IMG/VR virus record: IMGVR_UViG_3300027977_001065
Coordinates: 1 to 32,569 of that record
Direction: 5' to 3' (one strand)
DNA length: 32,569 nt
DNA from: a virus
Shown here one piece after another: positions 1-32,569 of the stretch. The position numbers and the translations under genes were made by a program. Within the stretch, counting starts at the first letter, position 1. Each line of letters opens with the position of its first letter. Below the pieces are notes generated by a model. It searched no databases, was not told the origin of the DNA, and saw only the letters and a program-made list of their open reading frames with translations.

Positions 1-1245
1 GATAATATCAACATAAAAGTGTGATTCTTTTGATACTCTACCTTGTGCAATTAATGATTCAATTCTCTTTTTGGCGTACTTTGTTTTCCATATATGAGTT
101 AACGCCTCGGTTGAATTATCAAAGGCTCTTATAAGTTTATCTTCTTTGATTTCTTCTCTTAAATATTCTTTTGTGTTTTTAAACAATTCACTAAAGTATA
201 TGCCTCTTGCGTGTTCCGATTTAATCAATTTCTTATCTATACCTAATTGACCATAAGTAAAAGTATGGCTTCTGTTTCTATGATCTCTTTTATATGGTTG
301 GCCATTTGGATTTTTTGCAACATACCATTCAAAGTATTTTCTCGTATGGTTTTTCATTAACCATTTTTGTATAAGTTTTTGTGTTGATTTCTCTGGTTCA
401 AATGATACACTGCCTGCTGTCCAACCCATTTTCTTCCAGTGGTCTAATCTATCGTATTGTGATAATGGTATTGTTTTTGTTTTACCATATAAAGATGTTG
501 TTGTAATACCCACTAACTTATCATCATATTGTTTCTCCCATTCTTTTTCTACTGTGTTTGATAAACATAGTAAAGCTAATAGTTTACCACCTACAAGATT
601 ATAGCCTAGTGGTTGTACAGGTACTATTGTACTGCCGATACAAGTATGGTTTATCATACGTTGTGTTTTAGCTTCTCTATCCCAACCAATGTACTTATCA
701 CGTGGTGTTAAATCTAAAAAATCTGAGGACATACAAGTAACACCTAGGTATTTTTCTGTTTTTTTATCTCTTATTAAAAAATATAAATTACGACCTATAT
801 TACTATTGTTTTTCATTGTAGATAAAAATGTTCTTAATGTATTCCAAATGGCTGGCAATTTCTTACCAGTTACCGAACCTACTTTGCCTTCGTTTTCAAC
901 GTCTGTGTAAATAAGTTCTGGTTCAAGGTTTAAATATTCCATTGGGTCTTGTGGGTTCCAAAAGTTATTTTTAACCTCTTGTATAACGGCACCTTGTTCG
1001 GCATCTACTAATGCTGGCCTGTCATCAAATAAACTATTTGTTTCTATTGTAGGATATTTGTAATGTACTTCACACCATTTTTGATATAGTGTATATTCTT
1101 TTACATTCATAGCCGATACAAAGGTTAAATCCTTTACAACTATGTTTTTCAATTCGTCTGTATCTATGTTAGGTATTTTGTCTAGTGGATTCTCGTCTTG
1201 CCACTTTTGCCATTGTTTTTCAATGTCATCAATAATAACTGTCAT
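1..1245 (-). CDS. DUF4338 / DruA-like protein, C-terminus cut by window edge
   Basis: The frame is open from the ATG at 1245 to the left edge (415 codons), so the C-terminus lies outside the window. Residues about 150-275 carry a motif series that I recognise as DUF4338, the family containing DruA of the Druantia anti-phage system: NLYFLIRD (153-160), YLGVTCMSSDF (166-176), TPRDKYIGW (180-188), N199-H200, GGKLLALL (219-226) and LVGITTTSLYG (244-254). The N-terminal 140 residues and the basic C-terminal part are not recognised. The biochemical role of the family is not settled, so no reaction is assigned. The gene sits behind its own sigma70-like promoter (1252-1280), which suggests early expression. 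A member in a phage could be a counter-defence, anti-competitor or DNA-processing protein. That is inference. The family call is fairly firm from motif order, but it was made by eye. Confidence 0.7.
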   Translation of the reverse strand, partial: MTVIIDDIEKQWQKWQDENPLDKIPNIDTDELKNIVVKDLTFVSAMNVKEYTLYQKWCEVHYKYPTIETNSLFDDRPALVDAEQGAVIQEVKNNFWNPQDPMEYLNLEPELIYTDVENEGKVGSVTGKKLPAIWNTLRTFLSTMKNNSNIGRNLYFLIRDKKTEKYLGVTCMSSDFLDLTPRDKYIGWDREAKTQRMINHTCIGSTIVPVQPLGYNLVGGKLLALLCLSNTVEKEWEKQYDDKLVGITTTSLYGKTKTIPLSQYDRLDHWKKMGWTAGSVSFEPEKSTQKLIQKWLMKNHTRKYFEWYVAKNPNGQPYKRDHRNRSHTFTYGQLGIDKKLIKSEHARGIYFSELFKNTKEYLREEIKEDKLIRAFDNSTEALTHIWKTKYAKKRIESLIAQGRVSKESHFYVDII

Positions 1246-1251
1246 AATATA

Positions 1252-1280
1252 ATGGTATCACAAGACTCTTAAAAAGTCAA
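1252..1280 (-). promoter_or_regulatory. Sigma70-like promoter for the DUF4338 gene
   Basis: On the minus strand TTGACT (1275-1280) is followed after exactly 17 bases by TACCAT (1252-1257), with a TG one base before the -10 (extended -10). The end of the spacer and the start of the -10, TTGTGATA, are shared with the promoter at 10713-10741. It begins just after the stop of the preceding small gene and ends 6 bases before the ATG at 1245. Confidence 0.6.
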
Positions 1281-1281
1281 G

Positions 1282-1482
1282 TTATTCTTTAATTTCTTGT
1301 TTTATAAGGTCTTTTTCCGACCATTGTAGGTTTTTACTTCTATTTAATGAAGCTGCACCTTGTGCGATACCAGGTTTTACTTTATTAATTTTTCCACCTT
1401 TAGATAAAAACTCTTGCATAAGTTTATCTCTTTCTTCTTGCGACATTTTAGGTTTGTTTATGTCGTCTGTGTAACTAGCCAT
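1282..1482 (-). CDS. Small hypothetical protein (66 aa)
   Basis: I do not recognise this family. It is a hydrophilic, lysine-rich protein of 66 residues with a polar N-terminal half (SQEERDKLMQEFLSKGG) and a C-terminal segment with PGIAQGAASLNRSKNLQW. There is no membrane segment or cysteine cluster. Its start overlaps the end of the peptide deformylase gene by 8 bases, with an AGGAGG-type ribosome site lying inside the deformylase 3' end, so the two are probably translated together. The overlap, the strand agreement and the ordinary codon use argue that it is real. A tentative reading is a small early protein that acts on host machinery, but nothing in the sequence shows this. Confidence 0.6.
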   Translation of the reverse strand: MASYTDDINKPKMSQEERDKLMQEFLSKGGKINKVKPGIAQGAASLNRSKNLQWSEKDLIKQEIKE

Positions 1483-2032
1483 TTGCCTCCTTTCTTCTTT
1501 TTTTCATTTTGTTAATTTCTTTCTGTGCTCTTTCATATGCAAGATCAAGTTTTAGTTTACTTGCTCTTTCTGTAAATAAACGGCCTATCATATGATCGTA
1601 TTCGTGTTGGAATATTCTACTAAAATATCCATCAAAATGCCCTTCTTGTAATGCACCAGATTCATCTTCGTATTTTGCAACGATCTTTCTTGGTCTTTTA
1701 ATAGATAAAAATACAAAAGGAAAAGTTAAACAACCTTCTTTTAATAATATTTCTTCTTCACTACTATGTACTATAACTGGATTGAAACAGGCCAGTTTCA
1801 TACCTTTTTCAATATTAGGATGACCACCCATTACAAACATATTAAAAGGTAAACCAACTTGATTGGCTGATAAACCTAGTCCACCATATTTGTACATAGT
1901 TTCAAACATTGTATTGACTAAATCTTTTCTATCTTTGAAATCGTGTTCTTTTAACATATCATCAGTAAACGGTGCGATTGCTGATTGTACTCTTGGATCT
2001 GATGGCGGTATTAGTTTTAGTTCTTTAGTCAT
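1475..2032 (-). CDS. def: Peptide deformylase
   Basis: Peptide deformylase removes the formyl group from the N-terminal methionine of new proteins in the cytoplasm. All three catalytic motifs are visible: GLSANQ at 53-58 (motif 1, with Gln58), EGCLTFP at 99-105 (motif 2, metal ligand Cys101) and HEYDH at 143-147 (motif 3, metal ligands His143 and His147, catalytic Glu144). At 185 residues it is full length, and a lysine-rich helical tail follows motif 3. Marine phages often carry this enzyme, and it has been proposed to favour processing of particular proteins during infection. The start ATG lies 3 bases after the stop of the upstream oxygenase gene in the sequence TAAATTATG, with no Shine-Dalgarno, which suggests re-initiation. 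The 3' end overlaps the next small gene. Confidence 0.95.
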   Translation of the reverse strand: MTKELKLIPPSDPRVQSAIAPFTDDMLKEHDFKDRKDLVNTMFETMYKYGGLGLSANQVGLPFNMFVMGGHPNIEKGMKLACFNPVIVHSSEEEILLKEGCLTFPFVFLSIKRPRKIVAKYEDESGALQEGHFDGYFSRIFQHEYDHMIGRLFTERASKLKLDLAYERAQKEINKMKKRRKEANG

Positions 2033-2035
2033 AAT

Positions 2036-2533
2036 TTAAAAATAGTTAAAGTTTATATTAACTCTCCTTGGTTGATCTGTTGTGTTGGTGCTACAATGTG
2101 GTTTAGAGGCATCAAAAAGTACCATTCTATTTGCAACACTGTTTATTTTAGTACCATCTTCTAATTTAGTATATCCATTACAAGTATTAATACTAAACAC
2201 CGCTCCATTGTTAGGATAATTATAGTCTGTGTGCATTTCGTGTTCTACGAATGAATTTTCTTTCATATAACTATTTACTTTAACCCTAATTAAAGATTTA
2301 AATTTTAATTTTTTAAAAAAACATTTTATAATTGGTTCATAATGAGGCGAATTTGGAACAGTATTATCATATAACATATGTAAAAAATAAAAAAAGTTAT
2401 TGGTTTTATTTTTATCTAAGCCTGTTTCTCTATAACTATCCATATAAAACCAAGGAAACGGTTCTTTTAAAATTAAATTATTAATAAAAATAAAATCTTC
2501 TTTGTCTAAAAAATCGTCTATTACTTTATGCAT
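2036..2533 (-). CDS. 2OG-Fe(II) oxygenase-like protein, paralogue of 5891-6379
   Basis: This is a 165-residue protein of the 2-oxoglutarate/Fe(II)-dependent dioxygenase fold. The expected facial triad is visible as H101-x-D103 and His146, with Arg157 ten to twelve residues later for 2-oxoglutarate binding. The N-terminus MHKVIDDFLDKEDF matches the start of its paralogue at 5891-6379 (MYEVIDNFLSEEDH), and the two share IR-K-N-Y, HTDY, NTC-GYTK and PHCST blocks. The substrate is unknown: proteins, nucleobases and small molecules are all possible. I chose the ATG at 2533 because AAGG lies 7 bases upstream and because the paralogue starts at the same residue. A TTG at 2566 would extend it by 11 residues into gp46. 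The gene overlaps gp46 by 8 bases. Confidence 0.8.
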   Translation of the reverse strand: MHKVIDDFLDKEDFIFINNLILKEPFPWFYMDSYRETGLDKNKTNNFFYFLHMLYDNTVPNSPHYEPIIKCFFKKLKFKSLIRVKVNSYMKENSFVEHEMHTDYNYPNNGAVFSINTCNGYTKLEDGTKINSVANRMVLFDASKPHCSTNTTDQPRRVNINFNYF

Positions 2534-4241
2534 TCTGTAACCTTGTAAAGTTATGTTCTTTCTCAAACTTAATTATATTAATAAACTTATCAAATAATAT
2601 ATCGCCTTTGTGTGATATAATAAAGATGTTTTCTTTTGGCATTGATTTGATAATTTTAAAGAAGTCATCTGTACCTTGACCATCTAAACTACTATCAAAT
2701 ATTTCATCTAGTACTAATAAGTTTGTGTTAGTACTATTCTTCATTTTAGCAATTGTTCTCCACGTAAATAACAACGCCAAATCTATTCTCATTTTTTCTC
2801 CTTCACTAAAATTATTATAGTCAAAGGTATCTCTATATCTACTCTTAACTGTTTCGTTAAACTCCTCATCTAAATGAAACGATATAAAGAAGTCCATAGC
2901 TTGTAAATACTGATTAATAAGTGTGTTCATAATAGGTAAATATTTTTTTATAATCTTAGCTTTGGCACCTTTATCATTTAATATCTCTCTTAATATGTCT
3001 ACATATAATTTTTGTTCTACTATTTTATCTAGTTCTTCTTTTGATTGTGCTAAATCTATTTTTAATTGGTCTAATTGTTTTTGTATATTTTTACCATCTG
3101 ATTCTTTGTTTTCTAATAACATTATTTCTTTATGTATATTATCTGTATGTTTTTTGAGTTCATCAATAGAAGAATTAATTTTTGCCACATCAACATTTAA
3201 AGATTGTATTTTTTGTGATATACTGTTTATCTCGTTTATTTTTGTTTCTGTTTTAATTATTTCTGATAGTAAATCTTTTAAACCACCATCTAATTTGTCT
3301 ATAACCTCTTGTTCTGTTTTAATTTTTATTGTTTTAAACTGTTCATTGATATTTTGTGTACATTCAGGACACGTATCATTGTTTTTAAAAAATTCTAATG
3401 TTCTTTTATGTTTTAATAAATTAGTTTCTATCTTAGCTTCTAGTTTTGATAATTGATTGGCCTTTGCATTTATTTTGTCTTGTTCTGCTATATTATTTTT
3501 ATAATTTTCTATTTCTGCATTAAGACTTGTTATCTTACTTAAATATTCTTGTAAGTCTTTATTGTTTTTATTTAATAGATTTTGTTTATAATCTTTATCA
3601 TCTATATTACGGCCTTGTAATTCATTAAAGTGTTTTGTTTCAAGTTCGTACTTAGAATTAATTAAATCGGACTTGTGTCTTATTTCTGTTATAGATTTTT
3701 GTAAATCTGATTGTTGACTTCTTAATATTAAATCCATTAAACCAAATACTCTTATGTCTAATATTTCTTCTACAACCTCTCGTCTATATCTTGGTTTCAT
3801 TTTCATAAATGGTTCATAAGAAGAAGAACCTAAAACAACTACTTGTATAAATGATCTGTAATTTAATTTCATTATATTTGCTTCTAAATAATTTTGATAA
3901 TCTACTGTAGAAGCGTCTTGATTTAATAAATCACCATCAACATATATTTCAAATTTGTTTGGTTTAATGCCTCTTATAACTTTATAATTTTTTGTACCAA
4001 CTGTAAACTCTACTGTTACTTCAGCATCAGCGTCATTAATTGTATTTACAATTTGTTCTTTTTTAATTAATCTAAATGGCCTATTAAACAGTACAAAACA
4101 TAATGCGTCAAGCATTGTTGATTTACCACTGCCATTTGTACCTACAATTAATGTTGTAGGTGCTTTGTTTAATTCTATTTCTATTGGTGTGTTACCAGTA
4201 GAAAGAAAGTTTTTCCATTTTATCTTTTTAAATATTATCAA
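2526..4241 (-). CDS. gp46: Recombination endonuclease subunit gp46 (Rad50/SbcC-like ATPase)
   Basis: This is the SMC-type ATPase partner of nuclease gp47. Together they resect DNA ends for recombination-dependent replication and degrade host DNA. The Walker A motif is GTNGSGKST (34-42). Two long coiled-coil arms flank the zinc hook CPEC (Cys291, Cys294) at the apex. The ABC signature FSEGE is at 478-482, and Walker B LLVLDE (508-513) is followed by the D-loop region and the switch histidine in ISHKGD. The length of 571 residues is close to T4 gp46 (560). The start overlaps the gp47 stop by four bases (ATGA), so production of the two subunits is coupled. Everything expected is intact. Confidence 0.97.
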   Translation of the reverse strand: MIIFKKIKWKNFLSTGNTPIEIELNKAPTTLIVGTNGSGKSTMLDALCFVLFNRPFRLIKKEQIVNTINDADAEVTVEFTVGTKNYKVIRGIKPNKFEIYVDGDLLNQDASTVDYQNYLEANIMKLNYRSFIQVVVLGSSSYEPFMKMKPRYRREVVEEILDIRVFGLMDLILRSQQSDLQKSITEIRHKSDLINSKYELETKHFNELQGRNIDDKDYKQNLLNKNNKDLQEYLSKITSLNAEIENYKNNIAEQDKINAKANQLSKLEAKIETNLLKHKRTLEFFKNNDTCPECTQNINEQFKTIKIKTEQEVIDKLDGGLKDLLSEIIKTETKINEINSISQKIQSLNVDVAKINSSIDELKKHTDNIHKEIMLLENKESDGKNIQKQLDQLKIDLAQSKEELDKIVEQKLYVDILREILNDKGAKAKIIKKYLPIMNTLINQYLQAMDFFISFHLDEEFNETVKSRYRDTFDYNNFSEGEKMRIDLALLFTWRTIAKMKNSTNTNLLVLDEIFDSSLDGQGTDDFFKIIKSMPKENIFIISHKGDILFDKFINIIKFEKEHNFTRLQNA

Positions 4242-5290
4242 GACTCGTTGGCCTCCACATAAAGTTCTTTTGCAAAAGTTTTAAGTTTTGCTTTGTCTAA
4301 AGTTGTATCTATTTGGTCTATGTAATTACCTAAAAATGTTAATGTATCTTCTCCTTGTTCTAATATATCTTCTCTTACGGAGACCGACATATCAGAATTA
4401 TTATCTTCAATTACATTTATTTCATATGCGTTTATTTCATTATGAAATCTGTCTAATAGTTTATCAAACATATCGGTATCAGTTCGATTTGATACAAACA
4501 ACTTAACAAAAGTGTTTTCGTATTCCGATAAATCTTTTTTACTATAATCTTCACCTTTATCATTATAAACAAATTTCTTAAACATAATTAAAGGATTAGG
4601 TATTCTTGTAAGTTCTCTTGTCTGTGTATCAAATATATGAAAGCCTTTCGGACAATTATAATCTGACCACATAATTTGATATGGACAACCTAGATAATAG
4701 ATATGGCCGTCATCTGATTTTTTATGAAAATGACCTGATATAACTTTTTCAAATCGTTTAAATAAATCTTTTTCTAAACCTTGTTCATTAAGATGCCCTT
4801 TGTGCATTTCAAATCCTTTTATTTCTAAATGACCCATAACTATTTGAGCGGTTGTATTGTCAATATGATATAATGTATCATCTTTATTTGTATCACAAAT
4901 CCAAGGCATAATCAATATATCTAGGCCATCAAAATTAACTGTTTGCGAAGATGTATAAACTTTTGCGGTTTTGGATATATTTAAATTTTGTAATGCGTTT
5001 ATTTCGTTTGTGTTTTTATAATACGTGTCGTGGTTACCTATGATAACGTGTGTATCTAAATTAAGTTCATCTATTTTATTCCAAAACTTCAATTTAAAAT
5101 TGTGTGCTGTATTGTGATTGATAAACTTTCTTCGATCTACTACATCACCTAGATGAATTACTGTTTTTATATTATTCTCTTGTAGGTATGGAAAAAATAC
5201 CTCATCATAAAATCTATTAAAATAATCTATGAACGCTGGTGAGTCATTACGAGCTCCCCAATGCGTATCATTTATTAACGCAATTTTCAT
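4238..5290 (-). CDS. gp47: Recombination endonuclease subunit gp47 (Mre11/SbcD-like nuclease)
   Basis: This is a calcineurin-like metallophosphoesterase, the nuclease subunit of the gp46/47 complex that processes DNA ends for homologous recombination. The metal-binding series is complete: D8-x-H10 (NDTHWG), D49 in GDVVDRR, N86-H87-D88 in GNHDTYY, H153 in MGHLEIKG and GHFH with H187 and H189. The length is 350 residues against about 339 in T4. The C-terminal third, acidic and less conserved, should hold the gp46-binding region. It starts three bases after the upstream oxygenase stop, again in a TAAATTATG junction without a ribosome site, and it overlaps gp46 by ATGA. Confidence 0.97.
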   Translation of the reverse strand: MKIALINDTHWGARNDSPAFIDYFNRFYDEVFFPYLQENNIKTVIHLGDVVDRRKFINHNTAHNFKLKFWNKIDELNLDTHVIIGNHDTYYKNTNEINALQNLNISKTAKVYTSSQTVNFDGLDILIMPWICDTNKDDTLYHIDNTTAQIVMGHLEIKGFEMHKGHLNEQGLEKDLFKRFEKVISGHFHKKSDDGHIYYLGCPYQIMWSDYNCPKGFHIFDTQTRELTRIPNPLIMFKKFVYNDKGEDYSKKDLSEYENTFVKLFVSNRTDTDMFDKLLDRFHNEINAYEINVIEDNNSDMSVSVREDILEQGEDTLTFLGNYIDQIDTTLDKAKLKTFAKELYVEANES

Positions 5291-5293
5291 AAT

Positions 5294-5887
5294 TTAAATT
5301 CCTAAGTTAAAAGAAATAGCTATTTTCTCTCCTTTAGGTTGTAATTTATTTCCGTGTAATGTATCGCCTTTAAACAAAAATAAGTTGCCTGCTACACAAT
5401 TAAAGTTTATGTCTTGTGAATTATATATATTAAGATTTTTAACTTCTATATGATTGGGATAAAAATATGAATTATTGTAAAAGGTTATTGTTGATTCTTT
5501 TGGAGCCTTTATGTAATAAACTCCAGATACTAAACAGAATCCGTGATGATGAGGAAATAAAAAATCATTTTCATTACTAATATTAAACCACATTTCGTTA
5601 TATTTACATTTATTAATATATGATTCACTATATTCAAGCTTTGTTAAAAAATTTATAGATTTATCATAAATAAAATCAGTTAAAAATTTTATTTCTTCTT
5701 TTTCAAAAAGATTTGTATTTGTATGAAAAGTTGTATCTACATTTTGCGTAACTGTTCTTTTCGAACCTTGTTTTTGTATTTGTTGTTTTAAAAAATCTTC
5801 TAAAAAATTTAATTTTTCTAAAAAAACATTTTCAACTAAAACAATAGGTTTTGGAAATAAATTTATAAGTGTTTCTTTATTATTCAT
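5294..5887 (-). CDS. Putative 2OG-Fe(II) oxygenase (2OG-FeII_Oxy_5 type)
   Basis: This 197-residue protein has the hallmark of the small phage 2OG-Fe(II) oxygenase family PF13759: FPHHHGFCLVSGVYYIKAP (111-129), then GNLFLFKGDTLHGN with the distal His178, and ISFNLG at the C-terminus. A lysine (K188) stands where the 2-oxoglutarate-binding arginine usually is (EKIAISFN against a typical RISISFN), so co-substrate binding may differ. The target is unknown. The base composition is noticeably more AT-rich than gp46 and gp47, and the gene contains no GGCC tetramer, unlike the core genes. It sits between gp47 and a second oxygenase, joined on the gp47 side by a TAAATTATG stop-start junction. Confidence 0.8.
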   Translation of the reverse strand: MNNKETLINLFPKPIVLVENVFLEKLNFLEDFLKQQIQKQGSKRTVTQNVDTTFHTNTNLFEKEEIKFLTDFIYDKSINFLTKLEYSESYINKCKYNEMWFNISNENDFLFPHHHGFCLVSGVYYIKAPKESTITFYNNSYFYPNHIEVKNLNIYNSQDINFNCVAGNLFLFKGDTLHGNKLQPKGEKIAISFNLGI

Positions 5888-5890
5888 AAT

Positions 5891-6379
5891 TTAAAAATAA
5901 TTAATATTAATATTCATACGTGTTTTGGAATCTGAGCAGGAAGTACTACAATGTGGTATGGAAGGATCAAAAAAAATAATTCTGTTTTTAACACTAGGTA
6001 TTTTTTCGTTTCCTATTTTAGTATATCCATCACAGGTATTTAAACTATACAAAGCGCCTTTATGTTTAAAAGGATAGTCTGTATGTTCAGCGTGTTCTAC
6101 CACTCCTAGTCCTTGATTTAGATAAAGATTTGCTTTAATTCTTATTAAAGCTTTAGGATCTATTTTTTTTAACAATGGAAACATTAGTTGAAAAAAATTA
6201 CTTTGGTACAATGATGTTTGATTGTAAAATAAATGACAAAAATAAAAGAAAATATCTTTTTCGTTTTGTTCAATAGTTATTTTATCTGCAAGATGCCAGT
6301 CAAAACCTGTATCTTTTATTACTTCAAATATCTTTTTATGATCTTCTTCTGATAGAAAATTATCAATAACTTCGTACAT
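5891..6379 (-). CDS. 2OG-Fe(II) oxygenase-like protein, paralogue of 2036-2533
   Basis: This 162-residue oxygenase has H99-x-D101 and His143 as iron ligands and Arg154 as the likely 2-oxoglutarate anchor. It aligns along its whole length with the protein at 2036-2533, and both end in NYF. The two copies flank the gp46-gp47 pair, which suggests an old duplication or two captures of the same family. The cysteine pattern NTCDGYTK followed by PHCSTSC is conserved between the two copies. The substrate cannot be told from sequence. It begins one base after the gp55 stop (TAATATG), and its own stop is followed by ATTATG for the next gene, so the cluster is tightly packed. Confidence 0.8.
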   Translation of the reverse strand: MYEVIDNFLSEEDHKKIFEVIKDTGFDWHLADKITIEQNEKDIFFYFCHLFYNQTSLYQSNFFQLMFPLLKKIDPKALIRIKANLYLNQGLGVVEHAEHTDYPFKHKGALYSLNTCDGYTKIGNEKIPSVKNRIIFFDPSIPHCSTSCSDSKTRMNININYF

Positions 6380-6380
6380 A

Positions 6381-6962
6381 TTAACTCAATATAAAATAAT
6401 CTAACTTACCTTTACGTGTTCTTTTCTTTTTCTGTTCTTTTTGTTTTTTCATTTCTCTATGATGAGCAAGAGTTTCTATTTTAGGTACCTCATCTATAGG
6501 TAAATTCTTTTTTAAAAATTCTGTAAATTGATTATGAAATTCCCTATCTTCGCCAGGCTGTAAAGTTAAATCATCAAAGTTAGAATCTAATAACATTTTA
6601 TGTTTGATTGTAACTTGTTTCTTTTCTTTTTGTATTCTTCTTACAAAGGCGTAATATATTATTTGTGTAAAGTATGCAAAAGGATTATTTGATTTATCAG
6701 GATTAAAGTTATCTAGGTATTGTAAACAATTTTCTATACCATCAGAAATCATATCATCTCTAAAAGTATAATTAATAAAATTCGGTCTGTAAGATAAATG
6801 ATTCGCTATTTTAAGAAAACAAGTTCCAATATAATCCGGTACTCTAGGCTTTGGCAGTTTTTCTTTTTCTGCTTTTTTGACCATCTTCTTGTACTCTATC
6901 ATAGCGGCCAAAAAATCTTTATTACTTACGTAATGTTCTTTTGATTTTTTTGATGTTGTCAT
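6381..6962 (-). CDS. gp55: Late-transcription sigma factor gp55
   Basis: gp55 replaces the host sigma factor on RNA polymerase and directs it to TATAAATA late promoters, many of which are present in this window. The protein is 193 residues (T4: 185). The region from about 45 to 120 resembles sigma region 2: a helix with DYIGTCFLKIANHL, then DDMISDGIENCLQYLDNFNP and FAYFTQIIYYAFVRRIQKE, the typical aromatic-rich core-binding and DNA-melting helices. A basic tail (KKQKEQKKKRTRKGK) follows, ending in a short hydrophobic end (LDYFILS) where the sliding-clamp-binding motif of gp55 lies in T4. It is preceded by a near-perfect sigma70 promoter (6969-6997), consistent with middle or early synthesis before late transcription. 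Confidence 0.93.
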   Translation of the reverse strand: MTTSKKSKEHYVSNKDFLAAMIEYKKMVKKAEKEKLPKPRVPDYIGTCFLKIANHLSYRPNFINYTFRDDMISDGIENCLQYLDNFNPDKSNNPFAYFTQIIYYAFVRRIQKEKKQVTIKHKMLLDSNFDDLTLQPGEDREFHNQFTEFLKKNLPIDEVPKIETLAHHREMKKQKEQKKKRTRKGKLDYFILS

Positions 6963-6968
6963 AATTTA

Positions 6969-6997
6969 AATATACTATACTTTGTATGTTTTGTCAA
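6969..6997 (-). promoter_or_regulatory. Strong sigma70-type promoter for gp55 and downstream genes
   Basis: On the minus strand a consensus TTGACA (6992-6997) is separated by exactly 17 bases from TATATT (6969-6974), a few bases before the ATG of gp55 at 6962. It would give host-polymerase-driven expression of gp55, the two oxygenases, gp47, gp46 and deformylase. The leader is very short and lacks a Shine-Dalgarno. Confidence 0.75.
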
Positions 6998-7030
6998 TCA
7001 CTTATACTAAAAAGTCGGTTCCAGGATAGG

Positions 7031-7058
7031 TTGACTTATTTTGTTTATTGTGTATAAT
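7031..7058 (+). promoter_or_regulatory. Plus-strand sigma70-like promoter, opposite to all genes
   Basis: TTGACT (7031-7036), a 16-base spacer and a perfect TATAAT (7053-7058) lie in the 132-base gap between gp55 and the 135-residue gene. No plus-strand protein gene follows, so it would start a non-coding transcript near 7065. Confidence 0.5.
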
Positions 7059-7064
7059 GAGCGT

Positions 7065-7120
7065 GTAGCGCTTTCAAGTGGAAGATTCTCCAGATTAATG
7101 GAGTATTCTTTCTTTATCTC
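7065..7120 (+). ncRNA. Possible small antisense RNA
   Basis: This is inferred only from the promoter at 7031-7058. The predicted transcript would contain a hairpin CTCCA/TGGAG (7088-7092 with 7099-7103, loop of 6) followed by a T-rich run, a weak candidate for an intrinsic terminator. An AGCG/CGCT stem (7060-7063 with 7069-7072) lies at its very start. It would be complementary to the last codons and stop region of the minus-strand gene at 7095-7502. The 5' and 3' ends are estimates. Confidence 0.3.
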
Positions 7121-7502
7121 TAAACTCGTCCCACAATTCATTAAATTCATCATTTTCCTCACGTGTTAATTCTTCAGTTTTATATTCGCCTCGTTTCGGC
7201 AAATCAATTCTTTCATATTTGGAAGAAACATCTAAGTAACTTTTTGACATTTCTTCTGTGGCGTTTGTGATTGTCATTATCTTATCTTTTGGTATAGATA
7301 TAATCTGGTCGTTAGTATAGGCCGTCCATTTGATTAATGCGATAAAGTCTTTAAGACCTCTTGGTGTTAATTGTGATACGTATTTAATTTGCAACGGTTT
7401 TACTAGACGTAAAAGAGGAGATTTATCTGGCAATTGTTCTGGTGCCAAACTACAAACAATATCATCTCCGTTAATTAACTTAACTATTCTTATTTGTTCC
7501 AT
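7095..7502 (-). CDS. Conserved hypothetical protein (135 aa) next to uvsW
   Basis: I do not recognise a named family. The N-terminus (IRIVKLINGDDIVCSL) followed by a beta-rich stretch recalls the Sm-like small-barrel pattern seen in several phage proteins, but this is a weak impression. The C-terminal third is charged and acidic (TREENDEFNELWDEFRDKE). Its start overlaps the uvsW stop region by 23 bases. A CATAAATAGTA late-promoter-like element (7512-7519) sits nine bases before its ATG, so it could have late expression in addition to read-through from uvsW. Proteins of this kind are, as far as I recall, common next to uvsW in marine T4-like phages. Confidence 0.75.
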   Translation of the reverse strand: MEQIRIVKLINGDDIVCSLAPEQLPDKSPLLRLVKPLQIKYVSQLTPRGLKDFIALIKWTAYTNDQIISIPKDKIMTITNATEEMSKSYLDVSSKYERIDLPKRGEYKTEELTREENDEFNELWDEFRDKERILH

Positions 7503-8991
7503 TGTCTTTACTATTTATGAGTTCTATATTATGTATTTCGTAGTTAAAGCCTTCAGAAGTGTATATGTTAATACGTTCTCTAAAATGTTGTAATGTATAA
7601 TTGTCTTTGCCATTGTAACTAAGATCATCAGATATATCATAAAGTGTGGCAGCCGAATTATTATCTTTTAATCTTAAACCTCGGCCAATAGATTGCAAAT
7701 TACGAATACGAGATTTTGACGGCGATGCAAAAACAATGTTGTGTAAATTTCTTATATTAATACCTGTACTAAATGTTCCATAACTGGCGATTATAATTGC
7801 GTTATCAGATTTTTCGGTTATAAATCTTATCTTCTCTCTTTCTTCAGCTTCTACACCACCATAAACGAAAAAAATCTTTTTATTTTCTGCCTTTTCTTCT
7901 ATTAATTTTTTTAATAATACACCGTGTTTTTCTACGTACTGAAATAATACTAAAGAATTGCCTTGTAAATTTAAACATAGATTACGAATATATTTGTTTC
8001 TTCTTTCATTTGAAACTAAAAAATCCATTTCTTCCTGATAACTTTTATTCTTCATAAAGTCTTTTGAATATTGGTCATACTGTAATATTAAACATATAAT
8101 TTTTAAATCAGCTAATTGTTTTTTCTCTTGTAATTCAGCAGTTGAGGTAACTTTATTTACGGCACCAAACAGGCCTTCTAAAACTAATTTATTCGTTTTA
8201 GTGCCATCAAGTGTACCTGTTAAACCATAACGATATTTGCAATCTTCAAGTTTAGTCATTATCTTACTTAAAGAAACGGCCTTAAATAAATGACATTCAT
8301 CACCTATTACCATACCAAATTGACTAAACCATTTTTTTGGTAAATTATAAATTGATTGCCAAGTAGATATAATTACATTTTTATTTGTTTCTTTTTCGTG
8401 GCCTTGATATATTCTGTGTACATTTTTATCAGTATTCCAACCATAATCTTCAAAGTCTTTAAATAATTGTTCAACTAATGATGTTGTTGGCACTATAATC
8501 AATATCTTATTATTTGTTTTTTCTTTCAATCTCAATATATTAAATCTTACTAATAGATAAACAATTAATGATTTACCTGATGCTGTTGGCGATAATAATA
8601 AACAACGATTCTTTTTTAAGCCGTGTATAAAGGCTTCTATCTGATAATCTCTTAACTCTAAAGGTATTCTTAATGCTTTAATAAAACCATCAACGGCCTT
8701 TACATCAACTTCTGTATCTTTTATTTTAGTGCCATCTACTACTTGTATTTTATTATCTTCACACCATTTAAGTATATAAGGATAAAGGCCAGTAAAGATT
8801 TGGCCAGTTGCATAAGAAAATAATCTTATTTTACCGTCCCAAAAACGATTTCTAAATTGTGGTGTGAATTTATAGCCTGGCACTTCAAACGTAAAGTATT
8901 CACCTAATTCTCTCCGTATAGCATCATCTGCTTCTACTTTAAGATATACTTCGTTTTTTTTATCTATGATTATATATTTGGTAAGTGTCAT
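7480..8991 (-). CDS. uvsW: UvsW DNA/RNA helicase
   Basis: UvsW is a superfamily-2 helicase that unwinds R-loops and branched DNA. In T4 it switches replication from origin-dependent to recombination-dependent mode and drives branch migration. With the ATG at 8991 the protein is 503 residues, the same as I recall for T4 UvsW. The N-terminal domain (about 1-105) precedes the Q-like RDYQ box. Motifs are SPTASGKS (Walker A, Lys140), GDECH (motif II, about 230-234), YGLTGT (motif III, about 255-260) and QSIGRGLRL (motif VI, about 433-441). An ORF extension to 9024 would reach into the upstream gene and is unlikely. It follows the oxygenase at 8997 with five bases between. Confidence 0.95.
   Translation of the reverse strand: MTLTKYIIIDKKNEVYLKVEADDAIRRELGEYFTFEVPGYKFTPQFRNRFWDGKIRLFSYATGQIFTGLYPYILKWCEDNKIQVVDGTKIKDTEVDVKAVDGFIKALRIPLELRDYQIEAFIHGLKKNRCLLLSPTASGKSLIVYLLVRFNILRLKEKTNNKILIIVPTTSLVEQLFKDFEDYGWNTDKNVHRIYQGHEKETNKNVIISTWQSIYNLPKKWFSQFGMVIGDECHLFKAVSLSKIMTKLEDCKYRYGLTGTLDGTKTNKLVLEGLFGAVNKVTSTAELQEKKQLADLKIICLILQYDQYSKDFMKNKSYQEEMDFLVSNERRNKYIRNLCLNLQGNSLVLFQYVEKHGVLLKKLIEEKAENKKIFFVYGGVEAEEREKIRFITEKSDNAIIIASYGTFSTGINIRNLHNIVFASPSKSRIRNLQSIGRGLRLKDNNSAATLYDISDDLSYNGKDNYTLQHFRERINIYTSEGFNYEIHNIELINSKDNGTNKNS
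7512..7519 (-). promoter_or_regulatory. Late-promoter-like CATAAATA before the 135-aa gene
   Basis: The minus strand reads CATAAATAGTAAAG, sharing the ATAAATAGTA core with the elements before gp21, gp13 and the gene at 30604. It lies inside the uvsW 3' end and only nine bases from the next ATG, so the leader would be almost absent. Confidence 0.35.
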
Positions 8992-8996
8992 ACATA

Positions 8997-9557
8997 TTAA
9001 ATAAATTGTGGACCAACCGACCAACCTACTAATACTTTTCTTGTACCAAATGTAACAGTATTTACTTTATGCCAAACAAATGATGGAAATGATATAACTG
9101 TGCCTAATGTAAATTTATTGTTAAACTTTGTATTAATGTGTTTTTCTGGTTTTGGATTTGGATTTGATATTTCAAATTCACCGCCTTCGTAATCTTCATT
9201 TAAACATAATGTGAAACTTATTTTTCGTATATATCCGTTAGGATATGGTTTACTATGACTATCAATGTGCCAATCATAATGGTCATTTATTTCATACACT
9301 GTATATTGTAAAGGTTCAAACTCTCTTAATACAAAATTCCATTTAGCCTTTTTATTGTGTTCTAATATAATATCGTTAATGTCTTTATTTAATTTAGTAT
9401 CTGTTAACCAACTTACTTTTGATTTTCTATTATTTTTATTACCATCTTGTATTGTGGCTTCTTGTAATTGACCAGATTCGGCTAAAGAAATAATTTCATC
9501 ACAGTATTTTTTACCAAAATGACCAATAGAAATACAATGATTATTTTCTAAGTACAT
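8997..9557 (-). CDS. 2OG-Fe(II) oxygenase, prolyl-4-hydroxylase-like
   Basis: This 186-residue oxygenase has the P4Hc-type pattern: YTVYEINDHYDWHID with H97-x-D99 as iron ligands, LNEDYEGGEFEI (119-130) typical of the core strands, then SFPSFVWHKV with distal His163 and TRKVLVGW with Arg173 for 2-oxoglutarate. Family members hydroxylate proline in proteins or other substrates. Similar proteins are widespread in T4-like marine phages without an assigned target. The gene is sandwiched between uvsY and uvsW, and its ATG shares a base with the uvsY stop (TAATG), so translation is coupled. All key residues are present and I expect an active enzyme. Confidence 0.88.
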   Translation of the reverse strand: MYLENNHCISIGHFGKKYCDEIISLAESGQLQEATIQDGNKNNRKSKVSWLTDTKLNKDINDIILEHNKKAKWNFVLREFEPLQYTVYEINDHYDWHIDSHSKPYPNGYIRKISFTLCLNEDYEGGEFEISNPNPKPEKHINTKFNNKFTLGTVISFPSFVWHKVNTVTFGTRKVLVGWSVGPQFI

Positions 9558-9985
9558 TAAACAGCACCACTTGTAAATCTACGCCACTCAATGGCATTTT
9601 TTATTGTGTATGTTCTGTTAACTATGACACGAATTGTTTTGTCTAAAAAATCCACAACAGTAATAAGATAGGCAATTTTTTGTGAAAGTCTTTGTATATC
9701 TTCATCTGCTTCTAAATATTTGTCAATATCTGTTCTCATTATTTTTAAATCAAAAGGTTTGGCTTGATACACACTAGGGTCGGCCTTACCTGTATAATAT
9801 TCCCACTTATCACGTTTCATTGTTCGCAATTCATCTTCTGTACGAGTCAATAATAATTTAAACTTAGTATAATGTTTCATATACTTGTTATGTAATTGTG
9901 GAGTTTTTAATGATTCTAAATCTAATTCAGTATCATTAATTTTAAGGTCTTTATCGGCTTCTAATTGTAATTGTTCTAAATCCAT
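9557..9985 (-). CDS. uvsY: UvsY recombination mediator
   Basis: UvsY loads the UvsX recombinase onto single-stranded DNA covered by gp32. The protein is 142 residues (T4: 137). The pattern fits T4 UvsY along its length: an N-terminal LEQLQLEADKDLKIN segment, a helical middle with RTEDELRTMKRDKWEYYTGK, a DIDKYLEADEDIQRLSQKI helix and the ending TIKNAIEWRRFTSG that parallels the T4 C-terminus. The position close to gp23 and uvsW also matches T4-like gene order. The UvsX gene is not in this window. The start overlaps the upstream methyltransferase gene by ten bases. Confidence 0.9.
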   Translation of the reverse strand: MDLEQLQLEADKDLKINDTELDLESLKTPQLHNKYMKHYTKFKLLLTRTEDELRTMKRDKWEYYTGKADPSVYQAKPFDLKIMRTDIDKYLEADEDIQRLSQKIAYLITVVDFLDKTIRVIVNRTYTIKNAIEWRRFTSGAV

Positions 9986-10704
9986 AATATTAAAGGTTCT
10001 GGCTTTGTTTTTTTTGTTATTGTTATCATATTTTCAAACCACTGTATTGAAAAAATTTGTTTAACTATATCTTCATTTTTTAATAAACCACCTTTATTTT
10101 TAATTACTAAAGGCTTTCTTGTTTCTCTAGGTTCTTTATATCTACTTTTTATTAAACTGGTATCTCTAAAAGGATTATTAAGATTTTCTGATAGTCCTTT
10201 CATATAGTCAAAAATGTTAATACCATAAAAACTTTTATAATGTTTTAATGAATTTATTATATTTAAATCTTCAATTATATAAATTCCGTTTTCATTTAAT
10301 AAAGGAAAAAGATTAATAAAAGAAAGTATCATATCTTCAGATATATGAGAACCATCATCAACAATAATATCTATGCCTGAATTTGCAGTTATAGAAATTA
10401 ATTTATTTTTTGTTTCTTGACTTGTTTGATTTCCAAAAATAATATGATTAGCTGTATTATCTTCTTTTAAAAAACTTTTATCTTCATATAAATCTACACC
10501 TATAATTGTTGATTCTTTATCAAAAAGTTTTCTAATTATTTCTAATGAACCTCCATCAGCTACACCTAATTCAAGATATGTTATTTTACTATCATATAAA
10601 TGACCGGCCAACAAATCAAAAACTTCAAAATAATTTTCGTTTTTTAAACAAGGATATTTTCTTTTAGAATAAAATATTTCTTTGTATGTTTTTTTCATAG
10701 ACAT
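9976..10704 (-). CDS. Class I SAM-dependent methyltransferase
   Basis: This 242-residue protein has a Rossmann-type SAM-binding domain: YLELGVADGGSLEIIRKLF (motif I, about 58-76), STIIGVDLYED (motif II), and IDIIVDDGSHISEDMI followed by LFPLLNENGIYIIEDL. These motifs resemble the macrocin/mycinamicin O-methyltransferase group, so a sugar or other small-molecule hydroxyl is a plausible target. A DNA base is less likely because there is no DPPY or similar motif. It is the first gene after the sigma70 promoter at 10713-10741 and is coupled to uvsY by a ten-base overlap. The composition is AT-richer than its neighbours, with a single GGCC, which hints at later acquisition. An alternative ATG two codons in is equally possible. 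Confidence 0.8.
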   Translation of the reverse strand: MSMKKTYKEIFYSKRKYPCLKNENYFEVFDLLAGHLYDSKITYLELGVADGGSLEIIRKLFDKESTIIGVDLYEDKSFLKEDNTANHIIFGNQTSQETKNKLISITANSGIDIIVDDGSHISEDMILSFINLFPLLNENGIYIIEDLNIINSLKHYKSFYGINIFDYMKGLSENLNNPFRDTSLIKSRYKEPRETRKPLVIKNKGGLLKNEDIVKQIFSIQWFENMITITKKTKPEPLILWI

Positions 10705-10712
10705 ATAATATA

Positions 10713-10741
10713 ATTATATCACAAAAGTATTAAAAAATCAA
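10713..10741 (-). promoter_or_regulatory. Sigma70-type promoter of the early block
   Basis: On the minus strand TTGATT (10736-10741), a 17-base spacer and a perfect TATAAT (10713-10718) with an upstream TGn (extended -10). It starts immediately after the stop of the last late tail gene and 9 bases before the methyltransferase ATG, marking the border between the late block and the early/middle block. Confidence 0.7.
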
Positions 10742-10742
10742 C

Positions 10743-11366
10743 CTATGTTGTAACTGTTGTTTCTGTAGATGAACCTATATTTGCGAACCTATAAATGCTG
10801 TATTTAAATACAACATCACAAGTTAAATAATTGATGTCTGTGGCCTGTTGATTGTATTGTAAACCGCCTAAAGAGATAGGAAATATGTCTTTAAATCGCA
10901 CCTCGACCACCGGATTGTTCTTGTTTGTAAGTACCATTAGGGTTGCGTCGGATAATGCGGCCCCTTGTGATGGAGCAGGGTATCTTATTTTTCCTAACTC
11001 ATTACTCACACTTCCTTTACTTGTTGGAAATCTATCTTTTCCTGCTTCTAATAACGTATTATAATCTGAAAACCCATCAGGAAATCCTAGACCATATAAC
11101 CAACCGTGAATTTCTTGGAAGTTTTCTAAATTTTCATCTACTATAAAAGACATTTGTAAATCAGAATATTTAAGTTTTTCACCAGGATGTGGTATATCTT
11201 TTAATGGCGTTTGTTGTTCTACGTAGTTTATAGAAATGCCTGGTATGTTAACGGCCGTACAAAAGTATTCGACCTTTGGTAGTTTGATTATGTTAAATTT
11301 AAACTGTGTAGGACTTGCATAATCTAGTTTAGTTGGTTGCCTACTTAATGCGTTTGTAATGGTCAT
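10743..11366 (-). CDS. Tail-tube-fold protein, tail completion/tube initiator type (gp3- or gp54-like)
   Basis: This 207-residue protein looks like a relative of the tail tube protein of the same phage. Both share the order QFK, then a short strand, IPG or IPA (NIPGISINYVEQQTPLKD here), an IPHPGEKLKYSDLQMSF stretch, and NF-EIHGWLYGLGFPD, which parallels KVRNAFERWQNG in gp19. It therefore probably builds a ring at one end of the tube. From its position after gp23 I think of the tail-completion protein called gp3 in marine T4-likes, but gp54, the tube initiator, fits the fold as well, so I give no symbol. It lies downstream of the gp23 terminator without a consensus promoter or ribosome site, which fits a low-copy protein. 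Confidence 0.75.
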   Translation of the reverse strand: MTITNALSRQPTKLDYASPTQFKFNIIKLPKVEYFCTAVNIPGISINYVEQQTPLKDIPHPGEKLKYSDLQMSFIVDENLENFQEIHGWLYGLGFPDGFSDYNTLLEAGKDRFPTSKGSVSNELGKIRYPAPSQGAALSDATLMVLTNKNNPVVEVRFKDIFPISLGGLQYNQQATDINYLTCDVVFKYSIYRFANIGSSTETTVTT

Positions 11367-11380
11367 ATCAATATTTAGTC

Positions 11381-11414
11381 AAAAAAAAAGGGCCGGTTGT
11401 TTAGACCGACCCTT
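11381..11414 (-). terminator. Intrinsic terminator after gp23
   Basis: On the minus strand GGGTCGGT pairs with ACCGGCCC (8 pairs including one GU, loop of 7), directly followed by nine T residues. This is the clearest Rho-independent terminator in the window. The next gene starts only 14 bases further on, so some read-through must occur unless the weak ACTAAATA at 11372-11379 acts as a late promoter. Confidence 0.85.
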
Positions 11415-11420
11415 TAATTG

Positions 11421-11437
11421 TGTTACAGATTGTAACA
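11421..11437 (-). other. Perfect hairpin between the gp23 stop and its terminator
   Basis: TGTTACA and TGTAACA form a perfect 7-bp stem with a 3-base loop, six bases after the gp23 stop codon and in tandem with the terminator hairpin. A plausible role is protection of the capsid mRNA 3' end. Confidence 0.5.
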
Positions 11438-11443
11438 AGTAGA

Positions 11444-12787
11444 TTACATTAAGTTAACTACTTGTACTCGTCTGTAGTATCTGTTTGCGTTAGCAGAACC
11501 AGCACCATTGATAACCGCAGTTGCAGTTGAAGCACCAGCTTCAGCAAATGGGTTAGCTTGGATTCCGTATCTTGTTTTGAATCCAATTTTTGGTTGGAAG
11601 CTATCTTGACCAACAGCTCTCACCATTTGAAGTGGAACGTATGGACAGTAGAATATTCCGGCATCATACTGTGATGTACCTTTGTATCCTACTACAAAGA
11701 ATTGCTTAGCTGTGTTAACGTTTGCAGAATATGGATCGATATAAACTTTATATCTTCCGTTTAATATTCCAGCAAAAGTGTTACCAGTGTCATCTACATT
11801 AAGATTATTGTTTAATGCAGGTGTATAGTCTAACACGCCAGCCATTTGTAAAGCAGAAGCAACATCTGAAGATGTGATCAGAATGTTACCTTTTCCTCTA
11901 CGTGTTCTTTGTGCGATTGTGTTTGCTTCTCTTTCTACTTGGAACATTAGGCCTTTAAATCTTTCAACAGACCATCTTCCGTTTGAGTCTGTATCTAAAT
12001 CAAAGATACCTGCGTTTGTTGTTCCAGCAGCAGCACCGATTTCAGCGTTGATGTAAATTGTTCTTACAACTTCTCTATTGATTTCCGCAAGGATCTCAGC
12101 AGATAAAATGTTTGCAAGTTCAGTTTCAGCATCTAAACCGTGGATTGCTTTTAGATCTTGAGCAAGTTCCATTGTGTATTCAGCTTTAAGAGCTCTTGAT
12201 TTAGCAGTTACAGTCGATTTCTCGATTGAAAATGCCATTTCAGCAAAGCTATTAGCAGATGAATCACCTAGTGCTTCAGCAGCAGCAGTTGACATACCTG
12301 TTCCAGTAGTATAAGTGCCAGCAGGGCTGTCATTTAATAATGCTGGGTTAGATCCTGAATCAGCAGTTGTTGAAAAACCGCCTGTTGCAGAACCAGCTTT
12401 GTTTCTACCAGAAAAATCAGTATCCGCTGCATCAAATAAAGCTTCTTCACTTGTGCTTTGTGATCTGTATTTTGCTCTCATAGCGAAGATCAGTCCTGTT
12501 GGACCAGTCATTGGCTGTACGCCTGCTATGTCGTATGCGATAAGATTTGGCATCGCTCTTCTTACTAAAGAAATTAGGATTGGATCCCAATTTTGTACGT
12601 AAGACGCATCAGTGCTGTTCACAGGAGCAGCTTCTGACATAAATGCTCTATCTTCTCTTAGTGCTCTCTCTTGGTTTTCCAAGATAACAGCGGTAACCGC
12701 TCTCTTATAACTATCCGTAACTTTTGGGAGTTCTGGATGTTCAAGGACCGGCTGCCATTTTTTAACTAATTGTTCAGATAAGTACAT
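11444..12787 (-). CDS. gp23: Major capsid protein gp23
   Basis: This is the T4-type HK97-fold major head protein that forms the hexamers of the capsid. The N-terminus (LSEQLVKKWQPVLEHPELP) and the stretch QNWDPILISLVRRAMPNLIA are diagnostic of gp23. At 447 residues it is shorter than T4 (521), as in other marine T4-likes. FMSE-AAPV around residue 52 looks like the gp21 processing site that removes the propeptide. Residues 125-175 are rich in Gly, Ser, Thr and Ala and probably form the variable surface insertion. Codon use is less AT-biased than in neighbours, as expected for a highly expressed gene, and it holds almost no GGCC. GGGAG lies 12 bases before the ATG. A double hairpin with terminator follows the stop. 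Confidence 0.98.
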   Translation of the reverse strand: MYLSEQLVKKWQPVLEHPELPKVTDSYKRAVTAVILENQERALREDRAFMSEAAPVNSTDASYVQNWDPILISLVRRAMPNLIAYDIAGVQPMTGPTGLIFAMRAKYRSQSTSEEALFDAADTDFSGRNKAGSATGGFSTTADSGSNPALLNDSPAGTYTTGTGMSTAAAEALGDSSANSFAEMAFSIEKSTVTAKSRALKAEYTMELAQDLKAIHGLDAETELANILSAEILAEINREVVRTIYINAEIGAAAGTTNAGIFDLDTDSNGRWSVERFKGLMFQVEREANTIAQRTRRGKGNILITSSDVASALQMAGVLDYTPALNNNLNVDDTGNTFAGILNGRYKVYIDPYSANVNTAKQFFVVGYKGTSQYDAGIFYCPYVPLQMVRAVGQDSFQPKIGFKTRYGIQANPFAEAGASTATAVINGAGSANANRYYRRVQVVNLM

Positions 12788-12805
12788 ATCTTTTTTATTC
12801 TCCCT

Positions 12806-13876
12806 TTATTTTTTAAATCCCAATTTAATGGAATCTTTTGTTTTAGTGATAGCGGCCGTGTAAGCAGTCATAGCGTTTGACAAATCAACTTGCGTTGTTT
12901 CGCCTTCGGCAACGTTATCGATTTCACTTTTTGGTGAAATTTCTTTTGATGTATTAAAATAAGACTCTTTAATAGTCGTTACTTTATTCTTAAACTCATC
13001 AGCATTAGAGTATTCAATTTCTTCTGCTAATTTATTAAATTTTTCTTTGTTAGTATCTGTTAAGTCAGACGATACAGCGTCAACTATATCTTGTCTTGTT
13101 AACTTACCAATTTCAGAATTTAATTTAACGTTAGCTTCGATTTGCTCATTTAACTTATTATTAAGCTCTTCGATTTTAGAAGCTTGATCTTCTAACACGT
13201 CATATTTTTCGTCTGGTACGTTTATGTAATGATCTTCAAATAATTTTTTTAGACCACTGATAAAGTCCTCAGCGATTTCACCTTTAATTCCTCTTTCAAT
13301 AGCAATCTCGTTTTGTTTCATCCATTCTTCTACAACGTAGTTTAGGTATGAATCAACTTTTTCAACAAGCTCTGCTTTTGATTTTTCATTTTCTTCTTTT
13401 AACTTACTTTCGTAAGATGAATGCATTTTCTTTTTAGCTTCTTTGATTTTTGATTTCAAAGCAGCTTCAAATATTGTTGCAGCTTTTGCTTTAAATTCTT
13501 CTGTCAATTTTTCATCTCCGATTAATGCTTTTACATCATCAGAAACGTCAATTGTTTCATCTTCTTTTTCAGCATCTTCAACTTTTAATGTTTGGCCTGG
13601 ATGGTCAACTTTTGTAACACCAGCTTCTGTATCTGGTTTCTTAGTTGCGTCAACGTCTGCGGCTTTTGCATTTTGAGCGTCAGAAACTTTTTTATTATTT
13701 TTAGTAGCGTCAGGATTGCTGTCAGTTGCTTTCACAACCGCTGCGCCTAAATCTTGAGCTTCGTTAGAAAGCTTAGTAGGTTCAGCTGCTACAGCATTCT
13801 TCTTTGGAGCATCAGCAACAGACTCTTGTTCTGTTATCGTTTGCTCTTTGACTTCTACTGTTTTTTCTGTAGCCAT
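12806..13876 (-). CDS. gp22: Prohead core scaffolding protein gp22
   Basis: This is the internal scaffold around which the prohead is built, later cut to small peptides by gp21. The 356-residue protein is very rich in Lys, Glu, Asp and Ala, predicted largely helical and coiled (residues about 110-300), and lacks cysteine and tryptophan apart from W in EEWMKQN. A long disordered, acidic N-terminal extension (about 1-100) makes it longer than T4 gp22 (269), which is usual in marine relatives. It lies between protease gp21 and capsid gp23, the standard place. Expression is from a good late promoter (13930-13937) with a 53-base leader that contains a 20-bp perfect palindrome and an AAGGAG ribosome site. 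Confidence 0.93.
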   Translation of the reverse strand: MATEKTVEVKEQTITEQESVADAPKKNAVAAEPTKLSNEAQDLGAAVVKATDSNPDATKNNKKVSDAQNAKAADVDATKKPDTEAGVTKVDHPGQTLKVEDAEKEDETIDVSDDVKALIGDEKLTEEFKAKAATIFEAALKSKIKEAKKKMHSSYESKLKEENEKSKAELVEKVDSYLNYVVEEWMKQNEIAIERGIKGEIAEDFISGLKKLFEDHYINVPDEKYDVLEDQASKIEELNNKLNEQIEANVKLNSEIGKLTRQDIVDAVSSDLTDTNKEKFNKLAEEIEYSNADEFKNKVTTIKESYFNTSKEISPKSEIDNVAEGETTQVDLSNAMTAYTAAITKTKDSIKLGFKK

Positions 13877-13893
13877 TTGAGAAATCTCCTTTT

Positions 13894-13913
13894 TATTTTA
13901 ATCGATTAAAATA
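13894..13913. repeat. 20-bp perfect palindrome in the gp22 leader
   Basis: A perfect inverted repeat centred on ATCGAT lies between the late promoter at 13930-13937 and the gp22 ribosome site. As DNA it could be a binding site for a dimeric protein. As RNA it could form a hairpin placed just upstream of AAGGAG. It is AT-rich, so chance is possible, but 20 bp is long. Confidence 0.6.
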
Positions 13914-13929
13914 TCTCTTTTTATAGTGA

Positions 13930-13937
13930 TATTTATA
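13930..13937 (-). promoter_or_regulatory. Late promoter (TATAAATA) for gp22-gp23
   Basis: An exact match to the T4-type late promoter box recognised by the gp55 holoenzyme, with a leader of about 50 bases before the gp22 ATG. It lies between gp21 and gp22, so it can supply the high scaffold and capsid demand independently of the upstream genes. Confidence 0.75.
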
Positions 13938-13953
13938 ATAAATTGATTTTCTA

Positions 13954-14598
13954 TTAAAGTTTACTTAAAAAATCCTTGAATATACTTGCCTTTTTTTCAG
14001 CTAATTCAATTCTTTTTGTCTTAATTAACTCTTGTTTCCAAGCTTCTACGTCTTGTTCAACAAGAATACCGTTATTCCATACCCATTCTTTTGTCTCCAT
14101 AATACCTTCTACAAAGGCCTCCGGAGCAGATGGGTCTGCCACAATATCAGCGGCCGTTGCAAGGTAAAAATCTTCACCTACTGTATTTTGGCCGTTCTTT
14201 GTTACTAAGGAACCCATACCTCGTGATGATACGCCTAACTTAGCGCCTTCATCAATAAGACTCTTTACAATCTTACCGTATGGTGTATCCATAATTTTTG
14301 CTTCACCAATAAAGTTTTTGCCTTCAGGATATAATTTCTTAATCATATGTGATACTCTTTCTAAGTTCACAGTTGGTCCTTCTGGATGGCCTAACTCTCC
14401 GAATGCTCTATTTTTATTGATAAATTCTGCGTTGTATCGTTTTACTTCTTTCATTAAAACGTTACTTGGGTAAATTCTACCGTTACGATTTTTGATGTCA
14501 GACTGTAAAAAAATTCCCTTTATAGAGTAATTTTTCTTACCTTCTTTTTCTTCAATGATGTATTGAGCATCATTTATTTCTTCTCTTATAAGTTTCAT
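13954..14598 (-). CDS. gp21: Prohead core protease gp21
   Basis: This is the serine protease of the U35/herpesvirus assemblin-like class that matures the prohead by cutting capsid, scaffold and core proteins at L/I-x-E sites. The 214-residue protein (T4: 212) shows the catalytic His71 in GELGHP and the nucleophile Ser in GVSSRGMGS (about 122-130), with the typical N-terminal GIFLQSDIKNRNGRIYP and FIGEAKIMDTPYGKIV. The C-terminal helical tail may act as the self-inhibiting part. A late promoter (14613-14620) lies 14 bases upstream of the ATG, and GAGGG gives the ribosome site. Confidence 0.97.
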   Translation of the reverse strand: MKLIREEINDAQYIIEEKEGKKNYSIKGIFLQSDIKNRNGRIYPSNVLMKEVKRYNAEFINKNRAFGELGHPEGPTVNLERVSHMIKKLYPEGKNFIGEAKIMDTPYGKIVKSLIDEGAKLGVSSRGMGSLVTKNGQNTVGEDFYLATAADIVADPSAPEAFVEGIMETKEWVWNNGILVEQDVEAWKQELIKTKRIELAEKKASIFKDFLSKL

Positions 14599-14612
14599 AT
14601 TCCCTCTTTTAC

Positions 14613-14620
14613 TATTTATA
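14613..14620 (-). promoter_or_regulatory. Late promoter (TATAAATAGTA) for gp21
   Basis: An exact TATAAATA box extended by GTAAAA. If transcription starts about six bases after the box, as in T4, the leader is only about nine bases, with GAGGG at its very 5' end. Confidence 0.6.
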
Positions 14621-14622
14621 TA

Positions 14623-15015
14623 TTATCTAAATTCTATTACTAAAGAGTAGTTATCTCCGTTAGCAAAATTTTTAGTGCTTAGTAATACATCACCTGATGG
14701 TGTGGTTGCATTATTTGGTATTTCATCACCAGCAGTTCTTAAATCAAAAAATCCTTGACCAGATAAAAGTAATGCAGTTGCGCTTGTAGCGCCAGCCCAT
14801 TTAATTTCTACTGCTGATTTTGGATTAGCAGTGTTAACTGAAAACCAAACTTTCGCAATTTTTCGAGCACCGTCTGTTGTCATAAAAGTTGTGTTCGAAG
14901 CATCTACTTTTATAACATCTGTTTCGCCAGAACCATCGGAGAAGTTTGTTAATTTAACAACAAACTTTACTCCTGATGTATCTGTTATGGTTTGTGATGT
15001 AACTATATCTGCCAT
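14623..15015 (-). CDS. Probable virion protein, beta-rich (130 aa), tandem paralogue A
   Basis: No named family recognised. The 130-residue protein is rich in Ser, Thr, Ala and Gly with alternating hydrophobic strands and no cysteine, suggesting a small beta-sandwich. The C-terminal half (VEIKWAGATS...SGQGFFDLR...GDVLLSTKNFANGDNYSLVIEF) lines up with the next gene (VQLQFKGASA...TGAGIYYG...GDIEAVTVSASGYILLTLQ), so the two appear to be diverged tandem copies. Location within the head-assembly cluster, between prohead core genes and gp21, makes a head decoration or accessory capsid protein the best guess. It is separated from its paralogue by six bases. Confidence 0.75.
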   Translation of the reverse strand: MADIVTSQTITDTSGVKFVVKLTNFSDGSGETDVIKVDASNTTFMTTDGARKIAKVWFSVNTANPKSAVEIKWAGATSATALLLSGQGFFDLRTAGDEIPNNATTPSGDVLLSTKNFANGDNYSLVIEFR

Positions 15016-15021
15016 TTTATA

Positions 15022-15396
15022 TTATGCGTTTTCAGCAAACCCTATTTTTTGTAGAGTTAATAAAATATATCCTGAAGCACTTACTGTTACGGCTTCAATA
15101 TCGCCACCAGTTGCACCAGCATTAGTTGCCGTATTTTTTATAACAGCACCGTAATAAATTCCAGCACCTGTAATATCAATGGCTTCAACGTCAGCTGAAG
15201 CTCCTTTAAATTGTAATTGTACTCGACCTGTTATACCGTGATTAATATGTGTAATGTGTAATTTAGCTCCGTTTGCGTGATCACTCAAAGCACTTGCATC
15301 AACAGCGGCCGCAGTGGTAGCAGAATCGTTGTCGAAGCTTAGTAATACTTTGGCGTGTGTTTTTGTATCTGATAATATTTTTGTAAATGTTGCCAT
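15022..15396 (-). CDS. Probable virion protein, beta-rich (124 aa), tandem paralogue B
   Basis: A 124-residue protein, Ala/Thr/Gly-rich with short beta strands and no cysteine, which looks like a diverged copy of its downstream neighbour at 14623-15015. The N-terminus (FTKILSDTKTHAKVLLSFDNDS) is more hydrophilic than that of the paralogue. The ribosome site AGGAGTTTAAAGGAAC before the ATG is strong, which fits a structural protein made in quantity. Its position in the head cluster suggests a capsid surface or vertex protein. Mass spectrometry of virions would be decisive. Confidence 0.75.
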   Translation of the reverse strand: MATFTKILSDTKTHAKVLLSFDNDSATTAAAVDASALSDHANGAKLHITHINHGITGRVQLQFKGASADVEAIDITGAGIYYGAVIKNTATNAGATGGDIEAVTVSASGYILLTLQKIGFAENA

Positions 15397-15403
15397 AGTT
15401 CCT

Positions 15404-15649
15404 TTAAACTCCTAATTGTTCGTTTACTTCTTTGTCAAAATACTTATGTATATCTTCCTTCTTTATATTATATGAAGCAGTAACTTTTTCTATTGCTCCG
15501 TCAAATCTTGTAAGAATATCTTTCTGTTCGTTTTCTATTAATCTATAAATTTCTTTTATCGCCTCTTTCATTTTAGGCGACAAATCATTATAAGATTTAG
15601 AATCCATAAATCTATTTTCTTTTACGATATTACTAATTTTTGTTTTCAT
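15404..15649 (-). CDS. gp68: Prohead core protein gp68-like
   Basis: With the ATG at 15649 this is an 81-residue, charged, helical protein (KMKEAIKEIYRLIENEQKDI, then KKEDIHKYFDKEVNEQL). Position between gp67 and gp21, size and helical character indicate the minor prohead core protein gp68. It is shorter than T4 gp68 (141). A longer reading from 15748 would overlap gp67 by 116 bases with a low-complexity sequence and is unlikely. The chosen start sits in GATGAAAAC near the end of gp67 and overlaps it by 17 bases, indicating translational coupling. Assignment rests mostly on position. Confidence 0.65.
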   Translation of the reverse strand: MKTKISNIVKENRFMDSKSYNDLSPKMKEAIKEIYRLIENEQKDILTRFDGAIEKVTASYNIKKEDIHKYFDKEVNEQLGV

Positions 15650-15875
15650 CAGCAACTGGTTCTGTTCTAGGTGCCGGACTAGCAATTTCTGGTTTTGGAT
15701 CACTGTGTGGTTCTGCTTCAACTTGTCCTTGAAACAATACACCAGCAAGTTCTTTTCTTCTTGCTTCTAATGCGTCGCCAACCTTATTTCGTAATGCGTC
15801 TTTAAAAGCTTCACCAGCTTCAGCCGCTTGTCCTAATGATAATTTATCAATAAAACTCTTTACTTGTTCACTCAT
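15633..15875 (-). CDS. gp67: Prohead core protein gp67
   Basis: An 80-residue protein, the same length as I recall for T4 gp67, a prohead core component that is processed by gp21 and influences head shape. The N-terminal helix VKSFIDKLSLGQAAEAGEAF and the following LRNKVGDALEARRKELAG match the pattern of marine gp67 (A-E-x-F-K-x-A-L-x-x-K-V-G-x-A-L-E). The C-terminus is disordered, Pro- and Glu-rich. It starts directly after a late promoter (15891-15898) with AGGAG at a good distance, lying between the portal gene and gp68. Confidence 0.82.
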   Translation of the reverse strand: MSEQVKSFIDKLSLGQAAEAGEAFKDALRNKVGDALEARRKELAGVLFQGQVEAEPHSDPKPEIASPAPRTEPVADENKN

Positions 15876-15890
15876 TTTTTTCTCCTTTTA

Positions 15891-15898
15891 TATTTATA
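15891..15898 (-). promoter_or_regulatory. Late promoter (TATAAATA) for gp67
   Basis: An exact late box that overlaps the stop region of gp20. It is followed by TAAAAGGAG and the gp67 ATG 15 bases after the box, giving a very short leader that holds the ribosome site. Confidence 0.6.
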
Positions 15899-17417
15899 AT
15901 AAAGTTTCAGTTTTCTTAGGTTTATCTATACCACCTAAAGAAGAATCTCCATCTGTAGGTTCAATAGGGCCTTCAGATTTAATCAGTTTATCTTGTTCTT
16001 TAATCTCTTTTTCAGATTGTTTAAAGATATACTTTCTTACGTATTCTTGTGAAAAATATTTACCTACATATTTCTCTAAAGAATCTGCTAACAAAACACG
16101 GTCTTTTAACATTTCACTTTCTTTTAATTCAGCAAAATGACCGTCTTGTAAAAAGTCATATTTAATATTGGCCTGTATAACATTCCAATCTTCAACAGCA
16201 ATAATACCTTTTAATATTAATTGTGTTTTTAAAAAGTCATTAAATAATTCTGTAAACTTCTTTCTTAATCTTTGTACAAACTTTGTAAATTTTAATTCAT
16301 CTCTTGTAATTTCTGTTGAACGGCCTAAACTAAAACCTGATGATGGTTCTAATCTACTTACAGGAACGTTTAATGAACGATAAAGTTTCTTTTGGAAATA
16401 TTCTATATCAGCCATCTCACCAAGATTTTGGCCACCAGGTAGTGTAGATATATCTGTTCCTCGTCCGCCTTCTCTTGTTGGTAACCAATAATCTTCCAAC
16501 ATATTCATATAACTTCTGTCATCTCTTATTTCGCCTGTATTGGCATCATAAACTAATTTGTTTCGATAACGTGCCATTACATCTCGTAAATATTGTTCTG
16601 CTTTTTGCTTAGGTAGATTACCAACATCTATTTTGAAAATTCTTCTTTCAGGTGCTCTTGCTATACGATAGATAACAACAGCATCTTCAATCATACGTAA
16701 TTGATTTACTGGTTTAATTGCCTTATGTAAATAAGACAAGATCATATTTTTATTTTGATCTACTAAACCTGAAGAACAAAAAGCAATTGTATCGGCCGCT
16801 ATTCTTACGCCTGAACCTGATGTTGCACCTGCAACACCTTTTTCATTAAACATAAAATATTCTTCATAATCATTTGTAATTGATAAATCGACTGTACTTC
16901 TTATTTTTTTTAATTCTCTTACTTTTTTAATTTTGCGTGGGTCAATATAACGTAATTCTGTTATACCGTTTTTAGGATTTTCTCTATCAATAAGTTTTTG
17001 ATAAAATATTCTACCATCAACATACCATCTTTTAAATATTTCAAATCCTTTTGTACTGAAGTTCATTAAACTCAATACATTCATAAATTCTTCGTCTATT
17101 TTCTTTTTAACTTCTGGACCATAAGGTAAATCGTTTAATATAACTCTTATAGATTCTTTTTCTTCACTTGCAACAATAGCTTCGTTGCAAATATCTTCTA
17201 TTGCTTGGTCGCATTCTGGATGTAATGAGATTTCTCTATAACGTCTTACGAGGTCGGCTTCATTCTTAGCCGTGCCTTCCATATCAAGGTACGAACCAAA
17301 ATACCCTCCAGCAGCGACGGTTGTTGTACCGTCGTCTGCTTGAGGTGTAGTAAAGTTTTGTTTCGGATCTTGCTCTTGTTTTTTACGGGTTATTGAAAAC
17401 CCAAACAGATCAGCCAT
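15894..17417 (-). CDS. gp20: Portal vertex protein gp20
   Basis: gp20 forms the dodecameric portal that starts head assembly, passes DNA during packaging and binds the neck. The 507-residue protein (T4: 524) has characteristic gp20 segments used in environmental surveys: DLVRRYREISLHPECDQAIE near the N-terminus, IRVILNDLPY, LRYIDPRKIKKVRELK, and PEEDYWLPTREGGRGTDIST-like LEDYWLPTREGGRGTDIST with TLPGGQNLGEM in the wing region, then LNVPVSRL and GFSLGRSTEITRDELKF. The acidic tail is disordered. A hairpin (17436-17460) separates it from gp19. The start context is GAGGAATATAAATTATG, with the ribosome site 11 bases away. Confidence 0.97.
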   Translation of the reverse strand: MADLFGFSITRKKQEQDPKQNFTTPQADDGTTTVAAGGYFGSYLDMEGTAKNEADLVRRYREISLHPECDQAIEDICNEAIVASEEKESIRVILNDLPYGPEVKKKIDEEFMNVLSLMNFSTKGFEIFKRWYVDGRIFYQKLIDRENPKNGITELRYIDPRKIKKVRELKKIRSTVDLSITNDYEEYFMFNEKGVAGATSGSGVRIAADTIAFCSSGLVDQNKNMILSYLHKAIKPVNQLRMIEDAVVIYRIARAPERRIFKIDVGNLPKQKAEQYLRDVMARYRNKLVYDANTGEIRDDRSYMNMLEDYWLPTREGGRGTDISTLPGGQNLGEMADIEYFQKKLYRSLNVPVSRLEPSSGFSLGRSTEITRDELKFTKFVQRLRKKFTELFNDFLKTQLILKGIIAVEDWNVIQANIKYDFLQDGHFAELKESEMLKDRVLLADSLEKYVGKYFSQEYVRKYIFKQSEKEIKEQDKLIKSEGPIEPTDGDSSLGGIDKPKKTETLL

Positions 17418-17435
17418 AATTTATATTCCTCTACT

Positions 17436-17460
17436 ACTACTTATAATAGTTTTAAGTAGT
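17436..17460 (-). other. Hairpin at the gp19 stop / gp20 leader
   Basis: ACTACTTA and TAAGTAGT form a perfect 8-bp stem with a 9-base loop, and the gp19 stop codon lies within it. No T-run follows on the minus strand, so it is not an intrinsic terminator. It could slow decay or processing between tube and portal messages. Confidence 0.45.
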
Positions 17461-17979
17461 CGTATTTGTTTCAAAAAACTGATAAGCAAAAGTTACAACA
17501 AATTGTTCAATCGCTGTTTGTTCGTCATACGTTAATTCAATAGCACCGATGGACTTTGGAAAAGCACCTCTAAGTGTATATGATTTAACCGTATTACCGT
17601 TACGATCTAAGTGGTCAATAAATGCGTCCACTTGATAGTCAGCAGGATTTGTTAATCCTTCATTGTCTGTCATATTGTTGATACCATTTTGCCATCTTTC
17701 AAAAGCATTTCTTACTTTGAAGTTTGTATCGTTATAAACTGTAACTGTCCAATCTTCAAACGTTCTATCTCCTGCAATCTTAATTGATCGTCCTCTAAAC
17801 TTAACGTCAACTTCACCGATTGTCATAGCAGGTATAGAAGTTGCTCTACATAAGAAAGCCAGATCTTCTATTTCGCCACCAACTTGAGCGTAACCAGGAA
17901 AAGGCATTACTACCTTAAACTGATTGGCACGAGCGCCTCCGCCAGCAAGTTTAGCTTTGAAGTCATTAATGTTTGCCAT
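17452..17979 (-). CDS. gp19: Tail tube protein gp19
   Basis: gp19 forms the stacked hexameric rings of the inner tail tube. The 175-residue protein (T4: 163) shows the family pattern: ANQFKVVMPFPG at the N-terminus, CRATSIPAMTIGEVDVKFRG, IKIAGDRTFEDWTVTVYND and the C-terminal strand block LRGAFPKSIGAIELTYD followed by FVVTFAYQFFE. It lies directly after sheath gene gp18 with 22 bases between and AGGAG upstream of the ATG, so the two are expressed together from the gp18 late promoter. Confidence 0.96.
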   Translation of the reverse strand: MANINDFKAKLAGGGARANQFKVVMPFPGYAQVGGEIEDLAFLCRATSIPAMTIGEVDVKFRGRSIKIAGDRTFEDWTVTVYNDTNFKVRNAFERWQNGINNMTDNEGLTNPADYQVDAFIDHLDRNGNTVKSYTLRGAFPKSIGAIELTYDEQTAIEQFVVTFAYQFFETNTTT

Positions 17980-18001
17980 TTTTTATTCTCCTATTCTAAA
18001 A

Positions 18002-19933
18002 TTACCCAGCTACTTCTTCGAAAGAAACGCCAGTTCTAGTTGCAACGAATTGTAATGTAATAAAGTTGATACTTCTAGCAGGTTTAATAAAGATTTCTGC
18101 TATAAATTCATTTCTATCAATTACTTCGCCAGTGTTGTTAGTTTCATCACACACTACTAAAAAGTCTGTGATACCACGTCTGCCTTGTACCTCTCGTAAG
18201 AATGGTTCAACGATATTTCTAAAGTTTGCTCTAGTAAACTCGTCATTAAATTCAAACAATTGGAATTTAGAAGCAGTAGAGATTGCTTTTTCTAAAACGA
18301 TAAACAATCTTCGTACATTGATTCTATCAAAAGCAGATGGAGCACTTAATCCAGTTTTATCACCGAAAAGTACTGTACCTTGTCCAGGGAAAGTAACGAC
18401 TGCGTTAACTCTATTTCTGTAAAGGTCATCTCTTTGTGTTTTATTTGGATTGAAAGCCAATCTAACTGCACCTCTAATAATACCTCTATTAAAGCCAGCT
18501 GGTGAATACCAACTATCTGCAACTAAATCGGTTCTTGCTGATAAACCAGCAATATCTCCGTTTAACGGTACAAATCTGTACACGTCATTATATCTATCGT
18601 ACATATATTTGTAACCACTGTCAAATACAACATAAGAAGATGAACGAATTGCGTTGTAAAAACCAATTACGTTACTTGCTTGATTATTTGCATTTGCTAT
18701 GTTTACAACATCTGAACGTTCAGGTGATACGAAAGCAACTGCATCTTTTCTATCTTCTGCAATTGATATTACGTTATCTACGTGAGTAGCATCGCCTGGA
18801 CCAGCAATAATTAAACCTACATCCACTGTTTCAGAATCTAGGAATTTTTCATATGCTGTTTTCTTTTGTGCGTTTGTTATAGCAGAACCATCAGAACCAC
18901 TTTGAAGTGATGTTGCTGTTGGTGTTGTAACTGCTGTAAATGTTACACCAGAAGCTGCACTACCCCAGTTTGAACCTCCTGCATTATGATCCATCCAGTA
19001 AACATATTTTGACTTATTAAATATAACTGTAGGATAATAATTAGAGTCTCCTTGAGGTGATTTTGCATCTGAAGCTTTAGAAAGTTTTGAATAAACTTCT
19101 AAAACTGTATTTTGTGTACCTGATATTACACCATCTTCGTCAATTACTAAAACGTGAATTTCGTCATTCACGCCATTTCTTGCTGAAGCGTATGGTGAAG
19201 TTCCTGGTGCGCCAGAAACTTGATCGTAGAATCTCCATCTACGTCTAACATTACATCCGTTTGTAAGTGATCTTTGTAAACCACCTGTACCTGAAGGATG
19301 TCTAACGATAGTGATAGTATTTGTACCTGTGTTATTTGCAGTTACTCTATACTCGTGTCCATCGTCATAATCATCTGTTGCAGCTGTTGTAGAAAAGTTA
19401 ACTATATCGCCAACATTAAATCCTGTTGATGATGTTAATATTACTGTAGTATCTCCAACCGCTGTTGAAGCATCTGCTAAAGTAGTTTTTGCTGTTTCTT
19501 GGTAAGCTGCTGCTGAAGGACATATTGAAACAAGTAAACTGTTTCCCCAAGCGCCTGCTGTTCTAGCAGCCCACTCGCCTACTGATCCTTGTCCTGTAGC
19601 ATAGTTATTTGTATAATCTGTGTCGTTCTTAATAACAAATGAGCTGCCTGAAGCAACTGCGTTTGCTATTGAAGAATTTTGTGCTCGTACTACTCTCAAT
19701 GCGTTTGAGTATTGTAGAAAGTTGGCAGCACTAAAAAAGTCCTCAAAGTTATCTGAGTCTGGTTTGCCAAACGTATCTACTAATTCTTGCTCGCTAGAAA
19801 CCGTTACGATTTCATCTAAAGGACCTTTTCTAAACACTCCTGCAAAAGCACCTACTGAAGTAGATACTGCTGGAATGATTCTTGTTAGGTCTCTTTCTTG
19901 TACGAGAACACCTGGTGATACTTGAAATGCCAT
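18002..19933 (-). CDS. gp18: Tail sheath protein gp18
   Basis: gp18 is the contractile sheath subunit. The 643-residue protein (T4: 659) starts with FQVSPGVLVQERDLTRIIP, followed by FRKGPLDEIVTVSSEQELVD and FGKPDSDNFEDFFSAANFL, all typical of T4-like sheaths. The middle (about 125-330) is the variable protruding domain, rich in Ser, Thr, Gly and Asn. The C-terminal core includes GFNRGIIRGAVRLAFNP, VNAVVTFPGQGTVLFGDKT, RINVRRLFIVLEKAIS and the final RSINFITLQFVATRTGVSFEE, which interlocks neighbouring subunits. Codon use is optimised and I saw no GGCC. A late promoter lies 94 bases upstream, with AAGGAG before the ATG. Confidence 0.97.
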   Translation of the reverse strand: MAFQVSPGVLVQERDLTRIIPAVSTSVGAFAGVFRKGPLDEIVTVSSEQELVDTFGKPDSDNFEDFFSAANFLQYSNALRVVRAQNSSIANAVASGSSFVIKNDTDYTNNYATGQGSVGEWAARTAGAWGNSLLVSICPSAAAYQETAKTTLADASTAVGDTTVILTSSTGFNVGDIVNFSTTAATDDYDDGHEYRVTANNTGTNTITIVRHPSGTGGLQRSLTNGCNVRRRWRFYDQVSGAPGTSPYASARNGVNDEIHVLVIDEDGVISGTQNTVLEVYSKLSKASDAKSPQGDSNYYPTVIFNKSKYVYWMDHNAGGSNWGSAASGVTFTAVTTPTATSLQSGSDGSAITNAQKKTAYEKFLDSETVDVGLIIAGPGDATHVDNVISIAEDRKDAVAFVSPERSDVVNIANANNQASNVIGFYNAIRSSSYVVFDSGYKYMYDRYNDVYRFVPLNGDIAGLSARTDLVADSWYSPAGFNRGIIRGAVRLAFNPNKTQRDDLYRNRVNAVVTFPGQGTVLFGDKTGLSAPSAFDRINVRRLFIVLEKAISTASKFQLFEFNDEFTRANFRNIVEPFLREVQGRRGITDFLVVCDETNNTGEVIDRNEFIAEIFIKPARSINFITLQFVATRTGVSFEEVAG

Positions 19934-20027
19934 TTCGGTTTTCTCCTTTTTATAAATTAGCTAATTGTTTCATATAATCCAACATTCGTATTATTCATAC
20001 GGCCATAGTCAAAATTTCATACACATC

Positions 20028-20035
20028 TATTTATA
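20028..20035 (-). promoter_or_regulatory. Late promoter (TATAAATA) for gp18-gp19
   Basis: An exact late box in the 122-base gap between gp17 and gp18, with a leader of about 90 bases before the gp18 ATG. The rest of the gap is AT-rich, with a short CGTAT/ATACG stem and an AATTAGCTAATT palindrome near the ribosome site. Confidence 0.75.
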
Positions 20036-20055
20036 AAATGCGTATTTTGTACATT

Positions 20056-21687
20056 TTATTCACCTTTTCTTACGACTGGATGCCACGTTTCTCCATACTC
20101 ATCTTTAAAGGGTTTAGTTTCTTCAGTTTCTATACCATCATCTATGAAACCAAAAGGCGCCATATCTTGTTCTATGATATTGGCCTGATCTTCATATAAT
20201 TTAGACCTTACATCAGAATTACTTAATTCTTTGAAATACGGCTGATTTGATAACCAGCCAAATATAATAAGACAAGTCATTAAGTCATCATTACATCCTT
20301 CTTCAGCCTTCCAAGAATTGTGTTGACGAGAAAAAGTCGACATCTCCTCTATAATATTAAAGTCATTTATAACCAGTTTATCTGACTCAACAATTGTTTT
20401 TAAATTAGAACATCCTATTTTTTTAATTTGTTTTGTCATACGAATACCTAACTGACTGCCACGGCCACTAAATGCTGTACCTAAAACTTGGCCTGCACGG
20501 CCTCTTTGTGTGGTCATTAATAGATTGTCATATTCTAAATCAAATTGCATAGCATCAGATATTTGGCCACCTAAATCATTTACTTCAATTAATGTATGAG
20601 CGTGATTATAACCTTTAACTGTTTGTTCAATAACATTTGGAAAAACTAAAGGTTTAATTTCATTATTACGATATTTGGCCACAACACGATAAGGCATTTG
20701 TGTTACGTCAAATATAATAAAGGCCGAATAATCTTTTGTAATACCTCGTGCAACGTCAACAGTACAAACGTAAATTTTATTTTTATCTGGTCTTTCAAAT
20801 ATATCTAAACCACCTTGCGATTGTAATGGTTTTAAATAAGGTGTAGTTTTAATTTTTGTAGAACTAATGAGTGTATCAATTGAACCTAAAAATTCGCATT
20901 CAAACTCTTGTTGAAATTGTTCCTTACTTGTATTTCTTATTGTATCTTCTTTCCATTTTTCATCACGGCCTGGCACTTCTGACCAATGTACTTCAACAGG
21001 TATATAATCGTTTTGTTTATTGACAGCATCAGTCCATAACTTATAATACATATTCATTCCGTGTGGCGTAGAAACAATAATCATTTTAGTATTTTTACCT
21101 GATGAAATTGTAGGAAATACGGAACTAAAAAACTGTTCTGCAATCGTAGCAGGTACGAAAGCAAACTCGTCTAAGAATATAATGTTATAAGAACCTCCTC
21201 GAATTGCACTTGAAGAAGTTGCAGCGGCCACTACTTTACTGCCGTTCTCTAATTCAATACTTCCTTTATTCCAATTTAATACACCTTGTTGTAAAAACTT
21301 TGGTATATTTTCATAGGCCAATTGTAATCGGCCTAATATATCTCTTGCTGTAGATGATTTGTTTGCAAGTATGGCAACGTTTGTATTTGGATTAAAGATT
21401 ACATAATGCAATAGATATGATACAATCGTTGTTGATTTACCTGATTGTCTTGGTAATTTACATATTGTAAAACGGTTGTTGTGCATTGTACCAACCATTT
21501 CTTTTTGAAAATCATACATTTTAAAAGGTACAAGGCCCTCATCTAACGAAACAATCTTTACATAATTTTGAATAAAATATAAAGGGTCTTTCGAACACTT
21601 ATCAAACTCTATTATTTGTTCTTCTGTAAACTCTACTTTAACGTTTACTTTTTTTAGATTCGGATTACCGAGATATACTTCATTCAT
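20056..21687 (-). CDS. gp17: Terminase large subunit gp17
   Basis: gp17 is the DNA-packaging motor and headful nuclease. In the N-terminal ATPase domain LPRQSGKST (78-86, Lys84) is the Walker A motif, IIFLDE (169-174) is Walker B with Glu174 catalytic, and STPHGMNMYY is motif III/coupling. The C-terminal RNase-H-like nuclease has D311 in CTVDVARG, acidic residues in LIEVNDLGGQ (E368, D371) and NDDLM with D467/D468. The length of 543 is smaller than T4 gp17 (610), as in marine relatives. The start overlaps the ParB-like gene by eight bases. I saw no interrupting intron or intein. Confidence 0.97.
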   Translation of the reverse strand: MNEVYLGNPNLKKVNVKVEFTEEQIIEFDKCSKDPLYFIQNYVKIVSLDEGLVPFKMYDFQKEMVGTMHNNRFTICKLPRQSGKSTTIVSYLLHYVIFNPNTNVAILANKSSTARDILGRLQLAYENIPKFLQQGVLNWNKGSIELENGSKVVAAATSSSAIRGGSYNIIFLDEFAFVPATIAEQFFSSVFPTISSGKNTKMIIVSTPHGMNMYYKLWTDAVNKQNDYIPVEVHWSEVPGRDEKWKEDTIRNTSKEQFQQEFECEFLGSIDTLISSTKIKTTPYLKPLQSQGGLDIFERPDKNKIYVCTVDVARGITKDYSAFIIFDVTQMPYRVVAKYRNNEIKPLVFPNVIEQTVKGYNHAHTLIEVNDLGGQISDAMQFDLEYDNLLMTTQRGRAGQVLGTAFSGRGSQLGIRMTKQIKKIGCSNLKTIVESDKLVINDFNIIEEMSTFSRQHNSWKAEEGCNDDLMTCLIIFGWLSNQPYFKELSNSDVRSKLYEDQANIIEQDMAPFGFIDDGIETEETKPFKDEYGETWHPVVRKGE

Positions 21688-22009
21688 TGACTAAAATACC
21701 TTCTATATGTGTGTAACCTAATTGTATAGCGGCCTGAACTCTTTGATTGCCTTCCCATACACTGTATTGTTTTTCTTTAAAGTTTGAATCACCAGCACCA
21801 CTTCTATATTTTGAATAATCAAATAATTCTTCACCTAATGGGCCAATAGGATTTTTTCTTGTATCGTGTTTTAATACTTTAATAGGTTCAATCATATCTT
21901 CACCATTTAATAACTCTTTTAAAGGAGTCATTCTTGTTATATAAGTTAAATCACTTATCTGAAATATCTGTTTGTTCAGGTAATTTCGTTTCGCTTTGAG
22001 TATTTTCAT
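21680..22009 (-). CDS. ParB-like nuclease-domain protein between gp16 and gp17
   Basis: A 109-residue protein with the ParB/Srx-like pattern: ISDLTYITRMTPLKELLNG at the N-terminal side, EPIKVLKHD and, at the end, YSVWEGNQRVQAAIQLGYT, where the GNxR box (normally G-x-H/N-R) is typical of ParB-type nucleotide-binding domains. Such folds bind CTP or ATP. It has only the core domain, without a DNA-binding helix-turn-helix. The position between small and large terminase suggests a part in packaging, for example recognising or marking the packaging substrate, but that is inference. The start is uncertain: ATG 22009 overlaps gp16 by 59 bases, while ATG 21931 removes 26 residues, including the first motif. 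Confidence 0.72.
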   Translation of the reverse strand: MKILKAKRNYLNKQIFQISDLTYITRMTPLKELLNGEDMIEPIKVLKHDTRKNPIGPLGEELFDYSKYRSGAGDSNFKEKQYSVWEGNQRVQAAIQLGYTHIEGILVNE

Positions 22010-22427
22010 TTTTAACTTTCAACATCTTTTGTAATTCAGCAGTAGAACCTACAAATAAAGCATTTTGTATTTTAGTGTCTGCACCTTTTGTAGCAGTTTT
22101 TAATTCTTTTAATTTTTTTTGTAAGTCTTGTAACTTATCAACTGTTTGTGCAACGTTTGTAATTAATTGGCCTGCAACTTCGTAAGCTCGTGGGTGTTGG
22201 CCTTCTTTTGCAATTTCTAATATACCTTCTATTGCTTCTTGTCCTTTTTGTATTAAATCATAATAATTATCACGACTAAACTTGTAATCATTTTCAATAT
22301 CAGTTTTAGTTTTATCTTCTACACGTGGCACAGAAGGATTATCTATCTTTACTAAAGACTCCAATGTAGGTTTATTTTCAGGCGATATGCCCAATATCTC
22401 GTTTACTTTATCTTCTATTTTTGTCAT
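21951..22427 (-). CDS. gp16: Terminase small subunit gp16
   Basis: gp16 recognises concatemeric DNA and regulates gp17. The 158-residue protein (T4: 164) has the family layout: N-terminal KVNEILGI, then a central helical hairpin with YYDLIQKGQEAIEGILEIAKEGQHPRAYEVAGQLI and TVDKLQDLQKKLKELK, which in T4 forms the ring-forming coiled coil. The C-terminal tail is polar. No clear N-terminal helix-turn-helix is seen, as in other marine gp16. It begins two bases after the gp15 stop (TAATTATG) and lies in the standard order gp15-gp16-gp17, with a ParB-like gene inserted. Confidence 0.9.
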   Translation of the reverse strand: MTKIEDKVNEILGISPENKPTLESLVKIDNPSVPRVEDKTKTDIENDYKFSRDNYYDLIQKGQEAIEGILEIAKEGQHPRAYEVAGQLITNVAQTVDKLQDLQKKLKELKTATKGADTKIQNALFVGSTAELQKMLKVKNENTQSETKLPEQTDISDK

Positions 22428-22429
22428 AA

Positions 22430-23236
22430 TTAAACATCAGTATCAGTCGTAGGGTTATACTTCTTACTATCTGTAAAAGAAGTAATGGTTGTTGTAAATC
22501 CAAAGTCATCATCTGCATCCGCCGTTGTTGGGTCTGGTACGACCACAATTCTTTCTTCTCTTTTTGCCGTTGTTGTATCCGTATCTGTGTAAATATCTGA
22601 CTGTACCGTTTTGATAACACCTTGATTGGACATTGGCCCAAACAAATATGTTTTAGCAGTAAAGTTTAAGGTATATATAACGGCTCTACGAGTTGTAAAA
22701 TCTCCGCTATAACTATCTTCATATGATACACTGTTTAATATAATCGGTATATCTCTTTTAATATTTAATTCAGGTAATACATTTACAGTAATCGTATAAT
22801 CAGGTTGAAAGAAAGGTAATATCTGTTCTACTATTTGTAGGCCGTTTTCTGCCGTTGCTGTAAAGGCATAAAGATTTAAACTTATATTATATGGCACTGG
22901 TACATAATTAAAATTATGAACTTCACCTGATTCACCAGATTTTACTTTTCTGAATTTTTGAACTCTTGTTAATTTTCTTGTAGGGTCATAAGCAAGACCA
23001 GATATTTCAAATCCTAATCTTGGTAATGTAATTGCAAAACTACGATCATCTAAATCTGGTTTTTGATCTAGTCTTACTAAAAACTTTTCTTTTGGTGCAT
23101 AAGCTAAAGGAACTTTTAATCTTTTTGTAACTGCACCTGTACTTGATGTTGATTGTATAACTATATTGTTAAACAATTGACCAAATGCAATTATAATCTT
23201 TCGCATTCCTTCATTATAGAAAAAATTACCAAACAT
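22430..23236 (-). CDS. gp15: Proximal tail sheath stabiliser / tail completion protein gp15
   Basis: gp15 caps the sheath and connects the tail to the neck. The 268-residue protein (T4: 272) opens with FGNFFYNEGMRKIIIAFGQLF and continues with RLKVPLAYAPKEKFLVRL and FAITLPRLGFEISGLAYDP, sequences typical of gp15. The C-terminal 60 residues are acidic and Thr/Asp-rich, probably flexible. It shares its first base with the gp14 stop (TAATG), so the neck proteins gp13, gp14 and gp15 form one translationally coupled unit. Confidence 0.95.
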   Translation of the reverse strand: MFGNFFYNEGMRKIIIAFGQLFNNIVIQSTSSTGAVTKRLKVPLAYAPKEKFLVRLDQKPDLDDRSFAITLPRLGFEISGLAYDPTRKLTRVQKFRKVKSGESGEVHNFNYVPVPYNISLNLYAFTATAENGLQIVEQILPFFQPDYTITVNVLPELNIKRDIPIILNSVSYEDSYSGDFTTRRAVIYTLNFTAKTYLFGPMSNQGVIKTVQSDIYTDTDTTTAKREERIVVVPDPTTADADDDFGFTTTITSFTDSKKYNPTTDTDV

Positions 23237-24030
23237 TAATTAATTTCTCCAAAAGGATTTGTTTCTGTAAAATCTAATATATCATCAGCAATAGATTGTG
23301 TATCAAATCCAGCTTCTGTGTCTAAATCTAAATTTTGTGCATAAGCAGATTGAGTTGCCACTGTTGTTGTCGTTGTTGCTTCTTCGTTTAAGAAGAAGTT
23401 TGGTTGACCTGATGATTGATCTTGTTCTAATTGTAATGAACCAGTTTCATCTTCAAGTGTAAATCTGTTGAGTAATAGATTTAATGAGTATTCAGTTTCT
23501 TTATCATCTATTTCAGTTATGCCTGTATTTAATTCTTCTGAACTGTATTCCCAACGTGTAACTCTTAATTTATAAACAGGTAAACTACCTAATTGAAATA
23601 ATGGTTCTTGGTCCTCTACAAACTGTATTTCAAAAAAACTATTCATTAATGGGAAATATATAATATCTCCTTCATTAGGACGGCCTTCTACAATCTGTGT
23701 CATTGGATTATCAACTTGATTTTGCCAACTTCTTTTTGCGATAACGAAAGTGGTATCTTCTCTTATTTCTAATCCAAACTTATTAATTAATTCTTTTTGG
23801 CCTGCAAATCCTTCAGTCGTTTCAAAATACATTTCTATCATATAACTATCATCAAACTTACTTGAAGTATCTTCGCCTAGTATTAAATCTCTATTGACAA
23901 GTGTTCGTGGTAAATAATAGACATCGTGGCCATAGATTTTTAGGCCTTCTACAATTAAATCTTCGTAAAGTGTTTTCTCGGCCTGATTGCCAATTCCTTG
24001 GCCTCCCTGGAAATAATGATTTACGGGCAT
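23236..24030 (-). CDS. gp14: Neck protein gp14
   Basis: gp14 is the second neck protein, forming with gp13 the ring between portal and tail. The 264-residue protein (T4: 256) has the diagnostic segments EKTLYEDLIVEGLKIYGHD, VYYLPRTLVNRDLILGED, YMIEMYFETTEGFAGQ and DTTFVIAKRSW, followed by GDIIYFPLMNSFFEI. The final 60 residues (Gln-, Asp- and Thr-rich) look flexible. The gene follows gp13 by three bases and overlaps gp15 by one base. Nothing is missing or broken. Confidence 0.95.
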   Translation of the reverse strand: MPVNHYFQGGQGIGNQAEKTLYEDLIVEGLKIYGHDVYYLPRTLVNRDLILGEDTSSKFDDSYMIEMYFETTEGFAGQKELINKFGLEIREDTTFVIAKRSWQNQVDNPMTQIVEGRPNEGDIIYFPLMNSFFEIQFVEDQEPLFQLGSLPVYKLRVTRWEYSSEELNTGITEIDDKETEYSLNLLLNRFTLEDETGSLQLEQDQSSGQPNFFLNEEATTTTTVATQSAYAQNLDLDTEAGFDTQSIADDILDFTETNPFGEIN

Positions 24031-24033
24031 AGT

Positions 24034-24846
24034 TTAACCTACCATAAATGCTGGGGCAATTTCGAAACTATCTCTTATTTCTTTTTCTAATTTTTCAATA
24101 TCTGTTTGTGCGTCTGTAAAAATCTTTTCGCCATTAAGTTTAACGCCACCTAACATTACTACTCCATCAAATTTACTTAAATTAGCACCCCATTGTTTTT
24201 TAAATAATGCTGTTGTATATCTCTTTAACCATTGGTCATTAAACACATCCGTAAAAGTAGCTGGGTCTAATTTTCTATAACAATCTATAATTAAGTATTC
24301 ATCTACTTCTAAATCGTTCACCCAATCCATATCAATATACAAACGATTATCGTGTTGTTGAAATCTGATAGGTTTCATACCTACTAAAATTTGGTCTAAG
24401 AAATCTAAATGTCTTAACACCATATCATAGTTAATAATTGATGTTGAAGCAAAGTCATACAAATCATTTAATCTTAATTGATACCTTACGTCAAACATAT
24501 TCATACTTGCTTTGTCTGAAAAAGGAAATATATTTGTTACGGCAATAACTGTATTTGGAACTATAAGAAAATTGTTTGCTTCGTACCAAGTTGTGCTGAC
24601 ACCATTTTGTGTAGGTGTTTCAGAAGATGGTGTTGAAGCTTTTAATCTGTCTTTATCTTGTGATGTAAGTTTATACTTTAAATATGTTCGTCTAATACCG
24701 TCATAGTGATATTGAGCATAGTATTGTAATGCTTCATCCAGTCTATCTTCTAACTGGTCATCATCAACGTTTATCTCTATTACTGGTTTACCTAATGCTC
24801 TTAAAGCATATTGTTTAAGTGTTTCTCTAGTAGATGGATTTGCCAT
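24034..24846 (-). CDS. gp13: Neck protein gp13
   Basis: gp13 is the first neck protein and binds the portal after packaging. The 270-residue protein (T4: 309) carries the family signature: TLKQYALRALGKPVIEINVD, QLEDRLDEALQYYAQYHYDG, then LIVPNTVIAVTNIFPF, and the C-terminal KRYTTALFKKQWGANLSKFDG with a short helical tail. It starts the structural block after the accessory island and has a late promoter box (24855-24862) only eight bases before the ATG. Read-through from the porin side is prevented by nothing visible, so it may also be translated from longer messages. Confidence 0.95.
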   Translation of the reverse strand: MANPSTRETLKQYALRALGKPVIEINVDDDQLEDRLDEALQYYAQYHYDGIRRTYLKYKLTSQDKDRLKASTPSSETPTQNGVSTTWYEANNFLIVPNTVIAVTNIFPFSDKASMNMFDVRYQLRLNDLYDFASTSIINYDMVLRHLDFLDQILVGMKPIRFQQHDNRLYIDMDWVNDLEVDEYLIIDCYRKLDPATFTDVFNDQWLKRYTTALFKKQWGANLSKFDGVVMLGGVKLNGEKIFTDAQTDIEKLEKEIRDSFEIAPAFMVG

Positions 24847-24854
24847 AACTCTAC

Positions 24855-24862
24855 TATTTATA
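24855..24862 (-). promoter_or_regulatory. Late promoter (TATAAATAGTA) before gp13
   Basis: An exact box extended by GTAGAG. With T4 spacing the transcript would begin about three bases before the gp13 ATG, that is, nearly leaderless. It could instead act for the whole gp13-gp17 run with weak gp13 initiation. Confidence 0.55.
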
Positions 24863-24871
24863 TAAAAGAAA

Positions 24872-25972
24872 TTAGAACTTATAACGAATAGTTGCTAATA
24901 ACTGTGGGTTATAGTCTTTATAAGCACCTGTAAACACTGATGTTTGTTCTTTATCGTGATAGTATAAACCTAATTCTAAACCAGCTCTTTTATCTGGTCG
25001 TTTGTGTTTATCATCTTCTGTATGTAAATTATAAACAACACCCCAATAATTACCTGTAAATCCTAAATCATCATTTTCTGTTCTGTGAACTGTACCATAA
25101 ATGCGTTCATTAAAACTATATAATAGGCCGTAATCATATCTGTTCTTATCAGCAAAGCCTGTGTCCATATCGTCCCAAACTTCTGCACCCCAAATCAAAG
25201 GAATATTCCAACGATATAAAGTACCACCTAATGCCCAACCTTTTTGTGTACGTTCATTAAAAGAAGCTACACTTGTTGAACTTTTTGGATTTTTGATTTG
25301 CATATAAGATAAATCGGCATATCCAAAAAGTCCTACAGTTGCACCTGTATATAAAGCATCTCTCTCATTATCCCAACCAATAACTAAACCTGCTGGAACA
25401 TCTTGTCTTAGACGATACGAATCAAAATCAAATTGATTATCCCAATTAAAACCACCGATAGCTAGAACTGCTTTCTCTCTATGGTCTAACCTTGAATTTG
25501 TTTGTGTAATAATTAATGGCGCACCTATCTTTGGCGTCTTTGCAAAACCTAATCGTTGTGCGTCTGTTTCACCAAGATATAATCTGTAATAGTCATTACC
25601 AATACCCATTTGTTTTTCTTGTATCGTATTGTTTAATGTGGTATCTAAAGAATAATAAGTGTCATATAACATTGAAGCACCTGTCCAATTGATATAGGGA
25701 TTTTTAAATGTGTGATTAATACCTATCTGTAATTCAGCTCTTGAATCTATACCACTATCATAAGTACGGTCATCATAATAACCTTCTACTTCACCTGTAA
25801 TGAATAGGCCTTTAGGTATTGAAATTTTGTTTGATTCTAATTGTGATATTCTTTTCTCTAATTCAGATATTTTCTTTTCGTCTGCTTTTACAAAAGAGGT
25901 TGCCAATAAAGTAATTATGATTAAAACAATTATGGCAAAATATTGTATAATCAATTTCTTATCTAGTTTCAT
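24872..25972 (-). CDS. Phage-encoded outer-membrane porin
   Basis: The 366-residue protein looks like a secreted Gram-negative porin. It has a basic start and hydrophobic segment (about 8-27) ending in FVKA-DE, a good signal-peptidase site after Ala30. A short heptad coiled coil follows (KKISELEKRISQLES, 33-47), as in trimeric porins with an N-terminal coil. The rest is alternating amphipathic strands with aromatic girdles (LFITGEVEGYYDD, DYGLLYSFNERIYGTVHR, AGLELGLYYHDKE), and the chain ends in LLATIRYKF, a beta-signal with terminal phenylalanine. No lysis or tail-fibre motif is seen. It lies in one run with the bilin genes, one base after the reductase stop (TAATATG). It probably changes permeability or receptor display of the infected cell. 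A virion role is less likely because of the signal peptide. Confidence 0.82.
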   Translation of the reverse strand: MKLDKKLIIQYFAIIVLIIITLLATSFVKADEKKISELEKRISQLESNKISIPKGLFITGEVEGYYDDRTYDSGIDSRAELQIGINHTFKNPYINWTGASMLYDTYYSLDTTLNNTIQEKQMGIGNDYYRLYLGETDAQRLGFAKTPKIGAPLIITQTNSRLDHREKAVLAIGGFNWDNQFDFDSYRLRQDVPAGLVIGWDNERDALYTGATVGLFGYADLSYMQIKNPKSSTSVASFNERTQKGWALGGTLYRWNIPLIWGAEVWDDMDTGFADKNRYDYGLLYSFNERIYGTVHRTENDDLGFTGNYWGVVYNLHTEDDKHKRPDKRAGLELGLYYHDKEQTSVFTGAYKDYNPQLLATIRYKF

Positions 25973-25973
25973 A

Positions 25974-26657
25974 TTAAGTATTTATCTTTGGAAAAAGATG
26001 GTCTTTATTAAACACTAACACATCTTTTTCATCTAATCCTAAAGATAACATTACTCTAGGTGTATGTGGGTTTTGTTGTTGATGTTCACAATAATAGTTT
26101 TGTGCTGTTATCACATCTTCTCTTTTCGAGTCATTTTTAAAGTCGCCAATTTTATCTAAATAATTATGTAGATTACTTTCGGCCATTGTTGTTACTTGGA
26201 ACAATTCTTCTTCTGTCTGTATATTACCTGCGGCAATCATTCCACCACTAAAGATGGCCTTTGCCCAATCTGGCAATTCTCTTTCTTTACTTGGTTTGTA
26301 CCATTTAGTTTCATTAAGAAACCATTGTGTGAGTGGATGTTCTTTTTTAAGAAGTGGTGAAAAATCGTGGAACGCACCTGTTACTTTATTTTTACCTGCT
26401 ATGACATCAAATCCATAAATTGGCCCGCCATTATTCAATTCAGGAAATAAACAAACGTGCATCATCCAAAGGCCTTTTGTTTCTCTTGCATCAACCACGT
26501 CCACGTGAGCACGCCTTACGTTCTCATTTTTCCAAGTACGATTGACCCAACCTTCTTTATTAAATCGTGTCATACCTTCTTCAAAGTATTCAACACAATT
26601 TATATCGAGTATATCTATGATGTTATTCTTGCACTGTATAAGATTTTCCCAAATCAT
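25974..26657 (-). CDS. pcyX: Ferredoxin-dependent bilin reductase (PcyX/PcyA-like)
   Basis: This 227-residue protein belongs to the ferredoxin-dependent bilin reductases, which reduce biliverdin with electrons from ferredoxin. The core motif is LWMMHVCLFP (63-72) followed by GGPIYGFDVIAG (77-88) and FHDFSPL (96-102). His67 and Asp84 are 17 residues apart, exactly as His88 and Asp105 are in cyanobacterial PcyA. Asp53 in AHVDV lies near the place of PcyA Glu76. From known oceanic phage systems (heme oxygenase with PcyX, phages of probably alphaproteobacterial hosts, product phycoerythrobilin) I think of PcyX, but PebS or PcyA activity cannot be excluded by eye. It overlaps the heme oxygenase gene by 35 bases, with AAGGA before the ATG, so both enzymes are co-produced. 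It is rich in GGCC, like core genes. Confidence 0.85.
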   Translation of the reverse strand: MIWENLIQCKNNIIDILDINCVEYFEEGMTRFNKEGWVNRTWKNENVRRAHVDVVDARETKGLWMMHVCLFPELNNGGPIYGFDVIAGKNKVTGAFHDFSPLLKKEHPLTQWFLNETKWYKPSKERELPDWAKAIFSGGMIAAGNIQTEEELFQVTTMAESNLHNYLDKIGDFKNDSKREDVITAQNYYCEHQQQNPHTPRVMLSLGLDEKDVLVFNKDHLFPKINT

Positions 26658-27201
26658 TCATTTCCTTAAATAATTCTGTAGCATATTCAAAACATAATTT
26701 AGCTTCAGCGACCACGTTTACTTGGTACGTGTTCATATAGTTATTTATTAACTCTCTTACAACTCTTTTTGTTTCTTCAGGTTTTAAAAAGACAAGATAT
26801 GTATTTGGGCCAGGTGTTTTTCTCTTAATCATTTGACCGCCATATAAATCTCCCATATGTCTTACGTAGATATGAGCATACAGCTTTTCTGCATCATCTT
26901 TGATTGTGTCTAAATGATAGACATATCTTAATGTGCTGTCTGTGATGTGAGGTTTTTCTGGTTTGTTCCACAGTGAACGAAAGTCGTGGTCTATTTTTTG
27001 AGCTCTGTCAAGGCCAGGTGTTTGTCTAAAGAGGCCATTGGCAAAAGCATATTTTTCAAGTGTAGCATAACACTGTAATAGATTAAACAAGTATATAGCA
27101 TATAGGTCTGGATTGATTTGGCCAGACATAAGAGTTTGTACAAAAGGTTCTAATTCAGCTTTTCTATGTTCTTCTAAAGTGTATTCTTTAATATCACTCA
27201 T
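26623..27201 (-). CDS. ho1: Heme oxygenase (biliverdin-forming)
   Basis: This enzyme opens heme to biliverdin, iron and carbon monoxide using oxygen and ferredoxin electrons. The 192-residue all-helical protein shows the proximal-helix histidine H12 (EEHRKAE), the segment LYAIYLFNLLQCYATLE (33-49) and the distal-helix signature HIYVRHMGDLYGGQ (110-123) with the flexible GDLxGG needed for oxygen binding. The length is slightly below the 200-240 of bacterial HO1. It is the first step of the bilin pathway whose second step is the overlapping downstream reductase. AGGAG precedes the ATG, inside the end of the upstream 113-residue gene, and the two overlap by ATGA. Use of heme iron by the phage is a possible side benefit. 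Confidence 0.95.
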   Translation of the reverse strand: MSDIKEYTLEEHRKAELEPFVQTLMSGQINPDLYAIYLFNLLQCYATLEKYAFANGLFRQTPGLDRAQKIDHDFRSLWNKPEKPHITDSTLRYVYHLDTIKDDAEKLYAHIYVRHMGDLYGGQMIKRKTPGPNTYLVFLKPEETKRVVRELINNYMNTYQVNVVAEAKLCFEYATELFKEMNDLGKSYTVQE

Positions 27202-27539
27202 TTTTTTAACTCCTCATAATTATCGGGATTTCTTATAAACAATCTCATACCGTGTATATCTTCTTTAATATCTAAGGTTTTAAATTTTATTTCCTGATAT
27301 ATTTCGTCTGCAATACACCATCTAGGCATTTTAGGTCCTTTAATATCCATTAACCAATAAAAAACATTTCTTTTGTTAGAAAAGAAAAAAAAATATTCGT
27401 ATTTGAATTGTGAATTAAAAAGGTAACAATATCTTTTTCCTCCACTTTTTTTAAATTCGTTTGTAACTTCCCATTGTGCATCAGAAGTTAATCTAATTAT
27501 ATGTGGAATTCCTGGTTGTTCTTGGTACCTATATGTCAT
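27198..27539 (-). CDS. Hypothetical protein (113 aa) coupled to heme oxygenase
   Basis: No family recognised. It is a 113-residue protein, strongly aromatic in the centre (FKYEYFFFFSNKRNVFYWL, 45-63), with basic and acidic stretches around it and three cysteine/histidine-type residues spread out (Cys38, Cys75, His96). It shows no signal peptide, and the aromatic block is too polar for a membrane helix. It is joined on one side to the oxygenase at 27541 by TAATATG and on the other to heme oxygenase by an ATGA overlap. It lacks GGCC, unlike the bilin genes. A role in the bilin pathway is suggested only by coupling. Confidence 0.7.
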   Translation of the reverse strand: MTYRYQEQPGIPHIIRLTSDAQWEVTNEFKKSGGKRYCYLFNSQFKYEYFFFFSNKRNVFYWLMDIKGPKMPRWCIADEIYQEIKFKTLDIKEDIHGMRLFIRNPDNYEELKK

Positions 27540-27540
27540 A

Positions 27541-28149
27541 TTAAATAATTAAATGATTACTACATTCAGGATCGCCCATCTCTCCTTTAACAAACGTATT
27601 AAATGAAATTGTAATTCTATCTTTATCACTTTTATTAGTATCGACATCGTGGACCATAGATGATGGAAATATAACCAATCTGCCAACTTCGTTTAAAATG
27701 CCTACTTTTGAAGCTGTATAAGGATTACTTCCTTTTTCGCCATTGTAAAAAGCAAAATTTCCAAAAGAAGTTCTATCATCATATCTATAAAAATAAGTAG
27801 GGCAAGTATCTCCTTCTACATAAAATATACAACTAAAAATACTATTAGGGTGCATATGAGTATGATGAGCCGATAAAGGAGGATTTCTATTCATCCAAGA
27901 TTGTGTTATATAAAAATTTGTTTTATCACTGGCTCCTAATTGTTTGGCAAATGCAGTAACATTCAGTAAACACCATTTTTTAAAATCATCCATAATTTTA
28001 TCTTCTAAAATGTCTTTTTTAATAGTTATAAAATTATTTAACTTATTTTTTAATAGTTTTAAATCATTTAAATAAGTTAATTGTTCTTTTGTTAAAACAT
28101 ATTTGTTATCAGATTTATATATAGGAGTTGCAAAAATAGCTTGTATCAT
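27541..28149 (-). CDS. 2OG-Fe(II) oxygenase (2OG-FeII_Oxy_5 type)
   Basis: A 202-residue small phage oxygenase of the PF13759 type. The N-terminus AIFATPIYKSD, then ITQSWMNRNPPLSAHHTHMHP (His98/His100 region) and FSCIFYVEGD correspond to the family's N-x-H-x-H-P...SG-x-Y-Y pattern. GRLVIFPSSMVHDVDTN carries the distal His167, and DRITISFN the Arg178 for 2-oxoglutarate. All catalytic positions are present, unlike the relative at 5294-5887, where the arginine is a lysine. The substrate is unknown. It starts two bases after the stop of the gene at 28152, in an AAAAGGTAATTATG context, and belongs to the AT-rich, GGCC-free part of the accessory island. Confidence 0.85.
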   Translation of the reverse strand: MIQAIFATPIYKSDNKYVLTKEQLTYLNDLKLLKNKLNNFITIKKDILEDKIMDDFKKWCLLNVTAFAKQLGASDKTNFYITQSWMNRNPPLSAHHTHMHPNSIFSCIFYVEGDTCPTYFYRYDDRTSFGNFAFYNGEKGSNPYTASKVGILNEVGRLVIFPSSMVHDVDTNKSDKDRITISFNTFVKGEMGDPECSNHLII

Positions 28150-28151
28150 AA

Positions 28152-28895
28152 TTACCTTTTAAAAAAATTTCTATACAGTTTTTGTACTAAATGTCTTGTT
28201 GTTGAAAAAGAAAAAGTTTTACAATATTTTTGAATATTAGTCCATTGTAAATCTTTTTTATTTGCAGTTCTAATCTCTAAGTTAAAAGTATCTTTGGATA
28301 AAGGAATAATGTGCATTAAAGGTGTTCCTGCTTTAATCAATCTTTCACCATCTTCTACATTCCAATTCATCTGAATATTTATCTCACTGGATTGACTAGG
28401 GTCTAACACGCCGCTTGTTGACTCATAATCAAAATGGTCAGGATAACTTATAGGCAAACATAAAAATTTTAAATTTTCAGGAACAATAACATTCCAAGGT
28501 GTATTGACTTTTACTATATTATTAATTGTTCCTTTTCTTTTTGGTATAAAATTGGTCATTTCTTCATTATGTGTATCTATAAACCTTATATCACTTAAAT
28601 TACTAAAACTCTTATCTGCCACCGTCCAAGAAAATCCTGGTTTATTTTTTTCAGTTTTAATATAAACATCATACCACATTGGCACAATATAACCTGTTTT
28701 AAATAAATCAAATATTCCAGGACAATAAGCTAAGTGTGTAAAACGACCTGTATTGTTATTAATAACTTTGTTTTTTTTATTAATTAAATCTTGTATAGCT
28801 GCTTTTGTCCATTCAGGTTTAAAGTTTTTGGCTTCAATAATAGGAAATGCTTCTGCAACGCCAGGTATTTTACTAAAAAATTCTATTGTTTTCAT
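28152..28895 (-). CDS. Hypothetical protein (247 aa) of the accessory island
   Basis: I do not recognise a named family. The 247-residue protein begins MKTIEFFSKIPGVAEAFPII and continues with CPGIFDLFKTGYIVPMWYDVYIK (56-78), a beta-rich middle with TPWNVIVPENLKFLCLP and a segment near 205 (IKAGTPLMHIIPLS) that together suggest an all-beta cupin- or jelly-roll-like core, then a basic C-terminal helix with LVQKLYRNFFKR. It shows no oxygenase triad that I can place with confidence. ATGA coupling to the upstream fusion gene (28892-28895) and close spacing to the oxygenase downstream indicate one operon. It could act on the same substrate as these two, which is a guess. Confidence 0.7.
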   Translation of the reverse strand: MKTIEFFSKIPGVAEAFPIIEAKNFKPEWTKAAIQDLINKKNKVINNNTGRFTHLAYCPGIFDLFKTGYIVPMWYDVYIKTEKNKPGFSWTVADKSFSNLSDIRFIDTHNEEMTNFIPKRKGTINNIVKVNTPWNVIVPENLKFLCLPISYPDHFDYESTSGVLDPSQSSEINIQMNWNVEDGERLIKAGTPLMHIIPLSKDTFNLEIRTANKKDLQWTNIQKYCKTFSFSTTRHLVQKLYRNFFKR

Positions 28896-30571
28896 ATTTT
28901 ATTTAAAACAAAAATGCCTAATCCATTCCAATAATCATTTTTATCTTCGCCTTTAGTAAATATTTCTTCTTTAAATAATGTTTTTAATTTTAAATCTTCT
29001 ATTGATTTAAAAGTAGCTTCTCTTACCTGTAACCAGTTCCAGTCATCAACAACATATACAAAAGTATTATCTATTTTTTCGTAAAATTTATTTAAAAAAT
29101 TATAATGGCTTTCATATGTATGTTCTATATCCATAAAAATAACATTACTTTTTAATGAAATTTTATTTAAATCGGCTTCAAAAACATTACTATCTATTAT
29201 ATTTACTTGTTTATTTAAAACTAAATCTTTAATATTTCTTAAAAATATTTCTTTATTATTTCCTTTTTCACTATTAATATTTACATTATTATCCATTGGT
29301 ATTATACTACTTTCTGAGAAATTGTCAATAGCGGTGGCCACTAAATCGTTTCTTTCTACAGCAGCTGCAAATATAGAACCTTGAAAAACACCAGCTTCTA
29401 AGTATTTACAATCAGGTAATTCGCACAAATTGTTAATAAAGTGTTTTACTTTTTCAGAAGTGAGACCTGGTAAGTTTTTAGTTTTTTCACTTATCTTTGA
29501 TTCATTATTTTTAGACTTTGTTAGTGCTGTCTTAACAGTATCTATTAGATTTACACTATTATTCTTTTCAACTATTTTATCGCAAACGTTACAATCCCAA
29601 CAATCAAATTTACAATTTCTTATAGTTGTTTTCCACACATCAATTCTTTTTTGTGCAAACTTATTATCTTTTATAAAGATTTCAAAATCTGTGTATAGTA
29701 TTTGTTCATTATTGGCAAACTTTTCAATGATTTTTAAAGTTTCAAATAGTCGTGAAACACTTTCACGGCCGTGCATTTTTATAACATCAATGTAAGTTAA
29801 TAATCTATCCCATTCATCTTTGAAAGGCGGAAAGTTTGCTATACGCCAATGATATGCTGGGTCTTGTTCTTCCCATTTAGGGCAAGAGAAATAACTTATA
29901 TCTGTTTGAAAATAAGTTGGTTGATTACCTTTACTTCTTGTATTGTTATATAAAAAATGTTCATCTTGTACAGGACAATTTCCCCAACATCCTTCATTTG
30001 CAAGTAAACTATATTTTACATTTACACCTAATTTTTCTTTACAATACTTTTTAACGTCTTGCATCCTTTTCAAGGTATCTTCATCTCTCATCAAATCTCT
30101 ATCAAAGTTAATATAATGAAAACCAGCTTCTACTTGTTTTATAACTTCATTAGCTCTTTGTGTGTTTCTTAATATTGTATTTTTGATTAGAACGTCAGGA
30201 TATTCTTTTTGAAAACGGCCTGTAAGCATCCATAATGTATGAGGTATTGTAACTATACGTACACCTTTATCATACAACCTTTTAAAGTTTTCTATAAAGA
30301 TGGTTAGATTTTCACTCGTAGGAGGCACTTCAATATTATTAAAAGTAGCAGACAAAGGAATGCCTGTTACCTTTGGTATAATAAATGCGTTCTCGTTTAG
30401 TAAATTAAATTGAGTTTCGTTAAAAACATCACCCATAGCGTCTTGTGTAAAGGGCGGTATTCGGCTGGTAAAATAAACATCATAAATTAAATGTTTATAT
30501 TTTTTAAGAAAATTTAAAAAATAATCAAATTGATCTGGTGTTAATTTAGGATTTAAAGGTACACTAAACAT
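28892..30571 (-). CDS. U32-peptidase-like protein fused to a class I methyltransferase
   Basis: A 559-residue two-part protein. Residues about 1-335 resemble the U32 peptidase family (a TIM-barrel group that includes the Fe-S proteins UbiU/UbiV and the RNA-hydroxylation factors RlhA/TrhP): LLANEGCWGNCP with Cys195 and Cys199, a third cysteine Cys230 (FSCPKW), IDVIKMHGRESVSRLFETL (261-279), which matches the family's KxEGR box, and a cysteine cluster C320-C324-C327-C330. After a linker (about 340-380) a Rossmann methyltransferase follows: YLEAGVFQGSIFAAAVE (390-406), AIDNFSE and IFMDIEHTYE. Target and order of reaction are unknown. Hydroxylation or Fe-S-assisted modification followed by methylation is an attractive idea. 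There is no Shine-Dalgarno, and the methyltransferase half is markedly AT-rich. A radical-SAM enzyme is excluded because there is no CxxxCxxC. Confidence 0.72.
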   Translation of the reverse strand: MFSVPLNPKLTPDQFDYFLNFLKKYKHLIYDVYFTSRIPPFTQDAMGDVFNETQFNLLNENAFIIPKVTGIPLSATFNNIEVPPTSENLTIFIENFKRLYDKGVRIVTIPHTLWMLTGRFQKEYPDVLIKNTILRNTQRANEVIKQVEAGFHYINFDRDLMRDEDTLKRMQDVKKYCKEKLGVNVKYSLLANEGCWGNCPVQDEHFLYNNTRSKGNQPTYFQTDISYFSCPKWEEQDPAYHWRIANFPPFKDEWDRLLTYIDVIKMHGRESVSRLFETLKIIEKFANNEQILYTDFEIFIKDNKFAQKRIDVWKTTIRNCKFDCWDCNVCDKIVEKNNSVNLIDTVKTALTKSKNNESKISEKTKNLPGLTSEKVKHFINNLCELPDCKYLEAGVFQGSIFAAAVERNDLVATAIDNFSESSIIPMDNNVNINSEKGNNKEIFLRNIKDLVLNKQVNIIDSNVFEADLNKISLKSNVIFMDIEHTYESHYNFLNKFYEKIDNTFVYVVDDWNWLQVREATFKSIEDLKLKTLFKEEIFTKGEDKNDYWNGLGIFVLNKI

Positions 30572-30603
30572 AATATAAATTCAATTTCTAAAAAAGAAAC
30601 TGA

Positions 30604-31344
30604 CTAAAACTGTATTTTTAAAGCAGGTGGTCCCAATTCAGGTTCAGCTGCTATTTGTTGTGCAGAAGCACCTATACCTAATTTTGTGTGTCGCCATCTA
30701 TGACAAGAAGCCATATCGGTTAAAGCATCTACTTCATCTTCTAAAGCTTTTTGTTGGCCCAATAAAGTAGCTACTGAACTATTGAAACTTGTAACTTTAG
30801 AATTAATTTTTTCTACAAGTTGAGCAACAGTTATACCTCTAGCAGTTGCTAATGTTGTTAACATAGGAACGCTAGCAGAATTATTAGCAGTATATTTTGC
30901 TGCTTCTTCTTTTTGTTGTTCTAACGATAGTTGTTCTAATACTGAATAATTTTTTCCTAATTCTTTTACTTTATCATTAAATCTATCTCTAATATATTTT
31001 TTAAAAACTATTTTATTAAAATTAACACCAGCTGCAAAATCATCCGCAATCATATCGTATCTAACTTTAGGAGCATCTTCAGTTACAACCACTTCAGGAA
31101 AATCTTCAACAATACTTGTACCTAATTTTAAATTAATATATCCTCTATATGCGTCAGCGAAAATACCAGACTTGGCTTGTGCGTGTGTTAAAACATCTGC
31201 ATTTAATTTTTGTAAATCTAATCTTGCATCTTGGTATTCATCTAATATATAAGATACAGTATACGCACCGTAACTTGTATAGCTTTGTAACCAACCAATG
31301 CCTGAAGCATCTTTAATTTTTAATAATACGAATAGTTTAGCCAT
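30604..31344 (-). CDS. Hypothetical late protein (246 aa), tail-region, DUF4376-like C-terminus
   Basis: Not a recognised family. The N-terminal 35 residues (MAKLFVLLKIKDASGIGW, then Tyr/Ser-rich) are strand-like. The middle is Asp/Lys-rich. About 145-215 form helices with PMLTTLATARGITVAQLVEKI and a coiled segment (SSVATLLGQQKALEDEVDALTDM), which recalls the helical domain (DUF4376-like) of tail-fibre-associated proteins. It ends in a Pro/Ala tail. A late promoter lies 30 bases upstream of the ATG, with AAGG as ribosome site, so it is made with structural proteins. It overlaps the upstream gene by eight bases. A tail-fibre assembly or virion role is likely but unproven. Confidence 0.65.
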   Translation of the reverse strand: MAKLFVLLKIKDASGIGWLQSYTSYGAYTVSYILDEYQDARLDLQKLNADVLTHAQAKSGIFADAYRGYINLKLGTSIVEDFPEVVVTEDAPKVRYDMIADDFAAGVNFNKIVFKKYIRDRFNDKVKELGKNYSVLEQLSLEQQKEEAAKYTANNSASVPMLTTLATARGITVAQLVEKINSKVTSFNSSVATLLGQQKALEDEVDALTDMASCHRWRHTKLGIGASAQQIAAEPELGPPALKIQF

Positions 31345-32167
31345 TTGTGTTATCCTTAATATCGTTATACTTACTATTTATAAGAGTATTATTCTTACTT
31401 ATATCACTTTCTAATAAATTTTCAGATATAAATTCATTACTAATACCCATATTTTCCATTCTTTGTTTATTTACTGGATTTATATAACCTAATTTTAAAT
31501 CATTTATAGCTTTTTCAGTTAATAATCCCATACCTGTGCCTACTCTTACAGTGTAATCACTTGTTAAAGATAAACATTCAGCTATATCTTCTGGCGCCAT
31601 CATAGCTATAGCGTCCATATTTCCAGTACCTATTTTACCATAGGCTAACATTTCCATACTTGCTTGTTTAGCTAATTTAGTAATCCAGTGTTGTTTTTCT
31701 AACTTTTCCTCTAATTCTTCGTTACCAAAAACATCAATTAACTTTGTGCCATCAGGCAAAACGGCAGTAGGACTATTCAACATTTCTTTAATTATTTTTA
31801 GTATTCTATTTTTTTCTTTATTAGCACTTACAAGAGCATCTTCGTGCCTTTTTAAATCTTTTTTAATGTTTAATAAGTCTATTTCTATGTATTTTTTTTC
31901 AATTTCGTTTTTAGAATTTCTAAGCTTTTCTTCTTCAACTAATTGTTCTAAATTTTTTCTTTCAATTTCCCATTGTATATGTAAATAAGAATCTTGTCTA
32001 ACTCTTAATTCTAAAAACATTTGTTTTAATCGGTGGTAAGGTGTAACTTGTGAATGGCCGACAAAGTGTTTTAGTTTAAATTCAGCTACAGAGCTATCAA
32101 CATTACCATTTGCAAATTCAATTAATTCTTTATCGTCATTAAAGTTTACTCTTTCACTATTTTTCAT
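31337..32167 (-). CDS. Hypothetical late protein with coiled coil (276 aa)
   Basis: I do not recognise the family. Residues about 50-125 form a long charged helix or coiled coil (RQDSYLHIQWEIERKNLEQL, then EKLRNSKNEIEKKYIEIDLL), followed by a Gly/Met-rich segment (MEMLAYGKIGTGNMDAIAMM) and a polar tail. No signal peptide is present. I chose the ATG at 32167 because GGAG lies seven bases upstream. The ATG at 32179 (four residues earlier) would have the same GGAG inside its own coding part. The late promoter at 32190-32197 then gives a leader of about 16 bases. Proteins of this kind occur in marine T4-like tail regions, but no role is known to me. Confidence 0.65.
   Translation of the reverse strand: MKNSERVNFNDDKELIEFANGNVDSSVAEFKLKHFVGHSQVTPYHRLKQMFLELRVRQDSYLHIQWEIERKNLEQLVEEEKLRNSKNEIEKKYIEIDLLNIKKDLKRHEDALVSANKEKNRILKIIKEMLNSPTAVLPDGTKLIDVFGNEELEEKLEKQHWITKLAKQASMEMLAYGKIGTGNMDAIAMMAPEDIAECLSLTSDYTVRVGTGMGLLTEKAINDLKLGYINPVNKQRMENMGISNEFISENLLESDISKNNTLINSKYNDIKDNTNG
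31375..31382 (-). promoter_or_regulatory. Late promoter (TATAAATAGTA) for the 246-aa gene
   Basis: An exact box plus GTAAG, placed inside the 3' end of the upstream coding sequence and 30 bases before the ATG at 31344, the spacing expected for a functional late leader. Confidence 0.65.
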
Positions 32168-32189
32168 TTTATTCTCCATAATTTATTAT

Positions 32190-32197
32190 TATTTATA
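32190..32197 (-). promoter_or_regulatory. Late promoter (TATAAATA) for the coiled-coil gene
   Basis: An exact late box in the short gap after the appendage gene stop (32208), followed by an AT-rich leader and GGAG before the ATG at 32167. Confidence 0.65.
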
Positions 32198-32207
32198 CTA
32201 AACTTTT

Positions 32208-32569
32208 TTATGTTCTCCAACCACAATGTCCTGAAGATTGACCAGCATTCGCTGTAGGTTGTAATCCACCAACGTCCGTTCTACTGTTTGTATGATAGTA
32301 TTGTAACCAAGTACCGTTATTTTGAGCACCGTCATAATTACCTATCATATAGCCCCAATCTTGTCCCATTGTAAAGTTTTCTTCACCACAGTCTGCACGA
32401 TATTTTGAAAAAGTGTCAACACTTGAATCTGTTACTAAATTCCAAGTTCTTAAATTATATCCACCATTGTAAGAACCTTCGTTACCACAATAACCTAATC
32501 TTATTTTTGTTGGCATACCTTTTTGTTGCCCGTGAGCCGACCAACGAGATGAACCAGAAACTGCATAAG
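32208..32569 (-). CDS. C-terminal end of a probable tail appendage / adhesin protein (partial)
   Basis: The frame is open through the right edge (codons continue beyond an internal ATG at 32516), so only the last about 120 residues are seen and the true start is outside. The visible part is rich in Gly, Asn, Tyr, Trp, Ser and Thr, with repeated small motifs of the kind GNEGSYNGGYN and GNYDGAQNNGTW, and cysteines in YCGNEG, ADCGEE and GHCGW. This composition fits the receptor-binding tip of a phage fibre or collar protein, with short beta strands held by aromatic and Gly turns. The neighbours are late genes. The cysteines could be paired or metal-bound. Confidence 0.55.
   Translation of the reverse strand, partial: YAVSGSSRWSAHGQQKGMPTKIRLGYCGNEGSYNGGYNLRTWNLVTDSSVDTFSKYRADCGEENFTMGQDWGYMIGNYDGAQNNGTWLQYYHTNSRTDVGGLQPTANAGQSSGHCGWRT

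What the first reader, a model, noticed from the sequence alone, without database searches (positions are those of the whole stretch)
7031..7125. Plus-strand promoter and possible antisense RNA in an otherwise all-minus genome segment
TTGACT-16-TATAAT on the plus strand, two stem-loops and a T-rich tail, with no protein gene downstream. The transcript would be antisense to the end of the 135-residue gene and lies head-to-head with the gp55 promoter at 6969-6997, so it could tune gp55 or block read-through from uvsW. Phage small RNAs of this kind are seldom annotated.
Basis: seen in the sequence. Interest (0 to 1): 0.55.

Follow-up and report, generated by a model that had tools for sequence, protein, structure and literature searches.

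The report
Conserved antisense promoter beside phage gp55
A strong promoter that points backwards into the recombination genes of marine T4-like phages, and drives no protein there, is kept at the same spot in nearly every relative examined, with a small hairpin built around its start point, so it is a real and so far unexplained control element rather than a chance match.

Summary
The promoter is real and strongly conserved; the proposed small RNA is not. TTGACT-16-TATAAT at 7031-7058 (+) recurs, always antisense to gp55, in 80 of 80 gp55 relatives (0 of 80 on the other strand, 20 of 1600 shuffles) and in 12 of 13 marine Kyanoviridae-type records, against 0 of 4 Straboviridae. It drives no conserved ORF. 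Its predicted start lies a nearly fixed distance (median 27 nt) past the stop codon of the 135-aa gene, whereas gp55 can be hundreds of bases away. The second stem-loop and T tail are confined to close relatives (5 of 80), and the transcript is not consistently structured. In cyanophages the same promoter precedes ORFs elsewhere (20 of 25) but none beside gp55 (0 of 83). Best reading: a head-on sigma70-type promoter acting in cis by antisense transcription or collision at the 3' end of the uvsY-uvsW-135aa unit, where 1 of 80 loci has an intrinsic terminator before gp55. An R-loop origin remains possible. No transcript data were available.

The parts
7031..7036 (+). -35 hexamer TTGACT
   Evidence: TTGAC[A/T]-like in 80 of 80 relatives
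7053..7058 (+). -10 hexamer TATAAT, 16-nt spacer
   Evidence: spacer 16 in 72 and 17 in 8 of 80 relatives (counted by eye)
7059..7073 (+). Start-site inverted repeat: arms GAGCG 7059-7063 and CGCTT 7069-7073 (one G.T pair), loop TGTAG 7064-7068
   Evidence: arms covary across phages: native stem score 8.40, arm-swapped 4.77 sd 0.43, 0 of 2000
7065..7065 (+). Predicted transcription start (G of TGT, 7th base after the -10)
   Evidence: TG[T/C] with G at the 7th or 8th base after the -10 in 271 of 272 elements; inference from sigma70 spacing, not mapped
7066..7125 (+).
   Evidence: MFE -12.5, z -1.72 for the window; hairpin and tail only in close relatives
7095..7502 (-). 135-aa gene (phrog_471 'methylamine utilization'; DUF6561 below its cut-off), whose 3' end the transcript overlaps
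7480..9024 (-). uvsW-like helicase, next gene crossed by the antisense transcript if it is not terminated
   Evidence: phrog_16, E 1.2e-104
6969..6997 (-). gp55 promoter TTGACA-17-TATATT, divergent from the plus promoter
   Evidence: score 11 of 12 in 65 and 10 in 12 of 80 relatives
6381..6962 (-). gp55 late sigma factor
   Evidence: phrog_234, E 1.5e-62

Best explanation
This is a strong host-sigma70-type promoter that marine T4-like phages (Kyanoviridae and relatives) keep facing backwards at the 3' end of the uvsY-uvsW-135aa unit. It makes a non-coding antisense transcript that starts about 27 nt past the stop codon of the last gene. Most likely it acts in cis: RNA polymerase loading and leaving here meets polymerases arriving from uvsW head-on, and the antisense RNA pairs with the 3' end of that mRNA. 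That keeps the recombination unit low while host-sigma transcription dominates, and it insulates gp55, which has its own divergent promoter, in place of a terminator. The hairpin around the start site is a feature of the promoter (open complex, promoter escape or displaced strand), not of a finished small RNA. Shown here: presence, position, orientation, conservation, covariation of the arms, lack of a conserved ORF, lack of recognisable terminators. Inferred: that it is transcribed, the start base, that collision or antisense is the function, and the timing.
For: Conservation and strand: 80 of 80 vs 0 of 80 opposite strand vs 20 of 1600 shuffles; 12 of 13 marine Kyanoviridae-type records. Distance: start to 135-aa stop median 27 nt, IQR 21-36 (n = 248); to gp55 up to 623 nt. 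Same promoter and leader in cyanophages: 20 of 25 places elsewhere lead into an ORF of 40 aa or more, 0 of 83 at gp55, so the gp55 copy is non-coding. Intrinsic terminator between the 135-aa gene and gp55 in 1 of 80. Covarying arms. In E. coli a promoter placed antisense at the 3' end of a gene represses it in proportion to its strength (PMC4731013, passages seen).
Against: No transcript data. 26 of 114 pelagiphage-type copies do have an antisense ORF of 40 aa or more within 66 nt, which I take as chance but did not test by selection analysis. It is not shown that uvsY-uvsW-135aa is late in these phages: TATAAATA sites on - in the window end at 13937, upstream of a strong - terminator at 11415-11387. 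The start-site hairpin is not needed by this model, and 25 of 77 arm combinations have no stem of 4 bp or more with at most one mismatch. Melnitz has only a degenerate copy. The terminator rule is strict and finds few in shuffles too, so absence of weak or Rho-dependent terminators is not shown.
Confidence: 0.45

Rival explanations
1. A transcription-primed (R-loop) replication origin, as at T4 oriF/oriG or the early-promoter origin oriE. The short transcript primes leading-strand synthesis and the start-site hairpin holds the displaced strand open; UvsW from the neighbouring gene later removes the R-loop.
For: Conserved promoter without a gene; start-site repeat whose non-Watson-Crick pairs fit folding of the + (displaced) strand (G.T in 19 arm combinations, A.C in 0); purine-rich first ~18 nt; sits beside uvsW/uvsY; T4 origins are promoters and UvsW unwinds their R-loops (PMC3016281, passages seen).
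Against: No clear A+T-rich unwinding element: the first 30 nt are less A+T-rich than the surroundings (0.565 vs 0.688, 0.593 vs 0.676), with only slight excess further on. Third-position GC skew shows no sharp switch at the element in four genomes. Cyanophages use the same promoter and leader before ordinary genes. The G.T counts come from few lineages.
Confidence: 0.15
2. A trans-acting small RNA of about 50-60 nt ended by the local hairpin and T tail, regulating phage or host mRNAs.
For: In the window and its close relatives the hairpin is stable (MFE -12.5, z -1.72) and has a T-rich tail (5 of 80); the first 48 nt after the -10 are identical between the window and L003 although the -35/-10 spacer differs.
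Against: Across 64 non-redundant elements the transcript is hardly more structured than shuffles (mean z -0.33, 19 of 64 below -1). Sequence beyond about +16 is not conserved between groups. No Rfam family.
Confidence: 0.15
3. The start-site repeat is an operator: a phage or host dimeric regulator binds it and switches this promoter and, in cyanophages, the few other promoters with the same arms.
For: Exactly two exact copies in Syn9 (AACACTG[T/C]CAGGGTT) and in S-RIM8, each directly after a -10; arms agree within a genome.
Against: Arms change freely between phages while complementarity is kept, which fits structure better than a protein's sequence code; no clear excess of further inexact copies over a shuffled genome in Mosig, HTVC008M and S-RIM8 (Syn9 7 vs 1, both strands of the same two sites included).
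Confidence: 0.12
4. A promoter for a small protein not recognised as a gene.
For: 26 of 114 pelagiphage-type copies have a + ORF of 40 aa or more starting within 66 nt.
Against: 0 of 83 in cyanophages; in several relatives the ATG over the 135-aa stop is followed at once by a stop; the window's longest + ORF here is 42 aa with a TTG start before the -10.
Confidence: 0.05

Closest known systems
Antisense promoters at gene 3' ends / transcriptional interference (synthetic parts in E. coli, PMC4731013, passages seen)
   Same: A promoter just past the stop codon pointing back into the gene; predicted strong; no product gene.
   Different: Natural, conserved across a phage family, no recognisable terminator between gene and promoter, and a hairpin around the start site; activity not measured.
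T4 replication origins oriF, oriG, oriE (PMC3016281, passages seen)
   Same: A promoter without need of a gene, near uvsW/uvsY-type functions.
   Different: No A+T-rich unwinding element found, -35 intact rather than a MotA-type middle promoter; no replication evidence.
T4 early promoters (sigma70-type; recalled)
   Same: Host-sigma -35/-10 with strong consensus; in cyanophages the same element precedes CpeT-like, RusA-like and small unknown genes.
   Different: T4 itself has no such element upstream of gp55; a start-site repeat is not known to me for T4 early promoters.
RNAs in T4-like cyanophages: CfrI, PhotoRC-II, wcaG, manA (PMC9964418 and PMC2864571, passages seen)
   Same: Non-coding elements in marine T4-like phages.
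   Different: Those are structured or photosynthesis- and metabolism-linked RNAs; no Rfam family matched here.

Membership tests
sigma70-type promoter | -35/-10 near consensus with 16-18 nt spacer | tested here: met
   11 of 12, spacer 16; 80 of 80 relatives at 10 of 12 or more
sigma70-type promoter | purine start 7-8 nt after the -10 | tested here: met
   G in TG[T/C] at 7th/8th base in 271 of 272; start not mapped
sigma70-type promoter | transcription from the site in infected cells | not testable with these tools
   no RNA data held; the Syn9 transcriptome paper I recall is not in the library
cis antisense / interference promoter | points into an opposing gene with no sense gene of its own | tested here: met
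cis antisense / interference promoter | lowers expression of the opposing gene | not testable with these tools
   needs promoter mutants
T4 R-loop origin | promoter within ~100 bp origin | tested here: met
[quoted passage not shown]
T4 R-loop origin | early replication start or autonomous replication | not testable with these tools
   GC skew only, no sharp switch
structured phage small RNA | conserved RNA secondary structure | tested here: not met
   mean z -0.33 over 64
structured phage small RNA | intrinsic terminator | tested here: not met
   5 of 80 loci, mainly the window's own group
Rfam families | match at the curated score | tested here: not met
   0 in the window; the one sub-threshold hit is a plant snoRNA at E 0.35 on the other strand

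The most novel reading that the evidence does not exclude
Marine T4-like phages use a promoter architecture not described to my knowledge, in which the start base sits in the loop of a hairpin whose arms, discriminator and initial transcribed sequence, are under selection to stay complementary on the non-template strand. The hairpin forms when that strand is displaced and sets promoter escape or a persistent R-loop. The family-wide copy at gp55 uses it without any gene, to police the border between the recombination unit and gp55 or to prime replication.
Probability: 0.3. Interest if true: 0.78.

Novelty: new variant of a known kind. Interest (0 to 1): 0.58.

Why it matters
Kyanoviridae-type phages of Pelagibacter, Synechococcus and Prochlorococcus are among the commonest marine viruses (general knowledge), and how they order transcription is poorly known: I recall that they lack T4's MotA/AsiA middle system. 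A non-coding promoter kept at one spot across the group, beside the late sigma factor and the R-loop helicase, is a concrete handle on that question. The start-site hairpin with covarying arms is a promoter feature that can be tested in vitro directly.

Tried and rejected
Small-protein gene: rejected for lack of a conserved ORF. Structured small RNA: folding and terminator tests failed family-wide. The hairpin acting in the uvsW-135aa mRNA (minus-strand RNA): disfavoured, since no A.C pairs (G.U on that strand) occur while G.T pairs do. Operator with many sites: no clear excess of copies in Mosig, HTVC008M or S-RIM8, and only the two promoter copies exact in Syn9. Origin by GC skew: inconclusive. 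tRNA or tmRNA in the window: none. Rfam: none. Host mimicry: the pattern in 84,980 bacterial/archaeal species genomes gave 12 hits, none titled SAR11 or cyanobacteria; the five Firmicutes hits of these 12 that I checked lie just upstream of tRNA-Leu genes. Literature: ten listings showed no paper on a promoter or RNA between gp55 and uvsW in these phages; the library lacks most subscription papers, so this is weak evidence of novelty. Sullivan et al. 2010 (PMC3037559, passages seen) predicted promoters by program in cyanophages, but I could not see whether this one was listed. Counted by eye rather than by script: the spacer lengths.

Limits of the counts: searches stopped at 120 stretches each, some contigs recur among loci, and 21 of 118 and 31 of 120 loci were not gp55-linked (29 of the 31 listed, the 21 not followed). 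The 64 and 77 non-redundant sets drop near-identical elements. The first terminator rule missed a clear case (L073) and was replaced; both results are given.

Full report
What the window is. The window is a 32.5-kb IMG/VR fragment of a T4-like marine phage. Its gp55 is closest, among named phages, to that of Pelagibacter phage Mosig EXVC030M (80% identity). Around the finding all recognised genes are on the minus strand, in reading order uvsY, a 2OG-Fe(II) oxygenase, uvsW, a 135-aa gene (phrog_471), gp55.

The observation. Because promoter-like matches as such are no more frequent than in shuffles (104 vs 100.6), I tested conservation. In 80 gp55 relatives (64-97% identity) a promoter scoring 10 of 12 or more with TG[T/C] at the start position lies within 800 nt upstream of gp55 on the antisense strand in 80 of 80, on the gp55 strand in 0 of 80, and in 20 of 1600 shuffled sequences. 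Of 17 named records it is present in 12 of 13 marine Kyanoviridae-type ones; Melnitz has only a degenerate copy seen by eye. It is absent at that score in 4 of 4 Straboviridae (T4, V09, AC4, 60AhydR15PP), where the neighbouring genes differ.

Searching for the element without using gp55. A pattern of the promoter plus start region was searched in all viral contigs. The pelagiphage-type pattern gave 118 new loci, 97 of them beside gp55 or uvsW in the same orientation; the cyanophage-type pattern gave 120 loci, 89 of them so placed. The same pelagiphage-type pattern in one genome for each of 84,980 bacterial and archaeal species gave 12 hits.

Where it is anchored. The predicted start lies a median 27 nt (IQR 21-36, range 1-223, n = 248) past the stop codon of the 135-aa gene, while the distance to gp55 runs up to 623 nt; in L073 and L080 a tRNA-Gly gene lies between the element and gp55. 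The element therefore belongs to the 3' end of the uvsY-uvsW-135aa unit. Between that unit and gp55 an intrinsic terminator was found in 1 of 80 loci (L073), with a strict rule whose shuffle rate is 0.1%. gp55 has its own promoter: 11 of 12 in 65 and 10 in 12 of 80 loci.

The hairpin. Directly after the -10 comes a short inverted repeat with TGT in its loop. TG[T/C] puts a G at the 7th or 8th base after the -10 in 271 of 272 elements, where sigma70 usually starts, so the repeat straddles the start: one arm is the discriminator, the other the initial transcribed sequence. The arms differ widely between phages (for example AACGG/CCGTT, GGACT/AGTCC, AGGC/GCCT, CAGCG/CGCTG, AACTC/GGGTT) but stay complementary. 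Swapping 3' arms among 80 distinct combinations lowers the mean stem score from 8.40 to 4.77 (sd 0.43), with 0 of 2000 swaps reaching the native value; with one combination per distinct 5' arm (n = 38) the figures are 8.62 and 4.77 (sd 0.65), again 0 of 2000. An earlier composition shuffle agrees (10.1 native, 5.9 shuffled, 7.25 in a downstream control; 44 of 64 with a score of 9 or more). Of 77 combinations 23 have a perfect stem of 4 bp or more, 19 one G.T, 0 one A.C, 10 another mismatch, and 25 no such stem. G.T without A.C points to folding of the plus, non-template, strand, but the 19 come from few lineages.

The transcript. From the normal start, 54 nt are not consistently more structured than dinucleotide shuffles: mean z -0.33, 19 of 64 below -1 (window -1.72), 7 above 1. 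A plus-strand terminator within 160 nt occurs in 5 of 80 loci (shuffle rate 1.3%), mainly the window's own group. Sequence is conserved to about +16 in cyanophages (GTCAGGGTTCAAGGGAA-like) and then lost.

The same promoter elsewhere. In Syn9 and S-RIM8 there is exactly one further exact copy of the start-site motif, each after a -10, ahead of homologous small genes. Among non-gp55 cyanophage places 20 of 25 non-identical leaders run into an ORF of 40 aa or more within 66 nt, including CpeT-like, RusA-like and unknown PHROGs; beside gp55 it is 0 of 83. In pelagiphage types it is 26 of 114, with no shared reading frame seen: in several the ATG is followed directly by a stop. I read these as open frames antisense to coding sequence, but did not test them for selection.

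Mechanism. A strong opposing promoter just past the last stop codon is the layout that in E. coli represses the gene in proportion to promoter strength, by interference and antisense RNA (PMC4731013, passages). Together with the missing terminators this makes a cis role at the uvsW unit and insulation of gp55 the best reading (0.45). If uvsW is late here as in T4 (PMC3016281, passages; not shown in these phages), an early sigma70 antisense promoter would help keep it off early. The R-loop-origin reading (0.15) fits the displaced-strand hairpin and the neighbours, but lacks an unwinding element and a skew signal.

Confidence. That the promoter is real and selected: about 0.95. That the start-site hairpin is selected: about 0.85. 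That it is non-coding at gp55: about 0.85. What it does: 0.45 for the cis reading. No RNA or replication data were available, and the Syn9 infection transcriptome that I recall was not held.

Noticed in passing
L344:9492-9833, L284:857-1312, L289:2421-2879, L256:9677-9877, L281:2860-3084: In cyanophage contigs the same promoter and leader (TAxxAT-AAC..TGT.AGGGTTCA) directly precede RusA-like, CpeT-like and unknown PHROG genes, so it may define a small early regulon.
   Followed up: partly
Syn9 52741-52810 (L242) and S-RIM8 41931-42000 (L241): Second exact copy of the start-site motif in each genome, upstream of homologous ~70-aa proteins a few genes before a baseplate wedge gene.
   Followed up: partly
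L243, L244, L246, L247, L254: In Sporosarcina and Clostridium genomes the same -35/-10/TATGTCGC-like start pattern lies just upstream of tRNA-Leu genes; a similar start region may mark strong stable-RNA promoters.
   Followed up: partly
L073:2879-2953 and L080:2890-2964: tRNA-Gly (gcc) inserted between the antisense promoter and gp55; in L073 an ATTTCGG..CCGAAAT terminator with a T run also sits there.
   Followed up: partly
L032, L048, L061, L074, L081 (upstream of gp55): Roughly 130-170 extra bases separate gp55 from the element in these loci while the element stays next to the 135-aa gene; the inserts look alike and were not identified.
   Followed up: no
window 11387-11415 (-): Strong intrinsic terminator (11 pairs, T-rich tail) upstream of the methyltransferase-uvsY-uvsW group; it may separate late structural genes from this unit.
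   Followed up: no
L090, L094, L109, L114, L120, L144, L158 and others (21 of 118 loci): Loci with the promoter pattern but no gp55 or uvsW, several sharing an AGACTATGTAGCCC-type leader; context not examined.
   Followed up: no
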